A stretch of DNA of 64,000 nucleotides from Paraburkholderia fungorum (GTDB taxonomy: Bacteria > Pseudomonadota > Gammaproteobacteria > Burkholderiales > Burkholderiaceae): contig NZ_FNKP01000002.1 of the NCBI RefSeq assembly GCF_900099835.1, positions 434,001 to 498,000 of the forward strand, given 5' to 3'. A model generated the notes under the pieces. The model had not been told where the DNA came from. It saw only the letters and a list, made by a program, of their open reading frames with translations, and made no database searches. Position numbers and translations under genes: made by a program. Shown here one piece after another: positions 1-64,000 of the stretch. Position 1 is the stretch's first letter, and every line of letters begins with the position of its first letter.

Positions 1-3000
1 CGTGATCGAGCGCATGGCCGAGCGGCAGACGCCCTGAGGCATCGCGCTCCGAGGTCATCACGCCGACCGTCGATTCGGTCGGTCCGTAGTGGCCGATGAT
101 TGCGCAACCGGCATGCAACTGGCCGACGCGTTCGAGCAGCGCAACAGCGCTTGTTTCGCCGCCGAGTAGCAACGCCTTGCGTGGAATCACCGAAGCGGGG
201 TCTGCGGCGTTGAGCAAACCTTCGAGGTGGCTCGGCGCGATTTTCAGCAGATCGGCGGGATTCGCGCGGCACCAGTCGGCGTAGCGGTCGGCGTCGAACG
301 CGCGTTGTTCGTCGATTAGCTGCAGGGTCCAGCCCGAATACAGCGCGGCCATCAGCGTCGAGTGGCCGAGATCGGCGGCCGGTGTCGACAGATAGACGGC
401 GCTGCGGATGCCGCCGGGCAAACGCGCGAGCAACGCCTCGGTGTAAGCGGCGAGCGAGCGATGCGAGACGAGCACGCCTTTGGGCGTGCCGGTCGAACCG
501 GACGTGTAGATCAGGTACGCGGCGAGGTCGGCGTGCGCGGTGGCCGACACGTCGTGTCCGGCGGATGCAGACGCGGTTTCCCACATGTCCGACGGCTCGA
601 CCAGTGCAATATCGTCGGGACGCCATGCGTGATCGGCTTTGTTATCTGCGATTACACACTGTGCCTGGGCATCGCGAATCTGCCAGTGCAGGCGTTCGGC
701 GGGTGCCAACGGATCGAGCGGCAAATAGACACCGCCCGCGCGCCAGATCGCGAGCATTGCCACGATCAGGTCCGCGCGACGTGGCAGCACGACAGCCACC
801 ACGGTTTCGATCCGCACGCCCGACGCGACCAAACGAGCGGCCAATGAGCCGGATCGCTGCCACAGCGTCGCCCAATCGAGTGTGCCGCTTTCGTCGTGCA
901 ACGCAATTGCCGTTGGCTGGCTGCGTGCGTGTTGCGCAATGCGAGCTAGCATGCCGCCGTTCCATGCCGACGGCGCGAACCCGTCGTTGTCGAATGACAT
1001 GGCAGGATGCGCTTCGCCGCGCACATGAAGCACACCCAGCGCGCGTTCTGGATCGACAATGAACTCGCCGAGCGTCTGCTGCAATTGCGCGAGCAGACGC
1101 TGCACGGTTGTGCTGTCGAAGCGAGCCGATTGCGCGGCGAGCGTCAGGATCAACTCGTCGCCCGGCACCGCGATCAGGCTCAACGGGAAGTGATTGCGGC
1201 CGTCATGCGAGTGTCCTTCGATACCGGTCGCAAGTCGCTCGATCGCGAGACCCTGCACCAATGGTGCACGCAACGCGGCATCGAGCGGATAGTTTTCGAA
1301 CACGAAAATGCTGTCGAATAGCGGCTCGTTCGCGGCACCCGTGATCTCGCGTTGCAATTGCGCAAGCGGCGTCTGCGCGAGTTCCTGTAACGCGAGATTG
1401 CGCGTTTGCAGCGCATTGAGCCATGTGCGAACGCTTGCCGAAGGCGGCAACTGGACCGTCAAAGGCAGCGTGTTGATGAACAGGCCCACGGTCTCGCCGG
1501 CATTCGGCCAGCCGTCGCCGCGTCCCGATACGGTGACGCCGAACGATACGTCACGCCGGTTCGCGTGACGCGACAGCAGCCACGCCCACGCGCCCTGAAG
1601 CAGCGTGTTCAACGTGACGCCGCAAGCGCGGGCGAAGCGGTCGGCTTGCGCGGTCAGCGCGCGGGGCAGACGTACCGTGTGTTCAATCTGTTCGCTGGTT
1701 TGTGCGTGTTCTGGCAAGGCCGAAGTTGCATGTTCAGCAGCCGCCAGCGGCAACGGTGTACGCGACCAGTCGGTGAGTAAGTCGCGCCATTTCTGCGCCG
1801 TGTCGTCGTTGTTTGCGGCACCGCTTTTCTGTTCGAGCCAACGTACGTAGTGGGCAAATGCCGGTGCGGGGGGCGCCGTAACGTCGATCTCCGCCGTGGT
1901 CCCAGATAAAGCCCGGTCATACGCCTGCAACACGTCGCGCAACACCAGTCCAATACTCCACCCATCGAGTTGCGCATGATGAAAGCGCCACACGAACCAG
2001 CGGCAGCCCGCATGACGCTCGATCAGCAACAACTGCGCATGTGCGGCATCCGCGAAATCGAAACCTTGCGACTGCGCGTCGCGCCATTGCGACGCGAGCG
2101 CATCGCGAGCCTCGCCGTCAGTCAGATGACTCCAGTCGAGCGACCGTATTTCTATCTCGACGTGCTGGCGCACCAGTTGCAACGGCGTGTCGAGTCCGTC
2201 CCAACGGAAATCGGTGCGCAGCGCCGGATGTCGCGCGACCACCGCTCGCCATGCCGCAGCGAACGCATCCGGCGAGAATGGTCCCTTCAATTCGAACACG
2301 CGTTGCAGATAGTACGGATCGCGAGTCGAGCGCTGAGCCAGCGACAGCAGCCCTTGCTGAAGCGGCGTCGCGACGCACAGGTCTTGCAATCCGGCGCGTT
2401 CGGCGGCGCTCAGTTGCAGCGAGTCTGCCAATGTGACGTCGATTGCGATGTCGGCTGCTGCCGCTGTGCGCGAATTCGTTTCCGGTGCTGCAAGTTGCGC
2501 CACCCGCGCCAATTGCTCGACGGTCGGGTTCTGAAAAACCTGTCTCGGCGTGAGGTCGAAACCCGCTTCGAGCGCCGCACCCACCATCCTGAGACTAACG
2601 ATCGAATCGCCACCCGCCGCAAAGAAATCGGTCGTGACGCCTAGCGTTGCCGAGGGCAGCAGCGTGCGCCAGATAGCGAGCAATTGCGCTTCGAGTTCAT
2701 TACGCGGTGCGACGATCGCAGTCGCAGCGGTATCCACGGCGGGCGCGGGCAGGTTGCGTCGATCGATCTTGCCGCTCGGCGTCAGCGGCAACGCATCCAG
2801 CACCACCCACGCGGACGGAATCAGCGCGGCCGGCAAACGCTCGGCCAATGCGCTGCGCCATGGCGTGTGACCATCGTCCAGTGCAGTGTCGCTGACCAGA
2901 TAGGCGACGAGTCTCGCCGCGCCATCGTCGTGTCGCAGAACCACGGCCGCATCGCGCACGCCGTCCAATGCACGCAACGCCGTTTCAATTTCCGCCGGTT

Positions 3001-6000
3001 CGATCCGGTGACCGCGCAGCTTCAGTTGCTGATCGAGACGGCCGAGATAGTCGAGGCCACCGTCGGCTCGTTTGCGGCTCAGGTCGCCCGTGCGGTACAG
3101 CCGCGAACCCGGTGCGCCGAACGGATCGGGCACGAAGCTCGCCGCGGTCAGCGACGCGCGTCCGTGATAGCCGCGCGCCAGATTGTCCCCGCCGATGCAC
3201 AACTCGCCGACCGCTCCCGCCGCTGTCGGCAGGCCGTCCTGATCGAGTACGCGCAACGTGGTGTCATGCAACGCAACGCCGAGCGTGACGGGTTGATCGG
3301 CGGCGACGGTGGCCATGCTCGACCAGATCGTCGTCTCGGTCGGGCCGTACATATTGGACAGCGTCACACCGCGTTCGAGCAGCGCCGAGGCCAGATCGGC
3401 CGGCAATGCTTCGCCGCCGCACAACGCCTGCAACGGACCGCTCAACGCGACGCCCGCGCGCGTTTCGCTGTCGAGCAGCATGCGCCAACCGGCGGGCGTT
3501 GCCTGCATGACGGTGGCGCCGCTCTGTCCGATGAGCCGCAGCAGACGCGCGCCGTCGAGTACCGTTTCGCGCGATGCCAGTTCGACTCGCGCGCCGCGCG
3601 TGAGCGGCAGGTGCAACTCCAGTCCGGCGATGTCGAACGACAACGTCGTCACGCTGAGCCACACGTCCGTATCGCTGAAATCGATGCGCGCGGCGACGCT
3701 CGCGAGCAGGCGGTCGAGGCTCGCGTGTGTGACGCATACGCCCTTCGGCTCGCCGGTCGAGCCGGACGTGTAGATCACGTAAGCGGCCTGTTGCGGGTCG
3801 ATCGGCTGACTCCAGCCGTGCGCCGCTTCGCCGTGCACATCGTTCACGCGCACCAGCGTGCGGCCCGCGAAGCAGGCTGCAAGCCGGGCGGCGCTGGCGT
3901 CGTCGGTGACGATCAGATCGACACCGGCGTCGTCGAGAATGCGTTGCAGCCGTTGCGGCGGATGATGCGGGTCGAGCGGCACATACGCCGCGCCGGTTTT
4001 GGCGATGCCGTACAGCCCCGCGACCATCTCGACGGAACGCTCGACGCACAGGCCGATGCGTTGTTCCGCGCGCGCGCCGAGCGCCTTGAGGCGGCGTCCG
4101 ATCCGGTTCGACCATGCATCGAGCGCGGCGTAGCTGAGCGTCTTGCCTTCGCAGCCGAGCGCATGCGCCGCCGGTTTGCGCGCGGCCTGCGCAGCGAGGC
4201 GCGCGCCGATCGGCACGAAGCGATGACCGGCGACGCGCCGCAAGACTTCGTGCGACGCCTCGGCAGCCGCAGCGTCGCGATTGGGCATCAGGTTGCCGAC
4301 TGCCTGGTCATCGGCGTCGGCGGCGGACAACGCGGCGAGCACGTCGCGCCAGGCGGCGGCGAGTTGCAGCAGCAGCGGCTGCGCGACGCGCGCGCCGTCC
4401 GCGAGCCAGACGACACGGCCTTGCGCATCGTTCGACACCAGCAGGGTCAGCGGATAGTGCGTGCGCTCGACCGACTCGACGTGGCTCACGCCGACGCGGC
4501 CGAAACGGCCGCGCAACGCGGCATCGACGGGATAGTTTTCGAACACGAGCAGGCTGTCGAACAGCGCGTCGCCGCTCTTGCCGGTCCACTGTTGCAGATC
4601 GGCCAGCGACGTGTGTTCGGCCTGATGGCGCTCGCCCTGCGCGGCGTGTACCGACGACAGCCACGCCGACACGCGTTGCGCGGCCGGCACTTCGATCCAC
4701 GCGGGCAGGCTGTTGATGAAGAGGCCGACCATCCGTTGCGCGCCGTCGAGTTGCGCAGGGCGACCCGCGACGGTCGTGCCGAACGCGACGTGACGGCGAT
4801 TGCCGCGCCGCGCCAATACGAGCGCCCACGCCGCCTGCACGAGCGTATTCACCGTCACGCGATGACGTTGCGCGGCGTCGCGCAGCCGGTTCACGAGCGG
4901 TTCGCCGAGATGCTGGGTGTGGGTCAGCGCGGCGCCATGTTCCTGCGCGGCGCGCGCCTCGTGTTGCAACAAGGTCGCCGGTTCCGGGTGGCGCTCCAGT
5001 TGCGTGAGCCACCAGTCGCGCGGCGGCGTTTGCGCCGACAGCCACTCGACATAGCGGCGATACTGAATCGCCTCCGGTTGCGGCGGCGTTTCTCCGGCGA
5101 CTCGCGCGACGTAATCGTCGGCGATTTCACCGAGCAGTTGCGCGCTGCTCCAGCCGTCCAGCAACGCGTGATGGAGGGTGCGGACCAGATCGTGCTGCCC
5201 GTCGGCCCGCGTGAACAGCGCAAAGCGCAACAGCGGTGCGCGCGCGGGGTCGAAGCCCTGGCGACGGTCGGCATCGCACCAGGCCTGCAGGTCACGCTCG
5301 TAATCAGCGGGCTCGAGCGCGGACCAGTCGTATTCGACGAACGGCAACTCGACGCGCCGTTGCACGAGTTGCAACGGATCGGCTGCCGGCGGCACGACGA
5401 ACGACGTGCGCAGGATGTCGTGACGCGCGACGGCGTTGCGCCATGCCGCGGCCAGCGCAGCATGGTCTAGCGGACCCTCCAGCGTGAGCCGAAGCTGGTT
5501 GACGTAAAGGCCGTGGCCGCCGTCCATCAATGCATGGAACAGCAGGCCTTTTTGCAACGGCGTTGCTGGGTACAAATCCTGAACATTGGCGCGCTCCAGG
5601 TTCAGCGCATCGAGCGCAGGCTGGTCGAGTTGCGCGAGCGGAAAATCGCTGGCGTCGAGCGGCATATCGCCTGAAATACATCGGTCGATGAGCGCGGCGA
5701 GTTGCGTTTCGAAACCGCTTGCAAGCGACTCCGCGACACCGGACGAGATGTGCGCCGGGTCGTAGCGCAACGTGGCCGTTAACCGGCCGTTGGAAATCCA
5801 CGCGTTGATGTCGAGCGCGTAATCGAGCGGCGTGTGAGCGGCGACGGCCGCGCCCAGATTGTCGTCGAGCGCGAACGAAAGACGTCCGGCGAGCGAACCG
5901 GTTTGCGGCAGGCTCTGATCGAATCGGCCGAGATAGTTGAAGCTGATTTGCGGGGCCGGCAGCGAGTTCGCGAACCGCTCGCGCACGCGATGCCAGTGAG

Positions 6001-9000
6001 CGCCGCGCAACGGGATGGCGCGCAACGTGCGGGTGGCCGCGACCAGTGGATCGCCGCCGCGCAGATCGAACCATGCCGGATAGCGGGTAGTGAACCAGCC
6101 GACTGTCCGGCTCGTGTCGAGCGCGGCCTGTGCGCCATTGGCGGTGCCGTTGAGGTCGCGTTCCGCGTCGCGCCCGTGGCCTTCGAGCGACAGCAATGCG
6201 CCGCGAGCTCCGCTCCATCGGTTCAGCGATGAAGTGAGCGCGGCGAGCAACAGTGTTTCGGTGGTGGCGCGTGCGGCGGCGGGCGCGTCGCGCAGCAGCT
6301 TGCCGGTCAGGTCGGCTGAGAGCTTCAACGTCTGAGTCTGGCTGGTGCCGACGGTCGGCCTTTCTTCGCGCGCCGATGCTTTTGCCGTGCTCGAACCTTG
6401 CACGATCTGGGCGGCTTCAAGGTCGGCGTGCGCGGCGTTTTCGTGCGAGTACGATCCGGCGAGCAACGCGTGCCACGCATCGAATTCTGCTTCGAGCGAT
6501 GTCTCATCCGCTGCGTCCTGCTGATGTTGCACCCATGCGCTCCACGGCAAGCCGCCGGGCAACTCAACCGCCTGCTGTTGCGCAAGTTGCTCATACGCAA
6601 GCTGGAACGATTCGAGCAGAACGCGCCACGACATGCCATCGACCGCGAGGTGATGGATGGTCAGCAGCAACCGCCCTTCGTTTTGCAAGCGGACATAAGT
6701 CGCGTTCAGCAGCTTGCCCGTTTCGATATCAAGGCTCTGCTGCAACGACGTGCCGATCGCCAACAGACGCTCGGGCCACTGCGGCGAATCGGCTGTTCCG
6801 TCGAAGTCGACGACCTCGAGAAACGTGGTCGCGGAGGGCATCGACTCACGCGGCTGCACCTGTTGCCACCAGCCGCCAGGCGAGCGGACGAACTTCAGAC
6901 GCAACGCGTCGTGCGCGGCAACGACCGCATGCAGCGCCTGCTTGAGCAAAGCGGGATCGAATTCGCCTTGCACACGCAACGCGACGGTCTGGTTCCAATG
7001 CGATTCGCCCTCGGGAAAGCGCTCGAAGAACCATGTCTGAATCGGCGTGAGCGGCAACGGTTCGTGCCGTTCGGATGGCATTGCCTGATCGGCGTCGCCA
7101 GCCGTAATCGTGAACGGTAACTGCGCAAGCCGCGAAATCACCGGCTGCGCGTAAAACTGCTTCAGCGTGAAATGCATGCCGCGCTGTGCGGCTCGTGACA
7201 CCACTTGCAGACTTAGAATCGAATCGCCGCCCACAGCAAAAAAGTTATCGTCGACGCCGATTGCCTGCGTCCCCAAAACCGCGCGCCAGATGTCGAGCAG
7301 GTCCGCTTCGTGACGATTACGCGGTTCGCGCACAGACGCTTCAGCGTGTTTCGCCGATTCCACCGGCTCCGGCAATGCGGCGCGGTCGATCTTGCCGTTC
7401 AGCATCAGCGGCAACGTGTCGAGTTGCATCAGCACGGCGGGCACCATATGGGAGGGCAGACGCGCTTCGAGCGTGTCGCGCAGCGCCCGCAGATCGAGCG
7501 ACGCCGCACCGGCCACATAGCCGACCAGACGCAGATGCCCGTCCTTGCTGCGCGCTTCGACGGCGGCGTCGCGCACGCCGTCGCATTGCCGCAGCATCGC
7601 TTCGATCTCGCCCGGTTCGATCCGGAAGCCGCGCAGTTTGATCTGCCGGTCTATCCGTCCCAGAAAGTCGAAGCCGCCGTCAGCGCGGCGGCGGCACAGA
7701 TCGCCACTGCGATAGCAGCGCGCGCCGGGCGAGCCGTCCGGGTCGGGGACGAATCGCTCGGCGGTCAGCGCCGCCTGTCCGACATAGCCGCGCGCCAGCG
7801 TATCTCCGCCAATGCACAGTTCGCCGATGCCGCCCACGGGCACCGCGTTGCCGTCGACGTCCACCACTTGCGCGGTCCGCGAAGGGAACGGCGTGCCGAT
7901 CTGCACGATGGGCTGTTGCGCATCGTCGGCGCTGGTCCGGCGATGCAGGCAGGCGACTGTGGTTTCGGTCGGGCCATACAGATTGTCGACGTGGATCGCG
8001 CGTAACGGGCCGCTGTTCCAGCGGGCGAGCGCGTCGCCGGGCAGCGCCTCGCCGCCGACCGTGATCTGGCGCAGCGCGGCGAGGCTTGCGCGCGCGGGCG
8101 GCGATTGCAGCCATTGCTGCCAGTAGGCGGTCGGCATCCGCGCGAAGGTGACGCGCGAATTGATCAGCCGCTGGCTGAGTGTCGCGAGGTCCCACGCCTG
8201 CGGGCCGCGCATGACGACGCGGCCGCCCATCAGCAACGCGGGCAGCATTTCGTGCAACGCCACGTCGAAATTGATCGTGGACGACTGCAACTGGCAATCG
8301 TGTTCGGTGATCGCGTAGTTGTCGATGAAGTCGGCGAGATGCAACGCGAGCGCGCGGTGGCTGACCGCCACACCCTTCGGAAGACCGGTCGAGCCAGACG
8401 TGTAGATCGTGTACGCGAGTTGGTCGGGATGCGGCGTTGTGACGTGGCGTTGCGTGCTTTGTGGGCTTTGTGTGATGGTGGCCGTCGCTTGATGGATGTC
8501 GAGCTGGATGTCGAGCGACGTGCGCGCGTCGAACACGTCGGCAAGCGTTTCGAGGTTGACCGTGTCGCTGACCACGACACGCACACACGCATCGTCGAGC
8601 ATGTAGCGCAGACGTTCGGCCGGATAGACCGGATCGAGCGGCACGAACGCGGCACCCGCCTTCCAGATGCCAAGCAGCGCGGCGATCATGCCCGGCGAGC
8701 GTTCGACGCATAGTCCGACGCATTCGTCGCCGCGTACGCCCGCGTCCAATAAACGCTGCGCGATGCGGTCGGACCAGCGGTCAAGCTCGCCGTAGCTCAG
8801 TTGTTGCGCGTCGCATTCGAGTGCGATCCGGTCGGGATGGATGTTCGCCGTGCGCGTGAACTGTGCGGTGAGAGAAGTTTGCGCTGCCTGTTGCGTCGCG
8901 CGCTTCGGCTGCATCTGCAACACGGCCGCCGCGCTGGTCGAAGGCTGCAACACAAAATCCCGCACATTCGACGACGCGTCTTCAGCCGCCTGCGCAACGA

Positions 9001-12000
9001 TGGCGAGATATGCATCGGCGAATTGCTCGACGGTGTCGCCATCGAATAACTCGACCGGGTACTCGAACGCGAGTTGAACGCCGTCGTCATCGCGAGAGAG
9101 ATTCAGCGCGAGATCGAACGGCGTCGCTTCGGCGCCATGTTCGACGCGCTGCAGTTGCAGCGTGCTGGAGCGCAGTACCTGCTTCCAGTCCACCTGATCG
9201 AAGTTGAATGCAACCTGAAACAGGGGCGTGCGCCCGTTGTCGCGCTGCGGCTGCAACGCCGCAACCACGCGATGAAATGGCACGTCCTGATGGGCCTGCG
9301 CGTCGAGCAGCGCGTCGCGCGTAGTGCGCAACAGCGACGCGAACGGCAGCGCGCCCGCGAGCGCGACCCGCACCACGACCGTGTTGACGAAGTAGCCGAT
9401 CGCGCGTTCCGCCGACGCATCGCGCCGGTTGTTCAACGGCACGCCGATGCGGATATCGGTTTGTCCGCCGTAGCGGTAAAGGAGGGCGGCGAACGCGGCC
9501 ATCAGCGTCATCGGCAGCGTGAGGCCGTGGCTGCGCGCCAGCGTGCCGATGCGCGCGACGAGGTCGGCGGGCAGGCGTCGCGTGACGCGTGCGCCAGCGC
9601 TGTCGCGCGGCGCATCGCGCCTTGCGCCCGACAGCATGATGTCCGTGTGCTGGCTGCCGAGTTGTGCGCGCCAGTATGTGAGTTGTTCGTCGATCCGTGC
9701 GGCACTCAGCGCGCGGCGTTCGTGTTCGACGGACGTGAAATAAGCGCAGGGTTGTGCATCGCCGGACACGACGCGGTTTTCATAGCGCTGGAACAGCGAT
9801 TCGATGATGAGCGCGAACGACCACGCATCCGCGACGATGTGATGCATCGTCAGTTGCAAAACGTGTTCGTCCGCTGCTACGCGCACCAGTGTTGCGCGTA
9901 GCAGCGCGCCGTGGTGGAGATCGAACGGCGCGTGCGCAATCGCGATCAGTTGGTCCTGCAGATGCGCTTCACGGCTCGCGGCATCGAACGATGAAACGTC
10001 GGTGACGTGCCAGTCGAAGCGCGGTGCGTCAATGGCCTGCTGATAGGGCACGCCGTCGCGTTCGTCGAAACGCACGCGCAGCGCGTCATGGCTTGCGCAG
10101 ACCTCGGCGAGTGCCTGGTGAAGCCGCGCGACATCGAGCGGGCCGCGGGCCCGCAACGCCCCCGACACGTGATACGCGGTGCTGGCGGGGTCGAGCTTCC
10201 ACTCGAAATACAACGCTTCCTGCGCGGGCGAGAGCGGGTGAGGCGTGCCGTCTCGTTGCGCCGATGCGAGTGTGGATGAAGTTGCAGCAGGCTCGGCAAC
10301 GAGCGGCGCAATCACAGCCCTTCCGGCGTGCTGCATGGCGGTCACCCATTCAGCTTGCAACGCTACGGTGCGCGCTTCGAATACGATGCGCGGCGGCATG
10401 GTCACGCTGAACGTTTCGCCGACTCTCGCCGCCAGTCGCGCGGCTTTTAGCGAGTCGCCGCCCAGGTCGAAAAAGTCGTCGTCGATGCCTAACGGTGCGT
10501 GGTCGAAAACGGCCTCCCATTGTTCGACCAGCGCCTGTTCGACCGCCGATTGCGGCGCGCGATACGGCGCTCTTGCCAATGCGTTGCCGCTGGTATCCGA
10601 GGCCCGCCGATAAACCGCGACAGTCGGCAGCGCACCGTCGCGCCACGCGGTTGCGCACGCGCTGCGGCGCAATTTGCCGCTCGACGTACGCGGCAGATCG
10701 CCGGGAGCGAGCAGCACAATCACGCTGACCGGTTCGCCATGCGCTTGCGCGACCGCGCGGTTGATCTGCGCGAACAGCTCGGCCGGATCGGCTTTCGCCA
10801 CCGCGCGCGACACCTCCGCGGCAATCCCGATTCCTTCGACGCCTTGCTCGTTCGCGGCGAACGCGATGATCCGGCCTTTGCGAACCTTGTCGACCTTCTG
10901 CGTCAGCGTCGCCTCGATATCCTGCGGATAGTAGTTTTGTCCGCGAACGATGATCAGGTCCTTCACGCGCCCGGTGACGAATAATTCGCCATCGACGACG
11001 CAACCCAGATCGCCAGTGCGCAGCCAGTGTTGTGCGCCTGCGTTGTCTGTATCGCTCGTGACGAAGGTCTCGGCGCTGGCTTCCTCGTTGCGCCAGTAGC
11101 CGTTGGCAACGCTCGGCCCGTTGACCCAGATCTCACCGATCTGTTCATCGGCCAGTTGAGCCTGCGTAGCAGGGTCTACGATCAGCACGCTGTGCGCGTC
11201 CGGCACGCGGCCGCAACTGACCAGCGCCACACCGTCACCGGATGCCTTCAGCGCGCCCTCGCTGAGCGCTTGCGGCGCGACATGGCGCACCTTCATGCCG
11301 TGGCCGGGCTCCGCGCCGCTGACCAGCAGCGTCGCTTCCGCGAGACCGTAGCAGGGGAACAGCGCGTTCGCATTGAAGTCGTGCATGCCGAACTGGGCCG
11401 CGAATTGCATCAGCGTTTCCGCGCGAATCGGCTCCGCGCCGCAGAACGCGACGCGCCAGCTATCGAGCTTGATGCCGTCGAGTTGCCCGCTGCGCACGCG
11501 ATCCGCACACAGTTGGTACGCGAAATTCGGGCCGCCGCTGACGGTGCCGCGATAGTTGGCAATCGCTTTCAGCCAGCGAGCGGGCGCTTCGAGAAAGTGC
11601 TGCGGCGACAGCAGCACGAGCGGGAACCCACCGAACAATGGCGCCAGCAGGCCGCCGATCAGGCCCATGTCGTGGAACAGCGGCAGCCAGCTCACCATCG
11701 TGTCGGCGGACGTGAAGGCCATCGCCGAGCTGATCGCGCGTTCGTTCGCGACGAGGTTCGCGTGACTGACCATCACGCCCTTCGCGGTGCTGGTCGAGCC
11801 GGACGTGTATTGCAGGAACGCGATGGTCGAGCCGTCGATTGAAACGGGCGCATTCAGGGCGATGGCCAGTGCGTCGTCGGTCGTCGTTGCGTCGACCGGT
11901 AACGTGATCGGCACGGCCGTTTCGTGGACGCCCTCGCTGTGCTCGGTAGCGAGCGCATTCACGGCGCCAGCGTGGGCGAGATCGGTCAGCAGCAAACGTG

Positions 12001-13171
12001 GCTGCGCGTCGCCGAGAATCGCCAGCAGGCGCTCGAATTGTTGCGGCTGGGTCGGCTCCGGCGGATACACCGGCACGGCGGCGATGCCCGCATGCAGACA
12101 GCCGAGGAACGCGACCGCATAGTCGAGGCCCGACGGCAGCAACAGCATCGCGCGATCGCCGGGCGATGCCTGCGTGAGCAGTGTGGCGGCGAGTTGCCGC
12201 GCGCGTGCGTCGAGTTCGCGATAGGTGAGCGTGCGTTCGTCGCGTTCGCCATCGGCGAGGAAGCGAATCGCGATCTGGTCGGGTTGATGCGCGAGATGAA
12301 CGGCAAGCGCATCGAGCAGCGTGACCGGTGTTCTGGGAACTGATGCGGCTTGCGCTGCTTCCACCGCTTCCTTCATCGCGCCCGGATTGCGCCGCAGGAA
12401 CGGACACGCGCCGAAATTCGGTGTCTCGTCGTCGGGCAGGAAGTACTGCTTCCACTCGCGGTTTTCCGCGTCGCCGAAATAACCGAGGTCCGCGTGCGGC
12501 GGCACTTCATCCCAGATGTTCAGCCGGCGCCGCACTTCGGAGCGCGCCTGCGTGCTGATCGCGCGGTTCGTCACCTTGTCGACGAACACGGCGCGCGGCT
12601 GGAACAGCAGCACCATGCCGGGCCCGAGGTTGCGGCTGTGACGCGTACCGAACGACGGGCACGCGCACACCACGAACGTTTCCAGTCCCGCGAAAGAAAA
12701 CTCCCAGTCCGGGTGCGAAGGATCGAGTTGCTGTCCCACCTTCGGATCGGGATCGCGGTCGTGCAGATACTGCAGCGTTTGCCAGAACGCATCGTGATAC
12801 GCGGCGTGCGCCAACGGCTCCTCGTCCGGCTCGAAGAAAATCGCGATGTTGTTCTTCTCGTATTGCGGCAACTGCGCGAGTTCCGCGAAGCTGGCCATCG
12901 TGTCCGGCAGCGAAGAAATGTCCTTGCCGTCGATCCACGAATAGAACATCTCGCCGCGCTTCTCCGCCTGGGTGCCGAAGAAACATGGATAGCCCGGGTC
13001 CATCACGTCGGCGCGCAGGCGCTCGTACGATGCGGGCAGCCAGTCGGGCAACGGGCGATTGAACGTGTTCGCGCCGACCTGGCGGCCGAGAATGATGCGG
13101 GATTGCCAGTCGGATACGTCGATCGCGTCGCCGTCCAGATTCGGGCTAACAGATTCCTTTTCAGGCTGCAT
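1..13171 (-). CDS. NRPS with N-terminal YqcI/YcgG haem N-hydroxylase and FAAL (partial)
   Basis: The reading frame is open from an ATG at 13171 (GGAG seven bases upstream) to the window edge, giving at least 4390 residues with the C-terminus missing. Approximate domains are: YqcI/YcgG family 1-270 (YPCFFGT, FQPR, EWKQYFL and a closing CPF); fatty acyl-AMP ligase 285-870 (QYTSGSTSTAKG); ACP 885-930 (LGGDSL); C 973-1403 (HHIVADAW); A1 1440-1930; T1 1957-2007 (VGGDSI); E 2033-2497 (HHLAVDG, GWFT, FNYLG); C2 2523-2957 (HHALLDGW); A2 2973-3477; T2 3497-3557; C3 3583-4053 (HHAQLDGW); A3 from 4070, cut just after GPTEST. Pocket residues read D-I-L-Q-L-G-M-I-W for A2, the glycine code, and D-L-S-K-L-G-H-V-G for A3, close to aspartate. 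A1 reads D-V-H-R-I-V-L-V-A, which I cannot assign. The E domain implies a D residue at position 1. The fusion partner suggests N-hydroxylated arginine chemistry for a lipopeptide siderophore. Module identities are clear; the product is inferred. Confidence 0.93.
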   Translation of the reverse strand, partial: MQPEKESVSPNLDGDAIDVSDWQSRIILGRQVGANTFNRPLPDWLPASYERLRADVMDPGYPCFFGTQAEKRGEMFYSWIDGKDISSLPDTMASFAELAQLPQYEKNNIAIFFEPDEEPLAHAAYHDAFWQTLQYLHDRDPDPKVGQQLDPSHPDWEFSFAGLETFVVCACPSFGTRHSRNLGPGMVLLFQPRAVFVDKVTNRAISTQARSEVRRRLNIWDEVPPHADLGYFGDAENREWKQYFLPDDETPNFGACPFLRRNPGAMKEAVEAAQAASVPRTPVTLLDALAVHLAHQPDQIAIRFLADGERDERTLTYRELDARARQLAATLLTQASPGDRAMLLLPSGLDYAVAFLGCLHAGIAAVPVYPPEPTQPQQFERLLAILGDAQPRLLLTDLAHAGAVNALATEHSEGVHETAVPITLPVDATTTDDALAIALNAPVSIDGSTIAFLQYTSGSTSTAKGVMVSHANLVANERAISSAMAFTSADTMVSWLPLFHDMGLIGGLLAPLFGGFPLVLLSPQHFLEAPARWLKAIANYRGTVSGGPNFAYQLCADRVRSGQLDGIKLDSWRVAFCGAEPIRAETLMQFAAQFGMHDFNANALFPCYGLAEATLLVSGAEPGHGMKVRHVAPQALSEGALKASGDGVALVSCGRVPDAHSVLIVDPATQAQLADEQIGEIWVNGPSVANGYWRNEEASAETFVTSDTDNAGAQHWLRTGDLGCVVDGELFVTGRVKDLIIVRGQNYYPQDIEATLTQKVDKVRKGRIIAFAANEQGVEGIGIAAEVSRAVAKADPAELFAQINRAVAQAHGEPVSVIVLLAPGDLPRTSSGKLRRSACATAWRDGALPTVAVYRRASDTSGNALARAPYRAPQSAVEQALVEQWEAVFDHAPLGIDDDFFDLGGDSLKAARLAARVGETFSVTMPPRIVFEARTVALQAEWVTAMQHAGRAVIAPLVAEPAATSSTLASAQRDGTPHPLSPAQEALYFEWKLDPASTAYHVSGALRARGPLDVARLHQALAEVCASHDALRVRFDERDGVPYQQAIDAPRFDWHVTDVSSFDAASREAHLQDQLIAIAHAPFDLHHGALLRATLVRVAADEHVLQLTMHHIVADAWSFALIIESLFQRYENRVVSGDAQPCAYFTSVEHERRALSAARIDEQLTYWRAQLGSQHTDIMLSGARRDAPRDSAGARVTRRLPADLVARIGTLARSHGLTLPMTLMAAFAALLYRYGGQTDIRIGVPLNNRRDASAERAIGYFVNTVVVRVALAGALPFASLLRTTRDALLDAQAHQDVPFHRVVAALQPQRDNGRTPLFQVAFNFDQVDWKQVLRSSTLQLQRVEHGAEATPFDLALNLSRDDDGVQLAFEYPVELFDGDTVEQFADAYLAIVAQAAEDASSNVRDFVLQPSTSAAAVLQMQPKRATQQAAQTSLTAQFTRTANIHPDRIALECDAQQLSYGELDRWSDRIAQRLLDAGVRGDECVGLCVERSPGMIAALLGIWKAGAAFVPLDPVYPAERLRYMLDDACVRVVVSDTVNLETLADVFDARTSLDIQLDIHQATATITQSPQSTQRHVTTPHPDQLAYTIYTSGSTGLPKGVAVSHRALALHLADFIDNYAITEHDCQLQSSTINFDVALHEMLPALLMGGRVVMRGPQAWDLATLSQRLINSRVTFARMPTAYWQQWLQSPPARASLAALRQITVGGEALPGDALARWNSGPLRAIHVDNLYGPTETTVACLHRRTSADDAQQPIVQIGTPFPSRTAQVVDVDGNAVPVGGIGELCIGGDTLARGYVGQAALTAERFVPDPDGSPGARCYRSGDLCRRRADGGFDFLGRIDRQIKLRGFRIEPGEIEAMLRQCDGVRDAAVEARSKDGHLRLVGYVAGAASLDLRALRDTLEARLPSHMVPAVLMQLDTLPLMLNGKIDRAALPEPVESAKHAEASVREPRNRHEADLLDIWRAVLGTQAIGVDDNFFAVGGDSILSLQVVSRAAQRGMHFTLKQFYAQPVISRLAQLPFTITAGDADQAMPSERHEPLPLTPIQTWFFERFPEGESHWNQTVALRVQGEFDPALLKQALHAVVAAHDALRLKFVRSPGGWWQQVQPRESMPSATTFLEVVDFDGTADSPQWPERLLAIGTSLQQSLDIETGKLLNATYVRLQNEGRLLLTIHHLAVDGMSWRVLLESFQLAYEQLAQQQAVELPGGLPWSAWVQHQQDAADETSLEAEFDAWHALLAGSYSHENAAHADLEAAQIVQGSSTAKASAREERPTVGTSQTQTLKLSADLTGKLLRDAPAAARATTETLLLAALTSSLNRWSGARGALLSLEGHGRDAERDLNGTANGAQAALDTSRTVGWFTTRYPAWFDLRGGDPLVAATRTLRAIPLRGAHWHRVRERFANSLPAPQISFNYLGRFDQSLPQTGSLAGRLSFALDDNLGAAVAAHTPLDYALDINAWISNGRLTATLRYDPAHISSGVAESLASGFETQLAALIDRCISGDMPLDASDFPLAQLDQPALDALNLERANVQDLYPATPLQKGLLFHALMDGGHGLYVNQLRLTLEGPLDHAALAAAWRNAVARHDILRTSFVVPPAADPLQLVQRRVELPFVEYDWSALEPADYERDLQAWCDADRRQGFDPARAPLLRFALFTRADGQHDLVRTLHHALLDGWSSAQLLGEIADDYVARVAGETPPQPEAIQYRRYVEWLSAQTPPRDWWLTQLERHPEPATLLQHEARAAQEHGAALTHTQHLGEPLVNRLRDAAQRHRVTVNTLVQAAWALVLARRGNRRHVAFGTTVAGRPAQLDGAQRMVGLFINSLPAWIEVPAAQRVSAWLSSVHAAQGERHQAEHTSLADLQQWTGKSGDALFDSLLVFENYPVDAALRGRFGRVGVSHVESVERTHYPLTLLVSNDAQGRVVWLADGARVAQPLLLQLAAAWRDVLAALSAADADDQAVGNLMPNRDAAAAEASHEVLRRVAGHRFVPIGARLAAQAARKPAAHALGCEGKTLSYAALDAWSNRIGRRLKALGARAEQRIGLCVERSVEMVAGLYGIAKTGAAYVPLDPHHPPQRLQRILDDAGVDLIVTDDASAARLAACFAGRTLVRVNDVHGEAAHGWSQPIDPQQAAYVIYTSGSTGEPKGVCVTHASLDRLLASVAARIDFSDTDVWLSVTTLSFDIAGLELHLPLTRGARVELASRETVLDGARLLRLIGQSGATVMQATPAGWRMLLDSETRAGVALSGPLQALCGGEALPADLASALLERGVTLSNMYGPTETTIWSSMATVAADQPVTLGVALHDTTLRVLDQDGLPTAAGAVGELCIGGDNLARGYHGRASLTAASFVPDPFGAPGSRLYRTGDLSRKRADGGLDYLGRLDQQLKLRGHRIEPAEIETALRALDGVRDAAVVLRHDDGAARLVAYLVSDTALDDGHTPWRSALAERLPAALIPSAWVVLDALPLTPSGKIDRRNLPAPAVDTAATAIVAPRNELEAQLLAIWRTLLPSATLGVTTDFFAAGGDSIVSLRMVGAALEAGFDLTPRQVFQNPTVEQLARVAQLAAPETNSRTAAAADIAIDVTLADSLQLSAAERAGLQDLCVATPLQQGLLSLAQRSTRDPYYLQRVFELKGPFSPDAFAAAWRAVVARHPALRTDFRWDGLDTPLQLVRQHVEIEIRSLDWSHLTDGEARDALASQWRDAQSQGFDFADAAHAQLLLIERHAGCRWFVWRFHHAQLDGWSIGLVLRDVLQAYDRALSGTTAEIDVTAPPAPAFAHYVRWLEQKSGAANNDDTAQKWRDLLTDWSRTPLPLAAAEHATSALPEHAQTSEQIEHTVRLPRALTAQADRFARACGVTLNTLLQGAWAWLLSRHANRRDVSFGVTVSGRGDGWPNAGETVGLFINTLPLTVQLPPSASVRTWLNALQTRNLALQELAQTPLAQLQREITGAANEPLFDSIFVFENYPLDAALRAPLVQGLAIERLATGIEGHSHDGRNHFPLSLIAVPGDELILTLAAQSARFDSTTVQRLLAQLQQTLGEFIVDPERALGVLHVRGEAHPAMSFDNDGFAPSAWNGGMLARIAQHARSQPTAIALHDESGTLDWATLWQRSGSLAARLVASGVRIETVVAVVLPRRADLIVAMLAIWRAGGVYLPLDPLAPAERLHWQIRDAQAQCVIADNKADHAWRPDDIALVEPSDMWETASASAGHDVSATAHADLAAYLIYTSGSTGTPKGVLVSHRSLAAYTEALLARLPGGIRSAVYLSTPAADLGHSTLMAALYSGWTLQLIDEQRAFDADRYADWCRANPADLLKIAPSHLEGLLNAADPASVIPRKALLLGGETSAVALLERVGQLHAGCAIIGHYGPTESTVGVMTSERDASGRLPLGHALDH

Positions 13172-13200
13172 CAGATGCTCCAGATGTGCGTGTGCTAACG

Positions 13201-13268
13201 CCGGCTCGTCGTGTGCGAGCCGGACGGTTGATCCGGTAGGGCAGAAGCCCGAGGACCGCGCCTCGGGC
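13201..13268. other. Two tandem intercistronic hairpins
   Basis: The 156-base gap between the NRPS start and the SznF-like gene holds two perfect inverted repeats. CCGGCTCG at 13201-13208 pairs with CGAGCCGG at 13216-13223 across a 7-base loop. GCCCGAGG at 13247-13254 pairs with CCTCGGGC at 13261-13268 across a 6-base loop. Neither is followed by a T-run on the operon strand, so they look more like mRNA processing or stability elements than terminators. Confidence 0.6.
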
Positions 13269-13327
13269 AAGGGAGTGAATGGGTGCGTCGCGACGCGGCG
13301 GCACCCGTGACGCGCGGGCGGCGCGCG

Positions 13328-14785
13328 TCAGGTCGTGACGGCGCTCGCCCGAGAGGCGTCGGCAGCGGCCGTGGCCGGCGGCGCGGTGAGTTCCGCGATC
13401 CAGTCATCGGGGATGATCGGCTGGTGATACGTGCACGAATCGGATTCGACGGTGGAGCCGTGCAGGCGGCCGTCCGGGATCAGCACCATGTCGCCGGGAT
13501 GCATCTGCAGCTTCATGCCGAGGTTGCCCCAGAACAGCATGTCGCCGCTTTCGATCACGACCAGCCGGTGCTCGTTATGCACGTGCGTGGTCGAGCAGAG
13601 TTCATGCGGCTCGATAAACGTATCGCGGTCGATATCCGGGAAATCGATTTCGATCTTGTCGTAGATGCGCCGCGCGTACTCGCAGTACGTTTCGATCGAC
13701 GACAGCCAGTCCAGTTGTTCGCCGAGATCCCAGCGTGCGCGCTGCGCCAGCAATTGCGCCGCCGCCACGCCTTGCGCGAATTGATGCAGCGCGGCTTCGC
13801 CGTGTTGGGTGGCGAGGGTGTCGATGGTGCGGTCGAAACGCGCTTGCAGATTCGCGCGCAAGTCGTTCATGTTCGCACCGGCGGCCGCGCCCGGTGCGAT
13901 GTGCGCGCAGGCCTTGAGCAGCGCACCGCCGAACGCGAGATGCTCCGCCTCGGCGACGAACGCCGCGCCCGCGAGGGCGAACGCACGATCGGGCCGCGAG
14001 CCGAGCGCGTAGAGCAGATTGCAGCGCGCGAGCGTGGTCGGCAGATAGAACTGCCAGTACGAATGCGTTTGACGCGTGACGCCGCACATCGCCGCGATGC
14101 GCGCGAAGGTGGCGTCGTCCGGCAGCCTGCTCGACAGGCTCGGGCGAAGCTCTGGATCGAGCCAGTCGAAATAGCAGGAACCGGCGGCGCGCGCGAGTGC
14201 AGTGCGGCGCGACGGCAGCGTCGCCCAACGCTGAATCACGATGAAGCGCAAACCTTCTTCGAGAAAATCGCGCTCCAGCAATCTGTCGAAACGCAGGTTC
14301 CAGAATTGCATTTCGTCGTCGATCGTCGTGCTCAGGCGCGTGCTGAGCGTTTCGCGCGATTCGCCGGGCTGCGCCTCGTCGCCGAGATAATCGAATGCGT
14401 AGGCTTCGAGGTAAGGGCGAATCTGCGCGCCGATGATCCGCTGTTTATCGACATAAAACGCGCTGAACCGCTGTTGCTGGTCGGCCGCGAGACCTGGCGC
14501 GCGGCAGATGTCGAGTTCGTTGATCGTCAGCAGTGTGCGGTTGGTCGCGAGCGACGGCAGGCGGCTCACGTTGTCAGCGCGCACCGGCTTCTGATATTGC
14601 AGAAAAGTGAAATCTTCGGGCCGCAGCGGGCGGCGATAGAAATCGTCGTCCAGCACCAGTTCGTCGACGGATGCGCTGCGAAACGGCTCGCACGCGGCGA
14701 ATTCGCGCAGCAGCGAGCGGAAGGTTTCGCGCTGCGGTAACTGCGCGGCGAAATCGAACAACGGAGGTAAGGCGGTCGGGTTCAT
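13328..14785 (-). CDS. SznF-like helical domain plus cupin metalloenzyme, candidate N-N bond forming
   Basis: A 485-residue protein, close to the 471 residues of streptozotocin SznF. Residues 1-380 are mostly helical. From about 395 a cupin follows with an HxH pair (H401, H403) and H442 in a GRLHG motif. The spacing of 2 and 39 residues is the same as the SznF cupin iron ligands as I recall them (H407, H409, H448), where the cupin rearranges an N-hydroxylated guanidine into an N-nitroso group. I could not place the seven diiron ligands of the SznF HDO domain in the helical part; only E279 and E281 stand out. The gene sits between the thioesterase and the NRPS in one operon, and GGAG eight bases upstream supports the start. 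With the YqcI/YcgG domain next door, a role in making a diazeniumdiolate amino acid such as graminine from arginine is likely. Family assignment is by motif and length only. Confidence 0.6.
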   Translation of the reverse strand: MNPTALPPLFDFAAQLPQRETFRSLLREFAACEPFRSASVDELVLDDDFYRRPLRPEDFTFLQYQKPVRADNVSRLPSLATNRTLLTINELDICRAPGLAADQQQRFSAFYVDKQRIIGAQIRPYLEAYAFDYLGDEAQPGESRETLSTRLSTTIDDEMQFWNLRFDRLLERDFLEEGLRFIVIQRWATLPSRRTALARAAGSCYFDWLDPELRPSLSSRLPDDATFARIAAMCGVTRQTHSYWQFYLPTTLARCNLLYALGSRPDRAFALAGAAFVAEAEHLAFGGALLKACAHIAPGAAAGANMNDLRANLQARFDRTIDTLATQHGEAALHQFAQGVAAAQLLAQRARWDLGEQLDWLSSIETYCEYARRIYDKIEIDFPDIDRDTFIEPHELCSTTHVHNEHRLVVIESGDMLFWGNLGMKLQMHPGDMVLIPDGRLHGSTVESDSCTYHQPIIPDDWIAELTAPPATAAADASRASAVTT

Positions 14786-14860
14786 GGGAAGCGACTCCAG
14801 TGAATAGGGCAGGTTATGCAGTAATGGATGCCCGGCGCGGTGCGCGCGAGCCCGGCCGCA

Positions 14861-15625
14861 TCAGCCGATGGGTTGTATCTCGGCGGGTGTCTGCTGCGAC
14901 AACGTTTGGCGCAATGAAGCAGCAAGACTGTCGATCACTTCGCCGCGATGGCTGTCGATAAAGAAATGGCCGCCGTCGAAAGTCGAGCGTGAGAAGCGGC
15001 CGCGACTTTCGCTTCGCCACGCATCGAGCGTGGCAGGGTCTTGCGTGACGTCGTCGCGACTGCCGCCGAACGCATGCAGCGCGCAATCGAGCGGACGCCG
15101 CGTGCCGGCGCGCGGCGCACGCCACGTGCCATACAGATGAAAGTCGTTGCGCACGATCGGCACGATCAGTTCGACGAATTCGCGGTTTGCCAGCAATTCC
15201 GGCGCGGTCTGGCCGAACGCCGTCAACTCGTCGAGCACGTCCTGTTCGGGACATGTCAGCCAATCCATTTCAGCCTCGTGATGCGACGGCGCAGGGCAGC
15301 CGGACACGCCTAGCCAGCGTGGTTCGATACCGAGTCGTTCACGCAACGCATGCGTCAGTTCGAGCGCCAGCAACGCGCCGAGGCTATGCCCGAACAGCGC
15401 GAACGGACGGCCAGAGTGCTGACGCAGTGCAACTTCTGCGTCGTCGGCGAGACGGTCGATTAGCGGTGCCCACTCCGGCAGCAATGCCTGATCGTGACGC
15501 ACGCCACGCCCCGGCAGATGCAACGGCGCGATGTGCAGCCAGTCCGGCGATGCCTGCGGCCAGTTTCGATAGACGGCCGCCGCCCCGCCTGCATACGGCA
15601 GGCAAAACAATGTGATCGGCTGCAT
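14861..15625 (-). CDS. Type II thioesterase of the NRPS cluster
   Basis: A 254-residue alpha/beta hydrolase of the external (type II, GrsT-like) thioesterase family, which removes stalled or wrong acyl groups from carrier proteins. The start LFCLPYAGG is typical of the family. The nucleophile elbow GHSLG lies at about residue 98, the acid is in GSRDD near 195 and the histidine in GGHFF near 225. Its ATG is 10 bases after the mbtH stop with no strong ribosome site, which suggests translational coupling. The SznF-like gene starts 75 bases further on. It is cytoplasmic and part of the siderophore operon. Confidence 0.9.
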   Translation of the reverse strand: MQPITLFCLPYAGGAAAVYRNWPQASPDWLHIAPLHLPGRGVRHDQALLPEWAPLIDRLADDAEVALRQHSGRPFALFGHSLGALLALELTHALRERLGIEPRWLGVSGCPAPSHHEAEMDWLTCPEQDVLDELTAFGQTAPELLANREFVELIVPIVRNDFHLYGTWRAPRAGTRRPLDCALHAFGGSRDDVTQDPATLDAWRSESRGRFSRSTFDGGHFFIDSHRGEVIDSLAASLRQTLSQQTPAEIQPIG

Positions 15626-15635
15626 GGAACGGGTG

Positions 15636-15884
15636 TTATTGCGCGGTGATGTCGGCAGGGGAAACGGCGGTGCGTGGCGCCTGGGCGTCCATCGCCTGAC
15701 GCAGGCTGAGCGGACGCATGTCCACCCACACTTCGTCGATATGCGCGAGGCATTCGGCTTTGCTGCCCTGCTTGCCGACGGTGTGCCAGCCCGCGGGCAG
15801 ACTCTTGTAGGTCGGCCAGATCGAGTACTGCTCTTCGTGATTCATCACCACGTCATACACGGTATTTTCGTCGCCCCAGCTCAT
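15636..15884 (-). CDS. mbtH: MbtH-like NRPS accessory protein
   Basis: An 82-residue MbtH family protein, which binds and activates NRPS adenylation domains. The family signature is intact: [14 protein letters not shown], a CL pair, then [10 protein letters not shown]. The C-terminal tail of about 20 residues is longer than in minimal MbtH proteins. GAGGAA seven bases upstream fixes the start. It is the first gene of the siderophore operon, about 170 bases downstream of the predicted promoter. Confidence 0.95.
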
Positions 15885-16060
15885 AGTTTCCTCGTTAGTG
15901 ATCCAAACTATCTATGTGCAAAACATAGAAATTCAGGACGGTTGAGTTGTACACACGGAATGAGTTGCGAGTCGCGCAACGAGTCGCGCAATATTACGGA
16001 CTGCTTTCGATGCGTTGGGTGTTGGCTTGCGTTGCTACGCTGGCTGGAAGATTGATACGC

Positions 16061-16089
16061 AGAATAGGGCAAGCGTCGGTAAGCGTCAA
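16061..16089 (-). promoter_or_regulatory. Predicted sigma70-like promoter of the siderophore operon
   Basis: On the minus strand TTGACG (16089-16084) is followed after 17 bases by TATTCT (16066-16061). The first hexamer matches five of six consensus positions and the second four of six. It directly follows the Fur-like site and leaves a leader of roughly 170 bases before mbtH. An ECF-sigma promoter, common for such loci, cannot be excluded. Confidence 0.5.
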
Positions 16090-16091
16090 GG

Positions 16092-16110
16092 AATGAGAAT
16101 GATTCTTATC
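16092..16110. promoter_or_regulatory. Fur-box-like palindrome
   Basis: The site contains the inverted core AGAATGATTCT and resembles the 7-1-7 Fur consensus TGATAAT-N-ATTATCA, with 6 of 7 and 5 of 7 positions matching. It lies two bases upstream of the predicted -35 of the mbtH-NRPS operon, as expected for an iron-repressed siderophore locus. It is also about 370 bases upstream of the dehydratase on the other strand, where an iron link is less likely. Confidence 0.65.
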
Positions 16111-16232
16111 TACATTTATGTTTTTTTCTGTAACTGATGAATTGTTAGGCAATGGGTTGGGAATGGCTCTTGCGAGCCCGCCGGGACGGCCTTGCAGGTG
16201 CGCAAGCCCCGCCCGGCCTGAAACGGAGCTAA

Positions 16233-16248
16233 ATACCAGAATTGGTAT
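16233..16248. promoter_or_regulatory. Inverted repeat ATACCA-N4-TGGTAT, candidate GntR/FadR-type operator
   Basis: A perfect 6-4-6 inverted repeat about 230 bases upstream of the dehydratase start. TTGGTAT/ATACCAA half-sites resemble operators of FadR-type regulators of sugar-acid genes such as UxuR/ExuR. The FadR-type regulator encoded at 29374-30144 is a candidate binder. The link is inference. Confidence 0.35.
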
Positions 16249-16478
16249 CGATATCGCCAAAAATCTGATTGGAAAGATATCAACCCGCTCCGTACACTTC
16301 AGCATTCCCAGAAAATAAGAGACAGCCCCGTGATTCGCGTTTCAGAGCCTTGTACAGCCTGCCGCCGCACGGAACGCGCTGTCGCTATCCGCTTACTCGT
16401 CGTACCGCCGGTCGCGCCGCGCCGGTTCGGTCAAACTGGCCGGTGTTTTGACCCGGCGCGTGCATCAAGGAAATAGGC

Positions 16479-18212
16479 ATGTCGGAAAAAAAGCGGAAAT
16501 TGCGATCGACGGAATGGTTCGGTACCGCCGACAAGAACGGCTTCATGTATCGAAGCTGGATGAAGAACCAGGGCATTCCCGATCACGAATTCGATGGCCG
16601 CCCGGTCATCGGGATCTGCAATACCTGGTCGGAACTCACGCCGTGTAACGCGCACTTTCGCAAGCTCGCCGAGCACGTGAAGCGCGGCATTTATGAAGCA
16701 GGCGGATTCCCCGTCGAGTTTCCGGTGTTCTCCAACGGCGAATCGAATCTGCGTCCTACCGCGATGCTCACGCGCAATCTCGCGGCGATGGACGTGGAAG
16801 AAGCGATTCGCGGCAATCCGATCGACGCGGTCGTGCTGCTGACCGGCTGCGACAAGACCACCCCTGCATTGCTGATGGGCGCGGCGAGTTGCGATGTGCC
16901 CGCGATTGTCGTCACCGGCGGCCCGATGCTGAACGGCAAGCTCGACGGCAAGAACATCGGCTCCGGTACAGCGGTGTGGCAACTGCACGAATCGCTGAAG
17001 GCGGGCGAGATCAATCTGCATCAGTTCCTGTCGGCGGAAGCGGGCATGTCGCGCTCGGCGGGCACCTGCAACACGATGGGCACCGCGTCGACGATGGCGT
17101 GCATGGCCGAAGCGCTCGGCACGTCGCTGCCGCATAACGCGGCGATTCCCGCGGTCGATTCGCGCCGCTACGTGCTCGCGCATATGTCGGGCATTCGCAT
17201 CGTCGAGATGGCGCATGAAGGGCTCACGCTGTCGAAGATCCTGACGCGCGAAGCATTCATGAACGCGATCCGCACGAATGCCGCGATTGGCGGCTCGACC
17301 AATGCGGTGATTCATCTGAAGGCGATTGCCGGGCGAATGGGCGTCGACCTCGAACTGGAAGACTGGGTGCGCATCGGCCGCGACACGCCGACTATCGTCG
17401 ACCTGATGCCGTCGGGCCGCTTCCTGATGGAAGAGTTCTATTACGCGGGCGGTTTGCCGGCGGTTCTGCGCCGTCTCGGCGAAGCGGATTTGCTGCCGTT
17501 CCCGGGCGCGCTGACCGTCAACGGCAAGTCGTTGTGGGAGAACGTGAAGGAAGCGCCGAACACGAACGACGAAGTGATTCGTCAACTCGACAATCCGCTC
17601 GTCGCCGATGGCGGCATTCGCGTGCTGCGCGGCAATCTCGCGCCGCGTGGGGCGGTGCTGAAGCCGTCGGCGGCCACGCCTGAATTGCTGAAGCATCGCG
17701 GGCGCGCGGTGGTGTTCGAGAACCTCGAGCACTACAAGGCAAAGATCGTCGACGAAGAACTCGATGTCGATGCGAACTCCGTGCTCGTGTTGAAGAACTG
17801 CGGACCGAAGGGTTATCCCGGCATGGCCGAAGTCGGCAACATGGGTTTGCCGCCGAAGCTGCTGCGTGAGGGCGTGAAGGACATGGTGCGCATTTCCGAC
17901 GCGCGCATGAGCGGCACCGCATACGGCACGGTCGTGTTGCACGTCACGCCGGAAGCGGCTGCGGGCGGTCCGCTCGCAGCGGTGCAGGACGGCGACTGGA
18001 TCGAACTCGATTGCGACGCGGGCACGCTGCATCTGGATATCAGCGACGCAGAACTCGAACGGCGGATGGTGAATCACGTGCCGCCGCAACCGCCTGAGGG
18101 TGGTGGCTATCAACGCCTTTATGTGGACCACGTTTTGCAGGCCGACGAAGGTTGCGACCTCGACTTTCTGGTGGGTTGTCGTGGTGCTGCTGTGCCGCGC
18201 CATTCGCACTGA
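16479..18212 (+). CDS. IlvD/Edd-family sugar-acid dehydratase, likely L-arabinonate dehydratase
   Basis: A 577-residue member of the iron-sulfur dehydratase family (IlvD, Edd, L-arabinonate and D-xylonate dehydratases). The N-terminus (SEKKRKLRSTEWFG) and overall length match the Rhizobium-type L-arabinonate dehydratase rather than true IlvD. Cluster cysteines are visible in ICNTW, TGCDKTTPA and TCNTMGT, and the Mg-binding regions follow. The reaction is dehydration of L-arabinonate to 2-dehydro-3-deoxy-L-arabinonate in oxidative L-arabinose catabolism. AAGGAA upstream supports the start. The neighbouring arabinofuranosidases and transporters support an arabinose role. D-xylonate or another pentonate remains possible. 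Confidence 0.8.
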   Translation: MSEKKRKLRSTEWFGTADKNGFMYRSWMKNQGIPDHEFDGRPVIGICNTWSELTPCNAHFRKLAEHVKRGIYEAGGFPVEFPVFSNGESNLRPTAMLTRNLAAMDVEEAIRGNPIDAVVLLTGCDKTTPALLMGAASCDVPAIVVTGGPMLNGKLDGKNIGSGTAVWQLHESLKAGEINLHQFLSAEAGMSRSAGTCNTMGTASTMACMAEALGTSLPHNAAIPAVDSRRYVLAHMSGIRIVEMAHEGLTLSKILTREAFMNAIRTNAAIGGSTNAVIHLKAIAGRMGVDLELEDWVRIGRDTPTIVDLMPSGRFLMEEFYYAGGLPAVLRRLGEADLLPFPGALTVNGKSLWENVKEAPNTNDEVIRQLDNPLVADGGIRVLRGNLAPRGAVLKPSAATPELLKHRGRAVVFENLEHYKAKIVDEELDVDANSVLVLKNCGPKGYPGMAEVGNMGLPPKLLREGVKDMVRISDARMSGTAYGTVVLHVTPEAAAGGPLAAVQDGDWIELDCDAGTLHLDISDAELERRMVNHVPPQPPEGGGYQRLYVDHVLQADEGCDLDFLVGCRGAAVPRHSH

Positions 18213-18406
18213 CGCAACGATGTTTCGCAGCATCGCAGCACAGCGTTGATTCACGCTGCCAACCCGAGTCAGTCGTGGAACCGTCGCCCGACAGTGACAT
18301 GGCTGACTCGACCGGGCTCTTTACTTCACGCGAACAACGCAGGCCGGTTAGCGGCCGGCATTGCATTCGTCTTGAGTTCAGCGCTGGGCGAACCAGACAC
18401 GCGCCG

Positions 18407-19372
18407 CTAACTATGGTTGATATGCGTGCGCGTATGGAGCGCACGCCATGCGCCCGGCGTCATTCCTTGCAAGCGTTTGAAGATTCGCCGGAAATAAGCG
18501 GTATCGGCGAATCCCGACAAACGCGCAATTTCATCGACACCCGTACCTGACTCGGCGAGTAAAGCGGCGGCGTGTCGTGTGCGGCGCTCATGCAGCGCCT
18601 CCGTCATTGTCTTGTTGAACACGCTGCGAAACACGCGCCCTAAATAATCGGGATTGCACCGCAGTTCCGCAGCAATACTCGACGCGGTGATGGACGACGA
18701 GAACTTCGTCTGAATGACGATCTGCGCGCCTGCAGCAAGCGAGGAGGTGGTGCGGGCTTCGTCTCCCGCAGCGACGCCCGAGCGGGCGGCCTCACAGAGA
18801 ATCAGCATCACAATCGGCCCCAATGTCGCGGACTTTGCGCCGAACAGTTCCTGATCGTTGAGCAATTGACGGAACAGTGAGGTCATCTGATCCGGCCGCG
18901 CGATATTCACATGCTGACGTATCTGCAATGTATCGCCATTCGCAGAAAACAGCTGCGTATTCAGCGTGAAATGTACCCAGTAGAATTTCAGATTTCGCGG
19001 CGACGGCATGATGCCGCCATGACGTCGATGCGGCCAGAGAATCAGCGCTTCTCCTGGTTGCACTTCGAACTGCTCGTCTTCTTCATGCAAACGCAATACA
19101 CCCTGCTTGACGAAGATCAGTTCGAACGATTCCAGCGTGCGTGCCGGGTGAATCCAGTTCTCGCTTTTCGCGACGAACAGGCCGCCATTCTGGGCTCTGA
19201 TAGCCAAACCTGTTTCCACTTCCAGTTTGATTTGCACGCCCGCTCCCCCAATGCGAAATGATTGTTGCCGCATGAATACGACCTGCATGCGGCTTCCGAT
19301 AATAGTCGGAATTGTCTCCCTGTGTATTGTTTTGTCGCTTGTCGCCGATAGCGGCGCCGGTAGCATGAACAC
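18407..19372 (-). CDS. AraC-family transcriptional regulator
   Basis: Up to 321 residues, with an N-terminal cupin-like sugar-sensing domain ([22 protein letters not shown]) and a C-terminal double helix-turn-helix: [16 protein letters not shown], then [18 protein letters not shown]. It is divergent from the GPH transporter gene and probably controls it together with the GH127 gene in response to an arabinoside. The start is uncertain. In-frame ATGs at 19288 and 19273 give 293 and 288 residues and have somewhat better upstream purines. The short intergenic region holds a 14-base palindrome that could be its own operator. Confidence 0.85.
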
Positions 19373-19377
19373 ATAAA

Positions 19378-19391
19378 TTTCCGGCCGGAAA
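19378..19391. promoter_or_regulatory. 14-base perfect palindrome TTTCCGGCCGGAAA
   Basis: It sits between the divergent AraC-type regulator and the GPH transporter gene, six bases from the longest regulator start. A perfect dyad here suits a binding site controlling both genes. AraC-type proteins usually bind direct repeats, so another regulator is possible. Confidence 0.35.
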
Positions 19392-19467
19392 ACCTGTCCG
19401 TCAACCCGTCTTGCAGTCGTCGGGTTCGACAGGATTTACCGGTCATACAACAGGTACGGAGACGACA

Positions 19468-20886
19468 ATGGCGGATACCACGGCGTTAGGCGGTACGGAT
19501 AGAAGCATCGACCGGACAGGCTGGTCCGGTACGACACTCTCGGCGATAGAAAAGACCGGTTACGGTCTCGGCGATGCAGGCGGCACGATCATCACCGCGT
19601 TGATCGGCAACTTCCTGACGTTCTTCTATACGGACATCTTCGGGCTTGCGCCAGGCATCGTCGGAACGATTTTTATCGTATTGCGCGTATTCGACGCAGT
19701 GGCCGATCCATTCATGGGCGCACTCGCCGATCGTACTCATAGTCGATGGGGACGTTTCCGACCATGGCAACTGTGGGGCGCGATTCCAATCGGCGTCGTC
19801 ACGGTGCTGACTTTCACAACACCAGCTCTCTCATACGAATACAAGGTGGTGTACGCGTTCGTCACTTACCTTCTGCTTTCAGCGTGCTATACGGCAGTGA
19901 ACGTGCCGTACTGCGCGCTGATCAACACGATGACGACGGACCACAAAGAAGTGATGTCGTCGCAGACCTATCGCTTCGCACTGTGCGGCGTGACCGGCTT
20001 TCTGGTATCGACCGGCGTACCGTATCTGGTCAAGCGTCTTGGCGGCGCGGATCAGGCACTCGGCTACCGGCTCGCCGTCATGGTCGCGGCAGGCGTGGCG
20101 GTCGCGATGTTGCTGTGCTGTTTCGCGACGGTGCGTGAGCGCGTGCCGCTGCGCGGCACTGGCGGTCTCACCATTCGCGACCAGTTGCAAAGCATGAAAC
20201 GCAACGACCAGTTGATCGTCATGCTGGCGATGTCGTTTCTGCTGATTACGATCTTCAACACGAAGGGCGGCGGGTACATGTACTTCATTACGTATGTGCT
20301 GCATGGCGATGCCGCCTATACGTCGCTGTTCTTCGGCGTCGCGACGTTTTCCGCGATTCTCGGTACGTTGATCGTCAACCGGCTGAGCAAGTACTACGAC
20401 ACGCCGCGCATTTATGTGCTGACCAATGTGTTCCTCGGTTTGCTGTCGATTGCGCTGTACTGGGTGCCGGGAACTTATCAGACGTTGTGGCTCGGTTTGA
20501 TCCTGATCTATTGCACGGTACTCGGCTTCACGTTGCCATTGCACTTCGCGATGATGGCCTACGCCGACGACTACGGTGACTGGAAAACGGGCGTGCGTTC
20601 GTCGGGAATGAACTTCGCGTTCAACCTGCTGTTCATCAAACTTGCGTGGGCGGCCAGCGCGGGCATTATCAGCGCGGTGCTTGTAGTTGTGGCTTACAAG
20701 GCCGGTATTGCAAATCAGACGCCCGCATCGATTGGCGGCATTACGGTTATTGCGACGGTCATTCCGGGCATTCTTCATCTCGTGCTCGCCGCGGTTGCGC
20801 TTCGTTACCGGATCGACAAACCGTTGCTGGAAAAAATTCACGCCGACCTGAAACAGCGCCGCGTTGCTGTCGACGGCGTTCGCTAA
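19468..20886 (+). CDS. GPH-family glycoside:cation symporter
   Basis: A 472-residue integral membrane protein with about 12 hydrophobic segments. It belongs to the glycoside-pentoside-hexuronide:cation symporter family (MelB, XylP, YicJ-like). [13 protein letters not shown] between segments 2 and 3 is the family signature, and DYGDWKTG near 390 is also typical. ATG at 19468 is preferred over the longer frame because GGAGAC precedes it. The GH127 gene starts 43 bases downstream, so the substrate is probably an arabinoside or arabino-oligosaccharide. It acts in the inner membrane. Confidence 0.88.
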
Positions 20887-20929
20887 GCGAGTACATTCTC
20901 GTCCAACTCTATTCAGCTTTCGACAGACC

Positions 20930-22930
20930 ATGGATCAAAAAGCTCATACCATTCAGCCCATTTCGCTTCACGACATCACGATCGACGACTCTTTCTGGAA
21001 CGGCTATCGCCGCCTCGTGCGCGAAGTCGTGGTTCCATACCAATGGGATGCATTGAACGATCGCATTGAAAATGCGGAGCCGAGTGGCGCGGTTCATAAC
21101 TACAAGGTAGCCGCAGGCGAAGTAGACGGGTCCTTTCACGGCATGGTGTTTCAGGACAGCGACGTGACGAAGTGGCTTGAAGCGGTCGCCTATCTGCTCG
21201 TCTCCGGTCGCGACGCAGACCTTGAGCGTACTGCGGACGAATTGATCGATATCGTCGCGCGGGCGCAGCAGGAAGATGGCTACCTCAACACGTATTTCAC
21301 ATTGAAGGCGCCCGGTCAGCGCTGGACGAATCTTGCCGAGTGCCACGAGTTGTATTGCGCCGGGCATCTGATCGAAGCGGCCGTCGCTTATTTTCAGGCG
21401 ACTGGAAAGCGCAGGCTCCTCGACGTGGCTATCCGCTTTGTCGACCATATCGACACGGTTCTCGGACCGGAGGAGGGCAAGCTAAAGGGCTACCCGGGCC
21501 ATCCCGAGATTGAACTCGCGCTGATGCGTCTCTATGAAATAACGAACGACCCGAAGCATATAGAACTGGCGCGCTATTTCGTCGAACAGCGCGGCGTGAG
21601 TCCGCACTATTACGACGAAGAATACGAGAAGCGCGGGCGCACATCGCACTGGGACGTGCATGGTCGCGCCTGGATTACGTGGCATAAGGCATACAGTCAG
21701 GCACATCGTCCGATTGCAGATCAGGATGTCGCGGTCGGGCACGCAGTGCGTCTCGTCTATTTATATGCGGGGGTGGCGCATCTCGCGAGACTGAGTGGCG
21801 ATGTAGGCAAACTCGACGCGTGCCGCCGTATCTGGCGAAATATGGTCGAGCGCCAGATGTACGTGACAGGGGCTGTCGGCGCGCAGGTGTGGGGCGAGTC
21901 GTTCACGAGCGACTACGATCTGCCGAACGATACGGCCTACACCGAGACGTGCGCATCAGTCGGCATGGTGTTTTTCGCGCAAAAAATGCTGGAGGCGGAT
22001 CACGACGCGCGCTATGCGGACGTGCTCGAACGTGCGCTATATAACACCGTACTGTCCGGTATGGCGCTCGACGGCAGATCGTTTTTCTACGTCAATCCGC
22101 TTGAAGTACATCCCACGAGCATTTGTCACGATCATAAGTACGAACATGTGAAACCGGTGCGGCAGAGATGGTTCGGCTGTGCATGTTGTCCGCCGAATGT
22201 CGCGCGATTGCTTTCGTCGCTCGGACAATACGTTTATCTCGTCGATGGCGATTCCATTTATGTGAACCTGTATGTGGGCGGCGACGCGAAGCTGAGAGCC
22301 GCCGCCACGGAAGTGCGCTTGCGTCAGACGGGTGCGTATCCATGGGACGGCGAAGTACGACTCACGCTTGAAGACGCCGGTGGATTTACAGGCGCGATTG
22401 CACTTCGTTTGCCGGATTGGTGCGCGAATCCTGAAGTGCGGGTCAACGGAAATACGGTGGGCCTCGCTGCCGTGACCGTGGATGGCTATGCACGTATCGA
22501 GCGCGACTGGGCTACCGGCGACGTGATCGAACTCACGCTGCCCATGCAGGTTCGACGCGTGAGCGGTCACCCCAGATTGCGGCATTCGGCGGGGAAGATC
22601 GCGCTGCAACGCGGGCCGATTGTCTACTGTGTCGAGCAGGCAGATAACAATGGCGATCTGCATCTGATACAGGTGCCTGCCGATGCGCAATTCGAAGTGC
22701 TCGACGGCGCGGCGGTCGATGAACGGTTCGCGGGGCGACGCGTTATCGAAGTCGATGGCTATCGTGCCGACGCAGAAGCATCCGCCGGCCCATCGCTCTA
22801 TCGCTATGACGAGCCAGTCGCCGCAAGCAGCAAACAGCGGCTGACTTTTATTCCGTACTTCTGCTGGGGAAATCGGGGAGAAGGCGAAATGCGGGTTTGG
22901 GTCGATGCCGATAGAAAAAAGATTGTGTAA
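20930..22930 (+). CDS. GH127 beta-L-arabinofuranosidase
   Basis: A 666-residue protein of glycoside hydrolase family 127 (HypBA1-like, formerly DUF1680). It has an N-terminal alpha/alpha toroid and a C-terminal beta-sandwich. TETCASVG matches the Glu-x-Cys pair and GCACCPPN the paired cysteines of the zinc-thiolate site whose cysteine acts as nucleophile. There is no signal peptide, so it is cytoplasmic and acts on imported sugars. The family removes beta-1,2-linked L-arabinofuranose from plant hydroxyproline-rich glycoprotein glycans. It is co-transcribed with the GPH symporter. The ribosome site before ATG 20930 is weak. Confidence 0.9.
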   Translation: MDQKAHTIQPISLHDITIDDSFWNGYRRLVREVVVPYQWDALNDRIENAEPSGAVHNYKVAAGEVDGSFHGMVFQDSDVTKWLEAVAYLLVSGRDADLERTADELIDIVARAQQEDGYLNTYFTLKAPGQRWTNLAECHELYCAGHLIEAAVAYFQATGKRRLLDVAIRFVDHIDTVLGPEEGKLKGYPGHPEIELALMRLYEITNDPKHIELARYFVEQRGVSPHYYDEEYEKRGRTSHWDVHGRAWITWHKAYSQAHRPIADQDVAVGHAVRLVYLYAGVAHLARLSGDVGKLDACRRIWRNMVERQMYVTGAVGAQVWGESFTSDYDLPNDTAYTETCASVGMVFFAQKMLEADHDARYADVLERALYNTVLSGMALDGRSFFYVNPLEVHPTSICHDHKYEHVKPVRQRWFGCACCPPNVARLLSSLGQYVYLVDGDSIYVNLYVGGDAKLRAAATEVRLRQTGAYPWDGEVRLTLEDAGGFTGAIALRLPDWCANPEVRVNGNTVGLAAVTVDGYARIERDWATGDVIELTLPMQVRRVSGHPRLRHSAGKIALQRGPIVYCVEQADNNGDLHLIQVPADAQFEVLDGAAVDERFAGRRVIEVDGYRADAEASAGPSLYRYDEPVAASSKQRLTFIPYFCWGNRGEGEMRVWVDADRKKIV

Positions 22931-22960
22931 TTAACTAGCCTAATCGATCCGGCATTATCG

Positions 22961-23038
22961 AAAATCCTTAATGGATTTTACGGATTGCCCGAGGAATTAA
23001 CCTGATTGGCATCGCTAAATGCGATGCCATTTGCATTT
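22961..23038 (+). terminator. Hairpins ending the GPH-GH127 operon
   Basis: A small hairpin (AAAATCC 22961-22967, GGATTTT 22973-22979) is followed by a perfect 9-base stem. TGGCATCGC at 23007-23015 pairs with GCGATGCCA at 23021-23029 and is followed by TTTGCATTT. The second looks like a moderate intrinsic terminator. The remaining stretch to 23253 is AT-rich leader for the ABC operon. Confidence 0.55.
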
Positions 23039-23253
23039 AATAGTTCAGAAAATCACCTGACCAGTCAATTTGCGCCAAGAAAAATTCAATCGTGACAGGT
23101 GGTTAAGCGCGTTAACCCTACTCATACCCAAATCTGAATACCTTGATATCGAAACAGGGATTGGACGATTCGCGCTAACCGACATTATTATATTTTCATA
23201 ATACCAAAGCAGTGAATAACGGCAGTTCCGAGACATAATTCCCAGGAGGCACG

Positions 23254-24336
23254 GTGACGGGCATTCAGCTCAACGGCGTGACAAAAAGGTATGGCGAGAC
23301 TGAAGTCATTACGGGTCTCGACCTGAATATCCACGAAGGCGAATTCCTCGTCTTTTTAGGCCCGTCGGGTTGCGGCAAGTCCACGCTGCTGCGGATGATC
23401 GCCGGCCTCGAAGGCGTGAGCGAAGGCCAGATCAGCATCGGCGGCCGCGAGGTCACTAACCTGCCGCCCGCAAGGCGCGATGTCGCGATGGTGTTCCAGC
23501 ACTACGCGCTCTATCCGCACATGACGGTCTACGACAACATGGCGTTCGGCTTGCGCAATTCGGGCGTCGACGCGAGCGAGATCGAGCGGCGCATTACCGA
23601 AGCCGCCCGCATGCTCGAACTCGATCCGTTGCTCAGGCGCCGGCCTGCGCAACTGTCGGGCGGTCAGCGGCAGCGCGTCGCGATTGGCCGCGCTGTCGTC
23701 AAGGAACCCGAAGCATTTCTGTTCGACGAGCCGCTTTCGAATCTCGATGCATCGCTGCGAACCCGTACGCGGGTCGAGCTGGCGCGCATTCATCGCCGCC
23801 TGAATTCGACGATGGTGTTCGTCACGCACGACCAGATCGAAGCGATGACGCTCGCCACGCGAATCGTCGTGATGAACCGTGGACGCATCGAACAGATCGG
23901 CGCTCCGCTCGATATTTACCGGCGTCCGGCCACGCGCTTCGTCGCGGGCTTTATCGGTGCACCGGCGATGAACTTCATCGACGTGGAGCCCGCTGGTGAG
24001 AACGGTGGCCGCCTGCTGGTTCGCCTGCCTGTCGATAACGTCGTGATACCGACGACCATCGCCACCGGCAGCTTGCCGTCAAGGCAACTCACGCTCGGTG
24101 TGCGTGCTGAACACGTGGTGATCGACGCCAACGGTCCGCTGACGGGCCGCGCTGAATTTGTCGAGCGTCTCGGCGATCGTTCGCTGGCACACGTGAGTGT
24201 GCCCGGCTGCTCGCTGATCGTCGTCGAGATTCCGCGCGACTATGAATTGCAGGCTGGCGATCCGATCCGTTTGAATATCGACGCAGCGCATCTGCACATT
24301 TTCGACGAAAGCGGGACGGCGCATCATGGCGGCTGA
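23254..24336 (+). CDS. Sugar ABC transporter ATP-binding protein (UgpC/MalK type)
   Basis: A 360-residue ATPase of the CUT1 carbohydrate importer family. It shows Walker A GPSGCGKST, signature LSGGQRQRVAIGRA, Walker B AFLFDEPLSNLD and a switch histidine in VFVTHDQ. A C-terminal MalK-type OB regulatory region runs from about residue 235. The start is GTG at 23254 behind a perfect AGGAGG. It overlaps the next gene by 11 bases. With the two permeases and the binding protein it forms a complete importer, probably for arabinose-containing oligosaccharides. Confidence 0.93.
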   Translation: MTGIQLNGVTKRYGETEVITGLDLNIHEGEFLVFLGPSGCGKSTLLRMIAGLEGVSEGQISIGGREVTNLPPARRDVAMVFQHYALYPHMTVYDNMAFGLRNSGVDASEIERRITEAARMLELDPLLRRRPAQLSGGQRQRVAIGRAVVKEPEAFLFDEPLSNLDASLRTRTRVELARIHRRLNSTMVFVTHDQIEAMTLATRIVVMNRGRIEQIGAPLDIYRRPATRFVAGFIGAPAMNFIDVEPAGENGGRLLVRLPVDNVVIPTTIATGSLPSRQLTLGVRAEHVVIDANGPLTGRAEFVERLGDRSLAHVSVPGCSLIVVEIPRDYELQAGDPIRLNIDAAHLHIFDESGTAHHGG

Positions 24337-25252
24337 CCGCTCGCTGACGGCCGGATTGCCGAAAGCGCGGCAACGCCGTTTCAACTATCCCCTCGCGTCG
24401 TGGTCGAACGGACTGTTTGTTTTGCCGTTCGTGATTGTCTATGTGCTGCTGCTGGTGGTGCCGCTGGTGTACGGTTGGTGGCTAAGCTTGCAGAACGTCG
24501 ATCTGCTCGGTGGCACAACCGAGTTTATCGGCATCAAGAATTACGTCGACCTCGCATTCGATCCGATCTTCCGCGGCGCTGTACGCAATACGTTCTACTT
24601 CGTTTTCCTGACTGTGCCGATGTTCGTCGCATTGGGTCTCGCGCTCGCGCTGGTGCTCAACCGGCCGGGCCGTTTCAGCGCGGCGCTGCGGGCGATTTTC
24701 TTCGGCTCGTCGGTGTTGTCGGTGACGATCGTCACGCTCGTCTGGAAACTCGTGCTAATGCCTGGTCACGGTCTGCTGGCCGATGTCAGCCACGCGCTGA
24801 GTATTCCTGAGTTCGTGCCGCTGGTTCACGAATCCACTGCGTTGCCGATGATTGCCGTCGTCACCGTATGGTGGATCGTCGGCCTGCCGATGATGCTGTT
24901 CCTTGCTGCACTTCAGCAAATCCCGCAAGAACTCTACGAAGCCGCTGCGCTCGATAACGCGTCACGCTGGCGCACTTTCGCGTCGATCACGTTGCCGTCG
25001 ATCCGCCGCACGCTCGCACTCGTGGCGGTAATCGAAGCGGTGTTCCAGTTCCAGTTGTTCGGGCAGGCCCAATTGCTGACCGATGGTGGACCGAACAACG
25101 CGTCGCGACCGCTCGTCCAGTTCATTTATGAATCCGGCTTCCGCCAATGGTTGTTCGGCTATTCGGCTGCCGCCGCCCAGGTGCTGTTTCTGCTGATGCT
25201 GATCGGCATTGCGGTGCAGGCATGGATCGTACGCAGGAAGGATTCCGTATGA
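24326..25252 (+). CDS. Sugar ABC transporter permease (MalF type)
   Basis: A 308-residue inner-membrane permease with six predicted segments. The EAA coupling motif EAAALDNASRWRTF lies near residue 205, where it contacts the ATPase. It overlaps the ATPase gene at its start and the second permease by four bases at its end. That order is typical of CUT1 importers. Confidence 0.93.
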   Translation: MAADRSLTAGLPKARQRRFNYPLASWSNGLFVLPFVIVYVLLLVVPLVYGWWLSLQNVDLLGGTTEFIGIKNYVDLAFDPIFRGAVRNTFYFVFLTVPMFVALGLALALVLNRPGRFSAALRAIFFGSSVLSVTIVTLVWKLVLMPGHGLLADVSHALSIPEFVPLVHESTALPMIAVVTVWWIVGLPMMLFLAALQQIPQELYEAAALDNASRWRTFASITLPSIRRTLALVAVIEAVFQFQLFGQAQLLTDGGPNNASRPLVQFIYESGFRQWLFGYSAAAAQVLFLLMLIGIAVQAWIVRRKDSV

Positions 25253-26136
25253 GTACTGCTGCTCTCAAATCCGCTCCCGGGCCTTCGCGTCAGGAGGGTA
25301 CGCGTGGCTCGCTCGCAGGCCGCTTCGGCGAGCGCCTGATGCTTGGCGCCGTCGTGCTGCTCGCGCTGGTCTGGATTGCACCGCTCGTGTGGGTGTTCGC
25401 GCTGTCGTTCAAGCCGAATGCTTTCCTGCAGCAACACACCGACGTGCTGTTTTCGCCGCCTTTTACGCTGGAGAACTACACCAGCATCATCGGGACGTCC
25501 GCAGTGGGCGGCTGGTTGATCAACAGCGCGATAGTCGCGTTGGGGCAAACGTTCCTCACGCTGATTATCGCGTCGCTCGCGGGTTACGGTTTCGCGCGCA
25601 CCACGTTTCCCGGCAAGAACGTGCTCTACGTGATCTGCCTCGCGGGGCTCGCGGTTCCCGAGCAGGCGCTGGTGATTCCGCTGCATAGCATCTTCGCGGC
25701 ACTCGACTTGCACAATACGTATGGCGCACTGATCATGCCGCGGCTCGCCTCGCCATTCGGTGTGTATCTGATGACGCAGTACTTCAAGGCCGTGCCCGTC
25801 GATATCGAAGAGGCCGCGTTGCTCGACAATGCATCGCGTTTCAAGGTGTTCTGGCGCATCGTGTTGCCGCTGTCGATTCCGGCGCAAGCCACGCTCGCGA
25901 TCTTTACTTTCCTGAGCGCGTGGAACGACTACCTGTGGCCGCTCGTGTCGGCGTCGAAGCCGGAAATGTACACGCTGACCATCGGACTCGCATCGACGCA
26001 GGGCAACTTCGCGCAGTCCGAAGGCATTGGTTATCTGATGGCGCAGGCGGTATTCGCCGGACTACCAATCTTCGTGTTGTATCTGTTTTTCCAGAAGTAC
26101 ATTGTGGCCGCCGTGGCTGGCACCACAGTGCGCTGA
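25249..26136 (+). CDS. Sugar ABC transporter permease (MalG type)
   Basis: A 295-residue second permease of the importer. The ATG at 25249 overlaps the preceding stop in an ATGA arrangement, which is preferred over a longer upstream frame. The EAA motif EEAALLDNASRFKVFWRI lies near residue 188, and six hydrophobic segments are visible. It pairs with the product of 24326-25252. Confidence 0.93.
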   Translation: MSTAALKSAPGPSRQEGTRGSLAGRFGERLMLGAVVLLALVWIAPLVWVFALSFKPNAFLQQHTDVLFSPPFTLENYTSIIGTSAVGGWLINSAIVALGQTFLTLIIASLAGYGFARTTFPGKNVLYVICLAGLAVPEQALVIPLHSIFAALDLHNTYGALIMPRLASPFGVYLMTQYFKAVPVDIEEAALLDNASRFKVFWRIVLPLSIPAQATLAIFTFLSAWNDYLWPLVSASKPEMYTLTIGLASTQGNFAQSEGIGYLMAQAVFAGLPIFVLYLFFQKYIVAAVAGTTVR

Positions 26137-26174
26137 GTTGTTGGCTTGCCGATGTCGCAATTCGCTTTAATACG

Positions 26175-26189
26175 TTATCACGTTGATAA
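26175..26189. promoter_or_regulatory. Inverted repeat TTATCA-CGT-TGATAA
   Basis: A perfect 6-3-6 dyad in the 223-base gap between the second permease and the binding-protein gene. It could be an operator of an internal promoter that raises binding-protein expression. No T-run follows, so it is not a classic terminator. Confidence 0.3.
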
Positions 26190-26359
26190 AAAGAACCGGT
26201 CACGCCTTTGACCGACCTGCGGCCGCGCGATATTCACGAAAAGCGTGCGGCTGGTAACCATCGTAAATGGAATCGGATTAACCGCGATGAGACCGGGGTG
26301 AGCGCTGAAGCGCCTGCTCTCGCCGACACGCCAACTCCGATCGACATAGGAGACAACCC

Positions 26360-27694
26360 ATGAAGAAATCGCTCGTGCGCGGTGCGCTTTCGCTCGCCTT
26401 GCTGGGACTGGCCGCCGGCGTTGCCGCTCCGGTTCAGGCTAAAACCGAGATTACGCTGTCGCGTTTCTTCGGCGCCTGCGACGCTGAATACGGCAAAGTG
26501 AACGATGTCAGCAAGGCGGCGGGCGAATGCGGGATTATCACGACGCTGGTCAACCAGTTCAACGCGACGAATAAGGAAGATATCGTCGTCAAGCCGCAGA
26601 TCATCGAATGGAATCCGTACTACACGCAGATCGACGCGCGCATTCTGAGCCATGATGTACCCACTATTTCAGTCATGCACGAAGCGGTTCTCGGCGACTA
26701 TGTAAAGCGCAAGCTGGTCGAGCCGCTCGACGACGGCTTCAAATCGGTCGGCGTCGATACCAAAGATTTTACGGGCAACGCGCATCGCGGCGTGACGTTC
26801 GGCGACAAGACCTACGCGCTGCCTTTCGACACGCATTCGTGGCTCTGGCATATCAACATCAATCTGTTCAAAAAGGCGGGTCTGGTCGACGCGAGCGGCA
26901 AGCCGATTTTGCCGACCACGCCCGACGAACTGCTGAAGCAGGCGAAGCAGTTCAAGGAGAAGACCGGTCTGCCGTATATCACCATGCCGATCGCGAACGA
27001 AAGCGCAGCGCAAACGCGTTCGCTGTACTCGATGGTGTATCAGCAGAACGGCACGCTGTTTCCGAATGGTCCGACCAAAATCGATCTTCATAACAAGCCG
27101 GTCACGAACTCGCTGCAATTGCTCGACAGTCTGATGAAGGCAGGCGACATTACGCCGAATCTGGACTACGGCGCCGCGAATCAGGCATTCATGAACGGCA
27201 AGGCAGGCGTGCTGATCTGCGGAACGTGGATGATCGAGGACCTGACCAATCTGTCTAACAAGCCTGGCTCCGCGCTTGCGAATAACGGCTATGAAGTGGT
27301 GCCGTTCCCGAATCTGTTCCAGAAGAAAGCGGTGTGGGCCGACGGCCATTCGTGGGTGATGCTCAAAGGTGGCGCAAAGGATGAAAAGACTCGCCACGCT
27401 GCGCTGGTGTTCCTCAAGTTCCTCTACGACCACGATGCGGACTGGGCCCGCACAGGTCATTTGCCTGCGCGTCAGTCGGTGATCGACAGCGCTGCGTTCA
27501 ATGCGTTGCCGCATCGTTCGTCCATCAAGGAAATCTCGTCGACGGGCTATGCATTGCCGAACACCGTGCCGCGTCAGTTTGCGATTCAGGAAATTGTTGG
27601 CGACGAAGTGAGCAACATGCTCACCTCTGGAAAGTCGATTGCGGATGTCCAGCAACAGGCGGAAGACCGCGTGAACAAATTGCTGTCCAGGTAA
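26360..27694 (+). CDS. Periplasmic sugar-binding protein of the ABC importer
   Basis: A 444-residue extracellular solute-binding protein of the CUT1 type. A clear Sec signal peptide (MKKSLVRGALSLALLG, cleavage after VQA near residue 27) exports it. The mature part shows the two-lobe pattern, with NFNAT-like and GKAGVLICGTWM segments common in this family. AGGAGA precedes the ATG. It captures the sugar in the periplasm for the permease pair encoded upstream. The exact ligand cannot be read, but the arabinofuranosidase next in the operon suggests arabinosides. Confidence 0.92.
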   Translation: MKKSLVRGALSLALLGLAAGVAAPVQAKTEITLSRFFGACDAEYGKVNDVSKAAGECGIITTLVNQFNATNKEDIVVKPQIIEWNPYYTQIDARILSHDVPTISVMHEAVLGDYVKRKLVEPLDDGFKSVGVDTKDFTGNAHRGVTFGDKTYALPFDTHSWLWHININLFKKAGLVDASGKPILPTTPDELLKQAKQFKEKTGLPYITMPIANESAAQTRSLYSMVYQQNGTLFPNGPTKIDLHNKPVTNSLQLLDSLMKAGDITPNLDYGAANQAFMNGKAGVLICGTWMIEDLTNLSNKPGSALANNGYEVVPFPNLFQKKAVWADGHSWVMLKGGAKDEKTRHAALVFLKFLYDHDADWARTGHLPARQSVIDSAAFNALPHRSSIKEISSTGYALPNTVPRQFAIQEIVGDEVSNMLTSGKSIADVQQQAEDRVNKLLSR

Positions 27695-27812
27695 GCAGGC
27701 AATCAGGTAAGCACGCAATCGCGTTACTCACGACCCTTTCGGAAACCGATGTCCCACGCGTGTCGCCAATAGACCACACGCGTGGGCGGATCTCACAACA
27801 GGACTTATCACG

Positions 27813-29333
27813 ATGATTAATTCACGCCTTGTCGTCGACCGGGATTTTGTTGTCGCGGACCTTGACCGGCGCGTCTTCGGCACCTTTGTCGAACATATGG
27901 GCCGCTGCGTTTATACCGGTATTTACGAGCCGGATCATCCGAATGCCGACGAGCGCGGCTTTCGCAAGGACGTGATGGAACTTACGCGCGAACTCGGTCC
28001 GACGATCGTCCGTTATCCTGGCGGCAATTTCCTGTCCGGCTACAACTGGGAAGATGGTGTAGGCCCGAAAGAAAAGCGGCCGAAGCGTCTCGACCTCGCG
28101 TGGTATTCGGTGGAGAGCAACCAGTTCGGCACCAACGAATTCATCGACTGGTGCCGCGAACTCGATATTGAGCCGATGTACGGCGTCAATCTCGGCACTC
28201 GCGGCCCCGATGAAGCCCGCCATTTTGTCGAGTACTGCAATCATCCGGGCGGCACGGCGCTATCGGATTTGCGTCACGAGCATGGCTATGAGAAACCGCA
28301 CGACATCAAGTTCTGGTGTCTCGGCAATGAGATGGACGGCCCGTGGCAAATCGGCCGCAAGACCGCCGACGAATACGGCCGCACCGCGCTCGAAACCGCC
28401 AAGCTGATGCGTGCAGTGGACCCGACGATTCAACTCGCCGCGTGCGGTTCGTCGACGCATGAAATGGCGACGTACGGCATGTGGGAAGACCGCGTGCTCG
28501 ACCACTGCTTCGATCAGGTCGATTTCATTTCGCTCCATACGTACTTCGAAAATCGTCACGATTCGACGGCGGAGTTCTTCGGCAACATCGACGTGATGGA
28601 CCTGTTCATCAAGGAGATTGTGGCAGTTGCCGATAGCGTGGCGGCGCGCAAGCATTCGACCAAACGCATCATGCTGTCGTTCGATGAATGGAACGTCTGG
28701 TACAAGGCACGTTCGATCAACGATCTGCGCAAGCCGGGTTGGCCGAGTGCGCCGCGTCTGATCGAGGAGGTCTACAACGCGGAAGATGCGTTGGTAGTGG
28801 GCGGTGCACTGATCACGATGATGAACAACGCCGACCGCGTGAAAACCGCGTGTCTCGCGCAACTCGTCAATGTGATCGGCCCGATCATGACCGAGCCAGG
28901 CGGCGCTGCGTGGCGGCAAACGATTTTCTATCCGTTCTCGCAAGCCTCGAAATTTGGTCATGGCCGCGTGCTGAAACCGGTGATCGATTCGCCGACTTAT
29001 GAAGCCGAGACCTTCCCCGAAATCGCGTACCTGTGTGCATCCGTTGTCGATGATCGTGCGACCGGCACTACGACGATCTTCGCGCTGAACCGCCATCTGA
29101 CCGACGAGATGGAACTCAATATCGAGTTGCGCGGACTCGGCGCGGACCGCACACTCGATCACGCGCTAGAGTTGCATCACGCGAACCTGAAGGCGGTGAA
29201 CACTGCCGATGCGCCGATGACGGTGGCACCCGCTACCAACAAGCAGGTCGTCGTGGATGGCGAGAAGATCACCGCGCGCCTCAAGCCGGGTTCGTGGAAC
29301 GTGATCGTCACGACGTCGGCCAAGCGCAGCTAG
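27813..29333 (+). CDS. GH51 alpha-L-arabinofuranosidase
   Basis: A 506-residue protein of glycoside hydrolase family 51, with a TIM barrel followed by a beta-sandwich. The acid/base glutamate is in CLGNEMDGPW near residue 174. The nucleophile is in SFDEWNVWYK near 292. It releases terminal alpha-L-arabinofuranose from arabinan or arabinoxylan oligosaccharides. No signal peptide is present, so it works in the cytoplasm on sugars brought in by the ABC importer. The 118-base gap after the binding-protein gene lacks an obvious terminator. Confidence 0.95.
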   Translation: MINSRLVVDRDFVVADLDRRVFGTFVEHMGRCVYTGIYEPDHPNADERGFRKDVMELTRELGPTIVRYPGGNFLSGYNWEDGVGPKEKRPKRLDLAWYSVESNQFGTNEFIDWCRELDIEPMYGVNLGTRGPDEARHFVEYCNHPGGTALSDLRHEHGYEKPHDIKFWCLGNEMDGPWQIGRKTADEYGRTALETAKLMRAVDPTIQLAACGSSTHEMATYGMWEDRVLDHCFDQVDFISLHTYFENRHDSTAEFFGNIDVMDLFIKEIVAVADSVAARKHSTKRIMLSFDEWNVWYKARSINDLRKPGWPSAPRLIEEVYNAEDALVVGGALITMMNNADRVKTACLAQLVNVIGPIMTEPGGAAWRQTIFYPFSQASKFGHGRVLKPVIDSPTYEAETFPEIAYLCASVVDDRATGTTTIFALNRHLTDEMELNIELRGLGADRTLDHALELHHANLKAVNTADAPMTVAPATNKQVVVDGEKITARLKPGSWNVIVTTSAKRS

Positions 29334-29373
29334 ACGCCAGACGTATCGCACGGATGTCGACGAAGGAGGGGTG

Positions 29374-30144
29374 ATGTTTGAGCGTGAGCCGGTCGTTGGC
29401 ACCATGACTGCGCAGGTTGCGCGGATCGTCGGAATGAGGATCGTCTCGGGCGAGTTCGGACCGGGCGATCTGCTTCCGGTAGAAAGCGAGCTGTGCAGCG
29501 AGTACCGGGTGAGCCGCACGACGGTTCGTGAGGCGATCAAGCAACTCACCGGCAAGCGCCTGATTGAAGTGTCACCCAAGATCGGCACGCGTGTGCTGCC
29601 GTTCTCCGACTGGAACCTGCTGGATCGCGATGTACTCGCGTGGCGGCTCAATGCACAATTCGATTCGAAGATCGTCGAAGACATCTTTGAAATGCGCATC
29701 TGTTTCGAGCCGCGCGCGAGTTTTCTCGCGGCACGTCACGGCAGCGATGAAGATCTTCAGTTAATCGATCGTCGTTATCGTGAGCTGGCGAGTGCTTATG
29801 CGTCTCCTTCCGCGCAATCGGATGTGCGGGCTTCGGTCGAGGCGGTGCTGGAGTTTCATATGGCGATCATCACGATGTCGCAGAACGGCATGTTCATTAC
29901 CATCGGGAGCGCGATCAAGGCGGCGTTGCGGGTGTCGTCGGAGATGCTTTACCGGCAGGCGGCGAAGCCCAGCGAAGATATCGCCTTGCACGACGACGTA
30001 CGCAGCCGGATCGTTTCGCGACAGCCGGAGGAGGCGTCGGCCGCGATGACGCGGTTGCTCGCGGCGTCGCGCGAACGGATGTTGCGGTACACGATTACGC
30101 CGAAGGAAGCCGGTGGCGGAGTGAAAAATTTACCGCCATCGTGA
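29374..30144 (+). CDS. GntR-family (FadR subfamily) transcriptional regulator
   Basis: A 256-residue regulator. The N-terminal winged helix-turn-helix is typical of GntR proteins (LLPVESELCSEYRVSRTTVREAI). The C-terminal FCD domain (EMRICFEPRASFLAARHG, then FHMAII) binds organic acids or sugar acids, often with a metal. It lies 40 bases after the GH51 gene, with AGGAGGG before the start. The likely ligand is an arabinose-derived acid, and it may control the arabinose genes here. The ATACCA/TGGTAT dyad at 16233 is a possible site. Confidence 0.9.
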   Translation: MFEREPVVGTMTAQVARIVGMRIVSGEFGPGDLLPVESELCSEYRVSRTTVREAIKQLTGKRLIEVSPKIGTRVLPFSDWNLLDRDVLAWRLNAQFDSKIVEDIFEMRICFEPRASFLAARHGSDEDLQLIDRRYRELASAYASPSAQSDVRASVEAVLEFHMAIITMSQNGMFITIGSAIKAALRVSSEMLYRQAAKPSEDIALHDDVRSRIVSRQPEEASAAMTRLLAASRERMLRYTITPKEAGGGVKNLPPS

Positions 30145-30403
30145 TATGTCATCGTATGTCTATCTGTTCGTTGATCCACTTTTTATTAGGGAAGACCCGG
30201 GTAAATGCTAGTTTTCTCACGCCCACGCTGATCCTTATACTGGCGAGGAAGTACGACGACATATGATGTCCAGCTCGTGAGAGCCAGATTTCACCGTCGA
30301 CGCCGGATCATCGGAACCGGGCCATGCTCCGTCCACTTGCGCCGCTTCATCGAACCGCGCATTCGGGTGACACGCATTGTTCGGGGCACGTGAGGAGAGA
30401 AGA

Positions 30404-31690
30404 GTGAAATCGAAATACCGCTGGGTAATCGCCGCGCTGCTGTTCTTCGCCGGCATGCTGAATTACCTGGATCGCGCCGCATTGTCGGTGGTCGCGCCAA
30501 TCATCAAGGCTGATCTGCATATCAACGACGCGCAGATGGGTTTGCTCTTCAGCAGCTTCTTTATCGGCTATTGCGTGTTCTGTTTCGTCGGCGGCTGGGC
30601 CGCGGACAAATTCGGCCCGCGCAAAGTTTTCATGCTCGCGGCGGGTTTCTGGTCGATGTTCTGCGGTGCGACTGCATTCGCCGGCAGCTTCGGCACGCTG
30701 ATGGTCGCGCGCGTCGCCTTCGGCGTTGCCGAAGGGCCGATGGGCACCACTACCAACAAGTCTATTTCCAACTGGTTTCCCCGCCGCGAAGCAGGCCGCG
30801 CAGTCGGTCTGACGAATGCCGGGCAACCGCTCGGTGCAGCGGTCGCTGCGCCGATCGTCGGACTGGTCGCGCTGCAATTCGGCTGGCGCATTTCGTTCGT
30901 GGTGATAGCGGTACTCGGCTTTGTGTGGATGGCGTTCTGGTGGCGCTGTTTCCGCGATCAGCCAGACGAGCATCCGGCTGTATCGAAGGAAGAAGCCGAG
31001 TGGATCGTGGCCGACCGTCATTTGACGGCGACGGTCAATGCCGATTCTTCGAATACCGGACACAGCGTCTTTCACTACCTGTTCTCGTTGCCTGTGCTTG
31101 GCGTCGCGATGGCGTTCTTCGCATTCAACTACGTGCTCTACTTCTTTCTTTCGTGGCTGCCGAGTTATTTCACCGATTACCAGCATCTGGATATCAAGCA
31201 CATGAGTGTGGTCGGTATCCTGCCCTGGCTGGGTGCAACGCTTGGTTTTGTATTCGGCGGCATGATTTCGGACGGACTGTATAAGCGCACCGGCAATGTT
31301 CTGTTTGCACGCAAGACGGTCATCATCATGGGCCTTGGCGTGGCAGCTATTTGCGTGATGCTTGTGTCGCGAGTGAGTTCTCTCGTACCTGCCGTCACAT
31401 TGATCGCGGTGGCGAGTCTCTTTGCGTTCATGACACCGCAAGCGTGCTGGTCGCTGTTGCAAGACATCGTGCCGCGTGAGCGGATCGGCGCAACGGGCGG
31501 CTTCGTGCATCTGCTCGCGAATCTAGCGGGTATTCTTTCGCCGAGCATTACCGGCTTCATGATTCAGTACGGCGCGGGTTATTCGTCGGCGTTCGTGGTG
31601 GCGAGCGCGCTGGCAGCGGTGGGTCTGATCGTGTTGTGGTTCTCGGTGCGCGAGCATAACGTTGCACGCTTGCGCAGTGCGCCGGTTTGA
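30404..31690 (+). CDS. MFS transporter, anion:cation symporter type for a sugar acid
   Basis: A 428-residue major facilitator protein with 12 predicted membrane segments. It belongs to the ACS group (D-galactonate, glucarate and hexuronate permeases). NYLDRAALSVVAP in segment 1 and GWAADKFGPRK between segments 2 and 3 are diagnostic. GTG at 30404, with AGGAG upstream, is preferred to a TTG 27 bases earlier. Together with the FadR-type regulator and the dehydratase it suggests uptake of an aldonic or uronic acid, possibly L-arabinonate. Confidence 0.85.
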   Translation: MKSKYRWVIAALLFFAGMLNYLDRAALSVVAPIIKADLHINDAQMGLLFSSFFIGYCVFCFVGGWAADKFGPRKVFMLAAGFWSMFCGATAFAGSFGTLMVARVAFGVAEGPMGTTTNKSISNWFPRREAGRAVGLTNAGQPLGAAVAAPIVGLVALQFGWRISFVVIAVLGFVWMAFWWRCFRDQPDEHPAVSKEEAEWIVADRHLTATVNADSSNTGHSVFHYLFSLPVLGVAMAFFAFNYVLYFFLSWLPSYFTDYQHLDIKHMSVVGILPWLGATLGFVFGGMISDGLYKRTGNVLFARKTVIIMGLGVAAICVMLVSRVSSLVPAVTLIAVASLFAFMTPQACWSLLQDIVPRERIGATGGFVHLLANLAGILSPSITGFMIQYGAGYSSAFVVASALAAVGLIVLWFSVREHNVARLRSAPV

Positions 31691-31707
31691 TTGAGTGCAC
31701 GTTGATC

Positions 31708-31743
31708 GTGCCGCATGTTTTTCTATATAAGGCGATGCGGCAC
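31708..31743 (+). terminator. Possible hairpin after the MFS gene
   Basis: GTGCCGCAT (31708-31716) pairs perfectly with ATGCGGCAC (31735-31743) around an 18-base loop that contains a T-run. The long loop and lack of trailing Ts make it a weak terminator candidate. Confidence 0.35.
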
Positions 31744-31797
31744 TCGCAGTACTATTAGGTCCCATTCGGTCGATACGACCCGACAGGACTGACTATC

Positions 31798-32658
31798 ATG
31801 AGCGATCAACAGCAAGTGGCACCGGACAGCACGGCGGCGCGAGTCGCGCTGTGGCGTGCGCTGCATGTCGAAGCCGATGCCCCGCCACACGTGCTGGACG
31901 ACGAGATCGGCCTCAAGCTGCTCGCGCCCGGCGACGACTGGCGTCAGCGCGGCGACATGGACCCGCAATTCACACGGCCGTTTCGAGCGTCGATCGTCGC
32001 GCGGGCCCGCTTCATCGAAGATCTGGTCGTGGAGCAGGCCGCCCGTGGAGTGGAGCAGTACGTGATTCTCGGTGCCGGGCTCGACAGCTTCGCGCAACGG
32101 CGGCCCGAGATCGCATCCCGCATCAAGGTATTCGAGGTCGATCAACCCGGTCCTCAGGCATGGAAGCGTCAGCGTCTGATTGAACTCGGCTACGGCGTGC
32201 CGGAGTGGCTGCATTTCGTGCCGGTCGATTTCGAACGAAATGAAGCGTGGCGGCAGGCGCTTTCGAACGCCGGCTTCGACGACAGCAAACCGGCTATCGT
32301 GGTCTCCACCGGCGTGAGCATGTATCTGACGAAAGACGCAAACGCGGCGACGCTGCTTCAAGTGGCGTCTTTCGCAACCGGTTCCACTTTAGCGATGACG
32401 TTTCTGCTTCCGCTCGAACTGGCGGATCCCGAGGTTCGTCCCGGTCTCCTGATGGCGGAGAAGGGCGCGCGAGCCAGCGGTACGCCCTTTATCAGTTTCT
32501 ACACGCCGTCCGACATCGTCGCGCAAGCCCGCGACGCCGGCTTTAAGGACGCACGGCATGTGTCAGCGAACGATCTTGCCGCGCTTTATTTCGCAGACAG
32601 ATCCGATGGTCTGCGTCCGCCGAACAATGCGGAAGAACTGTTGGTGGCGAGTACCTAG
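31798..32658 (+). CDS. Class I SAM-dependent methyltransferase (LCMT/PPM family)
   Basis: A 286-residue protein resembling the leucine carboxyl methyltransferase-like family common in actinobacteria and Burkholderia. The SAM motif YVILGAGLDSFAQR lies near residue 88. The acidic FEVDQPGPQ near 113 would bind the ribose, and VVSTGVSMYL lies near 167. A small-molecule or protein carboxylate is a plausible substrate, but nothing nearby identifies it. It follows the MFS gene by about 107 bases and is probably a separate unit. Confidence 0.8.
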   Translation: MSDQQQVAPDSTAARVALWRALHVEADAPPHVLDDEIGLKLLAPGDDWRQRGDMDPQFTRPFRASIVARARFIEDLVVEQAARGVEQYVILGAGLDSFAQRRPEIASRIKVFEVDQPGPQAWKRQRLIELGYGVPEWLHFVPVDFERNEAWRQALSNAGFDDSKPAIVVSTGVSMYLTKDANAATLLQVASFATGSTLAMTFLLPLELADPEVRPGLLMAEKGARASGTPFISFYTPSDIVAQARDAGFKDARHVSANDLAALYFADRSDGLRPPNNAEELLVAST

Positions 32659-32771
32659 CTCGCGTATTTACCTTACTCCGCAAAACCAGAACTCGCGTCG
32701 GTCGATTTCATAAATCGATAGTCCGCTTTTTCCGTCGATACTTTTCCGCTCCAGAACAAAAAGGAAAAGAG

Positions 32772-34115
32772 ATGAGACGACGCGAGACAAATGCAGAACG
32801 GGAAGCCCGTTTTGATCGCCATCACGGTAACGTAATTCGACATAAGCACGGCACGAGCGCACTCGCAAAGTGGAGTGCCGCGTTGATGACGCCCGCGCTA
32901 ATCGGGCTCGCAGGAGCCCACGCGGCCGAAAGTCCGCAACGGGGCAACTGGGTCAATAGCTGGCAGGGAAGTCCGACTAAAGGCGCGACTTTCGACACCA
33001 AAGCCTGTCCTTCCGACGTCGGCGTGCAGGATCAGACAGTCCGCAATATCGTGTACCTCAGCACGGGCGGCGACCGACTCCGCGTGCGGATTTCAAACGC
33101 GGGCGGAGCGGTGCCGTTGCGGGTCGGCGCGGCCTCCGTCGCCCCTTCTTCAGGCGATGGCCCCGGCCTCGAAGGCGATTCGCATGTGCTGCATTTCAGC
33201 GGCGCACAGGAAGTGGTGGTTCCCGCAGGTGGCGAAGCGCTCAGCGACGTGGTCGATCTACCGGTGAAATCGTTCGACGCGCTTGCGGTCAGCGTTTATC
33301 TTCCGGCGAACACGGGGCCTGCCACGCAGCACTTCCTCGCGACGCAAACGAGCTATCTGTCCGCAGGCAACCAGACCGGAAGTGGCAACACGGTTGCGTT
33401 CACGCGCCCGGTGAGTTGCTGGATGTTCGTCTCTGGCGTCGATGTCGACGCAGCGCCCACAGTCAAAGGAACGCTCGTCACGTTTGGCGATTCGATCACC
33501 GACGGCTATCTGTCGACGACCGGCAAAAACCGTCGCTTCCCCGACGCACTGGCACGCCGGATGTCGCTGCGCAAAGGTGCGACGCTGTCGGTTTCCAATG
33601 CGGGCATCAGCGGTAACGAGTTGCTGACGAACCGCGATCAGGCGATGTTCGGCGTCCCGGCCAGCGAGCGTCTGGCGCGCGACGTGCTGACTCAACCGGG
33701 CCTGCGCGCCGTGGTGTTCCTCGAAGGCATCAACGATATCGGCGACAAGTCGGCCAAGGCGGAAGACATCATCCAGGCCATGCAGCAGGTCATCGCGCAG
33801 GTTCACGCGGCCGGAGTGCGTATTTACGGCGGCACGCTCTTGCCGTTCATGGGATCGAATAGCACCTACCACACCGACTACGGCACGCCGGCGGGCGAAC
33901 AGGAGCGGCTCAAGGTGAATGAGTGGATCAGAACGAGCCATGCATTCGACGGAGTGATCGACTTCGACAAGGTGACACGCGATCCGACCAACCCGGACCA
34001 TATGCGCGCGGTATTCGATAGCGGCGACCACCTGCATCCGAGCGATGCGGGTTACGAAGCGATGGCGCGCGCAGTAGACCTCGATATGATCTTGTCCAAT
34101 CTCGGCCGCCACTAA
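32772..34115 (+). CDS. Secreted SGNH/GDSL hydrolase
   Basis: A 447-residue protein with a long positively charged N-terminus and a hydrophobic stretch ending at AGAHA near residue 50, consistent with export. Block I is TFGDSITDGY, with the catalytic serine near residue 240. The SGNH asparagine is in GINDIGD near 321. Block V is HPSDAGYEA, with the Asp/His pair near 423. The first 180 residues form a beta-rich extension also seen in plant-polysaccharide esterases of this type. The likely role is removal of acyl groups from a plant polymer. Substrate is unknown. AAAGGAAAAG precedes the start. Confidence 0.85.
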   Translation: MRRRETNAEREARFDRHHGNVIRHKHGTSALAKWSAALMTPALIGLAGAHAAESPQRGNWVNSWQGSPTKGATFDTKACPSDVGVQDQTVRNIVYLSTGGDRLRVRISNAGGAVPLRVGAASVAPSSGDGPGLEGDSHVLHFSGAQEVVVPAGGEALSDVVDLPVKSFDALAVSVYLPANTGPATQHFLATQTSYLSAGNQTGSGNTVAFTRPVSCWMFVSGVDVDAAPTVKGTLVTFGDSITDGYLSTTGKNRRFPDALARRMSLRKGATLSVSNAGISGNELLTNRDQAMFGVPASERLARDVLTQPGLRAVVFLEGINDIGDKSAKAEDIIQAMQQVIAQVHAAGVRIYGGTLLPFMGSNSTYHTDYGTPAGEQERLKVNEWIRTSHAFDGVIDFDKVTRDPTNPDHMRAVFDSGDHLHPSDAGYEAMARAVDLDMILSNLGRH

Positions 34116-34128
34116 AAGGCGAATGGCG

Positions 34129-34152
34129 ATCGTGGCGAAGCCTCGCCACGAT
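34129..34152. terminator. Convergent hairpin between the esterase and MarR genes
   Basis: A perfect 10-base stem (ATCGTGGCGA with TCGCCACGAT, loop AGCC) lies between two converging genes. No T-run follows on either side, so termination strength is uncertain. Confidence 0.5.
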
Positions 34153-34182
34153 TCGCTTCGCGCCAGATGTTCAACGACGTTG

Positions 34183-34683
34183 CTAATCTGAAGCTGCGTC
34201 GTCGGTAGAGCTGCGCAGCGGCGCGCGACTCTGATCGTTATTCAAATGCACGAATTTCCGCAATAGGCGCAATAGCTGTTGCGCGTCTTCTTCTCCCATT
34301 CCGTCGAGCAGGCCGTGACTCAATGCATTGACGGCGGGAATAAACTGAATGAGTAGCTTCTCGCCTTCCGGCGTCAGCAGCAGACGACGTTGGCGACGCG
34401 GCAGAACCTCGCGAACAATCCAGCCCTTTGCTTCGAGCCGTACGGCGATGTCGGCGGTGGTCGACGTATCGAGGCCGACCCGTTGCGCGAGAGTGACCTG
34501 ATCCAGTCCGGGCAACTCGTGAAGCATTCGCAGTATCGAGTACTGGACGGGCGTCACTTCGCGACCCAGCAATTCATGAAACATGGACACTGAAATTTGA
34601 TGTGCCCGTCTGATCAGATGCCCAGGCTGATCGTAGAGGTCGAGGCTGATCGCCGAAGCGGTGTTGTCTGGTGATGTGGCCAT
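34183..34683 (-). CDS. MarR-family transcriptional regulator
   Basis: A 166-residue protein from the preferred start at 34683. An ATG at 34821 in the same frame would add 46 poorly conserved residues and reach into the divergent promoter. The winged helix is clear: VTLAQRVGLDTSTTADIAVRLEAKG is the recognition helix region, and RRQRRLLLTPEG the wing. It is divergent from the Rieske oxygenase operon, so it probably represses those genes until an aromatic ligand binds. Two overlapping dyads lie in the shared promoter region. Confidence 0.88.
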   Translation of the reverse strand: MATSPDNTASAISLDLYDQPGHLIRRAHQISVSMFHELLGREVTPVQYSILRMLHELPGLDQVTLAQRVGLDTSTTADIAVRLEAKGWIVREVLPRRQRRLLLTPEGEKLLIQFIPAVNALSHGLLDGMGEEDAQQLLRLLRKFVHLNNDQSRAPLRSSTDDAASD

Positions 34684-34838
34684 GGAAATAGAGAAAAGCT
34701 GTTGACTGGCACGCATCGGAGGTCGCCGATGTTTGCGACAGTGCCGGACTTTGCAAGCGTGAGCATTGTCCACGATCGCCGCGTTTGCTGATTGAAAGTC
34801 GGTGTTAGGGAAAACCTTCATTTAATCATCAAAGTTAT

Positions 34839-34868
34839 ATTGAGTACACTGAATCTCAATAAGTGTAC
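34839..34868. promoter_or_regulatory. Two interleaved inverted repeats, candidate MarR operator
   Basis: GTACACT at 34844-34850 pairs with AGTGTAC at 34862-34868. ATTGAG at 34839-34844 pairs with CTCAAT at 34855-34860. Both are perfect and they interlock. They lie between the MarR gene and the Rieske oxygenase start at 34962, where an operator for both is expected. Confidence 0.55.
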
Positions 34869-34961
34869 GGAATGAAGGGTTATCGCGACTCGTCAGTGGA
34901 CTTATCGACGCCAACCAGATTGAAGCCGTTGCGCGCACTAAAAATAAGGAGTGAGACTCAA

Positions 34962-36059
34962 ATGTTCCCCAAGAACGCGTGGTACGTCGCGTGTATGCCC
35001 GACGAAATCACGGACAAGCCGTTAGGTCGCCAGATCTGCGGAGAAGCAATGGTGTTCTATCGAAATGCGGATGGCGCTGCCATCGCATTGGAGGACTTTT
35101 GCCCGCATCGGGGCGCACCGCTGTCGCTGGGTTTCGTGCGTGACGGCACGCTCGTTTGCGGTTATCACGGACTCGAAATGGGATGCCAGGGCAAGGTGAC
35201 CGGTATGCCCGGCCAGCGCGTCAATGGTTTTCCTTCTATTCGCCACTATCCGGTTATCGAACGTTACGGTTTTATCTGGGTGTGGCCCGGCGATGCGACT
35301 CAGGCCGACGCGGCGAAATTGCATCATCTGGAGTGGGCGGAAAGCGCGGAATGGGCATACGGGGGCGGCCTTTATCACATTCGTTGCGACTATCGGCTGA
35401 TGATCGACAACCTGATGGATCTCACGCACGAGACCTATGTGCACGCGGACAGCATCGGGCAAAAGGAAATCGACGAAGCCGCGCCGAAAACCACGAGCGA
35501 AGGCGATACTGTCACGACGAGCCGCTTTATGGAAAATGTTGCCGCGCCGTCGTTCTGGAAAATGGCGTTGCGAGGCAATGGCCTTGCGGACGATGTTCCC
35601 GTCGACCGTTGGCAGATCTGCCACTTCTCGCCGCCGAGTCACGTGCTGATCGAAGTCGGTGTCGCGCACGCGGGTCATGGCGGCTATCACGCACCGGCTA
35701 ACAGGAAAGCTTCTTCAATCGTGGTGGATTTCATTACGCCGGAGACCGAAACCTCGATCTGGTACTTCTGGGGCATGGCGCGTAACTTCCGTCCCGATGA
35801 TGCGGCGCTGACGGCCAGCATCCGCGAAGGACAGGGCAAGATTTTCAGCGAAGACCTGGAGATGCTGGAACGCCAGCAGCAGAACCTGTTGAAGTGGCCG
35901 GACCGCAAATTGCTCAAATTGAATATCGATGCCGGTGGCGTGATGTCGCGGCGCGTGATCGATCGCTTGCTCGAACTCGAGCAAGTTAATAAAGAAGAAA
36001 GCGAAAGTGCGCCGCAGTCCCCCGTTTCACGCGTTATTCCAGTGCGGGCGGCAACGTGA
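34962..36059 (+). CDS. VanA-type Rieske aromatic oxygenase, large subunit (first copy)
   Basis: A 365-residue ring-hydroxylating or O-demethylating oxygenase. The N-terminal Rieske [2Fe-2S] ligands are CPH and CGYH, near residues 46-68. The mononuclear iron site is DNLMDLTHETYVH, near 150-162. This length and layout match vanillate O-demethylase VanA and related one-component-reductase systems. ATG 34962 is chosen because AAGGA lies about 12 bases upstream and MFPKNAWYVA is the usual VanA start; the frame extends 99 bases further. It overlaps the reductase gene by four bases. Likely substrates are methoxylated or carboxylated aromatics, such as vanillate, syringate or 3-O-methylgallate. Confidence 0.9.
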   Translation: MFPKNAWYVACMPDEITDKPLGRQICGEAMVFYRNADGAAIALEDFCPHRGAPLSLGFVRDGTLVCGYHGLEMGCQGKVTGMPGQRVNGFPSIRHYPVIERYGFIWVWPGDATQADAAKLHHLEWAESAEWAYGGGLYHIRCDYRLMIDNLMDLTHETYVHADSIGQKEIDEAAPKTTSEGDTVTTSRFMENVAAPSFWKMALRGNGLADDVPVDRWQICHFSPPSHVLIEVGVAHAGHGGYHAPANRKASSIVVDFITPETETSIWYFWGMARNFRPDDAALTASIREGQGKIFSEDLEMLERQQQNLLKWPDRKLLKLNIDAGGVMSRRVIDRLLELEQVNKEESESAPQSPVSRVIPVRAAT

Positions 36060-37015
36060 AGGATTCTATTTTGAATGTAGTCGTCACTCGCAAATGCAGT
36101 GAAGCTCTCGATATTGCGAGTTTCGAATTGGCCGGAGAAGACGGCCGCTCATTGCCGTATTTCGCTGCCGGCTCGCACGTCGACGTGCATCTTCCTGGCG
36201 GATTGGTGCGCCAGTACTCGTTGTGCAATGACCCGACGGAAACGCACCGTTACGTTATCGCGGTACTTCGCGACGAACGGGGCCGGGGAGGATCGAAAGC
36301 GGCGCACGATCTACTTCACGAAGGTGACCGGCTCCAGATCAGCACACCACGCAATCACTTCGCTCTGGCGCATGAGGCGGCTCATCATCTGCTGCTGGCC
36401 GGCGGAATTGGCGTGACGCCGATTCTTTGTATGGCGGAACGTCTCGCGGCATCGGGTGAGTCTTTCGACATGCACTACTGCACGCGATCCAGAGAGCGAA
36501 CCGCCTTCGCGGAGCACATCGCGCAGAGCAAATTTTCGGCATCGGTCCAGTTTCATTACGACGATAGTGGATCGATGTTGGACATCGATCAGGTGCTGAA
36601 GACTGCACAGGCCGATACGCATCTTTATGTCTGCGGTCCTCGCGGATTCATGAACGCTGTACTCGATACTGCCCGCGCACTCGGTTGGCCGGAAAACCGC
36701 CTGCATTATGAGTTCTTTGGCGCATCTGTCGACCAGAGCGCAGCGAGCGGTAGTTTTCATGTGCGCATTGCCAGTAGCGGCGCCACGATCGAAGTGCCGT
36801 CGGAATGCACGGTTATTCAGGCTCTGGCGGCGAATGGGATCGAGATAATGACGTCGTGCGAGCAGGGTGTGTGCGGTACGTGTCTTACTCGGGTTCTATC
36901 AGGGGAACCCGATCACCTCGACTCCTATTTGACGCCCGAAGAACAGGCGGCCAACGATCAGTTCCTGCCGTGCTGCTCACGCGCCAGATCTCCGTTACTC
37001 GTACTCGATCTGTAA
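36056..37015 (+). CDS. VanB-type oxygenase reductase
   Basis: A 319-residue class IA reductase. The flavin-binding motif RQYSLCND lies near residue 50. The NAD-binding GGIGVTPIL lies near 119. The C-terminal plant-type [2Fe-2S] ferredoxin has CEQGVCGTC near 267 and a final cysteine pair in LPCCS. It passes electrons from NAD(P)H to a Rieske oxygenase. The GTG start overlaps the stop of the first oxygenase, and the second oxygenase gene follows after 74 bases, so this reductase probably serves both. Confidence 0.92.
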   Translation: MKDSILNVVVTRKCSEALDIASFELAGEDGRSLPYFAAGSHVDVHLPGGLVRQYSLCNDPTETHRYVIAVLRDERGRGGSKAAHDLLHEGDRLQISTPRNHFALAHEAAHHLLLAGGIGVTPILCMAERLAASGESFDMHYCTRSRERTAFAEHIAQSKFSASVQFHYDDSGSMLDIDQVLKTAQADTHLYVCGPRGFMNAVLDTARALGWPENRLHYEFFGASVDQSAASGSFHVRIASSGATIEVPSECTVIQALAANGIEIMTSCEQGVCGTCLTRVLSGEPDHLDSYLTPEEQAANDQFLPCCSRARSPLLVLDL

Positions 37016-37089
37016 CGACGCGAGGCCGGCTTTGAAAGCAGGTCGAGGCACTCGTTTATCCGACGAGCGAATACTTTTCTGATGGCGAT

Positions 37090-38148
37090 ATGAATATGCA
37101 AAGCACTGACGCTATTCCCGCTTCCCCAGCGCACTCCTTTCCCATGAACCAATGGTGGGTAGCGGGTTTTACGTGGGACCTGAAAGACGCACCGCTTTCA
37201 CGAAAAATTCTGAACCGCCCAATTGTGTTCTTCCGGTTGCCGTCAGGAGAAGTCGGTGCGCTGGAAGACAGATGCTGTCATAAGGAGTTGCCGCTGTCTT
37301 GCGGAAAAGTCGAAGAAGGCGGCCTGCGATGCGGTTACCACGGCCTGCTGTTCAATTGCGCGGGTACATGCATTGAAATACCCGGACAGGAGCGCATTCC
37401 GTCGAAAGCGAAGGTGATCTCTTATCCGGTCAAGGAGCAGGACAAGATCATCTGGGTGTGGATCGGCGCGACGCCGGACGATTTGCCGACTAAAGCGCCG
37501 CCGTCCTATCCCATTCACGGCCACCCGGACTTTGCAGTTGGCGGGGGCGGCTATCACTACGACGCGCCTTACCAGTTGATCCACGACAACCTGATGGATC
37601 TGAGCCATCTCGGGTATGTGCATCTGAAGACTATTGGTGGTAATGCGCGCGTTCATATGAATGCTGAGACGAAAGTGAGTGGCGAAGGCGACGTGGTGCG
37701 TCTCGTCCGGTTGATGCCGGATTCCGAACCGCCGCCCACTTACACCGCTGCGTGGCCTTTCGAGGGCCGTGTCGACCGATGGCAGGAGATCGAATTTCAC
37801 GTGACTCACGTACGCATCTGGACAGGGGCAATGGACGTAGGTTCAGGGCATTTCGATAACCCTGATCGTGCCGGCTTTCATATGCGCGGGTTCCATGGAA
37901 TCACGCCCGAAACCGACACTACCACTCACTACTTCTGGAGCGTCGCGACCAATCCGCATCCAGACCGCGAGAACGCCGCGCAAACAGTTGTGGAGCAAAC
38001 GGCGGCCACATTCGATGAAGACAAAGCCATCATCGAAGCGCAGTACCGGAATCAACTCAATTTTCCGACCCGCTCGCGGCTCGATATTCATGTAGACGTG
38101 GGTCCTAATCGCGCGCGTCGAGTCATCGAGCGACTCATCAACGCATAA
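37090..38148 (+). CDS. VanA-type Rieske aromatic oxygenase, large subunit (second copy)
   Basis: A 352-residue oxygenase from the same family as the one encoded at 34962 but clearly divergent. Rieske ligands are CCHKELPLSC and CGYHG, near residues 58-81. The iron site is HDNLMDLSHLGYVH, near 158-171. It has no reductase of its own. A second substrate, for example a dimethoxylated acid such as syringate, is a reasonable guess given the gallate pathway genes further right. Its own start MNMQ is weakly supported; a second ATG lies six bases in. Confidence 0.9.
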   Translation: MNMQSTDAIPASPAHSFPMNQWWVAGFTWDLKDAPLSRKILNRPIVFFRLPSGEVGALEDRCCHKELPLSCGKVEEGGLRCGYHGLLFNCAGTCIEIPGQERIPSKAKVISYPVKEQDKIIWVWIGATPDDLPTKAPPSYPIHGHPDFAVGGGGYHYDAPYQLIHDNLMDLSHLGYVHLKTIGGNARVHMNAETKVSGEGDVVRLVRLMPDSEPPPTYTAAWPFEGRVDRWQEIEFHVTHVRIWTGAMDVGSGHFDNPDRAGFHMRGFHGITPETDTTTHYFWSVATNPHPDRENAAQTVVEQTAATFDEDKAIIEAQYRNQLNFPTRSRLDIHVDVGPNRARRVIERLINA

Positions 38149-38186
38149 CAGTCAGTACTTTTTACTTGAAAGTTACTGGTACTTCG

Positions 38187-38219
38187 GAACGGTTTTCAAA
38201 CGCGTGGAGAAAACCGTTC
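38187..38219 (+). other. Perfect 11-base hairpin after the oxygenase operon
   Basis: GAACGGTTTTC (38187-38197) pairs with GAAAACCGTTC (38209-38219). No T-run follows. It could be a transcript-end stabiliser or a factor-dependent termination site. The rest of the 286-base gap to the next start shows no gene. Confidence 0.5.
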
Positions 38220-38434
38220 AATTAGCGATGTTATCCATTTCGCATTCGGCAATGCGTCGAATCTTTGTGTAAGGAACTCGTCGTCAATCGCCACAACGTA
38301 GCTATTAGAGTCTTTTTTCAAACAGATCGTGCTTTATAAAGCATAACCTCGAAGACTTTGCTTACGCGTCATAAATGACAGGCTCACTATGGACCCGCTG
38401 TCCGCTACGGGTAGCTAACCATAAGGAGCTGAAA

Positions 38435-39724
38435 ATGAAGAATGCTTTCAACCGGTCGACTCCGGACCACTCCCGGCCAGCGTTGCCGGGTTTCGTCACT
38501 TCGCGTGTCGAAAAGTATTACCGCGAACGCGTGCAGGAGACCTGGAATGGCGGGCATATCATGCATGGCCTCGTTCCGGGAGCTGATGCGTTGCATTTGT
38601 CGAGCAACGACTACCTCGCCATTGCCCGGCACCCGGACATTATTGCCAGCGTCGCCAGAACGCTGCTCCAGAGCGGTAACGGGTTATTGATGTCAGCGGT
38701 ATTCCTCCACGGCGACTGTCCTCAACTGCAATTCGAGAACCGGTTGGCGACTTTCATGCACGCGGAATCGGGCGTGTTGTGTCAGTCGGGCTATGCGGCC
38801 AATACCGGTTTGATCCAGTCCATTGCATCGGAGCAAACGCCGGTCTATGTCGACATGATGGCGCACGCTTCGTTGTGGGAAGGTGTCCGCAGCGCAGGCG
38901 CGGTGCCCGTCGCTTTCCGGCATAACGATGCACTCCACCTCGAACAGCAAATCCTGCGATATGGACAGGGCGTGGTACTGGTCGATTCGGTGTATAGCAC
39001 GACTGGCAGTGTTTGCCCGCTTGCCGAACTGGCGGATGTGTGTGATTTGCACGATTGCGTGTTCGTTGTCGACGAATCGCATTCCCTCGGCACTCATGGT
39101 CCGCATGGAGCGGGACTGGTGGTCGAACTCGGGCTCGAGTCGCGCGTCGCATTCCGTACCGCGAGTCTTGCGAAGGCATTCGCCGGGCGGGCTGGTTTCG
39201 TCACATGCCCTGTCGAATTCCAGGAGTACTTCAAATGCGAATCGAACCCCGCCATTTTTAGTTCGACTTTGCTGCCGCACGAAATCAGCGGACTCGACGC
39301 GACGCTTTCGGTAATCGAGCGCTCAGAGCGGCGGCGCGTGAGGCTTGCGTCGAGTGCCGCATGGTTGAGGCAGCGGCTGACGGAGTTGGGGTACAACCTG
39401 AATGGGAGTCAGAGCCAGATCATCGCGCTTGAAGCAGGCACGGAGCAGCGCACCATCGTGTTACGCGATGCGTTGCAGTCGCGCGGCATTTTCGGCTCGG
39501 TGTTCTGCGCACCGGCGACACCACGGAATCGCTCGCTGATCCGGTTGTCTATCCATGCAGGTTTGAGCGATGCCGAACTCGAAAGAGTGGCAAGTGTGTG
39601 CCGCGACATTCGCAGTGAGGTCGAACTCGACAAGTGGCCGTCTACACGCCGTCTCGGCGACGAGTTGTCGTCACGCAGACGCAAGCGCGAGTTTGTCAGC
39701 GAGAGAAGTGCGGTAACGGCCTGA
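38435..39724 (+). CDS. cqsA: CqsA/LqsA-family alpha-hydroxyketone autoinducer synthase
   Basis: A 429-residue PLP-dependent enzyme of the alpha-oxoamine synthase family (KBL, BioF, CqsA). HLSSNDYL near residue 50, VVDESHSLGTHGPHGAGL near 210 and the PLP lysine in TASLAKAFAGRAG near 245 are visible. The N-terminal layout and SLAKAF motif favour CqsA/LqsA over BioF. A histidine kinase and a response regulator gene lie directly convergent, which also fits the signalling family. The reaction joins an acyl-CoA with an amino acid or SAM-derived substrate to give an alpha-aminoketone, then an alpha-hydroxyketone signal. AAGGAG upstream fixes the ATG at 38435. A metabolic synthase is the alternative. 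Confidence 0.82.
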   Translation: MKNAFNRSTPDHSRPALPGFVTSRVEKYYRERVQETWNGGHIMHGLVPGADALHLSSNDYLAIARHPDIIASVARTLLQSGNGLLMSAVFLHGDCPQLQFENRLATFMHAESGVLCQSGYAANTGLIQSIASEQTPVYVDMMAHASLWEGVRSAGAVPVAFRHNDALHLEQQILRYGQGVVLVDSVYSTTGSVCPLAELADVCDLHDCVFVVDESHSLGTHGPHGAGLVVELGLESRVAFRTASLAKAFAGRAGFVTCPVEFQEYFKCESNPAIFSSTLLPHEISGLDATLSVIERSERRRVRLASSAAWLRQRLTELGYNLNGSQSQIIALEAGTEQRTIVLRDALQSRGIFGSVFCAPATPRNRSLIRLSIHAGLSDAELERVASVCRDIRSEVELDKWPSTRRLGDELSSRRRKREFVSERSAVTA

Positions 39725-39757
39725 TGGCTTTATAAACCGATAGTGCGGTAGCAACTG

Positions 39758-39793
39758 GACGAGGAGTGCGGATTCGCGGACTCCTCGTCTTTT
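39758..39793 (+). terminator. Intrinsic terminator of the autoinducer synthase gene
   Basis: GACGAGGAGT (39758-39767) pairs perfectly with ACTCCTCGTC (39780-39789), followed by TTTT. It overlaps the stop codon of the converging response regulator gene by two bases. Confidence 0.8.
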
Positions 39794-40799
39794 ACATATC
39801 GCGGTCAAGTCTTTCGAGGTAGTTGTCGTAGCTGATTACACGATCCAGATCCAGTCCTGGTGGATTCGGAATGACTGCATAAACATAACTCTGCTTGCCG
39901 TTCAATTGCGTTGCCGTGTGCATATAGTCCTGCCATGCGATGCAGCCGGCCGGATAGTGTCCATCGGATTGCCAGAAGTACGGCAGACTGTGCCGACTGT
40001 CCAGCGCGTCCAGAAAGCCCGCCGGTGCACCCTGTTCGACGGCGATCTCGCGTAGACCCCGCAACGTTTCTTCCGTATGCACGATCAGCAGATAAGAGTT
40101 GCCTGCGCTGTCGAGCATCAGCAGTCCGCTGGGGCAGTACGACAGATAGTGTTCGACAATACCCAGAGAAGAAGAGAGTGCACTCACCCGCGCGGAGAGC
40201 GTTTCATCGCGCAGAAACGCGTATTCCGACACAGCGAGAGTATCGAGTATCGACTGGCACACGTCGTCGAAATAGGCCTTCTGCAAATCTTGCACAGCGC
40301 GGTTCAGCGCCGGCACCGCCGACGCATCCTGCTTGCGAATGAAGCGATGAATAATGCCTTCATTGAAGCTCTGCACGGCGATATGCTCGTCGGCTTTGCC
40401 GGTCAACATGATCTTGCGCACTGCCGGGTCCGTCATGCGGCGGCAGAACTCGAGGCCGTTCATGCCAGGCATGTCGTAATCGATGACCACCACCGACATT
40501 GCGCGGAACCGGTGAGCGTTGAGAACCTGCTGGCGCACCGTTTTGACGCTCAGCGCAATAACCTGCTGGGCGACGTCTTCGTCGGTGCGGTCGCGAAACG
40601 GCGCGAAAATCGGTTCGTCGGAGAGACCGGCATGAGGACGGTTATTCACGAACTCGAGCGCGTCGGCAGGCGAACTGAAAAGACGGAACGCGAGCCCTGG
40701 GTCAAGCTGAAGACACAGGTTCGACAGAAAGGTCGAACTGTCGTCGACGAAGGTCACTGTCGTCGGAAAATAGAAAGGCTTGATTGCGTGCTTCGTCAT
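39792..40799 (-). CDS. Response regulator of the alpha-hydroxyketone system (LqsR/JqsR-like)
   Basis: A 335-residue protein with an N-terminal receiver domain. It has an acidic pair at D19-D20, the phospho-acceptor D107 in VVVIDYDMPGMNG, LTGKAD near 127 and a lysine in HRFIRKQD near 147. Between the acidic pair and D107 there are about 87 residues instead of about 44, so an insertion sits inside the receiver. The C-terminal 180 residues show no helix-turn-helix or other output domain I recognise. ATG at 40799 overlaps the kinase stop in ATGA, which is preferred over an upstream ATG. Co-translation with the kinase supports a phosphorelay pair. Confidence 0.83.
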   Translation of the reverse strand: MTKHAIKPFYFPTTVTFVDDSSTFLSNLCLQLDPGLAFRLFSSPADALEFVNNRPHAGLSDEPIFAPFRDRTDEDVAQQVIALSVKTVRQQVLNAHRFRAMSVVVIDYDMPGMNGLEFCRRMTDPAVRKIMLTGKADEHIAVQSFNEGIIHRFIRKQDASAVPALNRAVQDLQKAYFDDVCQSILDTLAVSEYAFLRDETLSARVSALSSSLGIVEHYLSYCPSGLLMLDSAGNSYLLIVHTEETLRGLREIAVEQGAPAGFLDALDSRHSLPYFWQSDGHYPAGCIAWQDYMHTATQLNGKQSYVYAVIPNPPGLDLDRVISYDNYLERLDRDM

Positions 40800-42139
40800 G
40801 GCCGGGGAAACGTCAAAGTGAACTCGGTAAACATTCCTTCGACCGATTTGCATTCGATCGAGCCACCCATCGCGCGCATTACGTCGCGACAGAAGGCAAG
40901 GCCGATGCCCGTCCCGATCGACGCGTCATCGACACCGGTCGGCGAGGTATAAAAGCGCGTGAAAATGTGCGGAAGAACATTCGGCGCGATTCCCGCTCCG
41001 GTATCGCGAAACAGCAGCTGATTGTTTCGCGGGCCGCTTACGAGCCGGATCGAGATCAGCGCGCTTTCCACGCTCGCCATGCCGCGCAATGCGTTTTTCA
41101 GAAGATTGAACAGAACGTGGACCATCAGCATCTCGGAGCCATGGAAGCTGAAGTCAGTGGCGAGATCGGTGAGTACTTTCTGGCGCTCGCCTTCGCGGAA
41201 TGGATAGCGCTCGAGTGAGTTTCTGACCGACTGCGCAATCGAGCAACTGACGGCGCCGTGTGAAAAGCCGCTCGTAAAGCGTGCATTTGCGAGCAACATG
41301 TCGATAATCGCATTCGAGTGAATCGCTTCCTGTTCGATGCGCGATAGCACGCCGTCCATTGACTGGAGATGTACCAGGCGAACGCGCGGAACTTCCAGTT
41401 GGCTCTGCTGGGCGATCGAATAGGCTTCGAGCAGCGAAGGAAGATGGCGGCCAAGCCCGGAAGCACCGGCACGGATCGCGAGAAGCGGAGTACGCAATTC
41501 GTGGGCAATGCTGCTTGCCGTGGCGAGCATGGCGCGTTCCTGTTCGATCCTGACGCGATCCATATCGTAGTTCGCCACGACACCGATGGCGACCGCGAAC
41601 GAGAAAATCGCAAGGTGGATCGGATAGGTCGCGCCGAAAACGATCGGGTCAGTGGTGAGGCAATACACGAGAAGTGCCACGCCGACGCCAATGATGAAAT
41701 TGAGCATCAGCATCAGCCAGTCGAGCAGCACCGCCAGCACGAAGGCAGCGATCAATGCACTTTCGATCCATACCGTGGAGCCATTGTTCTTCAACAGCAT
41801 GAACGTGAAGAAGAACGGCAGCGAATAGAAGATCGTTGCGTACCAGTAATAGGGCAAGAATCGCTTTGCGCGTTCCGGCCAGCGCCCGGAGAACAGAATG
41901 GGGACGAACAGCGCGGAGCCGATCAACCGCAGCGGCAGGTTCTCGTAAGTCTGCGGAAAGAGATCGTGCCAGACATAGTAATAAAGCGGGAAGCCGATGA
42001 TCGCAATGATCGCGAGCGGACGCATTCTGCGACTCATGTATTGCAGATTGCGCGCGGCAGGAACAAATGCCCTCGCGAGTAGCGGACGGATCGCTCCCAG
42101 CTTACGAATGCCCCACGGCGGTATTCTGGTTGTGCTCAT
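40796..42139 (-). CDS. Membrane histidine kinase of the alpha-hydroxyketone system (CqsS/LqsS-like)
   Basis: A 447-residue sensor kinase. About six hydrophobic segments fill residues 40-200 with little periplasmic loop, as in CqsS, whose membrane domain binds the ketone signal. The phosphorylated histidine is in IAHELRTPL near residue 217. The ATPase domain has NLLKNAL (N box), DTGAGI (G1), a short F box and GTGIGL (G2). Unlike Vibrio CqsS there is no fused receiver. The response regulator is a separate gene overlapping by four bases, as in Legionella and Janthinobacterium systems. Confidence 0.88.
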   Translation of the reverse strand: MSTTRIPPWGIRKLGAIRPLLARAFVPAARNLQYMSRRMRPLAIIAIIGFPLYYYVWHDLFPQTYENLPLRLIGSALFVPILFSGRWPERAKRFLPYYWYATIFYSLPFFFTFMLLKNNGSTVWIESALIAAFVLAVLLDWLMLMLNFIIGVGVALLVYCLTTDPIVFGATYPIHLAIFSFAVAIGVVANYDMDRVRIEQERAMLATASSIAHELRTPLLAIRAGASGLGRHLPSLLEAYSIAQQSQLEVPRVRLVHLQSMDGVLSRIEQEAIHSNAIIDMLLANARFTSGFSHGAVSCSIAQSVRNSLERYPFREGERQKVLTDLATDFSFHGSEMLMVHVLFNLLKNALRGMASVESALISIRLVSGPRNNQLLFRDTGAGIAPNVLPHIFTRFYTSPTGVDDASIGTGIGLAFCRDVMRAMGGSIECKSVEGMFTEFTLTFPRP

Positions 42140-42855
42140 CTAGATGAAATCAGGAAACTACCAGGAATTTCCGGAGCGCTTTTGCTGCCAAATTCGCTCC
42201 CCGTTTACGCGATCGACTTGAAAAACGCAGGTAATGCGTTTGGACCGCGTTTTGCGAAGTCCGACTCAGCCGTTACGTTACGCCTTCAGGCCTGCTTGGA
42301 TATTGATCCTGATCGGCTGCGCTATTTATGTCGTGGCAAATGCTGAATATGCACAATGGATTGGTAATGCGAGCGATAAATTCAGCAGGCATTTCGTAAT
42401 CGTCTATTGCATGTCAATCAAAGGATAGGCGTCACCATGCTTTTTTAATCCCTTTAAATTCAATGGTTTGTATATGTATGCGCCAAAAGCATAGGAGGTG
42501 AATCAGCTCAATTGTAAAACCCGTTCATCAATGACCGCGATGCTGCGCAGCAATTCCGTGCATTAGCGTGAATGACACTTAGTGTAGCGTTCACTAAATG
42601 TATTATCTAGCGTTCAGCGTAAATGAATGAGCGGAAGTGGATGGCATACATAAAATAGTTATGATATGTCTCGGAATTTTTCGGTAACGGTTTCATGATG
42701 AAACGGTTTTTGCCTTGTGGATTTGTCTATCTGCGAGCCGTAAGCGCCTGCGTCCGCTGTGCGCTGCAAGACCCGGCAATCCAGGCTACGCTGGCAGGCA
42801 GCCGTCTCTCCTGCCACGCTCGTGGCGCAACAGGTTAAACCAGGTCTGAAAAGCC
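42140..42855. other. 716-base intergenic region
   Basis: The region is AT-rich relative to its neighbours and contains no convincing gene. A perfect ribosome-binding sequence AGGAGGTG at 42493-42500 is not followed by a usable start. A 7-1-7 dyad GTTTCAT-G-ATGAAAC near 42690 is followed by Ts. A short reading frame at 42234-42428 with one hydrophobic stretch lacks coding support. Confidence 0.5.
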
Positions 42856-43503
42856 ATGAAACAGTCGCTCACCATCGATTTTGTCTCCGATATCGCGTGC
42901 CCCTGGTGCGCTATTGGACTCTCGTCACTTCAACTCGCCCTGTCCCGCCTGAGCGACACGGTGGATGCAAAAGTCGTCGTGCATCCTTTCGAATTGAATC
43001 CGGACATGGAATCGGGCGGCGAGGATATCGTCGATTATCTCGGCAAGAAATATGGACGCACTCCGGAACAGATCGCCGAAACTCAGGCGATGATCCGTGA
43101 GCGAGGTGCAAGCGTCGGTTTTGAATTCGGCCCACGTACACGCGTGTATAACACTTTCGATGCGCACCGCCTGATTCATTGGGCCGGTCTCGAAGGTGCG
43201 CAGTTGCCACTCAAAATGGCTCTGCTTCGCGCATATCATGCCGAGGGCCGCGATCCGAGCGACCATGAAGTGCTGATCGAGGCGGCGCAATCAGTCGGAC
43301 TCGATGCTGTGCGGGCGCGCGAGGTCCTGCAAAGTGGGGAGTACGCCGCCGAAGTTCGCGCGGAAGAGCGGAACAACCATGCGATGGGTATTCAGTCAGT
43401 GCCGTCCATCATATTCAATCGCCGCCATCTGATGACCGGCGGTCAGCCGGTTGAAGCCTTCGTACAGGGCATCCAGCAGATTCTTTCCGGGGCGGCAGAT
43501 TGA
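42856..43503 (+). CDS. DsbA-family oxidoreductase (FrnE-like)
   Basis: A 215-residue cytoplasmic thioredoxin-fold protein of the FrnE/2-hydroxychromene-2-carboxylate isomerase group. The redox CPWC motif is near residue 15, and the cis-proline loop GIQSVPSIIFN is near 177. There is no signal peptide, unlike true DsbA. Members reduce or isomerise cytoplasmic substrates, and some act in polyketide pathways. It is a single-gene unit with no functional link visible to its neighbours. Confidence 0.88.
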   Translation: MKQSLTIDFVSDIACPWCAIGLSSLQLALSRLSDTVDAKVVVHPFELNPDMESGGEDIVDYLGKKYGRTPEQIAETQAMIRERGASVGFEFGPRTRVYNTFDAHRLIHWAGLEGAQLPLKMALLRAYHAEGRDPSDHEVLIEAAQSVGLDAVRAREVLQSGEYAAEVRAEERNNHAMGIQSVPSIIFNRRHLMTGGQPVEAFVQGIQQILSGAAD

Positions 43504-43509
43504 ACCGCG

Positions 43510-43530
43510 GGCCACATGTGTCATGTGGCC
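43510..43530 (+). terminator. Hairpin after the DsbA-family gene
   Basis: GGCCACATG pairs perfectly with CATGTGGCC around TGT, seven bases after the stop. The missing T-run makes it a weak terminator. The remaining sequence to 43841 shows no gene. Confidence 0.45.
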
Positions 43531-43841
43531 GAACAGAACACCGATTTTCTTTGCTAAAGCACGGCCGGGTGTCGATGTTCCTGACCCCGGTGCGCCGACG
43601 AATATTGATTCGCGGGTAGGGGAACATGTGGTTCCGAAGTGGCGGATGGCGAGAACATATTAGTTTAGCCAAATACCTTACCAATTATTTTCCCTCAGAT
43701 CGAATCCGCGAAAAGAATCGGTAAGCCAGTCTCACTGAATGTGCTCTTAGATTTGAGCTAATTCGGCCGTAATAGCGACTAACGTTTCCACAAACTGGAT
43801 CGACCTCTCTGCGGGAGGTCTCGCTAATCTTACGGGGTACA

Positions 43842-44663
43842 TTGATGTCCATTTCCGCTTTATCGGGAAGCACTGGCAGCACGCCGGCATGGTGGTCGAG
43901 CAATGCGAAGACCTATTCACCGGCAGACGACTCCGACTCGTCGTCGACTGACAGTGCGTCGGCCACCAATCCGCTGGCCGCTGCAATCGCGGCCGCACTC
44001 GCGCAGATTGGCGTGTCTTCCGGCAGCACATCGTCGACGGCCTCGACTCCTGACTCCTCGTCAATTGACTCGACGTCGGCCACTTCTTCGACTTCCGCTA
44101 GTGGGATCAACGCGGCGCTTCAGCAGTTCCTTGGCGGCTTGTTTCAGGCAGCGGGTCCGGGATCGGCGTCGTCCGCTACCGACGGCACGGTTTCGATCAG
44201 TATCTCCGAGACGATAGACGGCGTGGACGCAAGCCCTGATACAGACTCCACCGACGACGTGGACGATACGGATGACGCGGATAGCACTGATGGCACAGAT
44301 GATGCCGACGTGGCCTCCGATGACACCATGCTTGAGCCGCCCCCTCCGCCGCTAATTGCGCAAGGCTACGGTGGTGATCTGGCGTCGGCGCTCCAGAGTC
44401 TCGCGCAGTCGCTGACGTCGTCCTCTGCGTCGAGTGCGGATTCGGACAATACGTCGGCGGATGCAAATACAACAGATACGTCGTCGGATGACGGGTCGCT
44501 GTCGGATAATTTTCAGAATCTCCTGACGGCGCTGGGATCGCCGGGTGATCCGTCGTCCGCCAGTTCGACCGCGAATCTGCAAACGTTTCTAACCACGCTT
44601 GCGAGTAGTTTGCAAAACGGTACGTCTAACGTGAGCGGGATTTTTATCAGCACAACGGCCTGA
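43842..44663 (+). CDS. Ser/Asp/Thr-rich low-complexity hypothetical protein
   Basis: A 273-residue protein dominated by Ser, Asp, Thr and Ala and very acidic. Three short hydrophobic helices interrupt the runs: AAAIAAALAQIG near 48, INAALQQFLGGLF near 90 and a LQSLAQSL/LQTFLTTLASSL pair near 190 and 250. A five-proline run (LEPPPPPLIAQGYGG) lies near 168. There is no signal peptide. I do not recognise a family. Reading-frame length, a clean stop and frame-specific composition argue it is real, but low-complexity GC-rich DNA can make long frames by chance. It could be a disordered secreted or surface protein. Confidence 0.6.
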   Translation: MMSISALSGSTGSTPAWWSSNAKTYSPADDSDSSSTDSASATNPLAAAIAAALAQIGVSSGSTSSTASTPDSSSIDSTSATSSTSASGINAALQQFLGGLFQAAGPGSASSATDGTVSISISETIDGVDASPDTDSTDDVDDTDDADSTDGTDDADVASDDTMLEPPPPPLIAQGYGGDLASALQSLAQSLTSSSASSADSDNTSADANTTDTSSDDGSLSDNFQNLLTALGSPGDPSSASSTANLQTFLTTLASSLQNGTSNVSGIFISTTA

Positions 44664-44914
44664 AATCAGGCGGTAGATGCAAGTAGGGCATTCAGATCGA
44701 AGAGAGCTGATGCCCGTGCGGAAAAATGCTTGCGGTGCCCTGGCGGAAGAGGGTGCGCGCCGATAGAGAATTAGATTCTGACATCCGGCGCGCAACACAA
44801 GCTGTAACTATCGTTTTTTTTTCAGGCAGATTCGAAAGCCCGTTCTACCCTTGCGCCCAGAAAGAAAGATTGAGCGGCGCGTGTCAGGTGAGACAATGCC
44901 TCGCCGCCAAATTC

Positions 44915-45229
44915 TCACTGACTTGCGCCGTGAGCGGCACCTGTCTTTTTCTCTGCATTCTGAAGATCTTTCGAGTAGTTTTCGTCGTCTCGTGTGGCCG
45001 GATTGACGCCAGCATCCTCGAGTTTCTTGAGTTCTGCATTCTTCCTGGCGCGGGCTTCTTTGCGCGCGGCTTTGCGTTGTGCTTTAGCCGCGCTTTTCGA
45101 CGTCGGCGTAGATGCTGCCGCGCCCGTCGCCGGCACAGAAGATTCCTGTGCGAATACCGACGATGTTCCGACCGACAACGACGCAGCAATAGTCAGCGCC
45201 GCAAACAGGTGCATCCTGATTCGCTTCAT
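44915..45229 (-). CDS. Small exported Lys/Ala-rich protein
   Basis: A 104-residue protein with a clear Sec signal peptide (MKRIRMHLFAALTIAASLSV, cleavage after VFAQ near residue 28). The mature part is hydrophilic and rich in Lys, Ala and Arg (KAQRKAARKEARARKNAELKK), probably one charged helix. AGGAGAAGA precedes the start. Such small periplasmic proteins are common in Burkholderia and have no known function. It lies on the same strand as the porin and 130 bases downstream of it. Confidence 0.75.
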   Translation of the reverse strand: MKRIRMHLFAALTIAASLSVGTSSVFAQESSVPATGAAASTPTSKSAAKAQRKAARKEARARKNAELKKLEDAGVNPATRDDENYSKDLQNAEKKTGAAHGASQ

Positions 45230-45361
45230 ATTCTTCTCCTGTCAGGTCGGGATCGCGGGTTCTGAGTAGCAGTGGACCCGTTCCCAACCATTGTTTTCTG
45301 AATATCGAATGCGACGAACGAGGCCGGTGAGTGAGCCCCATTCGTCGCCTGCATCTGCGGA

Positions 45362-46456
45362 TTAGAAACGCGTATGCAGGCCCACGCGCGCAATGGCCTG
45401 GGTGGTGCCACTGGACGCGCCGTCCGAGCTGTTCATGCCGTTGATCTGCGCGAGGCCGCCTGAGCTTGCACGCTGATACAGGCCGAGTACATAGACGCTT
45501 GTACGCTTCGACAACGCGTAATCGACAATACCCGCGACCTGATGAGCATGGTTGTTGTCGACGACCGAGTTGCCTTTCATGTACATATACGATGCACCCG
45601 CGCTGAGTGCCGGCGTGAAGTTATAGTGCGCGCCTGCCGAACCCTGATACACCGAGCCGCCGTTCGCCGAGTTATGGACAGTGGTAAACAATGCGTTGGT
45701 GTACCACGCGCCAAACTTGTAGTGCGCGCCGACGCCCCAATTGCGCACGCTGACCTGTGGCGATCCGGCGGTGTAGTACTTGATATTCGTGTAGGCAGCG
45801 TTGGCGCCGAAAGAGGCCGCCGCGTAGTTGAGGGCGAAGCTTGTCGAGTTGCCCGCCCCAATCGAGCCTGCTACGCCGCCGAAGCCGTACATCGCGCCCG
45901 CGCTGAATCCATCGAAAATCGGCGTGACGTATTTAACCGAGCTGGCGATACGCTCACCGGCCATGCGGTCCCAGTCGAATGCACCGGTTGCATTCGACGG
46001 CAGATCGAGCTTCTGGAACGGACCTGCGCGGAAATCGTAAAAGTGGCCTGAAATTTCAGCCGGGTCATTCCCGCCGAAATACAACGAGTCTGTCATGAAG
46101 TCATACTGATTGCCCATGGTGAACTTGCCAAGGCGGTCATTGACCAGGCCCACCAGCGACGTGCGGCTGAACAGACTCGAGTTGGGCATGAATTGCCCGT
46201 TGTTGACCTGAAACTGATTCACGAGTTCGAAGATCGCTTTGGTGCCTCCGCCAAGATCTTCCGAACCTCTCATGCCCCACAGATTCGGGCCGTTCACGCC
46301 GTCGTCCATCTTGACGTTGCTCTTGCCGGACTGATTGCTCACATACGTGATGCCTGTGTCGATCATGCCAAAGAGAGTGACGCTGCCTTGAGCATGCGCC
46401 GCCGTAGCGATAAAAGTACCTGCGAGAACTGCGAGTGCAATTTGCGTCTTTTTCAT
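45362..46456 (-). CDS. Gram-negative porin (OmpC-like, Burkholderia type)
   Basis: A 364-residue outer-membrane porin. The signal peptide MKKTQIALAVLAGTFIATAAHA is followed by the classic mature start QGSVTLFGMIDTGI. Alternating beta-strand patterns run through the protein, and it ends in HTRF with the C-terminal phenylalanine needed for outer-membrane insertion. GAGATCA lies before the ATG. Its place beside the gallate genes is consistent with entry of small aromatic acids, but general porins have broad selectivity. Confidence 0.95.
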   Translation of the reverse strand: MKKTQIALAVLAGTFIATAAHAQGSVTLFGMIDTGITYVSNQSGKSNVKMDDGVNGPNLWGMRGSEDLGGGTKAIFELVNQFQVNNGQFMPNSSLFSRTSLVGLVNDRLGKFTMGNQYDFMTDSLYFGGNDPAEISGHFYDFRAGPFQKLDLPSNATGAFDWDRMAGERIASSVKYVTPIFDGFSAGAMYGFGGVAGSIGAGNSTSFALNYAAASFGANAAYTNIKYYTAGSPQVSVRNWGVGAHYKFGAWYTNALFTTVHNSANGGSVYQGSAGAHYNFTPALSAGASYMYMKGNSVVDNNHAHQVAGIVDYALSKRTSVYVLGLYQRASSGGLAQINGMNSSDGASSGTTQAIARVGLHTRF

Positions 46457-47367
46457 CGAAATGATCTCCTTCTTTTATTTAGTAATTCCAAATGATTCAG
46501 TTTGTAAATAATGAATTTTTTTCGGGCGGTCGTTGCGCGCACTGACGTCGCTTAACCGGATCACGGCCTCCCTCCAGAGGCACACGGCCCACACCGGCGG
46601 AAATCTGCTGCTGCGGTGAGTTACGTGGTCAACGCGATGAGTGCGTCGATACCACCGTAATTTGCGCTTTACCGAACGTGTGTATCGATCGTCTCCGGGT
46701 ATTTTGTTTCTCGTGCGGTGCAGCAGCGACGCTGAACGGGGTTCAATATAGTCGGCGCGATGACCGTAAGGAAGTGGCTAAAACCGTCGGAAAATCGGTC
46801 GATGTCATTCGCAGTATCACCAGAAATTCCGGGGTTTACGCGAACTACTGCGATCGCTTCAGTTGTCGGATTTTTTGGGGGTGACGCGATAGTGCGTTGA
46901 AAAATAAGCTATTTTTGTTGTGAGTACTTTGGTGACGAACCCGATTGACCCATGCGACGCGACGAAGATTTGTAAGAATGAGGACTCGACAACCGAAAGC
47001 CCGATAAATAAAAGAGAAAGCTCTTCGGGCTACTTCGCAACGTGGTTTGAAAGAGCGTTGGGTTCGCGCCACAGCGTTGTCGTCGAACGAATAAACAATA
47101 CTGTCGACTCGCGACGATAGGCATCACGCGGATGCTTTATCGCATACGCCGGATGCCGAAAAAACGTAGGAGAATTCATCGCATTGGCCTGCTGGCGCGA
47201 ACATGGCGCTGGATCAATTCCAGTGTCGTTCGCTTATGGCAAGATTCGCCAATCCTCACCGACTGCGGAGCCGTTGCGCTTTAACGTCATGGTGTCGACG
47301 CTCGCCTCGATCAACCGGTGCCACGCGATAACAGCACCGGTTCAACGCGTTTTCAAGGGAGTACGGT
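46457..47367. other. 911-base intergenic region upstream of the porin and gallate dioxygenase genes
   Basis: Divergent promoters for the porin and gallate dioxygenase must lie here. Short frames at 46678-46884 and 46845-47072 have no ribosome sites or recognisable products. I see no regulator gene. Confidence 0.5.
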
Positions 47368-48669
47368 ATGGCACGCATCATCGGCGGCATTGCCGCCTCG
47401 CATACACCCACCATCGGGTTCGCTTTCGACAAGAACAAGCGCGACGATCCTGTCTGGGCCCCCATCTTCGAAAACTTCGCGCCACTCGCCGAATGGCTTG
47501 ACGAAAAACGTCCTGACGTCATCGTCGCTATCTATAACGATCACGTCACGTCGTTTTTTTTCGATCACTACTCGGCCTTTGCGCTGGGTGTCGGACCGGA
47601 GTGGCCGGTTGCCGACGAGGGCGGCGGCGCGCGTGATCTTCCGCCAATCAAGGGGCATCCGGCACTGGCCGCCCACATTGGCAACTCGCTGATGACCGAC
47701 GAGTTCGACATGTCGTTCTTTCAGAACAAGGCGCTCGATCACGGCTGTTTTTCCCCGCTGTCCATGTTGTGCCCGCATGAGCCTGAATGGCCGGTGAAGC
47801 TGGTGCCGCTGCAAATGGGGGTGCTTCAATTGCCCATGCCCAGCGCGCGTCGCTTTTATAAGTTAGGTCAGGCACTCAGGCGCGCTATTGAAAGTTATCC
47901 GGAAGATCTGAAGGTGGCGATCCTCGCCACAGGCGGCCTTTCGCATCAGGTGCACGGAGAGCGCGCGGGCTTTAACAATACGGAATGGGATCAGCGCTTT
48001 CTGGATCTCTTTGAAAGCGATCCAGAGCAACTCGCCGACATGACGCTCGCCGAATACGCGGAACTCGGCGGCTATGAAGGTGCGGAAGTCGTCATGTGGC
48101 TGACCATGCGCGGTGCGCTGTCGGCCAACGTGATTTGCAAACATCGCAGCTATTACCTGCCGTCCATGGCGGGCATTGCGACCGCGATCTACGAAGGCGA
48201 GGCGGGTGAAGCGAAGCCTTCGATCATTGAACGCCATCGGCAGCGTATGGCGGTTCAATTGACCGACGCGGAGAAACTGGCGGGTACTTATCCCTTTTCG
48301 ATTGAAGTTGCGGTCAGGGCATTCCGCATCAACAACTACCTGCACAGTATGGTGGAGCCGGCTCATCGGGAGGCATTCGTTCGCGACCCGGAAGCCAGTT
48401 TCGAGGCAGCGGGATTATCCGCCGAAGAGCGCGATCTGATTCGCCGGCGCGACTGGCGCGCGTTGTTGCACTATGGCGTCATCTTCTTCATGCTCGAAAA
48501 ATTGGGTGCAGTGGTCGGCGCATCGAATCTTCATATCTATGCAGCGATGCGCGGGGAAACGCTCGAAGAGTTCCAGCGCACGAGAAATGCGCCAGGTGCG
48601 TTGTACTCGGTGGCGGGAAAGTCGGCAGGGAAACTCGATTGGGATGGCGCAGGGAAGGAGGAGAACTGA
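47368..48669 (+). CDS. galA: Gallate dioxygenase (fused LigB-LigA type)
   Basis: A 433-residue extradiol dioxygenase that cleaves the gallate ring to 4-oxalomesaconate. The LigB-like catalytic part comes first: H12 in ASHTPT, H59 in YNDH as iron ligands, and the acid-base histidine in ATGGLSHQVHG near 195. The LigA-like part follows from about residue 290 (DPEASFEAAGLSAEERDLI, then WRALLHYGVIFFMLEK). Fusion of the two subunits in one chain and this length are typical of GalA/DesB rather than two-subunit LigAB. GGGAG precedes the ATG. It fits with the tannase family protein, aromatic transporter, LigJ and LigK nearby. Confidence 0.92.
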   Translation: MARIIGGIAASHTPTIGFAFDKNKRDDPVWAPIFENFAPLAEWLDEKRPDVIVAIYNDHVTSFFFDHYSAFALGVGPEWPVADEGGGARDLPPIKGHPALAAHIGNSLMTDEFDMSFFQNKALDHGCFSPLSMLCPHEPEWPVKLVPLQMGVLQLPMPSARRFYKLGQALRRAIESYPEDLKVAILATGGLSHQVHGERAGFNNTEWDQRFLDLFESDPEQLADMTLAEYAELGGYEGAEVVMWLTMRGALSANVICKHRSYYLPSMAGIATAIYEGEAGEAKPSIIERHRQRMAVQLTDAEKLAGTYPFSIEVAVRAFRINNYLHSMVEPAHREAFVRDPEASFEAAGLSAEERDLIRRRDWRALLHYGVIFFMLEKLGAVVGASNLHIYAAMRGETLEEFQRTRNAPGALYSVAGKSAGKLDWDGAGKEEN

Positions 48670-48700
48670 TAACGGCGCATTTACCTCTGCAAATGGAAAA

Positions 48701-48764
48701 GCGAAATTGCCGCGATCAAGGCAATTTCGCTCGGAGAAAGCCGGCTCCCGAGAGCCGGCTTTTT
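48701..48764. terminator. Tandem hairpins forming a bidirectional terminator
   Basis: First, GCGAAATTGCC (48701-48711) pairs perfectly with GGCAATTTCGC (48720-48730). Second, AAAGCCGGCTC (48737-48747) pairs with GAGCCGGCTTT (48752-48762), followed by further Ts. The second is a strong intrinsic terminator in both directions between the converging gallate dioxygenase and tannase genes. Confidence 0.85.
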
Positions 48765-48784
48765 AATCAGCTACGACAACTGGC

Positions 48785-50563
48785 TTACGGCGCTGCGACA
48801 CCTTGCGTCTTTGCCGTATATGCCGTGTAGAAGCTTGAGCCCGCCCACGCCGGTGCCGATGCGTTGTACAGCGGGTCGCCCTGAACATAGTTGGCGCCGT
48901 TGTGCCAGTCGCCAGTGCCGGTGAACTTCGCCACTGCCGGATACGGATACACCGGGCGCGACGCCGTCACTGCATTCGACGAATCGGTCTGATACGTCAT
49001 CACCGCGTTCGGTGCCGTGCCTTGCTCGACCCAGCCCGTCACCTGTGTCACCAGGTCGATGTTTGGGAAGCCTTCGCCGCCGCCACAGTGGCCGACGCCG
49101 GGCACGAGGTACATCCGCGCGAACTGGCTCACGTTCGACTCGCCCATCGTGTTCTGCATCGCCTCGAAATAGTTGATCGTGAACAGCGGCGAGATGTGCT
49201 GGTCAGCCCAGCCGTGCCACAGGATCAGCTTGCCGCCTGCCTTCTGGAAGGCGGAAAGATCGGGGTTGGTTGCGTCGTTGAGCGGGTGATTTGCAGCCAG
49301 GAACGTCGGGTAGAAGCTTGCATCCTGATAGCCGAACGTGTCGACATTCGGCATGCTCGGTGAACCTGTGAAGATCAGGTTATAGGCGCCCGTTACGATC
49401 GAATAGCTGAACAGACCCGTGACCGGCACCGGTGCATCCGTCGAATTCGTCGTCGGCACTTCGACGCCAACCCAGTTCGCTTCCGAGCCCAGTTGCGGCG
49501 AACCTGCGAGCATGCGTTCACCCGTCGTGGCATCGACCGGTCCGCCGTAAATCTTGCTGGCGGTTGCGACTTCCGCTGCGGTCAGGCAATTGCTTGTGCT
49601 GGTCGCGCCGTTCGCGCACTGGATCGATGCCGGGTTGAAGTTACACGTGCGCGGATCGGTCAGCAGGCCGTCAGGCACGCCGGTTTGGCCACCGCACGCA
49701 GCGACGACTGCCTTGTGCAACACGAGTGCCTTGTCTGCGTAGAGCACGGCATTGCCGGTGCTGTTGCCGGTGGTGCTGTTCGATTCCACGCTCCAGCCGT
49801 GATACAGCGAGTTCTGGATCTGGAAGTGAGCAGCCGGAGCGCCCGCGACGATACCGTTGTAGTCTGCCGGATAGCGCTGTGCGGCCATCAACGCTTCGCG
49901 GCCACCGTCAGAGCAGCCGATGAAGTACGAGTACTTCTGAACCTGGCCGTAATAGGCCTTGATCAGTTTCTTCGCCGCAAGCGTCGTGATGTGCTGGCCG
50001 CGATAAGCGAAGTCAGCCTGCTTTTGCGGGTCGGTGGTCCAGCTTGAACTCTGTCCCGAGTGGCCCATATCGGTCGCTGCCGTCACGAAACCGCCGTGTT
50101 GTACCAGCGGGCAGGTGTAGCTGAAACTGAACGAGCTTTGCTGGGTCGGGTCACTCAGATTTCCGCACAGGCCGCCGCAACCCAACGCTGCAAAGCGTTG
50201 CGTGTAGGTACTGACGGGTAACGCGACTTCGAACGTGTTCGACGGAGCAAGCGTGCCTTTCACCGTACAGAAGTTGACGGTCGCGCCGTTGACGGTGGCA
50301 GCGGTGACGGTCGCGGAAGTGATGGAGCTGCCTGCGCCACCGATGTCGGTGATGTCGATCGCGGCCAGCTTCGAACAGTCGACAACCGGAGTGACAACCG
50401 ATAACGCCGCAGTAGTAGTGGTACTGGCACCACTGCTGCTGCTGACGCTACCGCCGCACGCCGCAACAATCGTGGCGCCGACGCAGACGGTGACCAGGGT
50501 CAATATCGACGCTGTGCGCGCACGGGCATGGGCGAATAACTGGCGAGGATGCAAAGCTCTCAT
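48785..50563 (-). CDS. Tannase/feruloyl esterase family lipoprotein
   Basis: A 592-residue secreted serine esterase. The N-terminus carries a signal with a lipobox ending VAAC near residue 38, so it is probably anchored in the outer membrane. The catalytic serine is in GCSDGGRE, the acid in WADQH and the histidine in GVGHCGG. The cysteines next to the serine and histidine form the CS-D-HC disulfide typical of the family. It hydrolyses galloyl or feruloyl esters of tannins and plant walls, which here would supply gallate to the dioxygenase. ATG 50563 with AGGGAGAC upstream is preferred over a frame 54 bases longer. Confidence 0.92.
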   Translation of the reverse strand: MRALHPRQLFAHARARTASILTLVTVCVGATIVAACGGSVSSSSGASTTTTAALSVVTPVVDCSKLAAIDITDIGGAGSSITSATVTAATVNGATVNFCTVKGTLAPSNTFEVALPVSTYTQRFAALGCGGLCGNLSDPTQQSSFSFSYTCPLVQHGGFVTAATDMGHSGQSSSWTTDPQKQADFAYRGQHITTLAAKKLIKAYYGQVQKYSYFIGCSDGGREALMAAQRYPADYNGIVAGAPAAHFQIQNSLYHGWSVESNSTTGNSTGNAVLYADKALVLHKAVVAACGGQTGVPDGLLTDPRTCNFNPASIQCANGATSTSNCLTAAEVATASKIYGGPVDATTGERMLAGSPQLGSEANWVGVEVPTTNSTDAPVPVTGLFSYSIVTGAYNLIFTGSPSMPNVDTFGYQDASFYPTFLAANHPLNDATNPDLSAFQKAGGKLILWHGWADQHISPLFTINYFEAMQNTMGESNVSQFARMYLVPGVGHCGGGEGFPNIDLVTQVTGWVEQGTAPNAVMTYQTDSSNAVTASRPVYPYPAVAKFTGTGDWHNGANYVQGDPLYNASAPAWAGSSFYTAYTAKTQGVAAP

Positions 50564-51834
50564 GCTTGTCTCCCTGACGTGTCTTTTGTATCGAGCATCA
50601 GAACCGCGCGTGTACATTCAGAACACATGACGTACTCGCAATGCATTGCGTATCTGGTGTTTGTTTTCATCGATTCACATCTCCTTTTTTAATACTTGGG
50701 CACTAAATAGAACAGCACTCTTGCGCAAAGCGGGCTGTGTTATGTGTTGTACGCCCGCAATGTTATTCAACATAGCTAATTGTTTTATTTGTGACTTTCT
50801 GGAAGAGGTAAGGCCAGTTAGTTCTTACCGTATGTTGGGTACAGGTATTGGGAGTGCGTCAGTGCGAGACCGATCGTCGTCTTCATGCGTGAAGTAAGTG
50901 CTTTTGTCTCCGCTCATTCTTGTGCTCTCTCAGTAGATACAGCGAACAACGCGCAGCCTCCACGTATCCATAGAAGGCCGGGGTGGCAAGGCCACCCGAA
51001 TCATGTGGCGAGTGAGCGCGCTGGCTGAGTTTTGACGCGACGTTAGCCGCGCCATGACGGCGACGAAATCCGGGGTTAACCAGAGTCGTGCGGCTTGAGA
51101 AGCGGTCGTAACTTGCTTGCAGAAACATTACGTTTCAATCGGTGTTGCTCGAAGTCCCGCAGTGCAGGGGCTTTCGCTTTATCGACCGAGGCGGATTGCG
51201 CATTTCCGCAATGGTCCTCGCTACAACACGCAATAATTTTTTTAGATGGAGAAAGAGATTGAAAGAGATTCAAATTCGTTGGGCTCGACGACCCACGCGT
51301 TGCGTGCTGTCGCGCGCCAGAAGTCATCGCTATTAGCCAACGCAGTGCCGCGTTTCGTTCCTCCCGCACGTGCCTGTCTTTGCGAGTCCGGATAAAAACT
51401 CGGGCTCGCTTACCCGTTCTATGCGACTTCGTTCGTGCGTCATCTGATTTGTTTATCGAGGTGCAATTCATCGGGCAGTCGCCGAGGCTGCTTTGGAGGG
51501 CCGACGAGGCGGCCTTCAACCTTATTTGACAGCCTTTCGGAAGGGGTTTCGCTGGTTTCGGCGGTGCTATGCGGAACAGTGAAAAGGCGGATACTTCGTC
51601 CACGCATCTGGTTAACCCGCACTTTTGGAAGCAGTGGTCGAACGGATACCTTCGGCGTCAGTTACATGAGGAAGGTAGGCGACGCACCATCGACACGACC
51701 GGCAACGGGGGCGATGAAAGTATCCAGCCTGAGGCTCCGGCCGAGGGGGACGGCACCTGCTCTTGCACTGATCGTAAGGCAAATGCCGGCTTTGGCCGCG
51801 CTACAAAACCAATGAAGGGGACAGGAGAAATCTG
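50564..51834. other. 1.27-kb intergenic region
   Basis: No convincing gene is present. Several frames up to 175 codons exist, for example 51076-51603 on the minus strand. They lack ribosome sites and domain signals and change composition abruptly. The stretch must contain the promoters of the tannase gene and the aromatic transporter operon. Confidence 0.5.
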
Positions 51835-53196
51835 ATGACGAGTGGAACAACGAGCGGTAAGAGAATCGATATCAAGGCGTTCATCGACGAGCGGCCTATC
51901 TCGGCATATCAGTGGCTACTGGTAGCGCTGTGTTTTCTGGTTGTGACCGCCGACGGCATGGACGTCGCGATCATGGGCTTTGTCGCGCCGTCCATCATTC
52001 ACGACTGGGCGATTTCGCGTCCCGCATTCGGTCTGGTGATGAGTGCCGCGCCGATCGGTCTCGTGATCGGCGCGCTGACTGCGGGCCCTGCGTCGGATCG
52101 CATCGGCCGCAAATGGGTGCTGATTACTTCGGTGTTTCTGTTTGGCGTTTTCACGATTGCGACAGCGTTCACGCAAACACCGGCCGCTATGGCGCTGCTG
52201 CGTCTGCTGACCGGAATCGGACTCGGCGCTGCCATGCCGAACTCGACGACGCTGCTGTCGGAGTACGCACCACAGCGCAAGCGCGCATTGCTGATCACCA
52301 TCATGTTCACGGGTTTCAACCTGGGTTCGGCATTGATCGGCTTTGCTGCAGGCTGGCTGATTCCGGTACACGGCTGGCGCTCGGTGCTGATTTTCGGCGG
52401 CACGCTGCCACTGGTTCTGATTCCGCTGCAAATCTGGTTGCTGCCTGAGTCGGCCCGTTTGCTCGCAGTGCGTGGCGCAACGTCAAAGCGTATTGGCGCT
52501 GTTCTGGGCCGCGTGTGCGGCGCGCGTTTTGCCGGCGACGAAGTGTTCGTTTCGAATGAACCGCCGCTGCCCACGCGCAAGCCGATTGGCGTGCTCTTCT
52601 CGCAGGGCTATAGCACGATGACTATCGCGCTGTGGGTCACGTATTTCATGGGCCTGCTGGTGATCTATCTGTTGACCGGCTGGTTGCCGACGCTGATGAA
52701 GGATGCGGGTCTGACGGTTACCGCAGCCGCCAACGTGACGGCAATGTTCCAGATTGGCGGCACGGTCGGTGCAGTCCTGGTGGGCTGGATCATGGACAAG
52801 GCTCGCCCGGCTCCGGTGATCAGTGCGGCGTATCTGGGCGGTGCATTGTGTGTGCTCGGGCTCGGCTACATCGGCGCGATGTCATCGTCGCTCGCGATGC
52901 TGGTGTTTGCCGCAGGCTTCTGCATGAGCGGTGCGCAAACCGGTTTGAACGCTTATGCGCCTGGCCGTTATCCGACCGTGGCGCGTGCCACGGGCGTGAG
53001 CTGGATGCTTGGCATGGGGCGTTTCGGCAGCATCTTTGGCTCGGCGATCGGTGGCGCGTTGCTGGGTTTGGGTTGGCAGTTCGGCGGTATTCTCGCCATG
53101 CTGGCTATTCCCGCCACGCTCGCTGCCATTGCTATTCTGGTGAGCCAGCGCGTAAGCGCCGGCGAAGCAGCGCCTCGTACGAACGCGGCACACTGA
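51835..53196 (+). CDS. MFS aromatic acid:H+ symporter (AAHS family), likely gallate transporter
   Basis: A 453-residue protein with 12 predicted membrane segments. It belongs to the aromatic acid:H+ symporter family (PcaK, BenK, GalT). The essential acidic motif DGMDVAIMGF is in segment 1, GPASDRIGRK between segments 2 and 3, and LPESARLLAV after segment 6. AGGAGA lies before the ATG. It heads a plus-strand unit with the LigJ and LigK genes, so gallate or a related acid is the likely substrate. Confidence 0.9.
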   Translation: MTSGTTSGKRIDIKAFIDERPISAYQWLLVALCFLVVTADGMDVAIMGFVAPSIIHDWAISRPAFGLVMSAAPIGLVIGALTAGPASDRIGRKWVLITSVFLFGVFTIATAFTQTPAAMALLRLLTGIGLGAAMPNSTTLLSEYAPQRKRALLITIMFTGFNLGSALIGFAAGWLIPVHGWRSVLIFGGTLPLVLIPLQIWLLPESARLLAVRGATSKRIGAVLGRVCGARFAGDEVFVSNEPPLPTRKPIGVLFSQGYSTMTIALWVTYFMGLLVIYLLTGWLPTLMKDAGLTVTAAANVTAMFQIGGTVGAVLVGWIMDKARPAPVISAAYLGGALCVLGLGYIGAMSSSLAMLVFAAGFCMSGAQTGLNAYAPGRYPTVARATGVSWMLGMGRFGSIFGSAIGGALLGLGWQFGGILAMLAIPATLAAIAILVSQRVSAGEAAPRTNAAH

Positions 53197-53265
53197 ATCA
53201 AGGCGGCGCGTGTGCGGCTTTGCCGCAGCGCGCCGCTGGTTAGATCAATTTTCTGAGGAGAGACG

Positions 53266-54291
53266 GTGATCATCGACATTCATGGCCATTACACCACTGC
53301 GCCAAAAGCGCTGGAGATGTGGCGCAACCGCCAGATTGCGGGTATCAAGAATCCGTCCGAGATGCCGAAGGCGTCCGAGTTGCAGATTAGCGATGACGAA
53401 TTGCGCGAATCGATCGAAGGCAATCAGTTGAAGCTCATGCGTGAGCGTGGCCTCGATCTGACGATCTTCAGCCCGCGTGCAAGTTTCATGGCGCATCACA
53501 TTGGCGACGCGCAGATTTCCGCTACGTGGGCCGCAATCTGTAATGAGCTTTGCTTCCGGGTCAGCCAACTCTTCCCCGATAACTTCGTTCCAGCAGCGAT
53601 GCTGCCGCAAAGTCCCGGTGTCGATACCGCCACGTGTATCCCCGAACTTGTCAAGTGCGTCGAGCAGTACGGCAATGTCGCGATCAATCTGAACCCCGAT
53701 CCGTCGGGTGGTCACTGGACCAGCCCGCCGCTGTCCGATCGCTACTGGTATCCGATCTACGAGAAGATGGTCGAGTACGACATTCCGGCTATGGTTCACG
53801 TGAGCACGAGTTGCAATGCGTGTTTCCACACCACGGGCGCGCACTATCTGAATGCTGACACCACCGCGTTCATGCAATGCCTGACATCGGATCTGTTCCG
53901 CGATTTCCCGACGTTGCGTTTCGTGATCCCGCACGGCGGCGGCGCGGTTCCTTATCACTGGGGACGTTTCCGCGGACTCGCACAGGAACTGAAAAAGCCT
54001 TTGCTGAAGGATCATCTGCTGAACAACATTTTCTTCGATACCTGTGTTTACCATCAGCCTGGTATCGATTTGCTGACGCGCGTGATCCCCGTCGACAACA
54101 TTCTGTTTGCGAGCGAAATGATCGGTGCAGTGCGCGGCATCGATCCGGAAACGGGTCACTATTTCGACGATACGAAGCGCTATATCGAAGCGGCGCATGT
54201 CGACGTGGAAGAGCGGAACAAGATTTATGAAGGAAACGCGCGGCGTGTTTATCCTCGCCTCGATGCGCTGCTTAAATCGAAGGGACATTGA
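53266..54291 (+). CDS. ligJ: 4-oxalomesaconate hydratase (LigJ type, amidohydrolase superfamily)
   Basis: A 341-residue amidohydrolase-fold hydratase that adds water to 4-oxalomesaconate, giving 4-carboxy-4-hydroxy-2-oxoadipate. Metal ligands start at H6 and H8 in IDIHGHY. Further sites are VHVSTSCN near 175-185, [14 protein letters not shown] near 223 and a glutamate in FASEM near 285, as in LigJ. The length equals LigJ, and it is unrelated to the PIG-L-type GalB of Pseudomonas putida. GTG is the start, behind GAGGAGAG. It is followed directly by the aldolase gene. Confidence 0.92.
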
Positions 54292-54293
54292 TC

Positions 54294-54977
54294 ATGTATG
54301 AACTTGGAGTGGTATATCGCAACATCCCGCGCGCGGATAAAGACGTTGCCGCGAAGCTCGGTGCGCTCGGGTCGGCGACTGTCCACGAAGCCATGGGGCG
54401 AGTGGGTCTGCTGAAGCCGTATATGCGTCCAATCTATGTCGGCGCGCGCGCCAGCGGCACGGCGGTCACGGTGCTGCTGCAACCCGGCGACAACTGGATG
54501 ATGCATGTCGCAGCTGAGCAGATTCAACCGGGCGACATCGTGATTGCAGGCGTGACAGCGGACTGCACCGACGGATATTTCGGTGACTTGCTGGCAACCA
54601 GTTTCAAGGCGCGGGGCGCACATGCGCTGGTTATCGATGCAGGCGTTCGCGACGTGAGCGTGCTGACCGAAATGAATTTCCCGGTCTGGAGCAAGGCGAT
54701 TTCCTCGAAGGGTACGGTCAAGGCGACACTCGGCTCGGTGAACATCCCGGTGGTTTGCGCAGGCGCGCTGGTCACGCCGGGCGATGTGGTGGTCGCGGAC
54801 GACGATGGCGTTGTGATCGTGCCGTCGACAATCGCCGCTGCCGTCCTTGAGAAAGCGGCCGCGCGCGAAGCGTTCGAAGGCGAGAAGCGTGCAAAGCTGG
54901 CGAGCGGCATACTGGGTCTGGATATGTACAACATGCGCGGACCGTTGGAAAAGGCCGGCTTGCGCTACAAGGATTGA
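54294..54977 (+). CDS. ligK: 4-carboxy-4-hydroxy-2-oxoadipate aldolase (LigK/GalC type)
   Basis: A 227-residue class II aldolase that splits 4-carboxy-4-hydroxy-2-oxoadipate into pyruvate and oxaloacetate, and usually decarboxylates oxaloacetate too. The active-site block [12 protein letters not shown] followed by DAGVRD, near residues 98-123, is characteristic of the HMG/CHA aldolase (RraA-like) family. ATG 54294, two bases after the hydratase stop, is preferred to an overlapping TTG at 54288. It is the last step of the gallate pathway in this operon. Confidence 0.93.
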
Positions 54978-54991
54978 ACAGGGTGATCGAT

Positions 54992-55699
54992 ATGGTCAGC
55001 GGTCAAGCTGGGCGCAAACCGATCACCGGCATTTCGTCGATGGCCACGCGCCAGGTACTGGCCGAACTTGCGGCAGCTTATGAGCGCAAGTCGGGGCAGC
55101 GGGTGATCATCGAGTCGGTCGGCGGTGTCGATGCTGCGCGACGAGTTCAGGATGGCGAATCATTCGATATTGTCGTGCTGGCTTCGGATGCACTCGACCG
55201 TCTGGCTGCGACCGGCCATGTCGATCCCTCCAGCAAGGTCAGTCTCGCGCGCTCGGGCGTTGCCATTGCGGTGGCGGCGGGCGCGCGGCATCCGGACATC
55301 AGTACAGAGGCCGCGCTCCGCGAGGCTGTTCTGAATGTGCGCAGCATCGGCTATTCGACGGGGCCGAGCGGTACGCATCTGACGCGTCTGTTCGAGCGTT
55401 GGGGTATCGCGGAAAGTATCGCGTCGCGTATCGTGCAAGCGCCGGCCGGCGTTCCTGTCGGTGCGCTGGTCGCGCGCGGCGATGTCGCGCTCGGCTTTCA
55501 GCAATTCAGCGAACTAATCCACTTGCCCGGTATCGAGGTGGTCGGTGCAATGCCGCCTACGACTCAGGTCACCACTATTTTTGCAGCCTCGATCTGCACG
55601 GCGACAAAGCAACGTGGGGTTGTGCAAGAGTTTCTATCGTTTCTGACTTCACGCGAAGCCGACGACGCCAAATTGGCAAATGGTATGGAGCCGGTATGA
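54992..55699 (+). CDS. ModA-like substrate-binding-fold protein without signal peptide
   Basis: A 235-residue protein resembling type 2 periplasmic binding proteins of the molybdate/ModA group (ESVGGVDAARRVQDGESFDIVVLAS, then IGYSTGPSGTHL and PVGALVARGDVALGFQQFSEL). It has no signal peptide or membrane segment, so it should be cytoplasmic and not an importer component. No ABC permease or ATPase is nearby. Its start is 14 bases past the aldolase stop; a TTG at 54974 would overlap it. The operon lacks a known 4-oxalomesaconate tautomerase, so a catalytic or ligand-sensing role in this pathway is possible. Function is not established. Confidence 0.75.
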   Translation: MVSGQAGRKPITGISSMATRQVLAELAAAYERKSGQRVIIESVGGVDAARRVQDGESFDIVVLASDALDRLAATGHVDPSSKVSLARSGVAIAVAAGARHPDISTEAALREAVLNVRSIGYSTGPSGTHLTRLFERWGIAESIASRIVQAPAGVPVGALVARGDVALGFQQFSELIHLPGIEVVGAMPPTTQVTTIFAASICTATKQRGVVQEFLSFLTSREADDAKLANGMEPV

Positions 55700-55893
55700 T
55701 GGCACTACATGGCTTGCTGCATTAGTGCTTTCCAGATGATCTGCGTCGCAACAGTCACGGCGCGGTAGTGGCGGCGCGTATAAAGCAGCGAGCTATGTAA
55801 AGCGCGGTCCGCATTTCACGGCAAGCTGCCTGGTTCATTAAAGAGGCTCGGACCGATACCGTTCTGATTCGCCGCTCCAATAAGGTTGAGTGA

Positions 55894-57699
55894 GTGATCG
55901 CCGAGTTCTTTCATCTCCGAAAATCCGGACCGCGTTGGCCAGTCGCGAGCCGCGCTGCAATCAGCATTGGAGTGCTGGTGGCGACCGGGTGGCTGTCCGG
56001 GCACTTATCGGCAGGATTAATGGCGACGCTCGGCGCGTTCACGTCGCTTTATGCGTCCGATCGACCTTATCGCAATCGCGCGTGGGTACTCGCCGGCATT
56101 TCGCTCTCGTTTGCCCTTGTCGTGAGCCTTGGCGTGGGCGTACAGCATCTGCCGGGGCTGGCTATTCCTCTGCTCGTCGTGATTGCAATGCTCGCGACGT
56201 TTATCTGCCATGCGATCAGAATCGGCCAGCCAGGCGCTTATATGTTCGCGTTGGCCTGTGCCGCGGGCACGAGTGTCCCCGTCGCTCATATGGCGTTCTA
56301 CGAGGTCGGCGCGCTGGTTCTGGCGGGGGGCGCAGTATCGTGGATCGTGCACATGGCGGCCGGAATTTCTTGGCCTCGCGGTCCCGAGCGGCAGGCGGTC
56401 GTGGCGGCATCGCGCGCGGTTGAACATTTCGCAGAAATGGTTGGCACAGGAGAAGAGGATCAGGCTCGCCACGACGCCGCTCTATCACTTCATGATGCAT
56501 GGGCCGCGCTCGTGACTTATCAGCCGCTTCATGTTCATCCCGATACGGCGCTGTTGCACTTGCTGGCTCTCAATCGCGAACTGCATCTGCTTTTTGCCGC
56601 GTGCGTCAATGCTGGCAAGTCGTCTGAAATAGACAGGCGCGTTCTGGCGACGCGGGCTTCTGACGTTGGGCAACTGGCGAATTCGTCCGCAGATAGTCGC
56701 AGTCCCTCGCGGCAATCTGATTTTCCTTTGGGACGTCTCAGCTCGTCCGAATTAATAGTCGAATCGCTTGAATGGAATTCCGCTGCGTCGGCGGTCACGC
56801 TGCGTGTAGGCGTTGCGGTGGCGGTGGCCGGCACAATTGGCGCGGCGTTTGGTCTGGAGCGCGCCTATTGGGCAATGGCCGCCGCCGTGCTCGTTTTGCA
56901 TCAGGGATTGGCGTGGCAACGCACCTTGCGACGGGGCGTCGAGCGGACCATCGGCACGCTGGTCGGGCTAGGGGTGGCAGGTGCCATACTCGCGATTCAT
57001 CCAGCCGGTGCATGGCTCGTGCTAACCATGATGAGCCTCCAGTTTTGCGTCGAGATGCTGGTCACGCGCAATTACGCATTTGCCGTCGTGTTCGTCACGT
57101 CAATCGCATTACTGATTGCGTCGGGCGGTCACAGCGTGGCCGAGCCCGGCACACTTCTCCTGGCGCGTGGACTCGATACTGCCATTGGTTGCGGCATCGG
57201 GCTGCTTGTTTATGTACTCTTCCGGCCGCGTGATTCGTTTTTGTCGATACGTCAACAGATTGTTCTCACGTTGATTGCCGTTCAGGCGGTGGTCCGGCAC
57301 ATTGCAACGAGCAGCGTGACGACCGACGCTGCGCAGCAGGATCGTCGCGATCTTCAGCACCGCATTCTGGGGCTGGTGGAGTGGTACGAAGAGGAGGCGG
57401 GTGGCCTGATGAGTCACCGGGCTATCGCGAATCGGATGAAGCCGGCAGTCGATGCCGTACAACGGCTAGGCTATAAAGTTCTCGCCGCGTGCTGGTCGCT
57501 CGAGGCGACGCAAGAGGAGCGCACTATCCTGGCGATGCATGAAGCTGTTTCATCAGACGAATTCATAAAGACCTCCGTTGCGTTGGAAGACGTCATCGGT
57601 AGATTGCAGAATGGAAAAAGCCCGGTTACGTCGCAAGACGTGCCGGAGTTTGTACGCGAAGAAATACGTGCGCTGTGTGAGTCGCTGACGTTCGATTGA
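55894..57699 (+). CDS. FUSC-family (AaeB/YccC-like) membrane protein
   Basis: A 601-residue protein with two membrane blocks of about five to six segments each (residues 20-155 and 305-445). Each is followed by a cytoplasmic helical domain, the layout of fusaric acid resistance-type and AaeB aromatic acid efflux pumps. The start is GTG. It may relieve aromatic acid stress from gallate or methoxylated acids. No membrane-fusion protein gene (AaeA type) is adjacent, which leaves the efflux role uncertain. The gap of 194 bases after the ModA-like gene has no strong terminator. Confidence 0.82.
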   Translation: MIAEFFHLRKSGPRWPVASRAAISIGVLVATGWLSGHLSAGLMATLGAFTSLYASDRPYRNRAWVLAGISLSFALVVSLGVGVQHLPGLAIPLLVVIAMLATFICHAIRIGQPGAYMFALACAAGTSVPVAHMAFYEVGALVLAGGAVSWIVHMAAGISWPRGPERQAVVAASRAVEHFAEMVGTGEEDQARHDAALSLHDAWAALVTYQPLHVHPDTALLHLLALNRELHLLFAACVNAGKSSEIDRRVLATRASDVGQLANSSADSRSPSRQSDFPLGRLSSSELIVESLEWNSAASAVTLRVGVAVAVAGTIGAAFGLERAYWAMAAAVLVLHQGLAWQRTLRRGVERTIGTLVGLGVAGAILAIHPAGAWLVLTMMSLQFCVEMLVTRNYAFAVVFVTSIALLIASGGHSVAEPGTLLLARGLDTAIGCGIGLLVYVLFRPRDSFLSIRQQIVLTLIAVQAVVRHIATSSVTTDAAQQDRRDLQHRILGLVEWYEEEAGGLMSHRAIANRMKPAVDAVQRLGYKVLAACWSLEATQEERTILAMHEAVSSDEFIKTSVALEDVIGRLQNGKSPVTSQDVPEFVREEIRALCESLTFD

Positions 57700-58897
57700 G
57701 TAGCTGAGCGGCAATCGTGCGTCGACCTGGTGAAAGTCGTGTTGGTGTGCGTCGAGTCGAGTCGATTCGACCCATCGCCTGTCCTGCTCGAATGACCCGT
57801 CGACCACATGCAAAATCTTTCGACGTTGTGAAATGACGTTTTGTCATTCAACGAAAGTACCTGAAAGCGGCTTTTGCGACACCGACGTTTGTAAAAGCGC
57901 GCGCTCCATCCTCACTGTCAAAGTCATCGTCGAGTTCGCGTAGTAGTTGCCGGACTCGTCCAGATCGGCTTATCCAATCCCTTTCGGTCGATTTAAATAC
58001 GCTGGAATTTGTATCCCCGATCAATACTTCGTGATTATTCTAATTTAATTCCAGCGATAGCGATGGGGTAAATCCATTTCCGCGGGATAAGGTCATTCAC
58101 CCACAGCCTCGAAGGCTATATGAAATACCGAAACCGGAAACCCATCACTGGAGCAAACGAAATTTCGGGCCGATTTGCATCGGCATCTCACGTCATCTTC
58201 GTGAAAGCCACGCATATTCTTTATATTATTTATGTAACGAGTTGTTAATGGCTATGCTCTCTTGCGGTGCATGATGCACCTCACGAAGGCGACTGCTTTA
58301 AACACGGCTTTCAAGCACGTTTTACATATAGGGTCGAAGTCGCAAAGATCGCGTACATCCAATCCTCTGATCAACACGAGAAAACCAGAATTTTTGCGAT
58401 GCAGGAAATTATTAGAAATATTTATACTATTTGGCCGAAAAGTGCTATTTCTTCTGTGATTAAGCGGTCACTCCGGGTACGATTTACCCCGGTCGCTGCG
58501 GTTGAAGGAATATTTTGCTGAGAGGGTCAGAAGGTCCGTCCCTTTGGGCAAACGTTTGCTTAACAGGCGACTTCGCTTTGTAAACATATGCTTTAAACAG
58601 CAACGGGTGTCGCAGTCAGGTCGTCTCCCATCGTACGTTCAAGTAACGTGACGCGCATCGGCTCGCCCCTGGCGATCGCTGATATCCGTTTGCTGGATTA
58701 TCACGTTTAAAGGGCTTCGCGCCCGGAAGTTTCAATAGAACATCTAAAACGATGTCTGTAATGCGCTAAAAGATTTTAATTTTCTCTGGGCTACGAATTC
58801 AAATCGGTTTGTCCTTGCGCATTGAATCACTTGAACCTCCAAAAATAATCTTTGGACTTTTTATCGAGAATTTTCTCGACAGTGGAAACTATTTGCC
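57700..58897. other. 1.2-kb AT-rich region upstream of the secreted glycosidase
   Basis: No convincing gene is present; the frame at 58262-58521 lacks a ribosome site and domain signals. AT content is well above that of the flanking genes. A LacI-type palindrome lies at 58548-58559. A dyad around 58472-58495 could form a hairpin. The length suggests a complex promoter or a long leader for the gene at 58898. Confidence 0.5.
58548..58559. promoter_or_regulatory. LacI-family-like operator GCAAACGTTTGC
   Basis: A perfect 12-base palindrome with the central CG typical of LacI/PurR-type sites, about 340 bases upstream of the secreted glycosidase gene. No LacI-type regulator is encoded in the window, so the binding protein would be elsewhere. 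Confidence 0.45.
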
Positions 58898-60457
58898 ATG
58901 GTAAAACGACGTCAATTTATTGGTGCCCTCACGGCACTGGGTGGAAGTTATCTTTTGAGCGCTTGCGGTGGCGGAGGCTCGGGAGACAATAGCGGCAGTA
59001 GTGGATCGGCTGACAGTAAGGCAACTGCCAAATCGAGCACCGCATCGGCGAGCGGAACGACGGTCCCGCCGGCAGCTTCGGTTACCGACAGTTCGGGCAA
59101 CGTGTGGACGCTGTCGGGCGGCTCGGTCTATCAAAACGGCTCGAAAGCTGGAGACACCTACAACGTTTCGCTCATTCTGTACTACGGCACCACCATTTAT
59201 CACGAAGGCACTGGCGGCCAGTTCTATGCATGGGGCGGCTCTGGCTGGTCGTCGTGCAACGATCCGCGCCTCGGTGGTACTTCGGCAGACGGCACGACGC
59301 TGCCGGCTTCCCCGTACATCATCGACAAGTCCAATGCGATCTGGACTCTCGTCAATGGCGTGATCTACCGGAACGGCGCGACCGTTGGCAATACCTATAA
59401 CGTGACGCTGGTGCTCTGGTACGGCGGCAAGATCTGGCATTGCGGTACGGGCGGCCAGTTTTACGTCAATGCGGGTGTCGCTGCGCAGTGGCTGGCGTGT
59501 AACGATCCGCGCATTACCCCCACGCAAACCGCAGGCATGTTCTACGGTATCAACGGCCACTACGACTACACCTATACGCCGACGCAACTTGTTTCCATTC
59601 TGAAGTCGATGGGTTGCACGAGCTATCGCGTTGGATGTACTGACGACTCGACGTCGTTGAATGCGGTCGTCAAACTGGCGGAGGCATTCCAGTCGGCCGG
59701 ACTCACGCTGGTGGTTCTCGTCAATCAAGGCGTGTACTCGTCCGGCAGCACGCTGTTTGCCAACGAGTCGGCTGCGTACAGCCGTGGTTATACGGCCGGT
59801 TCAACGGTTGCTAACGCGCTGAAGCCGTATGGCGTGACGATCTACGAATGCGGTAACGAGTTGACGCGTCAGAACGGCATCATTATCGATTCGACCAACG
59901 CAGGGACGAACGCCGCTGACTTCAACAATTCGAACTGGCCTGTCATGCGTGGCGTGATGCGCGGCATGATCGACGGTGTGAAGTCGGCGCAGTCCAACGC
60001 GAAGTGCGGTATCAACTTCTGCGTCGCAGATATCGGTGCGGCCGATGCACTGTGGGACGGTATGCAACCTGACGGCAGTGGCGGTTATCCCACGGTGCGT
60101 TGGGACATCACGACGTGGCACAACTACGAAGTGTACGGTGACATCTTCAATATCGGGACCGACGGTGCAGGCCCCGGTTTCGATCTGCCGACGTACTGTA
60201 AGGCCCGCTACAACGTGCCGTTCATCATTACGGAGTGGAACACGGGTCCGGAGCAAACCGAGGCGTATCGCGCAAATTACATCACCACGCAACTGGGCGA
60301 GTTCTATCAGAACAGAAAGTCGCACAACATTCAGTCAGTGATGTACTACGTGCTCGATAGCGGTGACGACACCTACGGCATTATGGTCAACGGGTCCGCG
60401 ATCAATCCGTCGTACAGTGCGTTCACGAGCTTCACGTCAGGTCACGCGGATAACTAA
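58898..60457 (+). CDS. Secreted glycosidase-like lipoprotein with two N-terminal repeats
   Basis: A 519-residue protein. The start MVKRRQFIGALTALGG with a lipobox near LLSAC (cysteine near residue 24) suggests a twin-arginine- or Sec-exported lipoprotein. A Gly/Ser-rich linker follows. Two tandem repeats of about 60 residues span roughly 65-130 and 145-210, each with WTL, VYQNG or VIYRNG, YNV, GTGGQFY and CNDPR. The C-terminal 300 residues look like a clan-A TIM-barrel glycosidase: YECGNELTR supplies a candidate acid/base glutamate and FIITEWNTG a candidate nucleophile. The repeats probably bind carbohydrate. A role on plant or self exopolysaccharide is inferred from architecture. Confidence 0.78.
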   Translation: MVKRRQFIGALTALGGSYLLSACGGGGSGDNSGSSGSADSKATAKSSTASASGTTVPPAASVTDSSGNVWTLSGGSVYQNGSKAGDTYNVSLILYYGTTIYHEGTGGQFYAWGGSGWSSCNDPRLGGTSADGTTLPASPYIIDKSNAIWTLVNGVIYRNGATVGNTYNVTLVLWYGGKIWHCGTGGQFYVNAGVAAQWLACNDPRITPTQTAGMFYGINGHYDYTYTPTQLVSILKSMGCTSYRVGCTDDSTSLNAVVKLAEAFQSAGLTLVVLVNQGVYSSGSTLFANESAAYSRGYTAGSTVANALKPYGVTIYECGNELTRQNGIIIDSTNAGTNAADFNNSNWPVMRGVMRGMIDGVKSAQSNAKCGINFCVADIGAADALWDGMQPDGSGGYPTVRWDITTWHNYEVYGDIFNIGTDGAGPGFDLPTYCKARYNVPFIITEWNTGPEQTEAYRANYITTQLGEFYQNRKSHNIQSVMYYVLDSGDDTYGIMVNGSAINPSYSAFTSFTSGHADN

Positions 60458-60552
60458 CACGCGGTTGTCGGTGCCTGTTCTTATGCGAAGGATGTGAAGG
60501 AACAGGCACCGCGTGTTGAGCCGCTACAATGGCTTATCTCGCGGCAAGTCCG

Positions 60553-60600
60553 AGCGGGTGATGGAGGTACTTTCGTATCTCCATCACCCGCTTTTCGCTT
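60553..60600 (+). terminator. Strong intrinsic terminator after the glycosidase gene
   Basis: CGGGTGATGGAG (60555-60566) pairs perfectly with CTCCATCACCCG (60579-60590). It can extend by two pairs, and repeated CTTTT follows. It lies about 100 bases past the stop. Confidence 0.88.
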
Positions 60601-60638
60601 TTCGCTTTTCGAGCCGGTGGCTTTCCACCCTTCATCTT

Positions 60639-61646
60639 TCAGGCAAGCAGCTTTCCCCAATCGTAGTCGGTCTTGTCGGGAGTGAATGGCAATACGCCGG
60701 CGCCGGGTGTGAATGTTAGCTCGCCGAAGTAGACCCGGTTATCAGGCGCGTATAGGTCCACGCGAACGTAGTCGAAGTCTTCACATAGCTTGACGGCGGT
60801 GTCGAGAACAGTCTGAAGATGCGGAGGACGAGGTGCCGGTTTTGCACTGCGCTTGTAATAACCAATAGCGATGTCGAGATGATTCCAGTCGACGTCGTAC
60901 ACGTCGCCATGAGTGTCGTTCCCGAATCTGTCCGATATCACCAGAATGTAGATGATGGGTCGTCCCGGCCGACCGCCAAAGCAATGCAGCTTGAAATCCG
61001 CAGGTATCTTGCCGCTTTCGTCCAGAAGCAATTGTTCGAAGAAGATGCGTGGTTTGATCTGGCGGTAGTGCCTTTCCCTTGCAATGCTGTAAAACGCGGT
61101 CGACAGCCACTTGTCGGCAAGAAGCTGAAGCTTTTCGAAAGATGTGGCAGATTTATTTTTAACCACCTCGACGAAGCTGCTGCCATGATTGGCCTTCATC
61201 ACAAAGGCGTCCGGCAGCGCGTCGAAGACCTCGCGGGTAAATGCGTCGGGCGCCGCGACTAGCGGAATGAGATGTTCCTCGCCAATCTTGCTCGCGATGT
61301 ATTCCCGAACCGTTAGCTTGTCAGTCAGGCCGATATAGCGCGGATCGGGTCTGAGGCTACGCTGCAGAATCTTTTCGTTAAAGGTAACAGGGCGCACGAG
61401 GTTGGGGTACCGCCCGATACACTTATGATGAAGCAGGCTCAGAAACAGCGAGTCCGGCAGCATTGACTTGGCCGCCTCCTTGATCCTTCTGATCACGGAG
61501 CCAGACTGCGCCGGAGACTGATATAGCGCTGCTAGTGACTGGCCGGTTTCGGCGAGTACTTTGTCCTCATGCAACTCGAGTTCCTTGCGCAGCAAAACAG
61601 ATGCGGCGGCTTCTTCTTCGAGCTGGACGGAAGGGGGAGGCGTCAT
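60639..61646 (-). CDS. TupA-like ATP-grasp protein
   Basis: A 335-residue protein of the TupA-like ATP-grasp family found in polysaccharide and teichuronopeptide loci. HHKCIGRYPNLVRPVTFNEKI near residue 75 is the family entry. KLTVREYIASKIGEEHLIP and MKANHGSSFVEVV form the ATP-binding region. DFDYVRVDLYAPDNRVYFGELTFTPGAG near 300 supplies metal-binding acidic residues. It probably ligates an amino acid or modifies a surface glycan. It converges with the glycosidase gene and lies 50 bases downstream of the GlxA-type regulator stop on the other side. The substrate is unknown. Confidence 0.82.
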   Translation of the reverse strand: MTPPPSVQLEEEAAASVLLRKELELHEDKVLAETGQSLAALYQSPAQSGSVIRRIKEAAKSMLPDSLFLSLLHHKCIGRYPNLVRPVTFNEKILQRSLRPDPRYIGLTDKLTVREYIASKIGEEHLIPLVAAPDAFTREVFDALPDAFVMKANHGSSFVEVVKNKSATSFEKLQLLADKWLSTAFYSIARERHYRQIKPRIFFEQLLLDESGKIPADFKLHCFGGRPGRPIIYILVISDRFGNDTHGDVYDVDWNHLDIAIGYYKRSAKPAPRPPHLQTVLDTAVKLCEDFDYVRVDLYAPDNRVYFGELTFTPGAGVLPFTPDKTDYDWGKLLA

Positions 61647-61696
61647 CTCTCAATCCATTAATTGAAGGCGCTACGCGGCTGTTCGGAAGAGCGGAC

Positions 61697-62659
61697 TCAA
61701 GGGGTTTCCTTCAACATCTCAGTCGCCGAATGCCAGCCGTCTTCAGGCGTTAGCCACCGTTCCTCGGATTCGAAGTGCTGTTGCGCGCGAAATTGCGTAG
61801 GCGACATGCCATACCGCTCCTTGAACAGTCGGCCCAAACGGTTGCCGTCACCCATTCCACACCGCCGGGCAATCTTGTCGACAGGTAGATCAGTATTCTT
61901 CAACATCGTGCAGACGACCTCGAAGCGAGTGCGCAACAGATACTCGAGCGGGGTCATGCCGAATTCGCATTTAAAGCGACGCTGAAAATTGCGCTTGCTC
62001 ATTGCCGCCGATTCAGCCGCTTTGGCAACTGAAATGGCCTTGCTGTAGTTGTCCTTGATCCACCGCGCCGACTCGCGAATCTTCTCCGTTGTCGTCGTAA
62101 TGTTCGCGTCGTCGTGTTCGTTCTTGCTCTGCTCGTTGTAAGTGGGGTGCAGAAGACGGGCAATCTTCCTGACCGTGTCTGAACTGAGATCCCGCTCGAT
62201 CTGGGAAAGAGCCAGATCGGTTGGCGTTACGCTCGGAGTGATGCGCATGGCGTCGCTACCGTCATCGAACAGGAAGATCGGTACTGTCGATTGCAATGGA
62301 TTCCTGCATACAACCGCGAGATTTGCACCTTGCTGAATTCCGAACGATGCAATCGACCCCTGGCGTGAAATCCACGAGAGAAATCGGTCATTGGATTCCA
62401 TCGTTTCGGCGGCATCGCGGCACGCGACAAAGAATGCGTGAAAATCTGCCAGGTTGTAGCGTTCAAGTGTCTGCGTCCAGATGGAAATGCTAGAGGAACT
62501 CGTGACCAATCCGCCTCCATCCGAGAGCACCGAGAAGCGATAAGGAGGTTCTTCGCCTTCGGCTTTTTCGAACTCGTTGGCCAGCCGAAATGCATCTCCA
62601 ATAGCTCCCGTAGTCACCATGGAACAGTCCTGAAAAACCAGAAGACCAATGTGTTTCAT
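61697..62659 (-). CDS. GlxA-type AraC regulator with DJ-1/PfpI-like domain
   Basis: A 320-residue regulator from the preferred start at 62659; ATGs at 62719 and 62734 extend it by up to 25 residues. The N-terminal DJ-1/PfpI-like domain begins KHIGLLVF, and the usual catalytic cysteine position reads FGIQQGANLAVV, so it is likely a ligand-sensing rather than enzymatic domain. The C-terminal AraC helix-turn-helix pair is SVAKAAESAAMSKRNFQRRF, then VDKIARRCGMGDGNRLGRLFKE. It lies upstream of the TupA-like gene in the same direction and may control it. Confidence 0.87.
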   Translation of the reverse strand: MKHIGLLVFQDCSMVTTGAIGDAFRLANEFEKAEGEEPPYRFSVLSDGGGLVTSSSSISIWTQTLERYNLADFHAFFVACRDAAETMESNDRFLSWISRQGSIASFGIQQGANLAVVCRNPLQSTVPIFLFDDGSDAMRITPSVTPTDLALSQIERDLSSDTVRKIARLLHPTYNEQSKNEHDDANITTTTEKIRESARWIKDNYSKAISVAKAAESAAMSKRNFQRRFKCEFGMTPLEYLLRTRFEVVCTMLKNTDLPVDKIARRCGMGDGNRLGRLFKERYGMSPTQFRAQQHFESEERWLTPEDGWHSATEMLKETP

Positions 62660-62976
62660 AGCGCTTAGCCCATTCAGATGCTCTTTGCCGAACGACGTAA
62701 AAAAATCGGTCGAGATCATCGTTCTCGTTATCAAACAAACGAGTCACTCACGTAGCGAGATTAGCGCATCGAAATTTTCAAGACGAACTTGGCCGGTATT
62801 CATGGGTGTTTGGCGTAATAGTCATGATCGGGGAAATACTTACCTCGCAATTTGCTAAAAGTCGTCCTAATATCTATTTCCACCAGAAACTTTTTCCGTA
62901 GCTAATGTGCAAGCCGGCAACTAGAAAGGCTATGAGCCATATGGCTGGCTGCTCCGCGTGGTAAGGGCTGTAGCGG

Positions 62977-63010
62977 AAAAGCGCGTTCTAAACACGCGTT
63001 TTTTCTTTTG
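62977..63010 (+). terminator. Orphan intrinsic terminator
   Basis: AAAAGCGCGT (62977-62986) pairs with ACGCGTTTTT (62994-63003) with one G-U wobble, followed by TCTTTT. No protein gene on the plus strand precedes it, so it may end a small RNA from the 240-base stretch upstream. Confidence 0.55.
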
Positions 63011-64000
63011 AACTGTCACTAACGTTCTGTTACAGCGCCAGACCCGCCTTGTATAACTCTGTTACATTAATTGCAGATAGCAACAATGCTTTCTGTTGCC
63101 GCTGCATTTGTAACGAAATCAACCTAATCGGCCAATAACACCCGAATTTATGCCCGCTATGATTCGGCCGTTTTTTTGCGGGCTATGCTTCACCGCAACA
63201 TGGAAAGAAAAATCGTTAGTCCGCATTGAGCGATTTTTAAATGTTTGAGATGAGTAATTTGCTTTAACGCGCCGTCACCTTGCTGTGGCAAGGTCATGCC
63301 AATTACCTTTCTACGGGGCCGCTGGATACCGTGTCCGGACTCGTGCGTGACATTTGGAGTTGTACCTGTCACTCAGAGTGTTGATCGTCTGGTTCTATCG
63401 GTCTTGCGTTCGTCGTGTTTCGCCAGCTTCTTATGGGACGAGGCGCGACCGTCTAGTGTTCGCATATAACAAATGACTTTGCAGGGCGTGTGTCTGGGAG
63501 GGCACGATGGCGGCTTGCCAACTGGGCGTTAGCAATTCCCGCTCGAGAACTTGTGCCGTGGCAATCAGGCAAATGGTCGACCAGGTTGATCCCGGTGGAG
63601 GAATGCGCCTTTACCTTCTCCCGCTATGACCATAAGTTTTTTCGTAGAAACATCAAGTATTGAAAGTTCTGGAAACTAATTCGCAATCATATTTCGTAGT
63701 ACCAATATGAAAGGCTGATGAATCTATTGGATAGGCGGTTCTTCAGGTTCCATTGGCATTGGAGCACGAGAATGGGCGCCCGTTCAGCGCGGCAATGCCG
63801 CTAGCTTCAAGCGGTCTGCAGTAACGATCGGCTTTGCCAGCAAGACCAGTAACAAGCGCCGTACTGTCATCCGTTGTTCATGAAGTTCTGAACACGGTTC
63901 TCCGACCTTACTGACCCAGCACGTAACTCCGAGGTGCTGCCGGCCAATCAAGCCAACGCCGGCCGGCGGCGGTTCCAGATCGCGAACTGGTGGTGCAGCA
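63011..64000. other. About 1 kb without a recognisable gene
   Basis: Only short frames occur; the longest (63190-63372, minus) lacks a ribosome site. Two CTGTTACA copies lie 32 bases apart (63027-63034 and 63059-63066), with an inverted TGTAAC at 63109. From about 63800 to the edge the sequence is GC-rich again and may belong to an element or gene outside the window. Confidence 0.45.

Follow-up and report, generated by a model that had tools for sequence, protein, structure and literature searches.

Gramibactin and the megapolibactins carry two graminines each (PMC6771848), and grbD and grbE mutants of Paraburkholderia graminis are rescued by synthetic L-graminine (PMC6771848). The adenylation domain code for graminine, DVHRTGLVAK, is quoted in PMC10391617, which reports one module with the graminine code for tistrellabactin (PMC10391617, PMC10849742 and PMC12866846 are cited throughout from excerpts of their text). 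As early as 2019, fusions of GrbE with NRPSs were noted, and the YqcI-MbtH kind of fusion is mentioned in PMC6771848. A fused GrbE has already been published as MobF of Tistrella mobilis, whereby the authors left the biosynthetic relevance of the GrbE-NRPS fusion undecided (PMC10391617). Within the open-licence literature, the excerpt of PMC11705231 names GrbE with no word on a fusion, and that of PMC12971057 likewise has none on GrbE-NRPS fusions.

ChmN, a relative of the hydroxylase domain described here, mono- and dihydroxylates L-arginine and its dihydroxyarginine product degrades; for ChmM no activity has been shown yet (PMC10849742). The same work counts 107 ChmN homologues adjacent to SznF homologues whose diiron domains are predicted to be inactive. 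Moreover, it describes a new cluster of 48 NRPS-/PKS-associated SznF relatives with the same pattern, apart from the group of GrbD. For AglA, the gate residues Phe152, Arg179 and Phe182 and the haem ligand Cys44 are reported in PMC12866846. The wild-type enzyme, with Lys196 and Lys225, shows essentially no activity towards free arginine, a substrate that the engineered enzyme can use after the double change K196R/K225E (R196, E225) (PMC12866846).

The locus described here lies in a 64,000-nucleotide stretch of Paraburkholderia fungorum DNA, the window. It holds homologues of both GrbD and GrbE, the latter forming the start of an NRPS.

Gene cluster and fused reading frame

A summary of the features is given in Table 1. 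The genes are arranged on the minus strand in the order MbtH, type II thioesterase, GrbD, fused NRPS1, NRPS2 (3762 aa) and NRPS3 (~1864 aa, with a C-terminal thioesterase domain). Siderophore receptor and transport genes follow further on in the stretch L151, namely a TonB receptor, an ABC ATPase, a periplasmic binding protein and a FecCD permease. The same stretch also encodes an ABC transporter that has a membrane region. The adenylation domains of NRPS1 read graminine, DILQLGMIWK, DLSKLGHVGK and DILQLGLIYK, those of NRPS2 DFWNVGMVHK, DILQLGLIYK and graminine. NRPS3 adds one further graminine module. DVHRTGLVAK itself is found in module 1 of NRPS1 and module 3 of NRPS2, the one-letter variant DVHRTGLIAK in NRPS3. 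The remaining codes of the cluster we take to be Gly-like, Asp-like and Thr-like.

GrbD, the graminine codes and the siderophore transport genes support the earlier assignment to a gramibactin-type cluster. The cluster is of the diazeniumdiolate (graminine) siderophore type, its product being predicted from the genes. We predict a lipopeptide siderophore of eight residues, of which up to three are graminines; this makes the cluster a concrete target for product discovery. Close to the cluster a hydrolase of the penicillin-amidase family is encoded (L151:3400-5907, minus strand; PF01804, E 1.2e-122). For the Tistrella cluster, an NTN hydrolase (MobM) has likewise been predicted (PMC10391617). 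The fatty acid is hence perhaps removed from the final siderophore. Beyond the cluster, the window contains an IlvD-type dehydratase gene (16479-18212) and, up to 29333, an apparent arabinoside-utilisation locus (AraC regulator, MFS, GH127, ABC sugar transporter, arabinofuranosidase). Both are not obviously related to the siderophore.

Table 1. Features of the fused gene and its surroundings. Positions refer to the window unless a neighbouring stretch (L002, L151) is named; residues are those of NRPS1.
Feature	Position	Strand	Basis or remark
MbtH-like protein	15636..15884	-	Pfam PF03621, 2.3e-22
Type II thioesterase	14861..15625	-	Pfam PF00975, 1.6e-46
GrbD, SznF homologue, gene upstream of fused gene	13328..14785	-	PDB 6m9r, E 2.2e-35
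NRPS1 share within window	2..13171	-	4390/5743 residues; C-terminal rest outside window
Start codon ATG of fused protein (likely)	13169..13171	-	GGAG at 13178-13181
YqcI/YcgG (GrbE-type) haem N-hydroxylase domain, residues 53-258	12398..13015	-	Pfam PF08892, E 2.4e-59
Cys63, predicted axial haem ligand	12983..12985	-	aligned with AglA Cys44
Inter-domain linker, residues 259-285	12317..12397	-	~27 residues; length varies among relatives (alignment)
Internal ATG (Met266)	12374..12376	-	no Shine-Dalgarno-like motif; not supported as start
Fatty acyl-AMP ligase (FAAL), residues ~292-850	10622..12298	-	Pfam AMP-binding and AMP-dom_DIP2-like
Carrier protein (PP-binding), residues ~880-943	10343..10534	-	Pfam
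First condensation domain, residues ~979-1388	9008..10237	-	Pfam, 2.5e-91
First adenylation domain, excerpt residues 1480-1879	7535..8734	-	code DVHRTGLVAK, the published graminine code
Graminine-code module, NRPS1 module 1	7535-8734		
Graminine-code module, NRPS2 module 3	L002:3647-14935		
Graminine-code module, NRPS3	L151:15044-19885		

The minus-strand frame 13270..2 does not contain a single stop over 4423 codons. Translated from the ATG at 13171 and continued into the adjoining stretch of the contig (L002), the full protein comprises 5743 aa. According to Pfam the frame runs from the YqcI/YcgG domain through the FAAL and the carrier protein into the first condensation domain, exactly as read in the first-pass annotation. 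The CPF motif, which was said to close the hydroxylase domain near residue 270, is present but located about a dozen residues off, at 256-258. The FAAL is composed of an AMP-binding match (residues 292-693, E 3.7e-72) and an AMP-dom match (~738-850). Residue numbers of AMP-dom, PP-binding and Condensation were renumbered from the Pfam matches of the next piece and are approximate. Searched against NCBIfam, the FAAL fragment returned a general NRPS/PKS model first and then fatty-acid--AMP ligases, all below the curated cut-offs. It is thus an AMP-forming acyl ligase domain ahead of a carrier protein whose nearest specific profiles are FAALs.

The ATG at 13171 is the likely start of the fused protein, with the GGAG 6 bases 5' of it. 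Translation of the FAAL-NRPS from the internal ATG at 12376, which would normally yield a synthetase devoid of the hydroxylase domain, is highly improbable. This codon is in frame and close to the junction, and two of seven aligned fused relatives (L107, L105) keep the methionine. Met266 is missing, however, from the other five (L106, L098, L100, L096, L055), and the earlier remark that the internal ATG has no clear ribosome site was confirmed, whereas the upstream ATG is preceded by its GGAG.

Behind the hydroxylase domain, 38 of the 39 fused proteins have a gap of 7-74 residues; that of the remaining protein spans 199. Relatives with separate sequence records share the continuous frame while their linkers differ in length, which makes a frameshift hidden at the junction very unlikely. 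We compared the coding region with that of P. aspalathi by codon position. The catalytic blocks (151-250) differ at 2 first, 0 second and 30 third codon positions, and the linker-containing block (251-300) at 11, 10 and 27, such that third positions are favoured in the blocks flanking the junction. One block within the FAAL (401-450) shows an even spread (21, 15 and 17), compatible with a variable loop or with a local error of the alignment. Nothing at the junction itself points to a stop or frameshift masked by a sequencing error, and given the separately sequenced relatives we regard such an error as next to impossible. Moreover, a scan of 13172-13327, between GrbD and the fused gene, revealed no terminator-like site. 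Taken together, the fusion is real and intact.

The hydroxylase domain and its GrbD partner

The N-terminal domain scores 201 bits against PF08892 (cut-off 27). Its sequence matches in the PDB are AglA entries (three distinct sequences, best E 1.3e-28). An AlphaFold model of the domain was built from 32 sequences (mean pLDDT 79) and compared to the PDB using Foldseek. All five matches at E <= 0.001 are AglA (best E 1.6e-15), so that the model has the AglA sandwich fold. In the alignment, Cys63 corresponds to the haem-ligating Cys44 of AglA, and Phe166, Arg193 and Phe196 correspond to the gate residues Phe152, Arg179 and Phe182. The haem cysteine, the Phe/Arg/Phe gate and the haem-contact arginines are identical in 65/65 GrbD-linked rows (21 fused, 44 alone; Tistrella is included, G310 is not). 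In a broader comparison, covering 33 fused and 55 stand-alone rows, a single stand-alone row has Gly at 193. Hence the family named in the first-pass annotation was correct: by homology and modelled fold the domain is firmly identified as a GrbE-type YqcI/YcgG haem N-hydroxylase, with its activity predicted.

Arg210 and Glu239 occupy the positions of AglA 196 and 225 and equal the double change. We considered this pair as a mark of GrbE and rejected it, as most of 19 outgroup YqcI rows carry both residues as well (R in 13/19, E in 17/19). The pair lends weak support to a predicted use of free arginine.

The match of GrbD to SznF covers residues 32-455 of 485. The ligand mapping is based on those SznF residues which we take to serve as diiron and cupin ligands. 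GrbD keeps the cupin histidines 401, 403 and 442 but is changed at five of seven diiron ligand positions of the haem-oxygenase-like domain (the ligand count of 7+3 is from PMC10849742). GrbD is therefore not a full SznF-type N-nitrosating enzyme and needs a separate hydroxylase. The diiron-type domain lost most ligands, yet the match spans it; it is perhaps retained as a scaffold. Among 398 genomes of the wider phylum, GrbD was recovered from our own genome only, besides two weak matches at 26% identity; plasmids yielded Tistrella and one weak match only.

By analogy, the diiron loss in SznF relatives combined with arginine hydroxylation by ChmN suggests a division of labour in which the GrbE domain would act first and GrbD second. 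The rescue by synthetic L-graminine in P. graminis further implies that the synthesis of graminine is finished before it is loaded, and our cluster uses the same adenylation domain code. We thus propose that the N-terminal domain is the GrbE of the graminine pathway, where it would hydroxylate the guanidine of free L-arginine by means of a cysteine-ligated haem. The separate upstream GrbD would convert the hydroxylated arginine to L-graminine at its cupin iron site. Graminine-specific adenylation domains would then load the finished L-graminine, while the FAAL and the first carrier protein presumably initiate the chain from a fatty acid.

Distribution and origin of the fusion

PF08892 matches were collected from a family sample (398 genomes, 53 with a match, 56 places) and a genus sample (144 genomes, 43 with a match, 44 places). 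The samples overlap in 22 places and together give 78. Leaving out five partial or weak places (G229, G054, G130, G167, G114), 73 (near) full-length places were evaluated. The YqcI domain is fused to an NRPS in 21 of them, 12 times ahead of a FAAL and nine times ahead of a condensation domain. At the 52 unfused places, a match starting no more than 900 bases downstream is a FAAL in 16 cases and a condensation domain in eight; 28 have neither. GrbD is located upstream within the fetched stretch in 64/73 places, fused or unfused. A protein-database search limited to long proteins gave 39 fused proteins including our own. Beyond Burkholderiaceae, the hosts named comprise Reyranella, Tistrella, two Acetobacter species, Pendulispora and a Polyangiaceae record; several of these entries are flagged as partial. 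In a class sample of 369 genomes, matches occurred only in our own genome and two others, and those two are unfused (open frames of 266 and 388 aa).

These counts change the picture drawn in the first-pass annotation, where enzymes of this kind were regarded as normally stand-alone and the fusion was suspected to mark a locus-specific rearrangement. With 21/73 places fused, 38 further fused proteins and Tistrella MobF on record (PMC10391617), the former is not a rule for the group and the latter does not apply. The supposed novelty of the fusion is refuted by the many known fused homologues. The fusion of GrbE to an NRPS is recurrent, already in print and mostly ordinary.

Several variants were observed. 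In a second fusion type, GrbE is joined to a condensation-first NRPS with a graminine-code first module (L005, L009, L012, L013, L044, L057, L075, L082, L083). In the seven condensation-first fusions with sufficient sequence (L091, L093, L094, L095, L097, L099, L109), a FAAL lies ~11 kb downstream, after the frame has ended. In the fused place G310, GrbD (L155, G310:C3:616824-618209) is located ~7.4 kb upstream of the GrbE match at 625561; adjacency of GrbD is thus not strict. The actinobacterium Frankia gtarii encodes a YqcI domain followed by an MbtH-like stretch in one 367-aa frame (L053:7938-9041). A separate stand-alone YqcI group of Burkholderiaceae (L062, L066, L071, L080, L081) has no GrbD in the fetched stretch and falls outside the graminine group in the 104-row tree.

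This tree comprises 11 of the 39 fused long proteins, 12 of the 120 listed from 270 matches and 7 of 48 plasmid records; L061, L061b and L074 are left out. Fused and stand-alone states require six changes in two other trees and nine in the 104-row tree, where five changes are forced by well-supported branches. Many deep rows are fused and some (P0153) stand alone, whereby the distant rows were drawn from length-limited searches. The simplest account is a repeated merging, or splitting, of the neighbours grbE and NRPS.

In this scenario grbD, grbE and the NRPS would form one operon, and repeated merger of neighbours would generate the fusion. The upstream GrbD in most places, the NRPS match within 900 bases after GrbE in 24/52 unfused places and the occurrence of fusions ahead of both FAAL-first and condensation-first NRPSs speak for a merger. 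The 28 unfused places lacking such a match speak against it, since they offer no direct neighbour for a merger. Given that 44 of the 65 GrbD-linked rows are unfused, the fusion cannot be a strict requirement of the pathway in general. It would tie amounts and location together, probably with no hydroxylation on carrier-bound substrate. As to its role, the balance of evidence is in favour of merged genes that bring no new mode of catalysis.

The counts of first adenylation domains could argue for more. Codes were read in 60 stretches of 65 graminine-type places plus our own, G417, G415, G186 and G052 not being included. Within 40 rows from Burkholderiaceae and Tistrella, the first module is a graminine module in 17/21 fused rows vs 4/19 unfused ones with an adjacent readable NRPS, which is what a coupling model would predict and speaks against a view without coupling. 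We discount this raw association because the rows cluster by lineage. A tree-aware test found one independent pair on supported branches and four on all branches, with a median sign-test p of 1, and thus has no power. The graminine code is present in the first readable module of 22/39 fused proteins but in 0/11 of the most distant ones, and a Burkholderiaceae clade of three fused rows has a first module without graminine too. Condensation-first fusions with sufficient sequence begin with the graminine module and have the FAAL in a later gene; hence the fusion is not tied to the loading module either. The fusion as a general mark of a graminine-loading first module was therefore rejected. The earlier suggestion that the fusion couples hydroxylation to the assembly line agrees with the raw counts and finds no support in the most distant fused proteins.

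The same evidence bears on functional channelling, by which the tethered GrbE would hand unstable hydroxyarginine to a GrbD docked on the synthetase and from there to a nearby graminine-loading module. Besides the raw counts, the degradation of the ChmN product (PMC10849742) and the persistence of fusion and intact active site over a long divergence are in favour. The distant proteins, the clade of three and the tree-aware test are not, and GrbD itself is unfused. We consider channelling unlikely. For this lineage in particular, a unit of fused hydroxylase, docked GrbD and graminine first module which guards hydroxyarginine and feeds a three-graminine siderophore appears a little more doubtful still. 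We infer, with good though not full confidence, that the GrbE domain hydroxylates free L-arginine for the graminine pathway and that genes adjacent in one operon have repeatedly merged to give the fusion; catalysis, free-arginine substrate and the purpose of the fusion are all part of this reading.

Comparison with known systems

The fused and unfused relatives gathered here form a natural comparison set for the biosynthetic relevance of the fusion. AglA (PDB 9ub3, 9ub5, 9uba, 9ubb, 9ubs) shares the fold, the haem cysteine and the Phe/Arg/Phe gate with our domain. It differs by Lys196/Lys225 in place of Arg210/Glu239, the latter being also the commoner state in outgroup rows. ChmN/ChmM of chalkophomycin likewise combine a YqcI/YcgG haem enzyme with an SznF relative lacking diiron ligands (PMC10849742). 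They are from Streptomyces, and ChmN was expressed and purified as a separate enzyme, unlike the fused domain here.

Gramibactin GrbE and GrbD of P. graminis represent the same two enzyme types combined with the same adenylation domain code (PMC6771848, PMC9679993). According to the excerpt of PMC10391617, GrbE stands alone in P. graminis, whereas it is fused here. MobF of Tistrella mobilis KA081020-065 (tistrellabactin, PMC10391617) is a GrbE homologue likewise fused to the start of an NRPS, and the GrbD homologue MobE is located directly upstream, as is GrbD here. The domain following GrbE in MobF is FAAL-like by our analysis, as in our protein; the abbreviations in the legend of that paper include a CAL domain. 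The two hydroxylase domains are 54% identical. In contrast, graminine is loaded by the third module of MobF (PMC10391617) but by the first module here.
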